Source: Chryseobacterium gleum (GTDB lineage Bacteria; Bacteroidota; Bacteroidia; Flavobacteriales_D; Sanyastnellaceae). From it: 36,322 bases of DNA. Position 1 is the first letter of the stretch. Every line of letters begins with the position of its first letter. The stretch spans positions 1 to 36,322 of the forward strand of contig CAMCHP010000027.1 of the NCBI GenBank assembly GCA_945874695.1, in the 5' to 3' direction. Shown here one piece after another: positions 1 through 36,322 of the stretch. The translations under genes and the position numbers were made by a program. A model generated the notes under the pieces. The model worked only from the letters and a program-made list of their open reading frames with translations, was not told where the DNA came from and ran no database searches.

Positions 1-739
1 AGTTGCCAACGCGTACCGATCCGGTATCGCCTGAAACACTGAATTCGATGGGGAGTATGAAAGTACTCGCGATAGACTTGCCATCGCGTTTGGCGGGCTC
101 CCATAAAGGCATTTTCCACATGCACTCGAGGGCAGCTTGGGATATCAACGACGCGTTACGCTCTACAACTTCGACGTCGCGCACTAAGCCTCCTTCGTCG
201 ATGCTGAATGAAATCTTTACGACGCCCTGTATGCGCTTGCGAATGGCCTCTTCAGGGTACACGGTTTGTGCGCTGACAAACTGAACCAAGGCTTCATAGC
301 CGCCTGGGAAAACTGCAGGCTCGTCGATGATGCGCTTGTTGATGGTTGCTGGATCTGGATACAGGCGATCGGCTCGCTCGCTGCCGTCCCAAGCCCAACG
401 TTTCCAAATGCCACATTTCTTGCCCTCGCAATATTGACCCCTTGATTCGACTTGCCCGTTGCGGTAATAAAAGATAAACTCACCGTTTTCTTTCGCTAAG
501 CTTGAATCAGTAAAGTATCCTTGCATTTTCACGACATCCGATGTGTAATGAATCAACACCTTCACTTGGCCACTTTCGTGCGCTTGAACGGTTCGGTAGT
601 AGCGGGCTTCAGCGATGTTCTCTGTTACGCGATAGCTGCCGTCGAGGTAAGTCTTCGTTAGATCTTGCGCAATGCATCCGGCCGTTAGGCCGAAAACAAT
701 AAATAAAGCCACAGCTGAAATTTGTAGTATTCGTTTCAT
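1..739 (-). CDS. Lipoprotein with MORN-like repeat and TonB C-terminal domain (3' end outside window)
   Basis: The frame opens at ATG 739 and is still open at the window edge (about 246 codons seen), so its end is missing. The N-terminus is a lipoprotein signal peptide with lipobox LTAGC at residues 18-22. A MORN/YwqK-like stretch follows (EFIFYYRNGQVESRGQY, then GKKCGIWKRW). The last part is a TonB C-terminal domain, recognised by FPGGYEALVQF, YPEEAIRKRIQG and MPLWEPAKRDGK. Known: this domain occurs in many Bacteroidetes envelope proteins besides true TonB. Inferred: a periplasmic or outer-membrane lipoprotein, not the inner-membrane energy transducer, because there is no N-terminal membrane anchor other than the lipid. 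Function is unknown. The lipobox codons lie inside one copy of the palindromic repeat described below. It is divergent from the gene at 876. Confidence 0.85.
   Translation of the reverse strand, partial: MKRILQISAVALFIVFGLTAGCIAQDLTKTYLDGSYRVTENIAEARYYRTVQAHESGQVKVLIHYTSDVVKMQGYFTDSSLAKENGEFIFYYRNGQVESRGQYCEGKKCGIWKRWAWDGSERADRLYPDPATINKRIIDEPAVFPGGYEALVQFVSAQTVYPEEAIRKRIQGVVKISFSIDEGGLVRDVEVVERNASLISQAALECMWKMPLWEPAKRDGKSIASTFILPIEFSVSGDTGSVRVGN
675..697 (+). repeat. Palindromic repeat, copy 1
   Basis: Flank CATC, arm CGGCC, loop GTTA, arm GGCCG, flank AAAAC. Inside the lipobox codons of the TonB-domain lipoprotein. Identical to copy 4. Confidence 0.85.
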
Positions 740-863
740 CTGGCGGTCGACACTATTTCTCAAGGTGCCAAATTAAGCGGCTTCAGATGAGTTTTGAACA
801 GAAATCACTGAAGTTATTAACAGCGCCGCATGAACAGGGATGTGCTTTGCACATTCTTGGTTG

Positions 864-871
864 TATCTTCG
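864..871 (+). promoter_or_regulatory. Bacteroidetes -7 box just upstream of the start codon
   Basis: TATCTTCG matches the TAnnTTTG -7 consensus at seven of eight positions and is followed by CAGC and then ATG 876. A TTTG lies at 846-849, but the 14-base spacer is shorter than the usual 19 or so. If the box is used, the transcript would begin at or next to the ATG, giving a leaderless mRNA. Confidence 0.45.
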
Positions 872-875
872 CAGC

Positions 876-1226
876 ATGGATGTACAGTTCGAAATGGAGT
901 GGCAGGCTGTCGTGAAACGCGTCGAAGCTCAATTTGGTGAAGATGTTGATTTGCAAGCGATCTTGTACCTGATTGGCGTACAAGAGCTTGGCTTGGGGTT
1001 TAAGACATTCAAGAAAGACGAAAAGGTAGACCTCATGCACGTGGCTCTATGCACATTGCTCGAGCCTTATGGGTATTATATTTACGATGGGGTCGACTCA
1101 GACGGGTGGCCGCACTATACCCGATCTCAAACCTTGCCTCCGCTTGAACCGCGTGAACAAGAACTGCTTGTGAAGCGTGCGATTGTTCAGTATTTCGCTG
1201 CAATGGGCGAGATTGAAACGAAATAA
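876..1226 (+). CDS. Conserved hypothetical protein, 116 aa
   Basis: A soluble, acidic protein of 116 residues with no signal peptide or membrane segment. Recognisable blocks are GLGFKTFKKDEKVDLMH and a YDGVDSDGWPHY stretch rich in aromatic residues. It resembles uncharacterised Bacteroidetes proteins of similar length that I cannot name, and no enzymatic motif is visible. I chose ATG 876 (MDVQFEMEW) over the longer frame at 840 because a promoter-like TATCTTCG box ends only four bases before it. The longer start would place the promoter inside the coding sequence. The gene converges on the lipoprotein at 1288-1671 and shares a bidirectional terminator with it. Confidence 0.75.
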   Translation: MDVQFEMEWQAVVKRVEAQFGEDVDLQAILYLIGVQELGLGFKTFKKDEKVDLMHVALCTLLEPYGYYIYDGVDSDGWPHYTRSQTLPPLEPREQELLVKRAIVQYFAAMGEIETK

Positions 1227-1242
1227 CCCAAGCGCTAGGCAC

Positions 1243-1270
1243 AAAAAAAGGTGCACAAGGCACCTTTTTC
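1243..1270. terminator. Bidirectional intrinsic terminator
   Basis: The stem is GGTGC / GCACC with an ACAAG loop. It is preceded by seven A and followed by five T, so it works as a terminator in both directions. It lies between two convergent genes that stop at 1226 (+) and 1288 (-), where a shared terminator is expected. Confidence 0.85.
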
Positions 1271-1287
1271 AAATCGCGTCAATGCGT

Positions 1288-1671
1288 TTATTCGATGGTA
1301 ACCGAAGTCTCGTTTACCTCTTCTTCTTCAATTTTAATGATGCCACGGCCCACCAAAGTGCCTTTCGAAGCATCAATGTCGAGTACCGCAAACCCGGCCT
1401 GACCGCGCTTGTAGAACTCTGAGAAATTAAACGAAACCTTTCCTGCGCCATTTGTGGTAGCAGTCGTGTCAAAACGAATTTCACCAATGAAATCGTTGTC
1501 GACGGAGCCAACAGCATACAAACGTACCTCGGCCCCTGCGACGGGCGAACCAAAGGAGTTTACAATGGTAATGGTAGCTATGGTCTCCTCAATTTTGTTG
1601 CATGACGATACAAGCAAGGAGGTTAAGAAGATCACCACTACACCTGCGAGTTGAATATGACGTGCTTTCAT
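1288..1671 (-). CDS. Small lipoprotein of unknown function, 127 aa
   Basis: The signal peptide begins MKARHIQLAG and ends in lipobox LLVSSC at residues 19-24, so the mature protein is lipid-anchored. The rest looks like a small beta-sandwich. The segment ATITIVNSFGSPVAGAEVRL and the later TTNGAGKVSFNF resemble the Ig-like/carboxypeptidase-regulatory repeats common in Bacteroidetes surface proteins. The C-terminus is acidic (IKIEEEEVNETSVTIE). The frame could start 26 codons earlier at 1749, but that would overlap the divergent cyclophilin gene and place residues before the signal peptide, so ATG 1671 is preferred. No specific function can be assigned. Confidence 0.8.
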   Translation of the reverse strand: MKARHIQLAGVVVIFLTSLLVSSCNKIEETIATITIVNSFGSPVAGAEVRLYAVGSVDNDFIGEIRFDTTATTNGAGKVSFNFSEFYKRGQAGFAVLDIDASKGTLVGRGIIKIEEEEVNETSVTIE

Positions 1672-1736
1672 GGGATAGAATTTCCTAATTTCGCGATTCG
1701 AACAATTCGATTCAACTACAAAAAAACGAAATTTAT

Positions 1737-2525
1737 ATGAAGAAGCCACTTTTCCTGAGCGTTGGATTGCTTTTTCTTTTTACGCTTGCCAGCTCATCGG
1801 GGTGCAATGACGCCCAAGATGCCGCCAACAGTACCGGGCAAGTTGACGCTGTTGCATCGTCTGAAACCCTTGATAACATTGAAGAAACCAAGCCAAATAT
1901 GGAAGCCTTAAACACCAAAGTAAAGATCATTACCCCGTACGGAACCATGGTCGCAGAATTGTTTGATTCAACGCCGCAACACCGCGATAATTTTATCAAA
2001 TTGGCCGAATCAGGCTTTTACAACGACCTCCTCTTTCACCGCGTGATCAAAGGCTTCATGATTCAAGGGGGTGACCCTGACTCACGTGGTGCTGAGCCAA
2101 ACATGCGTTTAGGTATGGGCGGACCAGGCTACACGATTGAAGCTGAGATTATCGACTCACTAGTGCATACCAAAGGTGCGCTGGCTGCGGCTCGCCAAGG
2201 CGACCAAGTAAATCCGCAACGCCGTTCTTCAGGAAGCCAGTTTTACATCGTGCAAGGTGCGCCTGTTGCCCCCCAAATGTTACTCGGAATTGAAGCCAAT
2301 TGCAACAGCACACGACGCGACAGTAGCTTGCATTTTCACTACACCGAAGCGCAAATTCAGAAATACCAAACTTTAGGTGGTACTCCACATTTAGATGGGC
2401 AGTACACGGTGTTCGGTCAAATTGTGGAAGGATTGGAAATTATCGACGTAATTGGCGCTGTTCAGACCGCCCGCGGTGATCGCCCGCTCGAAGACGTGAA
2501 GTTCAAGATTGAAGTTATCAAGTAA
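1737..2525 (+). CDS. Cyclophilin-type peptidyl-prolyl cis-trans isomerase lipoprotein
   Basis: A cyclophilin that catalyses cis-trans isomerisation of prolyl bonds, here exported. The signal peptide ends in a lipobox-like SSSGC (residues 19-23), followed by a flexible acidic linker to about residue 60. The cyclophilin core includes the catalytic FHRVIKGFMIQGGDPDSRG, then SSGSQFYIV and YTVFGQIVEGLEIID. Between the last two lies an insertion of about 45 residues that I believe occurs in other Bacteroidetes exported cyclophilins. Inferred role: folding of periplasmic or outer-membrane proteins. Its TAA stop overlaps the pheS start (TAATG), so the two are probably co-transcribed and translationally coupled, although their functions are unrelated. 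Confidence 0.92.
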   Translation: MKKPLFLSVGLLFLFTLASSSGCNDAQDAANSTGQVDAVASSETLDNIEETKPNMEALNTKVKIITPYGTMVAELFDSTPQHRDNFIKLAESGFYNDLLFHRVIKGFMIQGGDPDSRGAEPNMRLGMGGPGYTIEAEIIDSLVHTKGALAAARQGDQVNPQRRSSGSQFYIVQGAPVAPQMLLGIEANCNSTRRDSSLHFHYTEAQIQKYQTLGGTPHLDGQYTVFGQIVEGLEIIDVIGAVQTARGDRPLEDVKFKIEVIK

Positions 2526-3541
2526 TGAAAGAACGCATTGAGGCGCTCCTCGCTGAAGTGAGCCAAATCGAACTTCGCGATGCCGCCGCTGTGGAGCAGT
2601 TTCGCGTGCATTATTTTGGACGTAAGGGCATTTTAAAAGACCTCACAACCGATTTTAAGGCTGTACCGAACGAAGAAAAGCGGGCCATTGGTCAACAGAT
2701 CAATGCATTGAAAGATGCTGTGCAAGCGCGCATTGATGCAGCGTCTGAAAGCGGTGCATCGCTTGATGCACAAGCAGCGTCAGGCGAAGATCTCACGCGT
2801 CCGGCGGGTGATTGGGCGCCCGGCTCTCGGCACCCGATTTCGATTGTGCGTCGCGAGATTCTCGATATTTTTTCACGCATTGGTTTCAGCGTGGCTGAAG
2901 GGCCCGAAGTGGAAGATGATTGGCACGTGTTTGGCGGCTTGAACTTTCCACCCGATCACCCTGCCCGCGATATGCAAGATACGTTCTTCGTTGAGGGAGA
3001 TGGATTGCTCTTGCGCACGCACACGAGCTCGGTGCAAGTGCGTGAAATGGAGAAGCGTCAACCCCCTTTGCGTATCGTAATGCCCGGTCGCGTTTTCAGG
3101 AATGAAGCGGTTTCGGCCCGTTCGCATTGCGCATTTCACCAAATTGAAGGCTTGTACATCGATAAAGATGTATCGTTTGCTGATTTGAAGCAAACCTTGC
3201 TTTACTTTGCCAAAGAGTTCTTTGGAAAAGCACGCATTCGCTTGCGCCCGTCATACTTCCCGTTTACTGAGCCAAGCGCTGAGATGGATGTTTACTGGGG
3301 TCTAGAAACCGAAACCGACTACCGCATCACCAAAGGAACAGGGTGGCTTGAAGTGCTTGGTTGTGGCATGGTTGACCCCGAGGTTTTGCGCGCTTCTGGC
3401 ATTGACCCCGAAGTGTATTCAGGCTTTGCCTTCGGCATGGGCATTGAGCGCATCGCCATGTTGCGCTACCAAATTGGCGATTTGCGTATGTTTTTCGAGA
3501 ACGACGTACGCTTCCTCAAACAATTTAGTTCAGTTAGTTAA
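2525..3541 (+). CDS. pheS: Phenylalanyl-tRNA synthetase alpha subunit
   Basis: The catalytic subunit of the alpha2-beta2 enzyme that charges tRNA-Phe. An N-terminal coiled-coil arm covers about residues 1-90. The class II core has motif 1 around HPISIVRREILDIFSRIGF, motif 2 (PGRVFRNEAVSARSHCAFHQ) and motif 3 (FGMGIERIAMLRY). Its 338 residues fit the family (327 in E. coli). The beta-subunit gene pheT is not adjacent, as is usual in Bacteroidetes. The start overlaps the stop of the upstream cyclophilin by one base. The last eight bases overlap the end of the histidine kinase on the other strand, leaving no room for a terminator. Confidence 0.97.
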   Translation: MKERIEALLAEVSQIELRDAAAVEQFRVHYFGRKGILKDLTTDFKAVPNEEKRAIGQQINALKDAVQARIDAASESGASLDAQAASGEDLTRPAGDWAPGSRHPISIVRREILDIFSRIGFSVAEGPEVEDDWHVFGGLNFPPDHPARDMQDTFFVEGDGLLLRTHTSSVQVREMEKRQPPLRIVMPGRVFRNEAVSARSHCAFHQIEGLYIDKDVSFADLKQTLLYFAKEFFGKARIRLRPSYFPFTEPSAEMDVYWGLETETDYRITKGTGWLEVLGCGMVDPEVLRASGIDPEVYSGFAFGMGIERIAMLRYQIGDLRMFFENDVRFLKQFSSVS

Positions 3542-5654
3542 GATTCGGTAGCTCGAAGAAGAGGGTGCATCCTTCGTTTTCTTCAGACTCCAAGCGCACT
3601 TTTGCACGAATTTTATCGACGGCAATCCGCACAAGGTAGAGTCCGAGTCCTGCACCCGTTGATTTGTGCGTGCCTTTAACGAACATGTCAAATACCTTGT
3701 CGCGCACCTTTTCAGGTATGCCTACACCATTGTCTTCAATGGTTAAGCGCGCACCGCTTGGCTCGGTATAAACGCTGATTTTGCAGTAGTCATCTTCGCC
3801 GCCTTTGCGGTAGGCGATGGCATTGGAAATGGTTTGTTGCAGGATCACTTTCAACAAACGGAAGTCGCTATAGAATGCCCCCGCTTCTTGGATATCCCAC
3901 TCAATGCGGATGCCTTTGACGTTCGCAAGTTCCTTCTCTTGGATTTGGTAACGCAGTTTATTAAAGTCGATTTGTTCAACCTTAACATCAACTTTTTTGT
4001 AGTCAACAGCCCGCGAGAGATTGACCAAAATATCGTCCATTTGGTCTGTACACGACTGAATCAATCCGAGGTATTTTTTGGTGCTTGCGTTGTGTTCTTC
4101 TTTCTCGAGCAGACGGAGCAAACTTTTGATGCTGGTGAGCGGTGTTCTTAAATCGTGCGACGACTTGTAGATGTACGTGTTGAGTTCTTTGTTGGCTTTG
4201 CGCAATTCGCGGGTTCGTTTGTAAACCTTCCATTCAAGCACTTTGCTAAGCTTGCGTTTTTGACTAAACTCACGCAGTAATAAAAGCAAGATGATCGTAA
4301 AGAATACAATGCCAATAATAATGGCGTTGCGCATGTTTGACAGCTCACGTTCTTCGAGTGCGGTTCTAAAATCGTCTTCTGTGCGGAGGTACGATTCTTC
4401 AGTGAATTTGCCGCTTCCGAGTTCGCGTTTGGCTGCTGAAAGTTGCTCCATGAGCACAATGCGTTGAAGGCTGTCGGCGATAATCAGTTCGGCAAAGGCT
4501 TCGGCATGGCGCTGACGTCGGTTGAAAAAGTCGGCTTTGCTGCGTGCAATGCGCTCTTGCCAAATCACCAGCGCCTGCGAATTGGCTATGAATTCAGCTT
4601 CTTCAAAGGCGAGTAAGGCTTCAGAGTCGCGGCTGGCTGCCGCATACAAATTCGCCATGTTATGGTGTATTTCTACGGCCTGAACGGCCGGATGTGCGGC
4701 TCCATGTGCCAACGCCATTTCTTGATAAACTATCGCTTGCCGTAAATCGCCTGACGATTGGAACAATGCCGCCAATTGCATGAAGAAAAGCGATGTTTGC
4801 AGACTGTCGTTCGCTGCGATGGCCAAATCAGCAGCTGCGCTCGCAACGTCGCGCGCTTCGTTCACTTGACCCTGTTCGAGGTAGCTGCGCATCAAAAAAT
4901 CGTAGTTCTGAAGTTGCTCGTCTCGAAGGTTGTACTGCGCATAAATGGCATTGGCGAGCTCGAAGTGCTCGCGGCACGCGGGGTACTCGGTTAAGTTGTA
5001 ATGCACACGGCCTAAACTTTCGTGGGCAGCCGCGCGTCGCATGTCATCAACGCTCGGGTCAGCGATGATAGACCTCAACAATTGAGCCGCCAGCTCTTCA
5101 TTGCCACTGCGCAAGTGAATCGATGCCGTTTTGAACTGAATCGAAACAATATTCGCACGGTCGCTCAGTTTCTCGAAGCCACGGAGCGCTTGGCCGTAGT
5201 ACTCCAGCGCACGCGTATTACTTTTTTGTTCGAAATAGATGTCGCCCATCCGCATTTGGCTTTCAGCCCGCAGCGTAAGGTCATTGCTCAGGTTACTTAC
5301 GGCCTGATACGCCTGCATGGCCTTCACCGGGCGGTCGAGTTGTTTGAAGCAATTTCCGCGCTCCAAATGCACACGCGCCAGTTCTTCACCGCTGACCAAA
5401 TCGTGCTCAAGAATGGAGTCAGAAAGTGCGAGATAATCCAAAGCGGCTTCAGCACTTGTGGGTGAAGGAGGTGTTGGATTCTGCGTTGCGCGCCCATCCT
5501 GCCGGTCGGCAGAAAACCCTACCAAAACGGAGCCGAAAATGAAAAGGGCAGATGCAACGAGTTTGAGCAAGTTGGATGTGTTAGGTTGGTTTGAATGTAC
5601 CACACAATTCAAAAATGTGGTGTAGGAATGTGTCTGATTTGGCGTCAGGCACAT
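3534..5654 (-). CDS. TPR-containing membrane sensor histidine kinase
   Basis: A hydrophobic signal/anchor segment (about residues 29-48) is followed by some 390 residues of helical TPR repeats, presumably periplasmic. A membrane helix (443-462, NAIIIGIVFFTIILLLLL) and a short coiled coil lead to the kinase core. That core has the H-box SSHDLRTPLTS with H500, N-box LQQTISNA (N611), G1 DNGVGIP (641-647) and G2 GAGLGL (667-672). All catalytic boxes are intact. Known: TPR-kinases of this layout are common in Bacteroidetes and their ligands are mostly unknown. No response regulator is adjacent, so it is an orphan kinase. Start 5654 is supported by an exact -7 box about 30 bases upstream. The gene contains two copies of the palindromic repeat, one next to the signal/anchor segment. 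Confidence 0.92.
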   Translation of the reverse strand: MCLTPNQTHSYTTFLNCVVHSNQPNTSNLLKLVASALFIFGSVLVGFSADRQDGRATQNPTPPSPTSAEAALDYLALSDSILEHDLVSGEELARVHLERGNCFKQLDRPVKAMQAYQAVSNLSNDLTLRAESQMRMGDIYFEQKSNTRALEYYGQALRGFEKLSDRANIVSIQFKTASIHLRSGNEELAAQLLRSIIADPSVDDMRRAAAHESLGRVHYNLTEYPACREHFELANAIYAQYNLRDEQLQNYDFLMRSYLEQGQVNEARDVASAAADLAIAANDSLQTSLFFMQLAALFQSSGDLRQAIVYQEMALAHGAAHPAVQAVEIHHNMANLYAAASRDSEALLAFEEAEFIANSQALVIWQERIARSKADFFNRRQRHAEAFAELIIADSLQRIVLMEQLSAAKRELGSGKFTEESYLRTEDDFRTALEERELSNMRNAIIIGIVFFTIILLLLLREFSQKRKLSKVLEWKVYKRTRELRKANKELNTYIYKSSHDLRTPLTSIKSLLRLLEKEEHNASTKKYLGLIQSCTDQMDDILVNLSRAVDYKKVDVKVEQIDFNKLRYQIQEKELANVKGIRIEWDIQEAGAFYSDFRLLKVILQQTISNAIAYRKGGEDDYCKISVYTEPSGARLTIEDNGVGIPEKVRDKVFDMFVKGTHKSTGAGLGLYLVRIAVDKIRAKVRLESEENEGCTLFFELPNLN
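4671..4694 (-). repeat. Palindromic repeat, copy 2
   Basis: Minus strand: CATC, CGGCC, loop GTTCA, GGCCG, TAGAA. Inside the TPR region of the histidine kinase, in sense direction. The right flank is degenerate. Confidence 0.7.
5495..5517 (+). repeat. Palindromic repeat, copy 3
   Basis: CATC, CTGCC, loop GGTC, GGCAG, AAAAC. Both arms are changed in a compensating way compared with copy 1, while both flanks are identical. Next to the N-terminal hydrophobic segment of the histidine kinase. Confidence 0.8.
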
Positions 5655-5685
5655 CCAACACCGCCTATTGATGCAATAACAGGCT

Positions 5686-5693
5686 CAAAGATA
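5686..5693 (-). promoter_or_regulatory. -7 box of the TPR histidine kinase
   Basis: The minus strand reads TATCTTTG, an exact TAnnTTTG match. A TTTG lies 15 bases further upstream, a little closer than the usual spacing. It would start an mRNA with a leader of roughly 25-30 bases before ATG 5654. Confidence 0.65.
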
Positions 5694-5763
5694 AGGGGGT
5701 AGATCAGTCAAATTTGTTGAGAACGCGGTGTTCTTTAACCATTCAACCGTTGAAAACTGTGCC

Positions 5764-6750
5764 TTATTCGCCGTACACTGTTTCCATCACCACGCGACCG
5801 ACCATTTCGAGCGTGCCTTTGTCGATGATACGCATGTTGTCGAGGTGGGTGTGGTGAAATTTGCCGTACCCCATCGTGAGCACATCAACGTGATACTCGA
5901 CAATATTCGCACTGGGTATGCCACCGACATAGGTAACAAAGTAGTTGTCATCGATGGTTTGCGGGGTAACCTTGTCGCGAAAACGATCGCCATAGCCGAG
6001 TTCTTTGGCCACCGCCCAAATGTGATTTACCACGTTCGGGGCAAGTGCCATGGAGGTGCCTTCTTTGTGGAAAATGGCATCTTTACCACCAACCATGTCA
6101 AGTAAGATGCCAAATTTCGCGCGGTATCCGGGTTTGTGTTTGTTTTCAGCCCAGTACTGCGAGCCCAAGCACCAGTCGGTAAAGTCACCTGCATTTTCGT
6201 CTTCCCATTCGGGGGCACCATAATCTTCAGTATCGAAGAAGATGATATCAACACCCACGTCGGGTGGACTTTGTTTCATCAGGCGGGCGACTTCAAGTAA
6301 AACGCCTACGCCAGAGCCCCCGTCGTTTGCGCCATCTATGGGTTCGCGTGTGCGTACGCTGTCTTTGTCAGCATACGGACGCGTGTCCCAATGCGCATAG
6401 AGCAAGAGGCGTTTCTTTTTCTCGGGCGCCCATTGGCCGATAATGTTTTTCATGTTCAGCGGGGTACCATCCCAGGCCGTCACAACCGCTTCTTGCACAA
6501 TAACGTCACCTCCGTAATCGCGTAATTTGTCGGCAAGGTAGATGGCACACGCTCCATGAGCTTCGGTGTTGGGTACACGAGGGCCGAAGTCAACTTGTTT
6601 TTGCACGAAGGCATAAGCCGAGTCTCCGTTAAATGAGGGGACAGCGTATGCTGGTTTTTCCTTCGCAACAGGGCCTGAATTTGTAGCATCAGGTTCGCAG
6701 GCGATTAGACCAATAATGGCTAAAACTACAAGTGCGATTTTAATTTTCAT
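5764..6750 (-). CDS. M28-family glutaminyl-peptide cyclotransferase-like lipoprotein
   Basis: A zinc-dependent M28-fold protein of 328 residues. The lipobox is GLIAC (residues 14-18). Metal-site and active-site blocks are [21 protein letters not shown] and FFDTEDYG, followed by WCLGSQYW and [10 protein letters not shown]. These blocks match the bacterial glutaminyl cyclases of the Porphyromonas gingivalis PgQC type better than aminopeptidases. Known: these enzymes turn N-terminal glutamine of exported proteins into pyroglutamate, important because many Bacteroidetes exported proteins carry Gln right after the signal peptidase site. Inferred: it performs this role here. Its start overlaps the end of cysS by 11 bases, so it is probably translated from the cysS transcript. 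Confidence 0.85.
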
Positions 6751-8233
6751 GCGTCCAGGTGCTTCCGTCTTTGGTGTCTTTAACTACAATTTTGAGTGCA
6801 TTCAAGTGCTCGCGAATGCGGTCGGCAGTAGGCCAGTCTTTGTTGGCTTTTGCGTCTGCGCGCAAGGTGAGAATAAGTTCCATCAAGCCGTCAGCCAAAC
6901 CGTCGTTTTCGCTCCGTTCAGCCGAGTTAAGGTCTAAGCCCAATACCGTTGTGCAAAAGGCAGGCAAGTAGGTTTGGAGGTTTGCAATATCATCCGCTGA
7001 AAGTGCCACAGAGCCCGCGAGGTTGGAGTTGATGGCTTTCACCGCTTCAAAAAGTACAGAAATCAATACCGGGGTATTGAAGTCATCATTCATGGCATCA
7101 AAACAGCGTTGACTCCACGCTGCAGCGTCAAAATCAGAAGCTGATGAAGCGTTAAGTTTATCGAGTTGCGCCGCTGCTGCGGTGAGTTTAGCGAAGCCCT
7201 TTTCAGCGGCCTGCAAAGCCTCGTTTGAGAAGTCGAGGGTGCTTGCGTAGTGTCCTTGGAGCATGAAAAACCGAACGGTCATGGGGTGGTAACCTTTATC
7301 GAGCAATGCATGGTTACCTGTGATCAGTTCTTCGGGGGTAAATCCGTTTCCTTCAGATTTAGCCATTTTCTTGCCATTGACCGTGAGCATGTTTCCGTGG
7401 AGCCAGTACTTCACAGGGTCGTGACCCGTAGCCCCTTTGTTTTGAGCGATTTCACATTCGTGGTGTGGGAATTTTAAATCCATTCCCCCGCCGTGAATAT
7501 CGAATTGTGTGCCAAGGTATTTTGTGCTCATGGCTGAACATTCAAGATGCCAGCCTGGAAAGCCTTCGCCCCACGGTGAAGGCCAGTGCATCAAATGTCC
7601 CCGTTCAGCTTTTTTCCACAAGGCAAAGTCGAGTGCGTTGCGTTTCTCGTCTTGGCCATCGAGGTCGCGGGTATTGCTCATGAGCTCATCAATTTTTCGG
7701 CCAGACAACTCGCCGTACGGATAGTTCTCGTTGTATTTTGGAACATCGAAATACACTGAACCATTGACTTCGTAGGCGAAGCCGCGATCGATGAGCGTTC
7801 TAATTAGTTCGATTTGCTCGATGATATGTCCTGTTGCAGTGGGTTCAATCGACGGAGGCAGAATATTGAACACGCGCATCACATCGTGAAAGTCGTTTGT
7901 GTATTTCTGCACCACTTCCATGGGCTCGAGGTTGTCGAGGCGTGCTTTTTTAGCGATTTTGTCTTCGCCGTCGTCGCTGTCACCCGTTAAGTGGCCCACA
8001 TCCGTGATGTTGCGCACGTAGCGTACTTTATACCCCAAAAATTGAAGGTATCGGTATACGATATCGAATGTGAGAAATGTGCGCACATTGCCCAAATGCA
8101 CGTTGCTGTATACGGTAGGACCACAAACATACATGCCTACATAAGGCGCATTGAGTGGTTCAAAAGGAACTTTGGTGCGGCTGAGGCAGTTGTACAAGCT
8201 GAGCTTTTGCTCATGGAAACGTTCGGTTTGCAT
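6740..8233 (-). CDS. cysS: Cysteinyl-tRNA synthetase
   Basis: Class I synthetase that charges tRNA-Cys, 497 residues. It begins [11 protein letters not shown]. The N-terminal [15 protein letters not shown] contains a zinc-ligand cysteine and the HIGH-type signature (HLGN). [10 protein letters not shown] and [15 protein letters not shown] carry further zinc ligands. KKMAKSEGN is the KMSKS-type loop, with Ala in place of the first Ser. The frame extends upstream to 8278, but a -7 box at 8264-8271 lies inside that extension, so ATG 8233 is taken as the start. It is followed by the overlapping glutaminyl-cyclase-like gene. Confidence 0.96.
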
Positions 8234-8263
8234 GGGGTAAAAGTAACGATTTTCAGTGCGTTG

Positions 8264-8271
8264 CAAAGGTA
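8264..8271 (-). promoter_or_regulatory. -7 box of cysS
   Basis: The minus strand reads TACCTTTG, an exact TAnnTTTG match, about 30 bases upstream of ATG 8233. No clear TTTG is seen at the ideal distance. It lies directly after the terminator of the upstream MORN gene. Confidence 0.55.
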
Positions 8272-8280
8272 CAATCATGA

Positions 8281-8311
8281 AACAAAACGGGCCACATATT
8301 GCGACCCGTTC
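8281..8311 (-). terminator. Intrinsic terminator of the MORN-repeat gene
   Basis: Minus-strand stem AACGGG / CCCGTT with a 13-base loop, followed by a T-rich tail (the stem's own TT runs into TTGTTT). It lies 33 bases after the stop codon of the gene ending at 8344 and just before the cysS promoter. Confidence 0.55.
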
Positions 8312-8343
8312 TATAGTAGTTAAGATATGCGAGTTCGCAGTTC

Positions 8344-9243
8344 TTAGTTGTTATTTTCTTCAATGACACCTGTTCCGATATAACGACCATTTTGATAAAT
8401 CTCAATGCGAATTAAGATGCCATGTCCATTGTAGCGATACCATTTGCCATCCCATAAGCGGCCATTTTTGAAATCTCCAACTTGGGTAAGTTGTTGGCTT
8501 TTATTGTACAAGATGTTGTGTCCATTCGGTTCAAAGAGGTAAGCTTCGTTCGGCTGTTCGGTAGGTCCAGGTGCGCGAGCAACTACTTCTTCGGCAACTG
8601 TTTTTGGGGTGGTTGTTGTAGATTTGTTTGACCCTTTATAGGTTCGAATAGAACCAGGTTCCAATTGTCCACCAGACAGTCGTTTGGTTTCTTTCAAGCG
8701 ACCGTTTTCGTCATACCGCCGCATTTCACCGTCTTCTTTCCCGTTCACTGCGTTAACAACGAGCGAAAGCTGGCCATTCTCGTGGTAGTAACGTTGCTCA
8801 CCATTTCTTTTGCCATTATCGGCGAAGTAAAAGGCTTGTTGTGGCTGGCCATTTTCATGAAATCGCATGAAATCGCCCACATTTTTATTGCGGTGCCAGG
8901 TGCTTTTTTCTTCAAGTTGCCCACTGGGGTAATAAATGGCATAAGGGCCATACGGCGCATTGTTGCGGTAGGTAATTTCGCTGCGCATCACGCCTGAGGC
9001 GTAGTAACGCTTCCACACGCCTTCTTTGCTATTGTTGACATAATGTCCTTCTTCAACCGTGGCATTCGGACCGTATCCTTGCTCGGAAGTCATGTAGCCT
9101 TTGATGATCCAATAACCCTGACGCATGCCTTGGGTATCGACGCGATTGAGTTCACCTGAATCCCATCCGGCCGTTAGGCCGAAAACTTGAAGAACCAAGG
9201 CGAAAACGAGGAGCCCGTGACGTGGTTGCTGATGCGTTTTCAT
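8344..9243 (-). CDS. MORN/YwqK-like repeat protein, exported
   Basis: A 299-residue protein with an N-terminal signal sequence (hydrophobic at about residues 10-26). Tandem repeats of the YwqK/MORN_2 type follow (about residues 62-190), for example [34 protein letters not shown] and [17 protein letters not shown] low-complexity linker (KSTTTTPKT) separates these from a C-terminal repeat-like block ([21 protein letters not shown]). Known: databases often call such proteins a YwqK-family antitoxin, but no toxin partner is seen here and that label is doubtful. Inferred: an exported beta-repeat protein of unknown role. The codons at the presumed signal-peptide junction (VFGLTAGW) form a perfect copy of the palindromic repeat. 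Confidence 0.82.
9164..9186 (+). repeat. Palindromic repeat, copy 4
   Basis: CATC, CGGCC, loop GTTA, GGCCG, AAAAC; all 23 bases identical to copy 1. It encodes VFGLTAG at the signal-peptide end of the MORN protein. Confidence 0.85.
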
Positions 9244-9284
9244 AAGACAAAGACAAATTGGTAATGCCTTGTCTTACGTTAAAC

Positions 9285-10256
9285 TTAGCGGGTTGTTTCA
9301 CCCAAGGCCTTTTTTTTTGCGATGGCCTCAAGCATTACGTCGACCATGCGAGCGAGATCATACTCGGGTTTCCAGCCCCAATCGGTTTGAGCAGCGCGGT
9401 CGTCGATGCTTCCCGGCCAGCTGTTTGCGATCGCTTGGCGGAAATCAGGTTGGTAGTCGAGTTTGAAATCAGGAATGCGTTTGCGAATGGCCGCCCCAAG
9501 ATCTTCAGGGGTGAAGTCGATGCCACTCAAGTTGTAAGCGCTGCGAATCTTCACATGATCAGCTGGAGCATCCATCAATTCAAGCGTTGCGCGAATTGCA
9601 TCTTCGATGTACATCATCGGGAGGCGCGTTTCAGCTGACAGAAAACTGGTGTAGGCACCTTTTTCCAAAGCCTCATAAAATATATGTACGGCGTAATCGG
9701 TGGTGCCGCCGCCCGGTTCACTGCGGTGCCCGATTAGCCCTGGGTAACGCAAGCTGCGCACATCGACACCGTAATTGTTGAAGTAGTATTCGCACCAACG
9801 CTCACCGGCTTGCTTCGAAATTCCATACACGGTATTGGGTTCGCAAAGCGCCAATTGCGGAGTGTTTTGCTTCGGCGTAGTCGGACCAAACACTGCGATC
9901 GACGATGGCCAAAAAACCTTTTTTAGCAACCCCTTCTTTGCAAGGTTGAGCACATTGAACAGGCCGTTCATGTTCAAATCCCACGCTTTCTCAGGGTGCT
10001 TTTCAGCCGTTGCGCTCAGCAAAGCAGCCAAATTGTATACCGTGTCGATTTCGTACTTAACGACAATGCGCTCAAGCGCTTCGGTGTCAAGCACGTTGAG
10101 GTGTTCAAAGGAAATGTCGCGGAGTTCATCAACTTCGGGTATGCGTAAATCGCTTCCCACGGTGTTTTCGGCCCCATTTCGTGCTTTAAGTTGCAACAAC
10201 AACTCAATGCCAATTTGCCCTGACGCTCCAATAACAAGCGCACGTTCCTTCTGCAT
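9285..10256 (-). CDS. NAD-dependent L-threonine 3-dehydrogenase, extended SDR type
   Basis: An extended short-chain dehydrogenase of 323 residues with nucleotide-binding motif VIGASGQIG (residues 8-16) and catalytic YGISK. The block RYPGLIG...PGGGTTDYAVHIFYEAL followed by LPMMYIEDAIRATLELMDAP is typical of the GalE-like threonine dehydrogenases described from cold-adapted Flavobacterium, rather than of sugar epimerases. Reaction: L-threonine + NAD+ to 2-amino-3-oxobutyrate + NADH, the first step of threonine breakdown to glycine. No ligase partner (kbl) is in the window. The alternative is a general NAD-dependent epimerase. An exact -7 box lies about 45 bases upstream. Confidence 0.82.
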   Translation of the reverse strand: MQKERALVIGASGQIGIELLLQLKARNGAENTVGSDLRIPEVDELRDISFEHLNVLDTEALERIVVKYEIDTVYNLAALLSATAEKHPEKAWDLNMNGLFNVLNLAKKGLLKKVFWPSSIAVFGPTTPKQNTPQLALCEPNTVYGISKQAGERWCEYYFNNYGVDVRSLRYPGLIGHRSEPGGGTTDYAVHIFYEALEKGAYTSFLSAETRLPMMYIEDAIRATLELMDAPADHVKIRSAYNLSGIDFTPEDLGAAIRKRIPDFKLDYQPDFRQAIANSWPGSIDDRAAQTDWGWKPEYDLARMVDVMLEAIAKKKALGETTR

Positions 10257-10298
10257 ACTCCCTGCGGTTTTTCCAGCGGGTCATTTCCTCTGGTGGTA

Positions 10299-10306
10299 CA
10301 AATTTA
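10299..10306 (-). promoter_or_regulatory. -7 box of the threonine dehydrogenase gene
   Basis: The minus strand reads TAAATTTG, an exact match, with no clear -33 TTTG. The predicted leader of about 40 bases holds a small imperfect CCCGC / GCAGGG inverted repeat. Confidence 0.5.
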
Positions 10307-10337
10307 CAAAAGCCGATTCATTATTTACTGCAGTCGA

Positions 10338-11081
10338 TTAGAGACTCAGCAAGTCTTTGAATTTTACCGCCTGTCGGCGAGATATTTCCACCTCTGCCCC
10401 GCCAACGAGGGTTGCCTTTAATCGTCCGTTGAACCAGGTATCTACTTTCTCAACGTGTGCTACATTGATAATTTGCTGCCGATTCGCACGGAAGAATATT
10501 TCAGGCGAGAGCCGCTCTTCGAGTTGGTTCAGCGAACGAAGAATGAGCGGTTTGAAATTTTCAAAATACACCCGTGAATAGTTGCCATACACCTCAAACA
10601 TGCGGATATCTCCCAACCGCACCAACCAGCATTTTTCGCCGTCTTTCACGAAAACACGTTTGTCGGGATCTAGGTACTCCTGCGCGGCAGTGTTCGTGCT
10701 TGGTGCGCTCGCCTCGCGGTGCAGTTGAACCACTTTATCAATGGCTTGTGCCAAACGGTCGGCTTTGAGAGGTTTGAGCAAGTAGTCGAGTGCATTGTAC
10801 TCAAACGACTTAATCGCATATTCATCATATGCGGTTGTGAAAATCACATGCGGAACACTCTCCAAGGCCTCGAGCAAAGCGAAGCCATCACGTCCGGGCA
10901 TGTGGATATCCAAAAACAACAAATCAGGATCCAGCTCTTCAATGAGTGCCTCAGCGGCGTCGGCCCCGTCGGCTTCACCCACCAATTCGATTTCAGGATG
11001 AGCTTCGAGCATGGTTTTCAATTCAAGACGCGCCAGGCGTGAATCTTCAACAATGATCGCTGTAATTTTCTCCGTACTCAT
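10338..11081 (-). CDS. LytTR-family response regulator
   Basis: A 247-residue regulator. The receiver domain (residues 5-125) has acidic pocket E12/D13, phosphoacceptor D58 (LLFLDIHMPG), TTAYDEYAI and conserved lysine in LLKPLK. A DNA-binding LytTR domain follows at about 142-245, containing FEVYGNYSRVYFE, FFRANRQQIINVAHV and EISRRQAVKFKDLL. The start overlaps the stop of the upstream LytS-like kinase by four bases (ATGA), the standard arrangement of a cognate pair. Known: LytTR regulators bind direct repeats at target promoters. The target here cannot be read from the sequence, but the hydrolase in the same operon hints at an envelope or small-molecule stress response. Confidence 0.94.
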   Translation of the reverse strand: MSTEKITAIIVEDSRLARLELKTMLEAHPEIELVGEADGADAAEALIEELDPDLLFLDIHMPGRDGFALLEALESVPHVIFTTAYDEYAIKSFEYNALDYLLKPLKADRLAQAIDKVVQLHREASAPSTNTAAQEYLDPDKRVFVKDGEKCWLVRLGDIRMFEVYGNYSRVYFENFKPLILRSLNQLEERLSPEIFFRANRQQIINVAHVEKVDTWFNGRLKATLVGGAEVEISRRQAVKFKDLLSL

Positions 11082-12136
11082 ATCGGTATTTCTATGCGTG
11101 CAATCACGCGGTTATCTTTTTCGCTGACATGAAAAGTGGCTAAGTTGCCGTATAAAAGTTTTAAGCGTTTCCGCACATTGGGCAAGCCGATGCCGTTGCT
11201 GTCGCTGCGCTTTCCGTCGGTGTTCCAATTGCCGCTGTTGCTCACTTCAAGCACCAACCGCTCATCCTCAACGGCGCCGACGATGTGAATATCACCGCCA
11301 CCCGTTAAAGAGGAGATGCCATGTTTGACGCTGTTCTCAACCAAGATCTGCAGCACCATTGGAGGAATTCTACGTTCGTAGGCAGTTTCGTCAACTTCTA
11401 CGCTATAATGCAAACGGTCTTCGTACTGAACTTTGCACAAGGCCAAAAAGTCGTGAACAACCGTGAGCTCTTCTTTCAAGCTCACTTCGCGCTTTTCGCT
11501 GATCGTCATGCTGTAACGGAGGAGATCGCTCAATCGGGTGACCATTTCTCGCGCTTTGTCAACATCTTCGAGCATTAGCGCGCGGATGTTATTGAGGGAG
11601 TTAAACATGAAGTGCGGATTGATCTGTCCGCGCAAGGTATTCAACTGGGCATCGCGCATGGCTGCATCGGTGCGATAGCGCTCGATGCGCGCAACTTGAG
11701 CAAGTTTAAAGTAATGCCAAGCGAAATAAATGAGCCCCCAAAGTAACACAACGAAGAAGTTGTTTAACAGCGTGAGCCAAACAGCAAACCAAAGAAATGG
11801 GCCTGTTTCAGGTTCGTTTAAGGCGAACATGTACTGGGCAATGAGCACAGGGGCTGACCATAAAATGGTGGTGACAAGGCTTCCTAGTATGAGCGGGGGA
11901 ATTACTTTACGCAATCGTGCCGTTTCGTATTGCCCGCGCTTGATGAACCAGCGGAACAGCGCAGTTGACCCCATCCCGCCAAGGTAGAGCAGTACCGATA
12001 AAAACAGGGTGCTCCAGTGGGTGTTGCCTTGGTCTTGGTACAGGTTCACGCCAATAATCACCAAGAATAGCAACGACCATCCGGTGATTTGAAAAGCCCA
12101 GAACGGACTGCGTTCGCTGTTTTTAAGCTCACTCAT
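11078..12136 (-). CDS. LytS/YehU-type sensor histidine kinase
   Basis: A 352-residue inner-membrane kinase with about four membrane helices (near residues 14-31, 44-62, 80-103 and 115-140) and almost no extracytoplasmic domain. The His_kinase motif QINPHFMFNSLNNIRA carries the phosphorylated H175. The ATPase part has QILVENSVKHG (N-box) and NGIGLPNVRKRL (glycine-rich box). This is the class always paired with LytTR regulators, which fits the overlapping downstream gene. It overlaps the hydrolase stop by eight bases upstream, so the three genes form a tightly packed operon. Confidence 0.94.
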   Translation of the reverse strand: MSELKNSERSPFWAFQITGWSLLFLVIIGVNLYQDQGNTHWSTLFLSVLLYLGGMGSTALFRWFIKRGQYETARLRKVIPPLILGSLVTTILWSAPVLIAQYMFALNEPETGPFLWFAVWLTLLNNFFVVLLWGLIYFAWHYFKLAQVARIERYRTDAAMRDAQLNTLRGQINPHFMFNSLNNIRALMLEDVDKAREMVTRLSDLLRYSMTISEKREVSLKEELTVVHDFLALCKVQYEDRLHYSVEVDETAYERRIPPMVLQILVENSVKHGISSLTGGGDIHIVGAVEDERLVLEVSNSGNWNTDGKRSDSNGIGLPNVRKRLKLLYGNLATFHVSEKDNRVIARIEIPI

Positions 12137-13553
12137 GGGATGGTGGACGCTGAATTATTGTTTTGATGCAAAGGTTGCGAATCCATGAATAAACGGTTTC
12201 TAAGGTTTCTTCAGACACCGTTTCAGAAAGGCTGCCATATTCTGAAATCGCGCCCGTAGTGCTACGTTGAAAAAGGTGGTTGTGATCAGCAAGCGTGACG
12301 GTTTTAACCTTGCTATTTTTTGCTCGTCGGGTGGCAAATTGGATCGCACGCAGGTTTTGGGCGGCATTCACTTGCGTGTCGCGGTCGCCATTGATTGCGA
12401 GAACAGGGCAGGTGATTTTGCTCCAATATTCACGGGGGTCTAGGACTAATAAGCCGCGCATCCAAACCGTATTTAAACTGGTATTCCACAGCTCAAATTC
12501 TTCAGCGCTAGAAAGTTCTTGCAATTCGCTTGGATTTTGCGTGAAGTAGTCGTGCAGGGCTTCACTTATTGCAAGGCTGTCTGCACCGGCTATTACACGT
12601 TCAATCGCACCTAAAGTACGGTTGGCCCGAGCCTCAGCGGTTTCTTTTGTTAAACCTTCAGCTACGGCGATATCAATGTTTTGGGTGTACAAAATATCTT
12701 TCCCAGGGAGCCCCGCGCCCGCCAATGAAACAATGAAATCGACATCGCTGCGCAAGGTGGCTACAACAGGCGCTACAATTCCGCCTTCGCTATGTCCCAT
12801 TACCCCGCACGGCAGATCTTTACCTACGCGTTCGCGCAAACTGCCAAACGCCGAAGCTGCGTCAGCACTGAGATCGAACGTGTTGCAAAGGTTGAAGTTG
12901 CCTGTCGATTGGGCTACGCCACGTTCATCGTAACGCAAAACTGCGATGCCCCGTCGGCTCAAGTAATCTGCCCAAACCGCAAAAGGTCGATGACCGAGAA
13001 TTTCGCTGTCACGGTCTTGTGGACCTGAACCACTAACGAGCAAAACCGCAGCGATAATGGGTGTTTCAGGCCGGGTAAAGCTGCCTTCGAGCTGGTAATT
13101 TCCATTGGCGACCGCAATGGTCACTGTTTCTTCAGTGTAGGGGAAGGGTGGCTTTGGGGTTTGTGGGCGCTCGATCTCCCGTGCTTCGAGCACCTCCCGC
13201 TTCAGAACAGTGGGGAAAGCCATTCCCCGTTGTTTCACCTGCCCAGCGATTTGCTCTGCGGCGCCATCATAAACACCGCTGAATGTTAAGCCCAATTCGT
13301 CAATGTTCACTTCCAATGTGTTGTCTGCAAAATGCACATGTGTCACAGGCATTCCATCAAGCCCTTGGTCAGGGCTGCCCATGACACCCGTGAAGCCACC
13401 CTGCGTTTCTTCAAAGAAGAACACGATGCGCAGGTTTTGCCCCATTAAATTGACATACCCGTTCCAAAAGCCCGCAATTTGACCATGAACTTGGTTTGTT
13501 AAACCTACAAAAGCAGCCAGAAATATAACAAGGAGAGATGTTTTCTTGAGCAT
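12129..13553 (-). CDS. Exported alpha/beta hydrolase
   Basis: A 474-residue protein with a cleavable signal peptide (hydrophobic at about residues 6-20, then HGQ). The first ~135 residues are a beta-rich region of the kind found before the hydrolase domain in related Bacteroidetes proteins. The alpha/beta hydrolase follows: oxyanion region VSGSGPQDRDSE, RYDERGVAQSTG, nucleophile elbow GHSEGG with the active serine, acid in INGDRDTQV and catalytic His in LADHNHLFQ. Known relatives are called alpha/beta hydrolase or acyl-CoA thioester hydrolase-like, and their substrates are not established. It is first in an operon with the LytS/LytTR pair. Its own promoter is not clear; TATCTTCA at 13570-13577 is a weak candidate. 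Confidence 0.88.
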   Translation of the reverse strand: MLKKTSLLVIFLAAFVGLTNQVHGQIAGFWNGYVNLMGQNLRIVFFFEETQGGFTGVMGSPDQGLDGMPVTHVHFADNTLEVNIDELGLTFSGVYDGAAEQIAGQVKQRGMAFPTVLKREVLEAREIERPQTPKPPFPYTEETVTIAVANGNYQLEGSFTRPETPIIAAVLLVSGSGPQDRDSEILGHRPFAVWADYLSRRGIAVLRYDERGVAQSTGNFNLCNTFDLSADAASAFGSLRERVGKDLPCGVMGHSEGGIVAPVVATLRSDVDFIVSLAGAGLPGKDILYTQNIDIAVAEGLTKETAEARANRTLGAIERVIAGADSLAISEALHDYFTQNPSELQELSSAEEFELWNTSLNTVWMRGLLVLDPREYWSKITCPVLAINGDRDTQVNAAQNLRAIQFATRRAKNSKVKTVTLADHNHLFQRSTTGAISEYGSLSETVSEETLETVYSWIRNLCIKTIIQRPPSHE

Positions 13554-13658
13554 AGCATCACTTTTGTGGTGAAGATAACGACTTCAAGCGCGAGGGCACA
13601 TCAACTTTTGAAGAGCGGACAACTATTCACGGTGAACGGAAGACCGAATTAAAGCGCA

Positions 13659-13692
13659 TTGATAAAGCGCATTTTCTTTTTTAGTATTTTTC
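13659..13692 (+). promoter_or_regulatory. Putative promoter of the ECF sigma gene
   Basis: TTG at 13659-13661 and TATTTTTC at 13685-13692 are separated by 23 bases, close to the TTTG/TAnnTTTG pattern. This reading makes TTG 13659 a promoter element, not a start codon, and favours GTG 13716 as the start of the sigma gene. Confidence 0.35.
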
Positions 13693-13715
13693 AGCCCATA
13701 TCCAATGCACTGAAC

Positions 13716-14249
13716 GTGATCTTCAGCCTTTCTGGTTCTAATAATACGTACGAAACCCTTACGCTTGAAGCGTACCGCGAAATCTTCAACGAGTTCTACG
13801 TTGCTGTGCGTAACTTTTTGTACTTCAAATGTTCAGATGCTGACCTCGCCGAAGATCTCGCGCAAGATACCTTTGTAAAGCTTTGGGAAAACAGAGAACG
13901 CATCGACCGCAAGACCGTAAAGGCTTACCTCTATACCATTGCTGGAAACCTCGCAATCAATTACCTGAAAAGGCAACAACTCCAGTATAAATTCATCAAC
14001 GCATCTTCCGATCGCGCGGAGCGCGACACCCCTGATTTTCTCATTGAAATGGATGAATTTCAAGCGAAACTCCAGAAAGTAATTGGTGAAATGCCCGATG
14101 GAAGCCGCGAAGTGTTCTTGATGAATCGCATTGAAGACCTCAAATACCGCGAAATTGCTGAACGTTTGAACATCAGCATTAAAGCAGTTGAGAAAAGAAT
14201 GAGCAAAGCGCTTCAAATTCTGCGAGAAAAGCTCAATATTGAGGTGTGA
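13716..14249 (+). CDS. ECF (FecI-like) RNA polymerase sigma factor
   Basis: A sigma-70 family extracytoplasmic-function factor. Region 2 includes YREIFNEFYVAVRNFLYFK, AEDLAQDTFVKLWENR and KAYLYTIAGNLAINYLKR. Region 4 is LMNRIEDLKYREIAERLNISIKAVEKRMSKAL split by its helix-turn-helix (REIAERLNISIKAVEKR). No ATG is available near the start. GTG 13716 gives 177 residues with region 2 near the N-terminus. TTG 13659 would add an odd hydrophobic stretch of 19 residues and overlap a promoter-like box. The stop overlaps the GTG start of the TonB-dependent receptor. Inferred: it responds to the receptor through the FecR homologue at 17726 and transcribes this locus. Confidence 0.9.
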   Translation: MIFSLSGSNNTYETLTLEAYREIFNEFYVAVRNFLYFKCSDADLAEDLAQDTFVKLWENRERIDRKTVKAYLYTIAGNLAINYLKRQQLQYKFINASSDRAERDTPDFLIEMDEFQAKLQKVIGEMPDGSREVFLMNRIEDLKYREIAERLNISIKAVEKRMSKALQILREKLNIEV

Positions 14250-16885
14250 TTCGCCGCATATTCATTAGCCTTATTTTCGTTTGTGCTGGATTTCTCAATG
14301 AAGTTTGCGCACAAGACAGCATTCCCTATGTGTCGTTCAGCGGCGAAGGCGAACGGCTCGACCGAGCATTGCTGGCCATTCGACGCGATTACGACATTAA
14401 AATTGCCTACGACAGTCGGGCGCTGCGCGCGTACAACGTGAGTGGCACTGGAGAACGCATCCTGCTCAGCGACATCCTGAAAATGTGGCTCCAAGAAACA
14501 GGATTCACCTACACTGTTGTCGATGACACCTATGTCATTGTTCGTGCCACGATCTCCAATCCGGGCGTTCAGCCCGAAACCTTTAACTACCCTTTGCACG
14601 GCCGCGTGGTTGACGAATTAGACGGCGAGCCCTTGCCCTTTGCCACCATCGTTACCCGCGGCTCAAACAAAGGAGCCGTCAGCAACGAACAAGGGTGGTT
14701 TACCCTGTACGGCGTGAACTCAGATACGGCAACCGTAACCATTTCATACCTGGGCTATCAATCGTTCAGTTTCCCGGTTCCACGTGATTACGCCGGTGAA
14801 ACAGTGGTTTTTCGTCTGCCCAAAGTAAGTGCAAACTTGCCCGTTGCCCTCATCACTACCGAGCGCCAAAAGCGGGTCATTGAGAGCCGTGTGCCTGCCT
14901 TGGTTAGCATTGATCCTGAGTTAGCATTTTATTTGCCCGGAACAGGTGAACCTGACCCTGTGCGCACGCTTCAACTCCTTGCGGGAGTCAGTGGTGCACT
15001 GGAAAGTAGCGCCAATATTCACATTCGCGGCGGTGCAGCCGATGAGAATTTGGTGGTGTATGACGGATTCACCATTTACTACCTCGATCACTTTTACGGA
15101 TTATTCTCAGCTTTCAATGCAAACGCCATCAAGAACATCCGTTTGCACAAGGGCGTTTTTGAACCCAAATTTGGAGGGCGCGCTTCGGCTGTGATCGAAA
15201 TCACTGGAAAACAAGGCAGCCAAGAACTCACCCGTGGAAAGCTCGATGTGAACATGCTCAGCACAGCCTTACACCTCGAAACGCCAATCATTGGCAACAA
15301 GGCATCGCTCATGCTTTCAGCCCGCCGCTCGTTTACAGATGTCATTTTTAGCCCCGTTTACCGAAGCCTGTTTACCAATTTATACGGCAACAGCACCAAC
15401 ACCACCGCGAGTGAATCGTTTTTCAGGTCAGGTAACACACCCGACTTCAATTTTTATGACTTCACGGCAAAGGTGGGATGGGAGTCGAAAGCCAACGACC
15501 GTTTTTCATTTACCATATACAACGGCCGCGATCGCTTGGCGATGCAATTCGCCGAACGAACGCGTGACGATCGATTCATGTTCGAATACAACGATCGCAG
15601 CCAATGGGGAAACACAGGCGTAGGTACCCGCTGGGCCAAACAATGGGATGCCACCCACGCGGGCAATTTAACAGTCGGATTTTCAACCTACCGCTCAGAG
15701 TTGTTTGGCTTTGACCGCCGCATGAACATCTTCTTAGGCACGCAAGACACCCTGTTCTTTGACCGCAATACAGAAATCAGCGACCTCTCCATTCGCTACG
15801 ATCATGAAATGAAATTGAACCAGCACACACTCGGTTTTGGCACGGCAAGCACTGCCATGCGCGTCGAAAACAGCCGCCTCGATAGCGATGGCAATTTTGC
15901 CGAGTCGGTCGCTGCTGAAAGTCTCCTCGCCTTGTACATTCAAGATGTGTACATGATGGGTGATGATTTAGCCCTAACGGGCGGATGGCGAACCTCGTTC
16001 TACACCGGACTTAACCGGTTGTACCACGAACCGCGCATTACAGCCGAATGGATGGTGCTTCCGAATTTGACGCTTCATGGTGGTGCAGGACGAAATTTCC
16101 AGTTCATCCGCAACTTGCGTCGGCAAGACCTCTTTTTGAATACGGCCGACGAGTGGCGCGTCGCCGATGGAGAAACGCTCCCCGTTTTGCGCGCAGATCA
16201 AGTAACTGCGGGGGCAACTTATCGCAGAAAACACATAAAACTCGACGCTGAAGTTTACCACAAATGGAGTCAAGGCACGGTCGAAGATGCCCTTCGGTTC
16301 ACGGCTTTCGATCAAGGAACATTTGAGAACGACTTACTCGTCGGTCGCGGCAGGGCGCGTGGACTTGAACTCATGGTCAGCAAACCTGAAGGATTGCATA
16401 CCGGATGGATCGCCTATACATGGGCTCGGGCTTTCAACAGCTTTGATGCACTCCCGAAGAAAGAGGTGCCGGCATATTTCGACCGCCGCCACGAGGCAAA
16501 ACTCGTTTACAGCTTTCGACCAGGGCGATTTAGCTTCAACGCGGTATTCGTTTACGCACAAGGCCTCCCTTACACGGCGGCCACGGGTGTCGTTGACGTC
16601 GATCTAATCAACGGAGGAACACGCCCACTCGTCGCTTTTTCTGAGCTGAACGGTGCCCGTTTGCCTGATTACCACCGCCTTGATCTCTCAGCAACCTATG
16701 CCTGCGATGCGCTCGGAGGTAAGTTGCTCATCGGTTTGTCGGTCTACAACGTGTACGACCGCATGAACATTCGCGACCGCTATTACTTCAGCTCAGGCAC
16801 GCAAGCCGATAACCTATTGGTCGATTTCAACGACTTGGTTTTTTTAGGCATGATTCCGTCACTTCAAATGAGCATCGAATGGTAA
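14246..16885 (+). CDS. TonB-dependent receptor with STN signalling domain
   Basis: An outer-membrane, TonB-driven transporter of 879 residues, starting at GTG 14246 within the sigma-factor stop. Order: signal peptide ending EVCAQ (about residue 23); STN domain (about 28-98) used for cell-surface signalling; a carboxypeptidase-regulatory beta domain (about 117-190, GRVVDELDGEPLPFATI); plug (about 215-320, NIHIRGGAADENLVVYDGF); then the beta-barrel. The C-terminus ends in aromatic-rich LQMSIEW, typical of barrels. Known: STN receptors pass ligand binding to a FecR anti-sigma and an ECF sigma, both present here. The substrate (siderophore, glycan, peptide or other) cannot be told; there is no SusD partner but a DUF4249 lipoprotein follows. 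Two copies of the palindromic repeat fall inside. Confidence 0.94.
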   Translation: MIRRIFISLIFVCAGFLNEVCAQDSIPYVSFSGEGERLDRALLAIRRDYDIKIAYDSRALRAYNVSGTGERILLSDILKMWLQETGFTYTVVDDTYVIVRATISNPGVQPETFNYPLHGRVVDELDGEPLPFATIVTRGSNKGAVSNEQGWFTLYGVNSDTATVTISYLGYQSFSFPVPRDYAGETVVFRLPKVSANLPVALITTERQKRVIESRVPALVSIDPELAFYLPGTGEPDPVRTLQLLAGVSGALESSANIHIRGGAADENLVVYDGFTIYYLDHFYGLFSAFNANAIKNIRLHKGVFEPKFGGRASAVIEITGKQGSQELTRGKLDVNMLSTALHLETPIIGNKASLMLSARRSFTDVIFSPVYRSLFTNLYGNSTNTTASESFFRSGNTPDFNFYDFTAKVGWESKANDRFSFTIYNGRDRLAMQFAERTRDDRFMFEYNDRSQWGNTGVGTRWAKQWDATHAGNLTVGFSTYRSELFGFDRRMNIFLGTQDTLFFDRNTEISDLSIRYDHEMKLNQHTLGFGTASTAMRVENSRLDSDGNFAESVAAESLLALYIQDVYMMGDDLALTGGWRTSFYTGLNRLYHEPRITAEWMVLPNLTLHGGAGRNFQFIRNLRRQDLFLNTADEWRVADGETLPVLRADQVTAGATYRRKHIKLDAEVYHKWSQGTVEDALRFTAFDQGTFENDLLVGRGRARGLELMVSKPEGLHTGWIAYTWARAFNSFDALPKKEVPAYFDRRHEAKLVYSFRPGRFSFNAVFVYAQGLPYTAATGVVDVDLINGGTRPLVAFSELNGARLPDYHRLDLSATYACDALGGKLLIGLSVYNVYDRMNIRDRYYFSSGTQADNLLVDFNDLVFLGMIPSLQMSIEW
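14558..14580 (+). repeat. Palindromic repeat, copy 5
   Basis: AATC, CGGGC, loop GTTCA, GCCCG, AAAC. Inside the TonB receptor, in the linker between the STN and carboxypeptidase-regulatory domains. Confidence 0.75.
15965..15987 (-). repeat. Palindromic repeat, copy 6
   Basis: Minus strand: CATC, CGCCC, loop GTTA, GGGCT, AAATC. The outermost pair is lost. Inside the barrel of the TonB receptor. Confidence 0.7.
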
Positions 16886-17634
16886 GAATTGCAACATTTA
16901 TTTGGCTGGTCGTTCTAGGGGTTTCGGCCTGTCGGCCGGATGAGCAGGTCGAATCCATTGCCATGCAAGGTATACTGATCGCGGGTGAATCACTCGCTGT
17001 TGAGGTTGAGCTGGTGCGCGATTTCGAGTCTATGCCGCTCAGCAATGCAACGGTAGTTTGTCATCTGCCGGATGGGGGCAAGGTAAACCTTCAACAAGAC
17101 CCGCTCAATGCTGCGCGCTGGTTCAGCGATGATATCACGGTGAATGCCAGTACACACTATGCCATTGAGGTGTTAACCGATGCGCTTCACGCGCGCGCTG
17201 AAACCACCGTACCCGCAGCGATTAACCTGGTTCAGGTGAGTGCAACTGTTATTCCAGTCAATGTAAATTCACTCGGACAGCCTATTTTCACCGTATTGTG
17301 GGCAACCGATGCAGGCATTTCGCATGTGTTAACCTTGGCCGAACCCACAACTGGCGAAACCATCCCCTTTGCTGTGCCTTCAGGGAATTTTGAAGCGCAG
17401 TATAGCTTGCCCGTACCCGGACAAGGAACTACCTTATTTGATACTGATTTTCAGTTTTATGGCGAACACACGCTCACCGTTTATGCCATCGACAGGGCCT
17501 ATGAGAATCTGTTTTTCTACCGTCCGGCTGAAGGTGGCAACCGCCTTACAACCGGTCCGTCAAATGTTGAAGGAGGAACCGGTTACCTCACCTCGGCCAC
17601 ACGAGTTGCCGTTGCGATTGAAATAGTTGAATAA
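16879..17634 (+). CDS. DUF4249-family lipoprotein
   Basis: A 251-residue lipoprotein with signal peptide MVRIATFIWLVVLGVSAC and the cysteine at residue 18. The body is beta-rich. The C-terminal GPSNVEGGTGYLTSATRV matches the end of DUF4249 proteins, where a similar segment near the C-terminus is the best conserved part. Known: DUF4249 genes regularly sit just after TonB-dependent receptors in Bacteroidetes and probably act as their surface partner, as SusD does for SusC. It overlaps the receptor by seven bases. The lipobox region codes through one copy of the palindromic repeat (16921-16942). Confidence 0.82.
   Translation: MVRIATFIWLVVLGVSACRPDEQVESIAMQGILIAGESLAVEVELVRDFESMPLSNATVVCHLPDGGKVNLQQDPLNAARWFSDDITVNASTHYAIEVLTDALHARAETTVPAAINLVQVSATVIPVNVNSLGQPIFTVLWATDAGISHVLTLAEPTTGETIPFAVPSGNFEAQYSLPVPGQGTTLFDTDFQFYGEHTLTVYAIDRAYENLFFYRPAEGGNRLTTGPSNVEGGTGYLTSATRVAVAIEIVE
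16921..16942 (-). repeat. Palindromic repeat, copy 7
   Basis: Minus strand: CATC, CGGCC, loop GACA, GGCCG, AAAC. In the lipobox region of the DUF4249 lipoprotein. Confidence 0.8.
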
Positions 17635-17641
17635 AGTTGAT

Positions 17642-17672
17642 TTTGAAGGTAGGGAAACACCGTTCACCTTTG
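17642..17672 (+). promoter_or_regulatory. Promoter of the fecR-like gene
   Basis: TTTG (17642-17645), a 19-base spacer, then CACCTTTG (17665-17672), which matches TAnnTTTG at seven of eight positions. The spacing is ideal for a Bacteroidetes housekeeping promoter. It gives the FecR homologue a separate transcript from the sigma/receptor genes. Confidence 0.65.
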
Positions 17673-17725
17673 TATAGATTATCGTTACCACACACATCGA
17701 AGGTTTGGAAGAGAAGAATAAAATC

Positions 17726-18541
17726 ATGTTTGAGCGCACGGTAGCCAATTGGGAAGTGCCTCAAGCATGTGCGAAAGAAGCGTCATGGGACAAGTTGCAA
17801 GCGCGACTTGAAGCGAGTTCGACCGTGAAGGTCGTTCCCTTGTATCGCAAAGCAAGCGTTTGGATTGCGGCAGCGTGCATTGCGGCCGTGCTATTTTTTG
17901 CGGCCTCGTTGATCGATGAAAAGCCGGTTGAGTTTGTAGCGAGTACTTACGAGCAGGTTATTTTACCTGACCGTTCAGTGGTTCATTTAACCCCGGGAAG
18001 CTCAATAGCCTATGCCTCGTCATGGGATCAGCGGGAAGTGATCTTGAAAGGAGAAGCGTTCTTCGAAGTAGCCAAAGGAGAAACCTTCACCGTGCACACA
18101 GCTGCGGGTGATGTTTCGGTTTTGGGTACCAGCTTTAACGTGTATGCCCAAAATGAAGGCTTTGCTGTAGAATGCATCACCGGAAAAGTGAATGTAGCTT
18201 CAGGAGATGTCGCACACGTGATCACAGCGGGGCAAGGCGTGAAAACACGCAGTGGGTCATTGAGTGTGCCTTATGAGCACGGATTAACAGCCCCCTCATG
18301 GCAGCCGGGCACTGAAGTGAATTACACAAATGCAGATATTTCACGTGTAATTGACCATGTCGTGCAACGTTATGGTGTATCTGTGCGTCTTGATGATAAC
18401 TTGCGTGAAAGTGGGAAAGAGTTCTCAGGTACTTTCACCGATTCTGGGGCGTTTGAAACGCTCACCCTGTTGGCATTGGTTCTTAACCTCGAATTGGAGC
18501 AGATCGACGAAAATTCGTTTGCGCTCTATATGTTAAATTGA
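17726..18541 (+). CDS. FecR-family anti-sigma factor
   Basis: An inner-membrane anti-sigma factor of 271 residues. A short cytoplasmic sigma-binding N-terminus (residues 1-44) precedes one membrane helix (45-63). The periplasmic FecR domain includes VILPDRSVVHLTPGSSIAY, VILKGEAFFEVAKGETFTV and VLGTSFNVYA. The C-terminal domain (about 200-271, DUF4974-like) resembles an STN domain, as in other Bacteroidetes FecR proteins. ATG 17726 is preferred; a TTG seven codons upstream is possible. Unusually, it lies after the receptor and lipoprotein instead of directly after the sigma gene, and has its own promoter. Confidence 0.92.
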   Translation: MFERTVANWEVPQACAKEASWDKLQARLEASSTVKVVPLYRKASVWIAAACIAAVLFFAASLIDEKPVEFVASTYEQVILPDRSVVHLTPGSSIAYASSWDQREVILKGEAFFEVAKGETFTVHTAAGDVSVLGTSFNVYAQNEGFAVECITGKVNVASGDVAHVITAGQGVKTRSGSLSVPYEHGLTAPSWQPGTEVNYTNADISRVIDHVVQRYGVSVRLDDNLRESGKEFSGTFTDSGAFETLTLLALVLNLELEQIDENSFALYMLN

Positions 18542-18604
18542 ACCAATCGTCGATTGAAAACAAAAAATAGGCTGAATTTGCTGATTTTTTGCGATCTTTG
18601 TAGG

Positions 18605-18706
18605 AAGTAAGAACTCGGTCAGTCTGACCGGGCTCATTAGTATAGTTAGTTTTAGTTAAGGTTTGGAGTCCCGCGAGATAACGATGTCGCGGGGCTCTTT
18701 GTTTCT
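18605..18706 (+). ncRNA. Candidate small RNA of about 100 nt, or long terminator leader
   Basis: The 200-base gap between the fecR-like gene and queA holds a promoter-like GATCTTTG (18593-18600, one mismatch to TAnnTTTG), then a hairpin CGGTC / GACCG with a five-base loop (18616-18630), an AU-rich single-stranded stretch with repeated TTAGT, and the strong terminator at 18666-18705. A -7 box, an internal hairpin and a terminal hairpin would suit an independent small RNA of about 100 nt. No clear -33 box is seen. The alternative is simply the 3' end of the fecR transcript. I cannot assign it to a known RNA family from memory. Confidence 0.35.
18666..18705 (+). terminator. Strong intrinsic terminator downstream of the fecR-like gene
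   Basis: An 11-bp stem (GAGTCCCGCGA with TCGCGGGGCTC, one G-T pair) with a ten-base loop is followed by TTTGTTT. It ends transcription of the uptake locus, or of the candidate small RNA, before queA. Confidence 0.85.
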
Positions 18707-18729
18707 GTCAATCCCATCTCGCATCTTCC

Positions 18730-18737
18730 TAAATTTG
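18730..18737 (+). promoter_or_regulatory. -7 box of queA, leaderless arrangement
   Basis: TAAATTTG is an exact TAnnTTTG match and is followed by CGCC and then ATG 18742. With a transcription start expected a few bases after the box, the queA mRNA would begin at or beside its start codon. Confidence 0.6.
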
Positions 18738-18741
18738 CGCC

Positions 18742-19923
18742 ATGCCGATGAACGACCACAGCCCCGAAGAGTTCGATTATGTTTTACCGAGTGCGGCAAT
18801 CGCCCTCCATCCGCTTGCACAACGCGATCAATCTAAACTGCTGCTCTACCGCAAAGGTGAAATAAGCGATCACCATTTTGCCGACTTGGCGCGCATCCTG
18901 CCGGCAGGCAGTCAACTCATTGTAAACAATACCAAGGTAATTCATGCGCGCATTGTGGGGCAAAAAGAGACCGGTGGACGAATTGAAATCTTCTTGCTTC
19001 GTCCGCATAACTTAAGCACTGAATCGGCCATGGTAGCTCGCGACGTCACTCAATGGTGGTGCCTCGTTGGCGGTGCAAAACGCTGGAAGGCAGGCGCAGT
19101 AAGTGTTGAAGGGGGGGGTGTGCAGCTCAGTGCAACGCGCGTTGAACGAAGCGACGATGAATTTTTGATCGAATTCAAATGGGATGGCGCAAAAACTACC
19201 TTCAACCAGGTGCTTGAACAGGTAGGCCGAATTCCTTTGCCGCCATACATCGCACGCGAAGCGATCGATGAAGACTTGTACCGCTACCAAACGGCATTTG
19301 CCGAGCGCGAAGGCAGTGTAGCCGCCCCAACAGCGGGCTTGCATTTCACGCCTGAACTGGTTGCCCAACTGCAAGTGAATCGTGTGAATTTGACCCTCCA
19401 TGTGAGCGCAGGCACCTTTAAGCCGATGTCCACTGAGCGCATCGCTGATCACCCCATGCACGAAGAATATTGTGAATGCACCTTGGAGGCCATTTCGGCG
19501 CTCACCCTTGCTGTTGATCGGTATGCGGTAGGAACTACGAGCCTTCGCACATTGGAGAGCCTGTATTGGCTCGCAGTGAAGTCGAAACTGCAGGGCACGA
19601 TTCCGCAGCATGTCGACCAACATGAGCCGTATCAACTTGCCACGCCTTTTGATTCATTCGAAGAGGCGATGCAGTTCTTGCATGCATGCATGGTTGCTGA
19701 GGGCTTGCAGCAGATCGCATTTACAACCTCGATTATGATCGCACCCGGTTACACCGTGCGTTCAATCAAAGGCTTGTTCACTAATTTCCACATGCCGAAG
19801 AGCACCTTGTTACTGCTTGTTTACGCCCTCATTGGTGACGATTGGCGAAGGGTTTATGATCACGCCCTAACGGGCGGATACCGCTTTTTGAGCTATGGGG
19901 ATGGATCGCTGCTGATTCCTTAA
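18742..19923 (+). CDS. queA: S-adenosylmethionine:tRNA ribosyltransferase-isomerase
   Basis: QueA transfers and rearranges the ribosyl part of S-adenosylmethionine onto 7-aminomethyl-7-deazaguanine in tRNA, giving epoxyqueuosine. Family blocks are visible: FDYVLPSAAIALHP, KLLLYRKGEISDHHFADL, LIVNNTKVIHARI, RIPLPPYI, YQTAFAEREGSVAAPTAGLHF, VSAGTFKP and FTNFHMPKSTLLLLVYALIG, ending YRFLSYGDGSLLIP. At 393 residues it is longer than the 350 or so of E. coli, as in other Bacteroidetes. The usual HA-x(4)-YRF segment near the C-terminus reads HALTGGYRF and is encoded by a copy of the palindromic repeat. Confidence 0.95.
   Translation: MPMNDHSPEEFDYVLPSAAIALHPLAQRDQSKLLLYRKGEISDHHFADLARILPAGSQLIVNNTKVIHARIVGQKETGGRIEIFLLRPHNLSTESAMVARDVTQWWCLVGGAKRWKAGAVSVEGGGVQLSATRVERSDDEFLIEFKWDGAKTTFNQVLEQVGRIPLPPYIAREAIDEDLYRYQTAFAEREGSVAAPTAGLHFTPELVAQLQVNRVNLTLHVSAGTFKPMSTERIADHPMHEEYCECTLEAISALTLAVDRYAVGTTSLRTLESLYWLAVKSKLQGTIPQHVDQHEPYQLATPFDSFEEAMQFLHACMVAEGLQQIAFTTSIMIAPGYTVRSIKGLFTNFHMPKSTLLLLVYALIGDDWRRVYDHALTGGYRFLSYGDGSLLIP
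19858..19880 (-). repeat. Palindromic repeat, copy 8
   Basis: Minus strand: TATC, CGCCC, loop GTTA, GGGCG, TGATC. The right flank is degenerate. Near the C-terminus of queA. Confidence 0.65.
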
Positions 19924-19941
19924 CTCAAGCTTACAACAAAG

Positions 19942-19976
19942 AAAAAGCCCTCCTCGTTAAAGGAAGGCTTTCGCTT
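19942..19976. terminator. Bidirectional terminator between queA and the PpiD-like gene
   Basis: Stem AAAGCC / GGCTTT extended inward by four more pairs after one mismatch, with a six-base loop. It has five A on one side and T-rich sequence on the other. It separates convergent genes ending at 19923 (+) and 19996 (-). Confidence 0.8.
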
Positions 19977-19995
19977 TATAAAGTATGTGATTCGA

Positions 19996-22083
19996 TCAGA
20001 AGCTCTGACGCTCGTCTTTCAATTTAGCACCATCTTTCATGGCGTTGAACATGCGGGTTGAGACCCCACCGCGCATGCGGCTTGTAACCTGATCTTGCTC
20101 GGTCAAATAGTTGTCTTTGTCGAGTGCGCGAATGATTTCTCCAGTGGGAGCAATCACCCAAACGCCGTGCTCTCCTTGCAACGGCAATGACATGCTGCCG
20201 CTTGGAATTGCGAATGCCAAGCCCGAAACTACAGGCTCTGCGCCAACACCTGAACCAGGAATTGTTCCGCTCTTCAAGGTGATATTCATGCCGGTTTTAA
20301 CTGTAGTTTGTGCAATCTCAGCCGCTTGAGCAAGGTTTTCAGCCTTTTTCAACTTGTCGATCATGTATTTGGCTTTGGCCTCTTTCAAAGCTTCTGCACG
20401 CATTTGCTCTTCTACGTTTTCAAATGAAGGGACACCTGCAATCATCACTTTCGTTACAACAGCAACTACATAATCTGTTCCCACAGTGAAAGGAGTTGAA
20501 ATCTCACCTTTCTCAGCTTTGAAAGCCCAGTTTACAACTTCAAAAGCATCACGCAAGCTACCCACGGTGCCGGTTCCTTTGCGAAGGTTTTTGGCTTCGG
20601 TTAAGGCATAGCCCATGGTATCTGCAGCGGTTTTGAATGACTCGTAGTCGCTGTAGTTCACCGCAAAGTCACGTGCTGTATTGTACGCTTCTTTTTGGGT
20701 TTCACTGGATGCTGCAATTTGGCGTGCAATCACAGCTAAATCAGCCTGCTTCACTGACCAACGTTGCTCAAGAACTTCGATCAAGTGAATGCCGTAGGTT
20801 GTTTCAACGATACCAATACTGCCTGGATTATTGTCGAAGCAGTAATCTTCAAAAGGCTTAACCATTTGACCGCGTGGGAAGAACTCATACACACCACCGG
20901 TGCTTTTTGAACCTGGATCATCGGTAAACTTCGTCACCAAATCTTCAAATTTCTCACCCGCACGCAAACGCTTACGCAAGCTGTCAGCACGCGCTGTCAA
21001 CTCGGTTACCTCACTGCTGTTGTCTTTGTTTTTGAATGATAGAAGAATGTGGCGGCACTTCACGGTGCTATCAGGAACATTGGTGAATCCAACAGGCTTC
21101 ACGATGAGAACTACACCATTGTCTTCGTATGGACCAACAACTGTTCCTGGCTCCACATTAAAGATTTGTCGATCATTGTCGCTAACCGCTTCAGTTTCGC
21201 GCAACTGTTGTGACATGTAAGTTGGGTTACCGCTTTTTTCGATAACGAAAGCCGTATCGTTTGTTAGGGTCTTCCATTCGTCAGCAATTTCTTGCATTGA
21301 AGCTTGCAATGCGTCAATATCAGCTTGTGAAGGCTCAATGCTAAAGCTGAGGTATTCTACGTCACGCCCATCGAGTTGCTTCAACGAAGCGTCATTCTTA
21401 CGGCGATTGTACATGGCACGCACATCGCTCTCAGATACAGTTACGAGGCTGTCTCCGATTTGCTCGTACGGCACAAGGACGTATTCAATATTCGCTTTTT
21501 CCTCGCCACGCACGTATTCGTACTTGGCTTCAAGCCCGTTTGCATATAATCCTTTTGAAATAAGCATGTCGTACTTCTCGCGAAGACGCTTCTGTACGAT
21601 TACTTCAACGTAGCCTTGGTAGTTTGCCAAACCAGGGCCAGTTTTGTCGTTGAACATGCCTGCAAAGGTCTGCTTCCAGTTCTCGCGCGTCTCTGCAGTG
21701 GCCTGACCACCATAGAATGTACGTAAAACGTAAGGCGAGATGTGCTCTCCGAAACGAATTTCGTCGAATTCATCTTGCACAACTTCAAGTCCGAGCGCAC
21801 GGTATTCTTCTTGAAGGAGAATACCTTCGATGATATCGTTCCATACTTCCGATTCCAACGCTTGGTTGTTCGTGTAGTTGAACAATGAGCGACGCTTTTG
21901 TAGAGCATTTTGGTACTCTATTGCGCTGATGCTTGTGCCATCAATGCTTCCAACTGGGCGGTTTTGTCCTGATCCGAATAACGACATTACTGCATCGTAA
22001 GGGATGAGGAATCCGACCATACCTAGACCAATCATAATCATCAAAAGACCTTGACGATTCCGAATTTTTTCAATCAATGCCAT
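19996..22083 (-). CDS. PpiD-like membrane-anchored peptidyl-prolyl isomerase
   Basis: A 695-residue periplasmic foldase anchored by one N-terminal helix (about residues 11-33, after MALIEKIRNR). A SurA/PpiD N-terminal chaperone region follows. The parvulin domain (about 345-440) has VKCRHILLSF, GSKSTGGVYEFFPRGQMV, FEDYCFDNNPGS and VETTYGIHLIEVLE. A second, poorly conserved half follows, as in PpiD. Role: helps outer-membrane and secreted proteins fold after Sec export. It is the last gene of the long minus-strand array but has its own promoter. Confidence 0.93.
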   Translation of the reverse strand: MALIEKIRNRQGLLMIMIGLGMVGFLIPYDAVMSLFGSGQNRPVGSIDGTSISAIEYQNALQKRRSLFNYTNNQALESEVWNDIIEGILLQEEYRALGLEVVQDEFDEIRFGEHISPYVLRTFYGGQATAETRENWKQTFAGMFNDKTGPGLANYQGYVEVIVQKRLREKYDMLISKGLYANGLEAKYEYVRGEEKANIEYVLVPYEQIGDSLVTVSESDVRAMYNRRKNDASLKQLDGRDVEYLSFSIEPSQADIDALQASMQEIADEWKTLTNDTAFVIEKSGNPTYMSQQLRETEAVSDNDRQIFNVEPGTVVGPYEDNGVVLIVKPVGFTNVPDSTVKCRHILLSFKNKDNSSEVTELTARADSLRKRLRAGEKFEDLVTKFTDDPGSKSTGGVYEFFPRGQMVKPFEDYCFDNNPGSIGIVETTYGIHLIEVLEQRWSVKQADLAVIARQIAASSETQKEAYNTARDFAVNYSDYESFKTAADTMGYALTEAKNLRKGTGTVGSLRDAFEVVNWAFKAEKGEISTPFTVGTDYVVAVVTKVMIAGVPSFENVEEQMRAEALKEAKAKYMIDKLKKAENLAQAAEIAQTTVKTGMNITLKSGTIPGSGVGAEPVVSGLAFAIPSGSMSLPLQGEHGVWVIAPTGEIIRALDKDNYLTEQDQVTSRMRGGVSTRMFNAMKDGAKLKDERQSF

Positions 22084-22110
22084 TGCGTATAGCTTTAATT
22101 TTTAGAGCGG

Positions 22111-22141
22111 CGAATATACGGAGGTTCTGTGATTTATGAAA
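22111..22141 (-). promoter_or_regulatory. Promoter of the PpiD-like gene
   Basis: On the minus strand TTTC, a 19-base spacer and TATATTCG (one mismatch to TAnnTTTG) lie about 30 bases before ATG 22083. Confidence 0.55.
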
Positions 22142-22184
22142 GCACTGCCGATTATCGCGAAGAAATGTACGTTGTAAGCGAAGT

Positions 22185-23468
22185 TTAAGATTCGTTTTGA
22201 ACGACAACAAGATCGACCAAATCGATGCGGGTTTCAGCTACTTTCCTCATTTTGAATTGGTAAGCGCCGATAATTACAGTTTCATTTTGTGATGGGATAT
22301 CTTCCAAATGGTGAATGATTAATCCGCCCAAAGTGTCATAATCGTCGCTTTCGGGAAGTTTTAAATCGTATTCTTCGTTCAGATAATCGATTTCGAGACG
22401 AGCGCTGAACTGGAATTCGGTTTCACTGAGCTGTTTTTCGATGAGTTCTTCTTTGTCGTGTTCATCTTCAATTTCACCGAAGATCTCTTCAACCACATCT
22501 TCGATGGTTAAGATGCCCGACGTGCCCCCGTACTCATCGACTACCACGGCGAGATTACGTTTCTTTTTAATGAAGCTTTCCAAGACCTCATTGGCCGCCA
22601 TCGGCTCAGGCACGATGAATGCGGGCATTAAAATTTTCTTCAGATTCTCGGGTTTCTTAAATGCATCCCGAATGTGCACGTAACCGATGATGTTGTCGAT
22701 ATTATCACGGTAAATAACCATTTTCGACAAGCCCGTCTCGATGAATTTGCGGCGCAACGATTCAATATCGTCTTCAATGCTCATTGCAATGATCTCATTG
22801 CGGGGGATTAAGCAGTCTCTCGCCTTAAGGTGTGAAAAATCGAGTGCGTTTTGGAGGATTTGGATTTCATGCTCAAGGTCTTGATCAGGCGTCATGCGCG
22901 AGGTGATCTCTTGAAGGTAGTGGTCAAGATCGACGGTGCCAAAGTTCTGTTGCTCATTGCTCATGTCGGCACCCAAGAACAATTTCAAGAATCCTTTGCT
23001 GATGAGGTTGATGATGGCAGCAGGAATGAACAGCACCAAGAAAACGGCAGTCAATGGAAAGGCCAATCCCTTGAGCCATCCGTTCGGGTTAACGCGAAAG
23101 AGTGATTTCGGCAGAAACTCAGCCGTAACGAGAATGACCGCGGTACTAATGACCGTTTGCACTGTTAATGCCAAGTAGGGTTGCGTATAATTCTCCCAAG
23201 CATCTGTACTGAAGAGCAATTGTGAAAGCAGTTCGCCGGTTTCGATACCGTAAATCACAAGCGCTAAGTTGTTCCCCACGAGCATTGTTGCGATGAAGAG
23301 CTTGGGCCGCGATAAGAAGTTGCGAATGATCTTCGCAGGGTAAGACCCCTGCTTCGCATCGAGTTCTATTTTGAGCTTATTTGCCGAAACAAAGGCAATC
23401 TCCATACCGGAGAAAAACGCCGAGAAGACAATCGAAATGAATATAATAAGCCAACTGTCAGAGTCCAT
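22185..23468 (-). CDS. CNNM/CorC-type membrane protein with CBS domains
   Basis: A 427-residue protein with an N-terminal CNNM (DUF21) membrane domain of about four helices (FSAFFSGMEIAFVSANKLK and ILVTAEFLPKSLFRVNP are typical). A CBS pair follows (IPRNEIIAM... and LAVVVDEYGGTSGILTIEDVVEEIFGEIEDE), then a C-terminal CorC/HlyC transporter-associated domain (YDTLGGLIIHHL). Known: this family includes magnesium/cobalt efflux proteins; the old label hemolysin is misleading. It is a paralogue of GldE encoded five kilobases upstream in the same array. A -7 box directly upstream suggests independent expression. Confidence 0.93.
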   Translation of the reverse strand: MDSDSWLIIFISIVFSAFFSGMEIAFVSANKLKIELDAKQGSYPAKIIRNFLSRPKLFIATMLVGNNLALVIYGIETGELLSQLLFSTDAWENYTQPYLALTVQTVISTAVILVTAEFLPKSLFRVNPNGWLKGLAFPLTAVFLVLFIPAAIINLISKGFLKLFLGADMSNEQQNFGTVDLDHYLQEITSRMTPDQDLEHEIQILQNALDFSHLKARDCLIPRNEIIAMSIEDDIESLRRKFIETGLSKMVIYRDNIDNIIGYVHIRDAFKKPENLKKILMPAFIVPEPMAANEVLESFIKKKRNLAVVVDEYGGTSGILTIEDVVEEIFGEIEDEHDKEELIEKQLSETEFQFSARLEIDYLNEEYDLKLPESDDYDTLGGLIIHHLEDIPSQNETVIIGAYQFKMRKVAETRIDLVDLVVVQNES

Positions 23469-23491
23469 TGATAGGAATACGGTGGTTAGAG

Positions 23492-23499
23492 CAAATGTA
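23492..23499 (-). promoter_or_regulatory. -7 box of the CNNM gene
   Basis: The minus strand reads TACATTTG, an exact match, about 25 bases before ATG 23468. No -33 TTTG at the right distance; that place is occupied by the inverted repeat at 23504-23533. Confidence 0.45.
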
Positions 23500-23503
23500 A
23501 TTT

Positions 23504-23533
23504 AAATTCTTGATTACGTACGATCAAGAATTT
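23504..23533. terminator. Perfect 11-bp inverted repeat at the end of the small membrane protein gene
   Basis: Arms AAATTCTTGAT (23504-23514) and ATCAAGAATTT (23523-23533) flank an eight-base loop. The stop codon of the 70-residue protein lies inside one arm. It is AT-rich and lacks a long T run, so it could be a weak terminator for the lptC transcript, an mRNA-stabilising 3' hairpin or a protein-binding site in front of the CNNM promoter. Confidence 0.5.
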
Positions 23534-23736
23534 TGTTGCCGTTCAAGGCGTTTTCGCACGGCTCGGCGCACGAAGTACCAAACGATGGCAATTGCGGGTA
23601 CAATGGGTGCGAATTTATGCGCTTCAATGCCATCCGTTGACCACCAATAGATGGTTACGAGTGTGGTGAGAAGGGCAACGAGAAGCCAAAACTTCTCGGC
23701 CATTTTGTGCACTTTAATTTGTTGTTCGTGGCTCAT
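23524..23736 (-). CDS. Small membrane protein, 70 aa
   Basis: A protein with two predicted membrane helices: FWLLVALLTTLVTIYWW (about residues 16-32) and FAPIVPAIAIVWYFVRRAV (about 42-60). A basic tail (RRAVRKRLERQQNS) follows, so both ends are probably cytoplasmic. ATG 23736 (MSHEQQIKVHKM) is preferred over a start ten codons upstream because it reduces the overlap with lptC to 23 bases. No known function. Its place between lptC and a CNNM gene in a tight array supports it being real. Confidence 0.72.
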   Translation of the reverse strand: MSHEQQIKVHKMAEKFWLLVALLTTLVTIYWWSTDGIEAHKFAPIVPAIAIVWYFVRRAVRKRLERQQNS

Positions 23737-24304
23737 CGGTATCGCTTGAATTTTCAGGGTCTTCAATGAAAAGGGTTCCTGAGACTTGTTTTATTTGACG
23801 TTTTTTGAATCGACTGTCGCTTACCAATCCTTTCCCGTAAATGGTTCCGCTTTCTGAGGTGATAATCACGTGTTTGTTGGTATATACGAGGTCGCTGTCT
23901 TGTACAAAATAGAGTTCTTCGGTATTGAGTTTACTACCTTCGTTATTCACCAGTTCTACCTCTTCACGGGCGACCAATCGTCCGTCGCTTTCCCAGAATG
24001 TGCCGGTACGCGCGCTTAAAACAGCTTCAATACCGCCTATGCTATCGAACACCGTAAGTGTAAATCCGTCAAAAACCTCAATTCGCGGATTTTCGCCTTC
24101 GAATCGGTCGAGTAACTTGGCTTCAAGTTTGTTGCGCAAATGTCCCTCTTCTGTGAAATAATAAGTACCGTTTTCAACAGTTTGAACGGCGATGTCACGT
24201 TCATCAATCAAGGCATTGATTTCCTTAATATCATTTCCGCATGAAAAAAAGATTCCGCTGACCAAGGCCAGCGGAATCATAGCGTTCAGCGTTCGAGCCG
24301 CCAT
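23714..24304 (-). CDS. lptC: LptC-like LPS-export lipoprotein
   Basis: A 196-residue protein with the beta-jellyroll strands of LptC (TYYFTEEGHLRNKLEAKL, ENPRIEVFDGFTLTVFD and SGTIYGKGLVSDSRF). Known: LptC links the LptBFG transporter to LptA in the lipopolysaccharide bridge; Bacteroidetes versions are often lipoproteins. Here the signal peptide ends in IFFSC. The start overlaps the upstream TPR gene's stop by one base (TAATG). A second ATG at 24280 would also give a signal peptide. A canonical intrinsic terminator (stem plus seven T) lies within codons 9-21, which is very unusual. Confidence 0.82.
   Translation of the reverse strand: MAARTLNAMIPLALVSGIFFSCGNDIKEINALIDERDIAVQTVENGTYYFTEEGHLRNKLEAKLLDRFEGENPRIEVFDGFTLTVFDSIGGIEAVLSARTGTFWESDGRLVAREEVELVNNEGSKLNTEELYFVQDSDLVYTNKHVIITSESGTIYGKGLVSDSRFKKRQIKQVSGTLFIEDPENSSDTDEPRTTN
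24244..24278 (-). terminator. Intrinsic terminator inside the start of lptC
   Basis: Minus strand: GATTCCGCTG, an eight-base loop, CAGCGGAATC, then seven T. The 10-bp stem is perfect. It lies 26-60 bases after the lptC start codon, in the sequence encoding the signal peptide. By shape it is a textbook rho-independent terminator and may end or attenuate transcription coming from the upstream TPR gene. Confidence 0.65.
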
Positions 24305-25662
24305 TAGCGAGTGCGAATGGTTGTTGCTTCACCTACACATGGTACGGTGAATGAGTCGCCTTCTTTTTTCGCAACGTTGAAAATATCTTCTTTTGAAGGG
24401 AACTGCGCTTTTGCAGTTGCCATCTTGCGTGAAGCGGCGTCACTCACACTCGGGTCAACTGATTTAGCGCGTGCATAATAGTCGTATGCCAACCAGTAAA
24501 CTGAGCGCGCACCCAAGGCACCGTCGTCACAAGCTCCAGAAAGAGCCATGATTGCGTCACCTTCCAAGATGATGGCCATACCATCTCTCGGATTCAAGGC
24601 CAGTGCCTTTTTGGCGTAGCTGCGTGCTTTTGAGCTTTGCCCCAGTGCTGATGCCACTTGACCTGCACGGAGGTAGTAGGTCGCGCGATCGCTGCCATCG
24701 GTTGCACCGTTCGCTGCTTCTTCTAGGTACTTCAAGGCGCCGCTGTAGTCGTCTTTCTTCAGCAAGCCCATACCGATTGCATAGGCAGAGGTAGGTTCAG
24801 GTGCAATGTCATAAACAGCTTTGGCTATTTTAATGTAGAAGTCGCTGCTTGAGCAGTCCTTCTTATTCATCAAACGAAGCACTTTTTTCTTCAATTCATC
24901 GTCGGCCGGGTTCTCGCTAATCTTTTGCTCGAGGACAGGCAACATTTGCTCACAGTCAGCGATTTGAACAAAGATTTCATCGAGGTTGTTGCGTGTTTTT
25001 TGGTAGGCCTCAATGATGCCTTCATCGGTGGCATTGATCAAATTAGCGTCGATGTAATCTTGCAGCAAAAGGTACTCAGTAAGCAAGTCACTGTGGTATG
25101 CTTTCTTTGCGTCGCCTTCAGCAGCTTTGAACACTTCAAACAAACTCAAGTAGTAACCACTGATGGTGCTTGCAGGGCTTGCAGTGGTAAGGCAATACAA
25201 TGATTCTTTGTACATGTTGTAAGCACCTTCAAGGTCTTTCTTGAAGTAACGTGCGTAATCAGACGCTTTATAACCCAAAATGCCACAGCGGTTGAGCGGT
25301 TCTTTATCGGTTGCCGCGAAAATTTCCATCCGCTGGTCGTAAACAAGCATCAAAGAGTCACGCAAGACTTTTTTACGATCAGTGCTCTCCGTGAGGTTGT
25401 ACATTTCTTTAATGAAGCGCACACCGTCAATGTAAAGTCCTTCGTTCACATCCGGCGGGCATACCGCGCAAGCCTTCTGCCAAACAAGGTAAGCGTCGGC
25501 ATAGTTTTTTTGCGTTTTGAAGCTTTTGTAAACGCTCAACGCCTCCATGCAGGCTACTTGCTGTTCTTCAGTAGCACCGTATTTTGATTGGTCTTGTGCT
25601 GTTGCCGCTCCTGCGATCATCAAACCCAAGGCTACAGCTTTAATTCGTGCAAATTGCTTCAT
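24304..25662 (-). CDS. Exported TPR-repeat protein
   Basis: A protein of 452 residues with a Sec signal peptide (MKQFARIKAVALGLMIAG, cleavage after ATA or TAQ), followed by helical repeats. Recognisable TPR units are DYSGALKYLEEAANGA and YLRAGQVASALGQSSKARSY, followed by AKKALALNPRDGMAIILEGD. Inferred: a periplasmic scaffold protein. I do not recognise a specific family name, but a TPR gene in this position next to lptC and an outer-membrane protein gene seems common in Flavobacteriales. The frame begins at 25710, but ATG 25662 starts directly at the signal peptide and leaves a 16-base gap to the upstream gene. Confidence 0.85.
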   Translation of the reverse strand: MKQFARIKAVALGLMIAGAATAQDQSKYGATEEQQVACMEALSVYKSFKTQKNYADAYLVWQKACAVCPPDVNEGLYIDGVRFIKEMYNLTESTDRKKVLRDSLMLVYDQRMEIFAATDKEPLNRCGILGYKASDYARYFKKDLEGAYNMYKESLYCLTTASPASTISGYYLSLFEVFKAAEGDAKKAYHSDLLTEYLLLQDYIDANLINATDEGIIEAYQKTRNNLDEIFVQIADCEQMLPVLEQKISENPADDELKKKVLRLMNKKDCSSSDFYIKIAKAVYDIAPEPTSAYAIGMGLLKKDDYSGALKYLEEAANGATDGSDRATYYLRAGQVASALGQSSKARSYAKKALALNPRDGMAIILEGDAIMALSGACDDGALGARSVYWLAYDYYARAKSVDPSVSDAASRKMATAKAQFPSKEDIFNVAKKEGDSFTVPCVGEATTIRTR

Positions 25663-25678
25663 GGTATTGTGTGTTGTA

Positions 25679-27082
25679 TTAATCATATTTTCGTTGAACA
25701 AACCAGGCATTTTTGAAGAAAGGAGACAGTGTAAATCCGATCACGGCGTTCACATAGTTCTCTTCGATCATGTTGCCTGCATTCTTACCTCTGTTGCCAA
25801 ATTCCATGCCAAAGTGAATTTTACTTGCTGAGCGCGAGCTCACAATCGGGAAAGAGATGCCCGCGGTGAACGCCTGGTCGAGAACTTGTTCCCCATCTAC
25901 AGCGAGGTAAGTTGCACTGTTTCTGTAACCTAAGCGATATTGAGCGCGATCGAGTAAGTTTTTTCCCTCTTCAACAGAACGTGGTGTGAATTGTACGCCA
26001 ACACCGAGGGTTGTGGTGTTTAATAAGCCGGGATTAAGCTCTGCATCGTTGACCTGAGTTCTGAAATTGCTCCATTCGCGCATTTCGATGTCGGCCGCTA
26101 CCAAAATATGTCGGCCGCCTTTGAAGTGATAGTGAAGGGCTATGCCCCCGCGCAAGCGTGAGGGCAAGCTGCTCGTGCCATCGCCAACCAGTGAAAAAGA
26201 GGTGTCAATCGGGAAAACTGCGCCTTGCTGAAATATGACTGATTCACTGAACTGTTCGATGGTGGTATTCATTTCCAGGGCTGGCGTATACACTGCTCCA
26301 ACTTGGAGCAAGAGGCGCTCGGTCATTTTTCGGTCGCGGCCGTAACGCGCTTTCAGTAACGTTTCATAATGCACACCGAAATCGGCGCCAAAATCAAAGA
26401 GTCTGAAGTTGTTGGTCGCACGTGTGCCTAAGTAGGTCGTGTTTTGAATATTTACTAAACGTGACTGTACGACGTTTCCGAAGTAATAGTTTGCATTTAA
26501 CCCTGCACTGAACGTGTGTTTCTTGACTTTGACACTGTCAGTTACGAGGCCGTCCTTATCTGTAAATCGTTGCCATTTGGTCACGTCGAATTTTCGTCCG
26601 AAACCAATGAATGCCTTGTTGATGCCTCCGCGACCCTCATAGATGTATTGCACCTGACCCACACCCTCGATACTTTGCGTAGTGCTGATCGCATAGCCTG
26701 TGGTGCTAATGGGACTGATGCCGAAGATATACCCGGTTGGTGATCCGGGGCGTTTAAAGGCCATTTGAAATTGATCAAGATTGCCGGTGTTTTGTCGGCT
26801 TGAACGATCGCCTTCGTTGATTCTTAAAAAGTGGGTTCGGATGGATGTTTGGAAGGTGGTGTTGAAGAGGTTCCCCACGGTTGCCGGATTCTCGGCATTG
26901 AGCATGTAGGTATCGTTATATGTCGACGACACACCACCCAATCCAAGGGTTCCTACGTTGCCCCCGTTGTAGAGGTCTCCGATTCCGAAGCGCGAATAGG
27001 GCGACAGGTTATTGAATTGCGCAGATGCTCCGAAGCTGAGGCCCACACAGGTGTAAATCAGAACGGCAATTTTAGAGCGCAT
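25679..27082 (-). CDS. Outer-membrane beta-barrel protein, Bacteroidetes-specific
   Basis: A protein of 467 residues with signal peptide MRSKIAVLIYTCVGLSFG and cleavage near ASAQ. The first mature residues, FNNLSPYSRFGIGDLYNG, and the many alternating hydrophobic/glycine strands are typical of FadL/OMPP1-like barrels in Bacteroidetes (for example GYIFGISPISTTGYAIS). The C-terminal part GISFPIVSSRSASKIHFGME is barrel-like. Substrate unknown. ATG 27082 is chosen as the best signal peptide start; ATG 27100 is possible. It overlaps coaX by 11 bases. Confidence 0.82.
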   Translation of the reverse strand: MRSKIAVLIYTCVGLSFGASAQFNNLSPYSRFGIGDLYNGGNVGTLGLGGVSSTYNDTYMLNAENPATVGNLFNTTFQTSIRTHFLRINEGDRSSRQNTGNLDQFQMAFKRPGSPTGYIFGISPISTTGYAISTTQSIEGVGQVQYIYEGRGGINKAFIGFGRKFDVTKWQRFTDKDGLVTDSVKVKKHTFSAGLNANYYFGNVVQSRLVNIQNTTYLGTRATNNFRLFDFGADFGVHYETLLKARYGRDRKMTERLLLQVGAVYTPALEMNTTIEQFSESVIFQQGAVFPIDTSFSLVGDGTSSLPSRLRGGIALHYHFKGGRHILVAADIEMREWSNFRTQVNDAELNPGLLNTTTLGVGVQFTPRSVEEGKNLLDRAQYRLGYRNSATYLAVDGEQVLDQAFTAGISFPIVSSRSASKIHFGMEFGNRGKNAGNMIEENYVNAVIGFTLSPFFKNAWFVQRKYD

Positions 27083-27806
27083 TGAAACGGTAAATTTCAT
27101 AATAACCTTTAAGGGTCCAATTTGGGTCTGCAAAAATGCGACTTTTTACTCCCTGTTCAAAATAAGAGATGTCACCTCCTGTATAAACAAATTGTAAATC
27201 AGGGTACAGCGTTGCAAACGCAGCAGACATTCCATTTATTTCACTGCGCCATCCATTCAGGGCACCGCTCTGCAGGGCAGCCGTTGTCGACTTGCCTACA
27301 AGTGCAATGTTTACAGGGAGTTGAACCTGTGGTAAACGTTCGGTGAATGTGTGCATTGCACGTGTGCGCATGGCTAATCCCGGCGCGATTGCTCCGCCCT
27401 GAAACACACATCCGACCGTTAGGTCGAAAGTAATACACGACCCGAGATCAACGACGAGAACAGCTTGGTTTGGGAACACTGTTTGAGCCATCACGGCATT
27501 TGCTAAACGATCTAACCCAACAGTAGTGGGTGTTTCGTAATCAACACTGATCGGCAATGGGGTCGCTTGGGTGATTTCAAAAACGGTACTTCGGTGCCTG
27601 AAGTTTTCGAGAATCATACGCGGACCGCTCGCCGCAACGACCACGTTTTCATGGGTTTCAAGCACTTGTTCGAGCAAGGTGCCGAACTCAATTTGGTTGA
27701 TTTCGGTGCGCTGCACCCTTGTGATTTCGTGGTTTTCGAAATAGGCAACTTTCACGGCGGTGTTGCCGATGTCGATAACCACTGTTGCACTCACGGGGCG
27801 CTCCAT
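27072..27806 (-). CDS. coaX: Type III pantothenate kinase
   Basis: Phosphorylates pantothenate with ATP, the first step of coenzyme A synthesis. The 244-residue ASKHA-fold enzyme shows the phosphate-binding DIGNTAVKVAYF (residues 11-22), TVGLDRLANAV, DLGSCITFDLT and GGAIAPGLAMR, then TGGDISYF. All fit CoaX rather than the CoaA type. The segment TFDLTVGCVF is encoded by a repeat copy (27409-27431) whose stem has changed from GGCC to GACC/GGTC. The start overlaps the end of gldD by 16 bases. Confidence 0.95.
   Translation of the reverse strand: MERPVSATVVIDIGNTAVKVAYFENHEITRVQRTEINQIEFGTLLEQVLETHENVVVAASGPRMILENFRHRSTVFEITQATPLPISVDYETPTTVGLDRLANAVMAQTVFPNQAVLVVDLGSCITFDLTVGCVFQGGAIAPGLAMRTRAMHTFTERLPQVQLPVNIALVGKSTTAALQSGALNGWRSEINGMSAAFATLYPDLQFVYTGGDISYFEQGVKSRIFADPNWTLKGYYEIYRFNAL
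27409..27431 (+). repeat. Palindromic repeat, copy 9
   Basis: CATC, CGACC, loop GTTA, GGTCG, AAAGT. Differs from copy 1 by a matched pair of arm changes (GGCC to GACC/GGTC). Inside coaX. Confidence 0.8.
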
Positions 27807-28369
27807 GTGAGGGTTTCCATGAAGTGCAAGACATCTTGCCTTAAGAAATCAACCACGGGTGCCAGTGAATCGGCATTGGGTATGTGCTCGAAATAAAGCG
27901 AGCCGCGGATGAAATGTTGCGCACTGTCGGTGACATAAAATTGCAACGGTGAAGCGACATTGCCTGTGAGGTCGTAAATCATGCCATACACGTTCGCATC
28001 GCTGTTTTGATAGGCATTGCGTTTGATGGCATTGGCTTTAACTTCATGTTTAAAGGCGAAATTGTAAGCGTCTTCAACCAGCGGTGTTACGCTGCCCTCG
28101 AAGCGGAGGTAGGTGCAATGAACGCGTGCATTGTGGCGCGGAAACACAACGTTAAACCAGCAACTATCGGTGGATTCGCTGATCATTTCGACCTGGCTGT
28201 ATTTGGGTAATTCGACCTTGAATGCGCAGGGCGAGGCGAAAGTCGTGTAATTTTTTTCTGGCAGAGCAATACGAAAATAGCCCTTCGGTTTGGGGGTATA
28301 ATGTTCTTCGCAGCCAAAACAGAGCAGCACGAGGAAAGCAACCAGAAAATGAGCTAGGGTCTTACGCAT
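27791..28369 (-). CDS. gldD: Gliding motility lipoprotein GldD
   Basis: A 192-residue lipoprotein: MRKTLAHFLVAFLVLL followed by lipobox CFGC. The mature protein begins EEHYTPKPKGYFRIALPEKNY in the typical GldD manner (YTPKPKGYFRI is diagnostic). Known: GldD is needed for gliding and type IX secretion in Flavobacterium johnsoniae, where gldD lies next to gldE, as here. Its biochemical role is unresolved. ATG 28369 overlaps the gldE stop by eight bases; an upstream start at 28381 is less likely. Confidence 0.93.
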   Translation of the reverse strand: MRKTLAHFLVAFLVLLCFGCEEHYTPKPKGYFRIALPEKNYTTFASPCAFKVELPKYSQVEMISESTDSCWFNVVFPRHNARVHCTYLRFEGSVTPLVEDAYNFAFKHEVKANAIKRNAYQNSDANVYGMIYDLTGNVASPLQFYVTDSAQHFIRGSLYFEHIPNADSLAPVVDFLRQDVLHFMETLTWSAP

Positions 28370-29714
28370 GGGTTTTATCATCGGCTTGCGGCAGACTCAC
28401 CTTCACTTGTTTTACTCTTCTGCGATCAGAAGCTTCTACGGTGAGCCAATACGCGTCAAAAGCATAGCGCTCACCTTTGAGCGGTATTTTACCGGCATGC
28501 TCAACAACAAAGCCCGCAAGGGTGTCGCTATCACCTTTGGCGGCTTCGAAAGCCGTTCCATCGATGTTTAAGATGCGATAAAGATCGATGAGCGCTGTTT
28601 TGCCTTCAAAGACGTAATTGAAATCGTCGAGTTTGGTGTAGTGTATATCGTCTTCGTCAAATTCGTCGGTGATTTCACCTACGATTTCTTCCATCACATC
28701 TTCGAGCGTTACGATGCCACTGGTTCCGCCATATTCGTCAACTACAACGGCCATGTGCATTTTGCGGCCTTGGAATTCACGCAGCAAGTCGTCAATTTTC
28801 TTGTTTTCAGGAACGAAGAAAGGTTGACGCACCAAGGTTGTCCAGTCGAAAGTTTCAGCGTCAACGAACGGTAGAAGATCTTTGATGTAGAGAATTCCTG
28901 CGATCTGGTCGAGCGATTCGCGGTACACCGGGATGCGTGAGAATCCGCTCTCCATCACGTCATCGAACATTCTGCGCCATTCAAGCTGCAAAGCGACTGC
29001 AGAAACATCGGTACGAGGTGTCATAATTTGCTTCACATCTTTCATGCCGAAGCTAACAATGCCTTCGTAGATTTTCTTTTCTTCTTTCGTGCGGTCGTTA
29101 TTGTCGGTTAATTCAAGCGCATGCCCCAACTCTTCAATGCTAATGTTCGAGTTCTTGGTTTTCCGTTGGCGTCGCTCGAGCAAATGCCCCATAACTACCA
29201 GCGGTTTCCAGAAGATGTAAAAAAGACGTTGAGCGATTTGCAAAGGAACCGCCATTGCTGCTGCAATTTCGATGCGGTAATTTGTAGCGTACACTTTCGG
29301 AATAACCTCGCCAAAAAGTACGATTAAGAAGGTAACCGCGACAATATTGATCAAGAATGCCATCACTGGCGATAAGGTCTCAGCAGGTACGATTTGCTGC
29401 ACAACTACAGTAGAGAGCAAGATGATGATAATGTTCACGAAATTGTTGACGACCAAGATGGTTGCCAGCAAGTTGCGCGGGCCATTTTCAATGTCAGGCG
29501 ACTCAAGTACATTGAGAATGCGTTGACCTGACTTTGATTCTTGTTCACGCAATTTGGCCAAATCAGCAGGGCCAAGGGAGAAAAATGCAACTTCAGAACC
29601 GCTTACCAGTGCGCTGATAACAAGCAAAATGAGCATGATCGCAACAGGCACGATAAATTCAACGCTCAGGAGGGCTTCAGCGAGAGGGATTTGGAGGGAT
29701 TGTTCGGGGTCCAA
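28362..29714 (-). CDS. gldE: Gliding motility-associated protein GldE (CNNM/CBS family)
   Basis: A 450-residue integral membrane protein. The CNNM domain has about four helices (IMLILLVISALVSGSEVAFF, NFVNIIIILLSTVVV, VTFLIVLFGEVIPKVYATNY). Two CBS domains follow (MTPRTDVSAVALQ and MAVVVDEYGGTSGIVTLEDV), with a C-terminal CorC domain (SDTLAGFVVEHAGKIPLKGE). Known: GldE works with GldD; over-expressed GldE partly suppresses some gldD defects. Identity as GldE rather than a general CNNM protein rests on its position between ssb and gldD. Confidence 0.92.
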   Translation of the reverse strand: MDPEQSLQIPLAEALLSVEFIVPVAIMLILLVISALVSGSEVAFFSLGPADLAKLREQESKSGQRILNVLESPDIENGPRNLLATILVVNNFVNIIIILLSTVVVQQIVPAETLSPVMAFLINIVAVTFLIVLFGEVIPKVYATNYRIEIAAAMAVPLQIAQRLFYIFWKPLVVMGHLLERRQRKTKNSNISIEELGHALELTDNNDRTKEEKKIYEGIVSFGMKDVKQIMTPRTDVSAVALQLEWRRMFDDVMESGFSRIPVYRESLDQIAGILYIKDLLPFVDAETFDWTTLVRQPFFVPENKKIDDLLREFQGRKMHMAVVVDEYGGTSGIVTLEDVMEEIVGEITDEFDEDDIHYTKLDDFNYVFEGKTALIDLYRILNIDGTAFEAAKGDSDTLAGFVVEHAGKIPLKGERYAFDAYWLTVEASDRRRVKQVKVSLPQADDKTHA

Positions 29715-29744
29715 AATGACGAGATTCGTTCGACAATCAGCTGA

Positions 29745-30194
29745 TTAGAACGGGAGATCTGTATCGTCGTCCTGATCAGTATGTCCAGCGGCGGCAGGAG
29801 CAGGCTGTGATTCAGCAGTGCTGGCAGGATGCGGGGCGCTATTGCGTGCCGGTGAGTCGCCTGCTCGTCCGAGTAGTTGCATCACGTCGCCCACGATTTC
29901 TGTAGTATAACGTTTTTGACCGGCTTCATCATCCCATGAGCGCGTGCGCAGTTTACCTTCAACGTACACCTGAGAACCTTTGCGCAAATATTTTTCAGCT
30001 GTTTCAGCGAGTTTTCTCCAAAGTACAATGTTGTGCCATTCAGTGATCTCTTTCTTCTCGCCGCTTTGCTTATCAATGTAGACTTCAGAAGTAGCGATGG
30101 AAAAAGAACAAACAGGAACACCCGCCGGCGTGTGACGCATTTCAGGGTCTTTACCGAGGTTTCCGAGTACAATAACTTTATTAATACCTGCCAT
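29745..30194 (-). CDS. ssb: Single-stranded DNA-binding protein
   Basis: A 149-residue SSB. The OB fold begins [19 protein letters not shown] and includes [19 protein letters not shown] and [17 protein letters not shown] disordered Pro/Ala-rich linker follows, then the acidic tip DDDTDLPF that recruits replication and repair proteins. ATG 30194 is chosen because it matches the family N-terminus and because a -7 box ends five bases before it. It lies directly after mutY, as in other flavobacteria. Confidence 0.96.
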
Positions 30195-30199
30195 AAGTG

Positions 30200-30207
30200 C
30201 AAAGATA
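30200..30207 (-). promoter_or_regulatory. -7 box of ssb, leaderless arrangement
   Basis: The minus strand reads TATCTTTG, an exact match, then CACTT and ATG 30194. The expected transcription start coincides with the start codon. It lies between the mutY stop and ssb, so ssb and the gld genes can be expressed independently of mutY. Confidence 0.6.
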
Positions 30208-30223
30208 TAAAACCGCAAGGAGT

Positions 30224-31288
30224 TCATTCGCTTACGTCAGCGGAAGAAAAGACAAAAGGTAAGAATTTTTCAACGATTCGCGGCACTGGAAGCTTGAGAA
30301 GGTCAGCCTGATCTACGCGCCGCAGGCTTGGCCAGTTGATGGCGGTTGGTTCGGGGTAATGCAAAAGATGAAACGTGATGTGCAATCGCCGATGCGAAAG
30401 TATGTGCAACGTTTCAGCGCTCGATTTTACGATTTTAGGCTGCGCGGGCAGTCGTTCGAGTGCGTTTTGCAGCTGTTTTTGCGCTTCATTGGGGTTTGCG
30501 CCTTCGGCGGATGGGAAATCGTATAAATTATGCCAGATTCCCGCTTCTGTTCGCTGCCGCACCAAATATTCGTCGCCCGTTTGGATGACGATGTAGTGGA
30601 TGTATTGGTCGGTGACCTTTGTTTTAAGTGCCTTTTTCGGAAGTTCGGTGACTGTTTGGGCTTCAAGTGCGAGGCAATTGGCTTGAACAGGGCAAATGTT
30701 GCACTGCGGATTTTTTGGCGCACAAATAAGAGCTCCGAGTTCCATCACCGCTTGGTTGAAAGTGCCAGGTTTTAAAGGCGGTAGCAGCGCGTGCATCGCT
30801 TCGAGTATTTGGGTTTTACCCGCTGCTTTATCAATTGGATCTTGGATGTTGAACACCCTTGATATCACGCGATTCACGTTACCATCAACGACGGGCACGG
30901 GGTCGTTAAAGGCGATTGATGCCACGGCTGCCGCGGTGTACGGACCGATGCCCTTGAGTTTGAGTAGTTCGTTTGCGGTGCGGGGAAAAACACCTTTAAG
31001 CGTATGGCTTACTTCTTTGGCGGCCTTGTGCAAGTTACGCGCCCTGCTGTAATAACCGAGGCCTTGCCAAAGCTTCAATACATCTTCCTCTGGAGCATTG
31101 GCCAAGTGATGCACAGTTGGGTAGTTTTCGGTGAATCGGAGGTAGTATTTGAGGCCTTGATCGACGCGTGTTTGTTGCAAGATCACCTCCGACAGCCAAA
31201 TTTTATAGGGGTCGTTGACATTTCTCCAAGGCAGGTCGCGTTGGCTTGTATCGTACCATTTTAGGAGGTTTTCGGTGATTTTGTGCAT
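30224..31288 (-). CDS. mutY: A/G-specific adenine glycosylase
   Basis: Removes adenine paired with 8-oxoguanine. The 354-residue protein has catalytic E34 ([12 protein letters not shown]), the helix-hairpin-helix [14 protein letters not shown], catalytic D135 ([10 protein letters not shown]) and the [4Fe-4S] cysteines C189, C196, C199 and C205 with MutY spacing. The C-terminal NUDIX-like domain that reads 8-oxoguanine starts near residue 230. First gene of the minus-strand array and divergent from HU. A shortened copy of the palindromic repeat lies in the NUDIX-like part. Confidence 0.96.
30494..30513 (-). repeat. Palindromic repeat, copy 10 (short)
   Basis: Minus strand: CATC, CGCC, loop GAA, GGCG, CAAAC. 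Shorter stem and loop; the least certain member. Inside mutY. Confidence 0.5.
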
Positions 31289-31337
31289 GTGTCAGGATGA
31301 GGCCGTGAAGGTAATTCTTAAAAATGTATCCGTATAG

Positions 31338-31369
31338 TTTCGGTATTCCATTGAATCAGACTATCTTTG
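31338..31369 (+). promoter_or_regulatory. Promoter of the HU gene
   Basis: TTTC (31338-31341), a 20-base spacer and TATCTTTG (31362-31369), an exact -7 match. The leader before ATG 31409 is about 35 bases. Confidence 0.7.
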
Positions 31370-31408
31370 CGCTCCCATTTTTAAACCCTCTGAAACGCAA
31401 AAATAGTT

Positions 31409-31699
31409 ATGACGAAGGCGGATATTGTGAATGAGATCGTCGAGAAGACTGGTATTGAGAAGGCAGATGTTCAAGAGACCGTAGAGGCCTTTATGAAGAG
31501 CATCAAAGTTTCTTTGGAGAAAGGAGATAACGTGTATCTCCGCGGATTTGGAAGCTTCATCATTAAGAAGCGTGCACAGAAAACAGGTCGTAACATTCTT
31601 CGGAACACGACGATTGTGATTCCTGCGCACAACATTCCATCGTTCAAGCCTGCGAAGGTTTTTGCTGATGGCGTGAAGAAGAAAGTAGCCGTTAAGTAA
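31409..31699 (+). CDS. HU/IHF-family DNA-binding protein
   Basis: A nucleoid protein of 96 residues. It begins MTKADIVNEIVEKTGI, the usual HU N-terminal helix, and contains the signature VYLRGFGSFIIKKRAQKTGRN split over the beta arm, with the DNA-intercalating arm segment NTTIVIPAHNIPSFKPAK. It binds and bends DNA, probably as a dimer. The stop overlaps the start of the following TPR gene (TAATG). Confidence 0.95.
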   Translation: MTKADIVNEIVEKTGIEKADVQETVEAFMKSIKVSLEKGDNVYLRGFGSFIIKKRAQKTGRNILRNTTIVIPAHNIPSFKPAKVFADGVKKKVAVK

Positions 31700-32292
31700 T
31701 GGGCGGCAAGCCTGTTCGCATCTTGGTGGCCGTCGTGGCCATCGTATTGGTGGTGGTAGCCTTGGTGTTGCCGCGCCAGCCTCAGAGTGTGCGTGAAGTA
31801 ATGAACACGGCACCTGTAAGTGATGCAGAACGGGAATTGATGGCAGCGGTTCAGCTGGTGCAGTCGGGGCAAAACCCGATGGAAGGCATCATGCGCATCC
31901 GAGCTTTAGTAGAGGCTGATTCGACCTACGAAGAAGCGCATCTCTGGCTTGGGGCTTTTAGTCTGCAATCGGGTCAGCGCGATAAGGCCACGGAGCGTTT
32001 TGAAATGGTAATTCGGTTGAATCCGAAAAACCCAGAACCTCATTGGCAGCTTGCGATGATGGCGATTGATGAGAAGGCGTATGAAGCTGCAATACCGCAC
32101 CTGATGACCAGCGTAGCGTTAGATTCAGCCTATGTGAATGGACTGTTTTTCGCGGCGCGCTGCTACGAAGAGCTGGGAGACCGGGCGAAGGCGCTCGAGT
32201 TGTACCAAGAGTATTTACCCTACTCAACCGACACGGTTGTGACAAGCCGGGTAGAAGAATTTATTGAAGTGATTGAAACAGAGTTAAAATAA
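31699..32292 (+). CDS. Membrane-anchored TPR protein
   Basis: A 197-residue protein with one N-terminal membrane helix (about residues 8-25, ILVAVVAIVLVVVALVLP). About four TPR units follow, such as YEEAHLWLGAFSLQSGQRDKA, PEPHWQLAMMAIDEKAYEAA and NGLFFAARCYEELGDRAKAL. It resembles the CcmI/NrfG-like TPR fold but lacks a diagnostic feature, so no function is assigned. The start overlaps the HU stop by one base. Confidence 0.85.
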   Translation: MGGKPVRILVAVVAIVLVVVALVLPRQPQSVREVMNTAPVSDAERELMAAVQLVQSGQNPMEGIMRIRALVEADSTYEEAHLWLGAFSLQSGQRDKATERFEMVIRLNPKNPEPHWQLAMMAIDEKAYEAAIPHLMTSVALDSAYVNGLFFAARCYEELGDRAKALELYQEYLPYSTDTVVTSRVEEFIEVIETELK

Positions 32293-32297
32293 GAGCT

Positions 32298-32390
32298 ATG
32301 CCAAGCGGAAAAAAACGTAAGCGCCATAAGATGGCCACGCACAAGCGGAAAAAGCGTCTGCGTAAAAACCGTCACAAGAAGAAGAAATAA
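32298..32390 (+). CDS. 30-residue basic protein, AURKAIP1/COX24 (mS38-like) family
   Basis: A complete 30-codon frame starting MPSGKKRKRHKMATHK and ending in KKKK. More than half the residues are Lys or Arg. The PSGKKRKRHKM..HKRKKRLRKNRHKK pattern is the AURKAIP1/COX24 domain of mitochondrial ribosomal protein mS38; related mini-proteins are known in Bacteroidetes. Inferred: a small ribosomal protein or rRNA-binding peptide. It starts six bases after the TPR gene and precedes the RNase G/E gene, a context related to RNA. It is too short for many gene finders. Confidence 0.82.
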   Translation: MPSGKKRKRHKMATHKRKKRLRKNRHKKKK

Positions 32391-32396
32391 GGGCGT

Positions 32397-32412
32397 GGAC
32401 CTTTAGGGGTCC
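32397..32412 (+). terminator. Weak hairpin between the COX24-like gene and the RNase G/E gene
   Basis: GGACC / GGTCC stem with a six-base loop a few bases after the stop of the 30-residue gene. The following sequence is only moderately T-rich (ATTCTTCATTTT), so termination is uncertain. Confidence 0.35.
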
Positions 32413-32467
32413 CCCATTCTTCATTTTGGACAAAGTTTTGTAAGACTTAGACGTAACGCCCCTGCAT

Positions 32468-34024
32468 GTGAATGTAGAACTGGTCATAAATTCCACTAAG
32501 GAAGGTACTGAAATTGCAGTGCTTCATGATCGGGTGTTGGTTGAACTGCACAAGGAGCAGACGAATCAAGATTATGCTGTCGGCGACATTTATGTTGGCC
32601 GAGTCAGAAAGGTATTGCCTAGTCTGAACGCAGCTTTTGTTGATGTAGGCTACGAACGTGATGCATTCCTCCACTACCTTGATCTAGGTCCTCAATTCGC
32701 TTCGTTGAAACAATACACGAAGCGGGTAATGACTGGGAAGCAACCTGATTCGAGTTTGTCAGATTTTAAGAATTTGACAGACATCGACAAGGGAGGCAAG
32801 ATCAAAGACCAACTGGCAAGTAGCCAGCAAATCTTGGTGCAGATAGCGAAAGAGCCCATCTCAGCGAAGGGCCCTAGGCTTACTGCTGAAGTAACTTTGC
32901 CTGGTCGTTACATTGTTTTGGTTCCTTTCTCGAACAAGATTTCGCTTTCTCAGCGAATCTCCAGCGAAGAAGAGCGCACCCGATTGCGGCGGTTGATGCA
33001 GAGCATCAAACCACCCAATTTTGGTGTGATCGTTCGTACAGTTGCTGAGAATAAAGGTGCTGCCGAACTTCATGCGGATCTTTCTGAACAGGTGAGCAGA
33101 TGGGAGCAACTCTATGCAAACCTCAAAAATACGCGTACCGTACCGTCGCGGGTTATCGGTGAAATTGCCAAAACCAATGCGGTGCTTCGCGATATTTTGA
33201 CGCCGAACTTCTCTGCGATTTATGTGAACGATGAAGACATTGTGCGTGAAGTGAAAGACTTCTTGCGCAACATCGCACCGGAGAAAGAGTCGATCGTTAA
33301 AATGGTGAAGTCGAAAGACTTGTTCGATACCTACCAAATTCACAGGCAGATCAAATCTGTTTTCGGAAAACAGGTGAATTTGAAGAGCGGAGCTTACCTG
33401 ATCATTGAGCACACAGAAGCGATGCACGTGATCGATGTGAACTCGGGTGGACGAAAGGGTGGCGCAAAGAACCAAGAGGAGAATGCGCTTGCAACCAATC
33501 TCGAATGTGCTGCTGAGATCGCCCGTATTTTGAGGTTGCGCGATATGGGTGGAATCATCTGCATCGACTTTATTGATATGCACGACCGTGCCAATCAGAA
33601 GCAGTTGTTTGATGCACTGAAAGATGCGATGGCCAACGATAAGGCCAAGCACAACATTTTGCCTCCAAGCAAGTTCGGCGTTGTTGAGATCACGCGTCAG
33701 CGTGTTCGTGAGGTGACTGACATCAAAACGGCCGAGAAGTGTCCTTCATGCGACGGTAAGGGCATTGTGGAGGCACCGATTTTGTTTTCTGACAGCATTG
33801 AGAACAGCTTGCGTTATATTGCAGAGGAAGGCAAGCACAAAGAGGTTTCGCTGTTGGTACACCCGATGGTTGAGGCCTACATTACCAAGGGATGGTTGTG
33901 GAATCGCTTAATCACCAAGTGGCGCAAGACCTACAAGATCAAAATTAACCTCGAGGCCAACTCCTCCGTTCAATTCTTGGAGTATCACATCTACGATACG
34001 CAAGGCGAAGAACTTCAGCTCTAA
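32468..34024 (+). CDS. rng: Ribonuclease E/G family endoribonuclease
   Basis: A 518-residue RNase G-like enzyme that processes rRNA and mRNA. The S1 domain includes VGDIYVGRVRKVLPSLNAAFVDVG. The catalytic DNase-I-like region has HVIDVNSGGRKGG and GGIICIDFIDM with the metal-binding aspartates. The zinc link is KCPSCDGKG. It lacks the long C-terminal scaffold of E. coli RNase E. The start is GTG 32468 (then NVELVINS): nearby ATGs are out of frame, and family members begin similarly. Its stop is three bases from the stop of the convergent HD gene. Confidence 0.94.
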   Translation: MNVELVINSTKEGTEIAVLHDRVLVELHKEQTNQDYAVGDIYVGRVRKVLPSLNAAFVDVGYERDAFLHYLDLGPQFASLKQYTKRVMTGKQPDSSLSDFKNLTDIDKGGKIKDQLASSQQILVQIAKEPISAKGPRLTAEVTLPGRYIVLVPFSNKISLSQRISSEEERTRLRRLMQSIKPPNFGVIVRTVAENKGAAELHADLSEQVSRWEQLYANLKNTRTVPSRVIGEIAKTNAVLRDILTPNFSAIYVNDEDIVREVKDFLRNIAPEKESIVKMVKSKDLFDTYQIHRQIKSVFGKQVNLKSGAYLIIEHTEAMHVIDVNSGGRKGGAKNQEENALATNLECAAEIARILRLRDMGGIICIDFIDMHDRANQKQLFDALKDAMANDKAKHNILPPSKFGVVEITRQRVREVTDIKTAEKCPSCDGKGIVEAPILFSDSIENSLRYIAEEGKHKEVSLLVHPMVEAYITKGWLWNRLITKWRKTYKIKINLEANSSVQFLEYHIYDTQGEELQL

Positions 34025-34027
34025 GTA

Positions 34028-35260
34028 TTATGCTTTTCGAAGTTCTTTCGGGTAAGCAATAAAGTGTTTTTCTACGGTTTCGCTGAGTGCCTCCAAGTTG
34101 AGGTGGTCTGAAGCTGCAGCGACATCTACCAAACGTCCATCTTTAAACGCAATTTTTATCGAAGAATCATCGCTCCGGTAGGCGCGGTTTTCAATCGATT
34201 GTTGAATGACATAGTAGGAGGCTTCATCCGGCGTTAAGCCGAAAACCTCCGCCGCACCATCGACTTTCGACTGAATTTCTTCATCGCTAAATGCTTCTTT
34301 GCGAAGTTCAATTTTGAACAGATTGCGTTGAACCAGGCGTTGGCATAGGTCGCTCAGGATCGGGTCAGGATGATTTTGCCAAACTTTGATTGCTCCCAAG
34401 ATGTCGAAATCATCGAGGTTGCAAAAGGTTGCCAATACTGACGGATCAGATTCGAAATCGGTTTTAGTAAAATCTTGAACCAAGAATCGGTCGAGTGCGG
34501 GCGATGCAAAAAGTTCTTGCTGCCTTGCACGAAGATGTTTGGCGCGCTTCAAAATGTTGACGAGCATAAACTCTGCGGAAAGCACGGTTTTATGGAGGTA
34601 AACTTGCCAATACATCAACCGCCGAGCGACGATGAATTTCTCAATGGAGTAAATGCCCTTTTCTTCTACGACCAGCTGATCGTCAATCACATCGAGCATT
34701 TTGATGATGCGGCTGGAGCCCACCTTCCCTTCGGTGACACCTGAATAAAAGCTATCGCGTTGGAGGTAATCTAAACGATCCATATCGAGCTGGCTGCTCA
34801 CCAATTGATGGAGGAAGCGCTTTGGATAGCTGTTATTGAAAATTGCAATTGCCGTATTCAATTCGCCCTTGAATTCGGTGTTCAATCGCTCCATAATGAG
34901 GAGTGAGAGGTCTTCATGACTTACCCCTTTGACGACGGTGTGCTCGAGCGCATGGCTAAACGGGCCATGTCCGATGTCGTGAAGTAGGATCGCTAAGCAG
35001 GCACCTAAGTGCTCATCATCTGATATGATGTGCCCTTTGAGGCGCAACTCGTCGAGCGCACTGGTCATGAGGTGCATTGCACCGATGGCATGGTGGAAGC
35101 GGTTGTGGGTGGCCCCGGGGTAAACAAGGTGTGAGAGTCCAAGCTGCGATATCCGCCGAAGGCGCTGAAACCAAGGGTGATCCATTACGTCGAACACCAT
35201 TTTGTGTCGAATGGTTATGAAGCCATAAACGGGATCATTTAAGATTTTTCGCTTATTCAT
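34028..35260 (-). CDS. HD-superfamily phosphohydrolase
   Basis: A 410-residue protein with an HD metal site: H56/H57 (RFHHAIG), H94-D95 (LLHDIGHGPFSHALEH) and D161 (LDMDRLDYLQRDS). The layout resembles SAMHD1/YdhJ-like HD proteins related to dNTPases. Known members are largely uncharacterised; nucleotide hydrolysis is inferred. Two genes upstream on the other strand is RNase G/E, and it is divergent from porX. A repeat copy encodes EVFGLTPDEA near residues 340-350. Confidence 0.9.
   Translation of the reverse strand: MNKRKILNDPVYGFITIRHKMVFDVMDHPWFQRLRRISQLGLSHLVYPGATHNRFHHAIGAMHLMTSALDELRLKGHIISDDEHLGACLAILLHDIGHGPFSHALEHTVVKGVSHEDLSLLIMERLNTEFKGELNTAIAIFNNSYPKRFLHQLVSSQLDMDRLDYLQRDSFYSGVTEGKVGSSRIIKMLDVIDDQLVVEEKGIYSIEKFIVARRLMYWQVYLHKTVLSAEFMLVNILKRAKHLRARQQELFASPALDRFLVQDFTKTDFESDPSVLATFCNLDDFDILGAIKVWQNHPDPILSDLCQRLVQRNLFKIELRKEAFSDEEIQSKVDGAAEVFGLTPDEASYYVIQQSIENRAYRSDDSSIKIAFKDGRLVDVAAASDHLNLEALSETVEKHFIAYPKELRKA
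34225..34246 (+). repeat. Palindromic repeat, copy 11
   Basis: CATC, CGGC, loop GTTAA, GCCG, AAAAC. One pair shorter than copy 1 with a loop one base longer; both flanks identical. Inside the HD phosphohydrolase gene. Confidence 0.8.
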
Positions 35261-35279
35261 TTAGCGGAGCATTTGGTTG

Positions 35280-35287
35280 TACCTTTG
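35280..35287 (+). promoter_or_regulatory. Possible -7 box of porX
   Basis: TACCTTTG is an exact TAnnTTTG match, but it lies about 110 bases before ATG 35397 and has no clear -33 TTTG at 19 bases. It would give a long leader. Confidence 0.35.
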
Positions 35288-35396
35288 GATACGAATGTTA
35301 ATCGCTTTACGTTATACTGACGAGGCACAGCGCTGCAAAGATAGGCATTGCCATCTTCAGACCTTACGCAAAGCACGATCTAAGTAATCCAACTCC

Positions 35397-36322
35397 ATGG
35401 CACAAGCTACTATTTTATGGGCCGACGATGAAATCGACCTTCTTAAACCCCATGTTTTATTCCTTGAGCAGAAGGGCTACAAGGTCACCACTGTCAATAA
35501 CGGAGCAGAGGCAGTTGAGCAAGTTGAGGCCAATGTTTTTGACATTGTTTTTTTGGATGAGAACATGCCTGGTTTATCAGGACTGGAGACCCTTCAAAAG
35601 ATAAAGGAGCGTGACGCCTCGTTGCCGGTAATCATGATTACCAAGAGCGAAGAAGAGCACATCATGGAGGAGGCCATCGGGAGCAAGATTTCTGATTACC
35701 TGATTAAACCCGTGAATCCGAATCAGATTTTGTTGGCCGTGAAGAAGAACCTCGACAAAAGTCGGTTGGTGAGCGAGCGCACAACAAGCGGATATCAGCG
35801 TGAATTCAGGGAAATTGGGATGCAATTGCTCGATCGACTGGATGAAAAGGCGTGGGCTGATTTGTACCGCAAGCTTATTTATTGGGATCTGGAGTTGGAA
35901 GATTCGAGTGATCAAGGCATGAGCGAGGTTTTTGACATGCAGCAATCAGACGCCAATAACCAGTTCGTTAAATTCATTAAGCAGCATTATTTGAATTGGT
36001 TGCGCGGTCAAGATAATCCGCCGGTGATGAGCCACACCTTATTCAAAGACAAGGTGAAGCCCATTTTGGAGTCGAGTGGTGATACCTCCGTGTTCATGTT
36101 TGTGATCGACAATTTGCGCTACGACCAGTGGAAGGTAATTCAACCGATTTTGGGTGAGTTTTTGCGTGTCGAAGAAGAATCGATGTTTTATAGCATCCTC
36201 CCGACAGCAACGCAGTATGCGCGCAACGCACTGTTCGCGGGTTTAATGCCGTCGCAAATCGAACAACTCTATCCAAAATACTGGAAGAACGAGAACGATG
36301 AGGGCGGAAAAAACATGTATGA
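35397..36322 (+). CDS. porX: PorX, type IX secretion response regulator with PglZ domain (3' end outside window)
   Basis: 308 codons are visible and the frame is open at the edge. The receiver domain (residues 4-120) has D10/D11, phosphoacceptor D54 (VFLDENMPG), T in MITKSEEEHI and K in YLIKPVNP. A helical linker leads to the PglZ/alkaline-phosphatase-like domain, with FMFVIDNLRYDQWK and ILPTATQYARNALFAGLMP, whose threonine is the likely nucleophile. Known: PorX with kinase PorY controls type IX secretion genes in Porphyromonas gingivalis, and the PglZ domain cleaves phosphodiesters in oligonucleotides. Regulated gene targets are not in the window, although gldD and gldE are functionally linked. 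Confidence 0.93.
   Translation, partial: MAQATILWADDEIDLLKPHVLFLEQKGYKVTTVNNGAEAVEQVEANVFDIVFLDENMPGLSGLETLQKIKERDASLPVIMITKSEEEHIMEEAIGSKISDYLIKPVNPNQILLAVKKNLDKSRLVSERTTSGYQREFREIGMQLLDRLDEKAWADLYRKLIYWDLELEDSSDQGMSEVFDMQQSDANNQFVKFIKQHYLNWLRGQDNPPVMSHTLFKDKVKPILESSGDTSVFMFVIDNLRYDQWKVIQPILGEFLRVEEESMFYSILPTATQYARNALFAGLMPSQIEQLYPKYWKNENDEGGKNMY

Follow-up and report, generated by a model that had tools for sequence, protein, structure and literature searches.

FecR-type ECF sigma systems are common in Bacteroidota and are usually pictured as activators of one uptake operon. For the enterobacteria, RybB, MicA and MicL are described as RpoE-dependent small RNAs (PMC8103513), and MicL as a product of a gene's 3' end, transcribed from a promoter within that gene (PMC8103513, PMC9438474). 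The FopS RNAs of Bacteroides are presented as multicopy RNAs that carry a conserved single-stranded segment and repress outer-membrane transporters, and RbpB of B. thetaiotaomicron is described as binding FopS at that segment (PMC11697453); RbpB reportedly binds GUAGGAUA (as told in PMC12119571). For another RNA of B. thetaiotaomicron, BTnc353, an ECF/anti-sigma pair has been proposed as the target (PMC10861873). From Flavobacterium psychrophilum comes Rfp11, a putative regulatory RNA that stands in what appears to be the list of an ECF-type motif, SM6, together with T9SS genes and an ECF/anti-sigma pair; the same source describes Flavo-1, an unexplained RNA motif widespread in Flavobacteriaceae (PMC9723704).

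The open literature that we searched yielded no description of an RNA between fecR and queA, and no paper in which queA, FecR and a small RNA occur together. Here we analyse a stretch of 36,322 nucleotides (the window), in which positions 18605-18706 are, with a probability that we put at roughly 0.7, a small regulatory RNA that belongs to the signalling system of ECF sigma factor, TonB receptor and FecR whose genes lie immediately upstream (13659-18541). The likeness to the sigma E small RNAs is one of role, namely small RNAs under an envelope-sensing ECF sigma factor, and we claim no relation in sequence; unlike them, the RNA described here has a FecR-type anti-sigma gene as its neighbour, shares a 3' module with its paralogs, and comes from hosts in which no Hfq or ProQ was found. 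FopS differs in pairing through its 5' end and in its canonical sigma-ABfr promoters, as described for that family (PMC11697453), and in BTnc353 control would run in the reverse direction, from small RNA to ECF/anti-sigma pair. Rfp11 may be a precedent for the circuit proposed below, a likeness drawn from its description only; the motif reported for SM6 has a CGT box in the -10 region, whereas the corresponding sequence here is TGTAT.

The RNA between fecR and queA

The gene order is ECF sigma factor, TonB receptor, DUF4249-like gene, FecR, RNA and queA, with the following features:

13659..14249, + strand: ECF sigma factor gene with Sigma70_r2 and r4_2 domains, head of the gene group
14246..16885, + strand: TonB-dependent receptor-like gene with CarboxypepD_reg and Plug domains
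16879..17634, + strand: DUF4249-like gene, under the Pfam cut-off in the window and above it in locus L082
17648..17675, + strand: ECF-type promoter GGTAGGGAAACACCGTTCACCTTTGTAT before fecR, score 17.9, the best in the window
17705..18541, + strand: fecR-like anti-sigma gene (PF04773 FecR, E 3.8e-16)
18593..18600, + strand: -7-like box GATCTTTG, with no sign of use
18605..18706, + strand: small RNA as folded, with a putative 5' end
18614..18632, + strand: 5' hairpin P1 of 8 pairs with loop GTC, from the fold
18639..18663, + strand: single-stranded linker AGTATAGTTAGTTTTAGTTAAGGTT, 25 nt, conserved
18665..18698, + strand: GC-rich terminator hairpin with AACG loop at 18680-18683 and a broken U-tract to 18704
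18742..19923, + strand: queA (PF02547, E 4.2e-93), conserved downstream neighbour of the RNA

The sigma factor gene matches TIGR02985 (Sig70_bacteroi1) at 142.5 bits (cut-off 126.4), and the receptor-like gene has a FecR_C-like N-terminus that stays under the Pfam cut-off in the window. The fecR-like open reading frame begins with TTG, an in-frame ATG following at 17726.

The segment 18605-18706 folds at -37.5 kcal/mol, compared with -24.6 +/- 3.1 in shuffles (z -4.2), and none of 200 shuffles folds as well. Its architecture is that of hairpin P1, whose CGGTC/GACCG part occupies 18616-18630 of the stem, followed by an AU-rich single strand (about 18635-18664) and the AACG-looped terminator. 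An earlier note on this DNA had listed a -7-like box, a CGGTC/GACCG hairpin, an AU-rich stretch and a GC-rich terminator, all of which are found as it described them. The terminator stem contains a G-G mismatch, and a simple terminator scan returned no terminator here. Since all three forward frames of the linker contain stop codons, coding on that strand is excluded. The RNA lies on the same strand as fecR, from about 63 nt past the fecR stop codon, and ends in a terminator; this is the position of a 3'-UTR-derived small RNA, that is, behind a coding gene, on the same strand and ending at a terminator.

The -7-like box had been put forward as an independent start for a candidate small RNA. 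The pattern [TG]ANNTTTG has 45 sites in the window, both strands together, so that the box is an ordinary sequence and no evidence of a promoter; the scan of 17500-20000 returned no sigma-70-type promoter pair, with 1.9 expected by chance, and no ECF-type promoter lies directly upstream of the RNA in the window (best score 0.0). Promoter scan and box frequency thus lend no support to a sigma-70 promoter or a -7 box as the RNA's own start. What stands of the candidate is a conserved structured RNA, with linker, terminator, hairpin and their order kept in relatives; what finds no support is its start at the box. Nor do the data bear out that the first hairpin resembles a palindromic repeat: P1 is the sole perfect case of CGGTCN5GACCG in the window, three cases with up to one mismatch compare with 0.76 expected (3 of 100 shuffles reach three), and a similarity search of the own genome returned no second copy of P1.

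Among described RNA families, no Rfam model matched at gathering anywhere in the window, and at E up to 10 only BTnc049 and SNORA42 appeared within 18300-18900. Flavo-1, which the note had raised as a possible identity, is thus absent even from the weak matches, and it and the other Rfam families were set aside for lack of a match at threshold; the RNA is not Flavo-1.

Conservation of place, linker and terminator

When the 107-nt element was searched as DNA against 60 relatives, the best matches outside the own genome covered its middle 26-34 nt (94-100% identity) and lay in other genera of the same family. The exact linker 23-mer was found in 26 stretches from 26 records with different accession prefixes in a one-genome-per-species collection, all of them MAGs labelled Flavobacteriales or, by title, Cryomorphaceae, Crocinitomicaceae or Chryseobacterium; together with the window, these records form a set of 27 loci. 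The upstream open reading frame is a FecR protein (PF04773) in 23 of the 25 loci where one could be scanned, and matches FecR_C in 21 of 25. On the same strand downstream, QueA follows in 25 of 26 loci, the window included, L096 having no open reading frame to scan. Genes farther upstream were examined in three loci (L088, L081 and L082), each with a homolog of the window's receptor gene: L088 and L081 also have the sigma factor and receptor genes in the same order as the window, their proteins at the DUF4249 position being without a Pfam match, and in L082 the upstream genes are receptor, DUF4249 and FecR.

Nineteen copies were aligned, leaving out the partial copy L002, the near-copy L009 of L007, and duplicates of the window. 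The linker appears as 25 consecutive invariant columns, an upper estimate of its conservation because the loci were found through it. The terminator has 10 consensus pairs, nine of which have changed on both sides, so that the covariation which the earlier note proposed to seek in homologous gaps is present. Upstream of the linker, a hairpin of at least six Watson-Crick pairs occurs in 18 of the 27 copies compared with 4.9% of shuffled segments, and one of at least five pairs in 25 of 27, with 20 different stems among those 25; L077 and L085 score zero under the rules of this search, and separate folding shows a stem in both. RNAalifold recovered the terminator only and missed P1 in the 19-copy alignment, because the variable P1 region aligns poorly.

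The motif AACG, which played no part in finding the loci, occurs 8-30 nt past the linker in all 27 copies, and the folds place it at the tip of the terminator. Ordinary terminators have this loop in 7 of 165 cases (1.597 Mb of stretches not chosen for the RNA), and one of those seven bears the linker end and is itself a paralog. Within the fetched loci, AACG is present in 7 of 48 terminators without a linker end upstream, some of these being paralogs that the rule missed, and in 35 of 36 terminators with GTTAAGG or GTTTAGG upstream, a set partly chosen by model. The linker end GTTAAGG followed by an AACG-capped terminator defines the family, and covers the window copy, the 26 named records and the paralogs. 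We note that AACG is also found in the loop region of the terminator of a minus-strand gene downstream in the window (19943-19972, minus strand), which has no linker end upstream.

Read at the sequence level, these comparisons support a conserved structured RNA rather than merely the 3' end of a message. The position, fold and sequence of the RNA are retained in many genera of one uncultured Flavobacteriales family.

ECF-type promoters and a paralogous RNA family

Across the 463 kb of loci that were fetched, every occurrence of the pattern GGTAGGG-N16-GTAT stands, as judged by position, ahead of fecR, of the fecR-linked RNA or of an RNA paralog. As a regular expression it barred A at the eighth base and so missed the window's fecR site (17648-17675); a weight matrix built from 22 sites at these loci, the window site not among them, recovered it. 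At a pass score of at least 14, 21 of the 22 loci in which the fecR start is visible have a matrix site ahead of that gene, and the remaining one scores 13.9. Because the matrix sites come from these same loci, the independent test lies in the 13 fecR regions that were not used for it, 12 of which score at least 14. The upstream regions of other open reading frames gave 0 of 91, and 1.597 Mb of sequence selected independently of the promoter gave a background of 7 matches.

Before the RNA, sites scoring at least 14 are found in 9 of 27 loci. Seven of these nine fed the matrix and lie 52-58 nt ahead of the linker core; the two independent ones (L080 and L092) lie 123 nt from it, at the end of fecR. 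The other 18 loci score below 14, two of them at 11.5. Since the window RNA is itself without an ECF-type promoter, an origin from the fecR 3' UTR is likelier for it than a promoter of its own.

Some sites scoring at least 14 belong to neither fecR nor the RNA. Among the best three per strand listed, these lie in L071, L081, L190, L204 and at 25186 in the window, and L075 has a further one of uncertain assignment. The window site (25186-25213, plus strand, score 15.5) is inside and antisense to a gene at 24304-25710 and is probably due to chance. A strong ECF-type promoter (score 21.2) at L207 (genome G012, about 507 kb, minus strand) precedes an open reading frame that looks secreted by eye and would be, on this sequence context, a candidate for a further regulon member.

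A covariance model (R1) was built from the 19 copies, window copy included, and the match in the window (18595-18713, 68.6 bits) is accordingly to one of its own training sequences. The model matches 90 of 114 family genomes at E <= 0.01; strong copies (E < 1e-12) are found in 28 genomes of 13 genera, and weaker paralogs raise many family genomes to 2-11 matches. Across 299 genomes of the order there are 118 with a match, the 90 within the family and 28 outside it; the latter are weak, 21 of them fall in one other family, and two were inspected. One element outside the family (L069, genome G251, 1432-1550 on the minus strand) has a TAGTAGTAGTTTAGTTTTAGG stretch and a terminator directly behind a gene that resembles clpB by eye, and is possibly a distant relative or a convergent 3' end.

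The paralogs that we read share the linker end (GTTAAGG or near) and the AACG terminator, and differ in their 5' parts. Some stand in tandem, with three copies in L062 (G031), three in L057 (G012) and four in L063 (G024), and one copy in each of these arrays has an ECF-type promoter. So does an unlinked paralog in the own genome (L053, G000 contig 43), with a score of 28.3; all four of these promoters fed the matrix. Paralogs L058, L064, L068 and L054 are preceded instead by TGGCA[CT]-N5-TTG[CTG][AT], which we take to be a sigma54-type promoter; L054 is from the own genome, and L058 and L064 are from one genus. This pattern has four more matches without an RNA module in the 463 kb, three of them of identical sequence. 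The two kinds of upstream site suggest that members of one RNA family may answer to different sigma factors.

Two further places in the own genome touch on this family. A partial near-copy of the linker (L056, G000 contig 68, 10060-10090, minus strand; 91% over about 32 nt), in which the AACG terminator is missing, would be a decayed copy or a sponge. At L187 (G000 contig 16, minus strand, near an ABC transporter gene), TTTGGTTAAGG precedes a strong terminator with AATG in place of AACG in the loop region; this is likely another own-genome paralog.

Mode of action and rival readings

Structure, conservation, synteny, promoter association and paralog family can all be read from the sequence; for transcription by this sigma factor, processing, action in trans on envelope genes and the sign of regulation, we infer the following scheme. 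The outer-membrane receptor and FecR would release the ECF sigma factor, and RNA polymerase would then use GGTAGGG-N16-GTAT promoters, which would place under its control fecR nearly everywhere, the RNA in a third of loci and some unlinked paralogs. The window copy probably arises as the tail of the fecR transcript, with its 3' end at the AACG-capped terminator and perhaps a processing site 5' of hairpin P1. The RNA would probably act in trans, its linker either pairing with mRNAs or being held by a protein, and the outcome would be reduced production of envelope proteins, comparable to what RybB, MicA and MicL achieve for E. coli sigma E.

Pairing of the linker with gene starts was examined in several ways, with genes taken by a simple ATG-to-stop rule in the duplex tests. 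At -20 kcal/mol, 570 genes gave 5 duplexes compared with 1.0 in shuffles, and none of 40 shuffles was as high; a replicate with 556 genes gave 2 compared with 0.8, with 18 of 100 as high. At the five remaining thresholds, the observed counts were matched by 5-12 of 40 shuffles in the first set and by 10-100 of 100 in the replicate. There was no excess at TonB-receptor start regions (11 of 19 Plug loci, mean z 0.02), nor at ABC start regions (14 of 30 loci, mean z 0.29, two of the regions being the same place); loci without a placeable start had been dropped from both sets, and some retained starts looked unreliable. The window's own 28 gene starts were scanned with the linker, as a scan without control. 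The proposal that the linker is antisense to TTAACTAAAACTAACTATG in start regions was rejected, since 25 genomes searched with three mismatches gave 23 matches compared with 89 for the reversed pattern, and 9 of the 23 are the complement of the RNA gene itself. Two of these matches, at the starts of secreted-looking proteins in genome G015, are anecdotes.

That no pairing excess is established would fit an RNA that is mainly a protein ligand, in which the UAG/AAGG-rich linker and AACG terminator bind, titrate or guide a protein such as an RRM-1 protein, and the linker is no pairing seed. We consider this somewhat unlikely. It would account for a linker end and terminator common to paralogs whose 5' parts differ, and the inventory of RNA-binding proteins points the same way: none of 40 related genomes has an Hfq match and none of 25 a ProQ match (both at E 0.001, with positive controls run), yet an RRM-1 protein is present in 22 of the 40, among them 20 of the 25 family genomes, of which the own genome is one. 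A parallel is offered by RbpB, for the FopS segment that it binds has in its printed consensus TTAAGGTT and ATAGTAT, words that are also in the window linker (PMC11697453), to which may be added the report on GUAGGAUA cited above. Against this, the likeness is of a kind that shuffling also produces, the alignment of the FopS segment R1' with the window linker (score 22) being reached by 286-314 of 5000 shuffles (about 6%). Furthermore, four carriers of the RNA (G001, G006, G015 and G017) have no RRM_1 protein at E 1e-5; as these are draft genomes, the absence argues against RRM-1 as an obligatory partner, a role that we rejected for it, and an RRM-1 protein may still be the partner.

The same short words, together with BTnc049, also raise the question of whether the RNA is a diverged relative of BTnc049 or FopS within one family spanning the phylum Bacteroidota, which on balance we find doubtful. 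BTnc049 (RF04179) is the nearest Rfam family, with 15 bits in the window and 28.7-33.4 bits in 5 of 14 related loci searched, all far under its gathering score of 81.9. Its weak matches fall in the same place, and it has the same order of 5' hairpin, UAG-rich linker and terminator; its consensus also has AACG near the terminator tip, but in the 3' arm, whereas in the window RNA it is in the loop. For FopS (RF04319), R1' aligned with paralog L053 is equalled by only 126 and 82 of 5000 shuffles (about 2%), but the score for the window linker given above is not significant, and for the family consensus 383 and 343 of 5000 shuffles are as good (7-8%). The FopS model scores 60.9-77.5 bits at three true FopS loci, two of which the GibS model (RF04182) also matches, so the search works; it has no match in the window region or in the searched loci of the window-RNA family. 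FopS segments were recovered from 5 of 395 genomes of other Bacteroidota. In the FopS loci that we read the conserved segment stands directly before the terminator, and none of 32 FopS copies has AACG behind it. On the shuffles, the Rfam search and these 32 copies, homology to FopS was rejected.

Finally, the element might work solely in cis, as a conserved terminator that also stabilises the 3' end of the fecR message and insulates queA, without any RNA that acts in trans. This would suit its place behind fecR, the lack of a separate promoter in the window and the fact that the clearest covariation is in the terminator, but is distinctly unlikely, as a terminator needs no conserved 25-nt linker, conserved AACG loop or second hairpin, a promoter precedes the RNA in nine loci, and paralogs elsewhere in the genomes have ECF-like or sigma54-like promoters of their own.

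We return, then, to a small regulatory RNA of the ECF/TonB-receptor/FecR system. Kept between an anti-sigma gene and queA, such an RNA would give a FecR-type ECF system a post-transcriptional arm, and, in bacteria whose genomes yielded neither Hfq nor ProQ, it would indicate a conserved 3' RNA module. More tentatively still, and with the odds leaning against it, there may be a Flavobacteriales RNA regulon in which the ECF sigma/TonB-receptor/FecR system and, separately, sigma54 drive one paralogous small RNA family, whose variable 5' parts would choose targets while the conserved 3' module docks on an RNA-binding protein. If true, this regulon would correspond in Bacteroidota to the sigma E-RybB/MicA arm and to the Hfq-binding 3' module, without Hfq or ProQ. 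With the promoter motif and the covariance model, the post-transcriptional arm and the 3' module can both be tested in any carrier that is in culture.

Follow-up and report, generated by a model that had tools for sequence, protein, structure and literature searches.

Why do the first codons of lptC, which encode a lipoprotein signal peptide, fold into a hairpin followed by a run of T, and which gene would such a signal serve? The question arose in a stretch of 36,322 nucleotides, called the window below, whose relevant features are listed in Table 1. The identity of lptC is certain. The preliminary description of this DNA had placed a 10-bp stem, an eight-base loop and seven T 26 bases into lptC, and had held that the hairpin encodes part of the hydrophobic signal peptide. 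Both statements were confirmed, the anatomy from the sequence and lptC by PF06835 and TIGR04409.

Table 1. Features of the lptC locus, in window coordinates.
Feature	Position	Strand	Detail	Basis
bamG (BamG family, beta-barrel assembly), upstream of the TPR gene	25679..27133	(-)		NF053685; context in relatives
TPR-repeat gene, Sec-type signal peptide	24304..25662	(-)		PF07719; ATG 25662 read from sequence
TAATG, TPR stop overlapping lptC start	24302..24306	(-)		sequence
lptC, 196 aa, lipoprotein	23714..24304	(-)		PF06835 and TIGR04409, both above cut-off
Predicted terminator hairpin	24278..24251	(-)	arms 24278-24267 and 24262-24251, loop 24266-24263	fold, covariation, synonymous-shuffle test
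U-tract T7	24250-24244	(-)	Phe19, Phe20, first base of Ser21	sequence

The hairpin, GATTCCGCTG-GCCTTGGT-CAGCGGAATC, has a perfect 10-bp stem and a loop of eight bases, and the stem begins 26 nt past the A of the lptC ATG. Two inner pairs (G-U and C-G) narrow the loop to four bases and bring the total to 12 pairs, giving the closed form GATTCCGCTGGC-CTTG-GTCAGCGGAATC. The T7 adjoins the stem and is followed by the lipobox Ser-Cys codons. Together, hairpin and T7 code for MIPLALVSGIFFS of the LptC signal peptide, MAARTLNAMIPLALVSGIFFS, whose lipobox cysteine is Cys22 (codon 24241-24239). By itself, the hairpin has 12 pairs, 7 of them GC, and a free energy of -19.5 kcal/mol; for the 81-nt region, the folding energy is -31 kcal/mol compared to -20.8 for shuffles (z -3.6). 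Of the 28 terminator-like sites listed for 18 kb, that in lptC came first and was the strongest (7 GC pairs). A search of Rfam gave no family at the hairpin, and its sole match lay elsewhere at chance level. A mobile or repeated palindrome was ruled out, as the hairpin occurs in a single copy in the 3.09-Mb genome. We also rejected a mis-annotated lptC start that truly lies downstream of the hairpin, because the signal peptide and the lipobox Cys are encoded by, or right after, the hairpin and T-run, in frame in relatives.

The gene directly upstream of lptC, and the presumed owner of the terminator, is the TPR-repeat gene. The overlap or close abutment of its stop with the lptC start recurs in relatives. 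A search of the PDB by sequence found no relative of the TPR protein, and no Bacteroidetes-type promoter (TTTG/TTG...TAnnTTTG) was found above chance upstream of the TPR gene. This protein of unassigned function sits between bamG and lptC; the bamG product scored 241.8 bits with NF053685, slightly below the 250-bit cut-off. Farther along the same strand, just past a PpiD/SurA-like gene, window positions 19943-19972 hold a strong terminator with 13 pairs, 5 of them GC, and a T-rich tail; the gene cluster probably ends there.

Next, the lptC site was compared with the ordinary terminators of the same genome. In 836 kb, 61 sites had at least 8 pairs, a free energy of -12 kcal/mol or lower and at least 6 T in eight. 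ORFs cover about 90% of the DNA, yet 47 of the 61 sites were intergenic. The only convincing sense-strand gene starts with such a site were lptC and one membrane-protein gene, and most of the few other sense-start sites fell in over-extended or spurious ORFs. Forty intergenic sites lay within 150 nt past a stop codon, at a median distance of 24.5 nt (quartiles 22-28.5). Since the lptC hairpin begins 25 nt past the TPR stop, it is, by position, the terminator of the TPR gene. A strong hairpin with T8 was also seen in this genome at L262 (contig C21 of G000, reverse strand, 18366-18388 in reversed coordinates). It falls in a hydrophobic stretch close to the beginning of a membrane protein of 466 aa (LLTAIAFAVAFFST) and may likewise be a terminator within the first codons of a gene.

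Recurrence was assessed at 216 lptC loci, namely that of the window and 215 related ones, drawn from its own order, one other large family and the rest of the class. For each locus, we recorded which gene lay immediately upstream and the best hairpin followed by a T-run close to the signal peptide; the threshold for relatives (-12 kcal/mol, five or more T in 8) was chosen once the data had been looked at initially. The closest relatives share about 60% LptC identity, with no congeneric genome among those searched, and synonymous sites should therefore be near saturation. In the order of the window (Flavobacteriales), 33 of the 39 sampled genera with the TPR gene directly upstream had a hairpin and T-run at the same place in lptC, compared to 0/15 genera, scored by majority per genus, with BamG directly upstream (Fisher p=6e-9). 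The rest of the class gave 13/25 genera with TPR upstream versus 1/28 with BamG (8e-5). These tests ignore kinship between genera, and the contrast between the two contexts spans at least 10 families. By the threshold used, the hairpin was missing from six TPR-bearing genera of the order and from roughly half of the TPR-bearing genera in the remainder of the class, and it is therefore not indispensable; genera of the window's own family with the TPR gene and no hairpin indicate that it can be lost. Conversely, one locus with BamG directly upstream and the TPR gene absent (L139, in G122) keeps the hairpin and T-run, possibly because its TPR loss is recent.

Lutibacter also bears the hairpin in lptC. 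A contig profile search with close alignment returned 16 named loci, all but two from Flavobacteriales or Cryomorphaceae MAGs. Among relatives, the gap between the end of the T-run and the lipobox Cys codon is usually 3-9 nt or less, and the geometry varies mainly by whole codons in the loop. In family f27, elsewhere in the class, four loci (L191, L194, L196 and L230) have the TPR gene, an ordinary intergenic terminator, a gap and then lptC. Two of these gaps (L191 and L194) hold TATCTTTG, which we take to resemble the known Bacteroidetes promoter (-7) element TAnnTTTG, suggesting that lptC has its own promoter there. As judged by sequence comparison, the recurrence of the hairpin at lptC is no accident.

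Selection at the RNA level was then quantified. Covariation was counted on 30 same-geometry sequences from 10 families, because mixing loop lengths misregisters the arms. Standard pairs filled 95.6% of cells compared to 71.8% in shuffled alignments, and double changes occurred in 11 of the 12 pairs (85 double-changed cells against 21 shuffled). The covariation score was 0.797, versus 0.293 for shuffled sequences and at most 0.19 for slid structures. Thus, stem sequences differ between relatives while pairing is maintained. When synonymous codons were resampled by local usage, the 58 hairpin loci of the order had an MFE of -20.9 versus -9.7 expected (mean z -3.5), compared to z -0.4 for BamG-context loci. 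The shuffle gave p<=0.01 at 43/58 loci for the fold alone and at 53/58 for fold and T-run jointly. In the last eight codons before the Cys, hairpin-bearing relatives had TTT:TTC at 83:10, versus 643:488 gene-wide. A check for relatives in which synonymous substitutions had broken the stem, the refuting case named in the preliminary description, gave the opposite result, with pairing kept and codons chosen for the stem. The hairpin is kept by quite different signal peptides, such as SSTALVVVLLFSC, LSISTFVFLTLVLFSC and LSMISLGMVMLFSC. The motif IPxxLxxG(I/M)FFSC is common where the hairpin is present and was not found without it; the sequence of the LptC signal peptide thus seems to be moulded by the RNA.

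The two genes flanking the site also differ in codon adaptation (CAI), used here as a proxy for expression only. For the genome of the window, the reference set consisted of EF-Tu, L11, L1, L10, L7/L12, rpoBC and groEL, since ribosomal L3 was not found in the MAG. The CAI percentiles of TPR and lptC were 97.9 and 37.7 in the genome of the window (of 528 ORFs), 97.4 and 27.8 in G012, and 97.0 and 32.6 in G116, and BamG ranged from the 29th to the 78th percentile. The TPR protein is probably abundant. With neighbours so unequal, a terminator between them would be expected; where the TPR gene is absent, none is needed and none was found. Start codons differed as well. No in-frame ATG was present near the TPR stop in 21/34 hairpin genera of the order (some have TTG or GTG, others lack all three), compared to 0/15 BamG-context genera; the window's own lptC has an ATG. 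Three relatives (L023, L086 and L091) have neither ATG, GTG nor TTG there and may use rarer start codons or reinitiation.

The site has a stable GC-rich hairpin, an adjacent U-tract, covariation and the usual position after a stop, all features of intrinsic terminators. We consider it probable, from these comparisons of sequence, that the hairpin and T7 are the intrinsic terminator of the TPR gene, overlapped by lptC, which would depend on read-through. The first of two alternatives in the preliminary description, that the site ends most TPR transcripts and limits lptC, stands as a prediction, well supported by the covarying conservation, the dependence on TPR, the post-stop position and the codon-bias contrast. 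Because lptC starts at the TPR stop, the putative terminator doubles as lptC codons 9-21, which encode the signal peptide. The anatomy and measurements in E. coli suggest that the T-run would release most RNA polymerases coming from the TPR gene, and the minority reading through would yield lptC and the genes beyond. Since lptC translation must begin upstream of the hairpin, lptC would be expressed only from read-through; no promoter would bypass the site, and output would be a set fraction of the arriving polymerases. The non-ATG starts of relatives would be a further brake, at initiation. We propose that they would also curb ribosome loading on stop-less truncated transcripts, which in E. 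coli halved expression of the upstream gene (PMC4824070). Such an arrangement would let a gene with high expression and an essential gene needed at low dose lie head to tail with zero intergenic space. We infer that read-through is constitutive rather than regulated.

Could the hairpin be no more than a by-product of coding, arising when signal peptides of the IPxxLxxGIFFSC type happen to give palindromes and T-runs? The motif IP...G(I/M)..FSC is common to many hairpin-bearing members, and the codons for IP and GI (ATTCC and GGAAT) do fall in the right register. However, synonymous shuffles of the same peptides fold worse (58 loci), covariation is strong and double-sided, and the hairpin is kept with unrelated peptides (L084, L103, L106, L108 and L110). 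In addition, BamG-context LptC signal peptides have neither the motif nor the hairpin. We give this explanation almost no credence, and as an origin of the hairpin it is refuted at the alignment level by synonymous shuffling and covariation. Another possible explanation is that the hairpin acts after transcription, stabilizing the TPR mRNA at its 3' end or slowing ribosomes at the signal peptide, and is not a termination site. Such a role, which would also be compatible with termination, would suit a hairpin that is strong, conserved and placed at the 3' end of a gene whose codon adaptation is high. The T-run right after the stem is itself selected, however, as seen in the TTT bias, and a role in LptC targeting is disfavoured because lptC without TPR upstream has no hairpin. 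As a replacement for termination, we regard this role as very improbable.

The site could also be a regulated attenuator of lptC, with reinitiating ribosomes or an envelope-state factor switching read-through and tying LPS-transport capacity to translation or demand. The overlap or abutment of the lptC start with the TPR stop would let a reinitiating ribosome enter the hairpin directly, and the unusual start codons of hairpin genera are consistent with such control. On the other hand, pairing of the upstream 80 nt with the hairpin arms was not above shuffles in 41 genera (mean z -0.08 against the 5' arm), and a classical antiterminator is therefore unsupported. In E. coli, termination peaks when more than about 27 nt separate the upstream stop from the beginning of the hairpin (PMC4824070). 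The distance is 25 nt in the genome of the window; the median across hairpin loci, 32 nt, lies beyond the interference by terminating ribosomes seen in E. coli. Translation from 30 bp upstream also had little effect in that species, costing a tR2 terminator located 30 bp past an AUG only about 10% of its efficiency (PMC4824070). Weak starts would hinder rescue by ribosomes, and the gene linkage implicates the TPR transcript, not lptC. The second alternative in the preliminary description, suppression of the hairpin by ribosomes translating through it, found no support in these comparisons: no conserved antiterminator pairing was seen, and about 90% activity despite translation is predicted from E. 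coli (PMC4824070). Control of read-through by ribosomes is possible, and regulated attenuation as a whole seems unlikely to us. We are equally doubtful of its broadest form, an order-wide switch in which read-through tuned by non-AUG reinitiation or an envelope signal sets LPS-transport capacity inside a structural gene.

Predictions of terminators within genes are usually dismissed as noise, and the one in lptC appears to be maintained by selection across an order and partly beyond. It offers a testable case of how neighbours with no intergenic space between them can be given widely differing doses, and bears on annotation, terminator prediction and the polar effects of TPR or lptC mutations in Flavobacteriia. 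If it is a terminator, every full-length lptC message must first escape a stop signal. Termination by the overlapped TPR terminator also predicts that lptC transcripts without a stop codon are constantly produced, at a cost that weak start codons would lower.

The lptC site resembles the intrinsic terminators of its own genome in having a GC-rich hairpin with an immediate T-run about 25 nt past the stop of the upstream gene, but it differs from the ordinary ones in being contained entirely within the coding region of the gene that follows, for which it encodes the signal peptide. The closest construct is W48 (Li et al. 2015, PMC4824070), in which E. coli tR2 lies 30 bp past the AUG of a second ORF and termination is about 90%. 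Both have an upstream stop, an overlapping second ORF and a terminator in its first 100 bp. W48, however, is artificial with a short dummy ORF, whereas the lptC site is natural, conserved and in an essential-type gene. Premature and ORF-internal 3' ends in E. coli (PMC7815308) are similar in that transcripts end in or at gene starts as a regulatory layer; those ends were mapped in one species and many are Rho-dependent or processed, whereas the lptC site is intrinsic by sequence alone and conserved across an order. As in pyrBI and the amino-acid leader attenuators, terminator formation could depend on a translating ribosome, but no leader peptide with regulatory codons and no antiterminator pairing were recognised, and the site lies in a structural gene. 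HMP2_4205, a palindromic candidate RNA near TPR genes of gut Bacteroidetes (PMC8040213), shares with it a predicted terminator near TPR genes in the same phylum. The text of PMC8040213 makes no mention of lptC; HMP2_4205 may be a gut relative or an earlier partial sighting of the lptC element. No earlier description of a terminator within lptC turned up in our literature searches. We regard the lptC site as a deeply conserved, new form of a known element, the intrinsic terminator.
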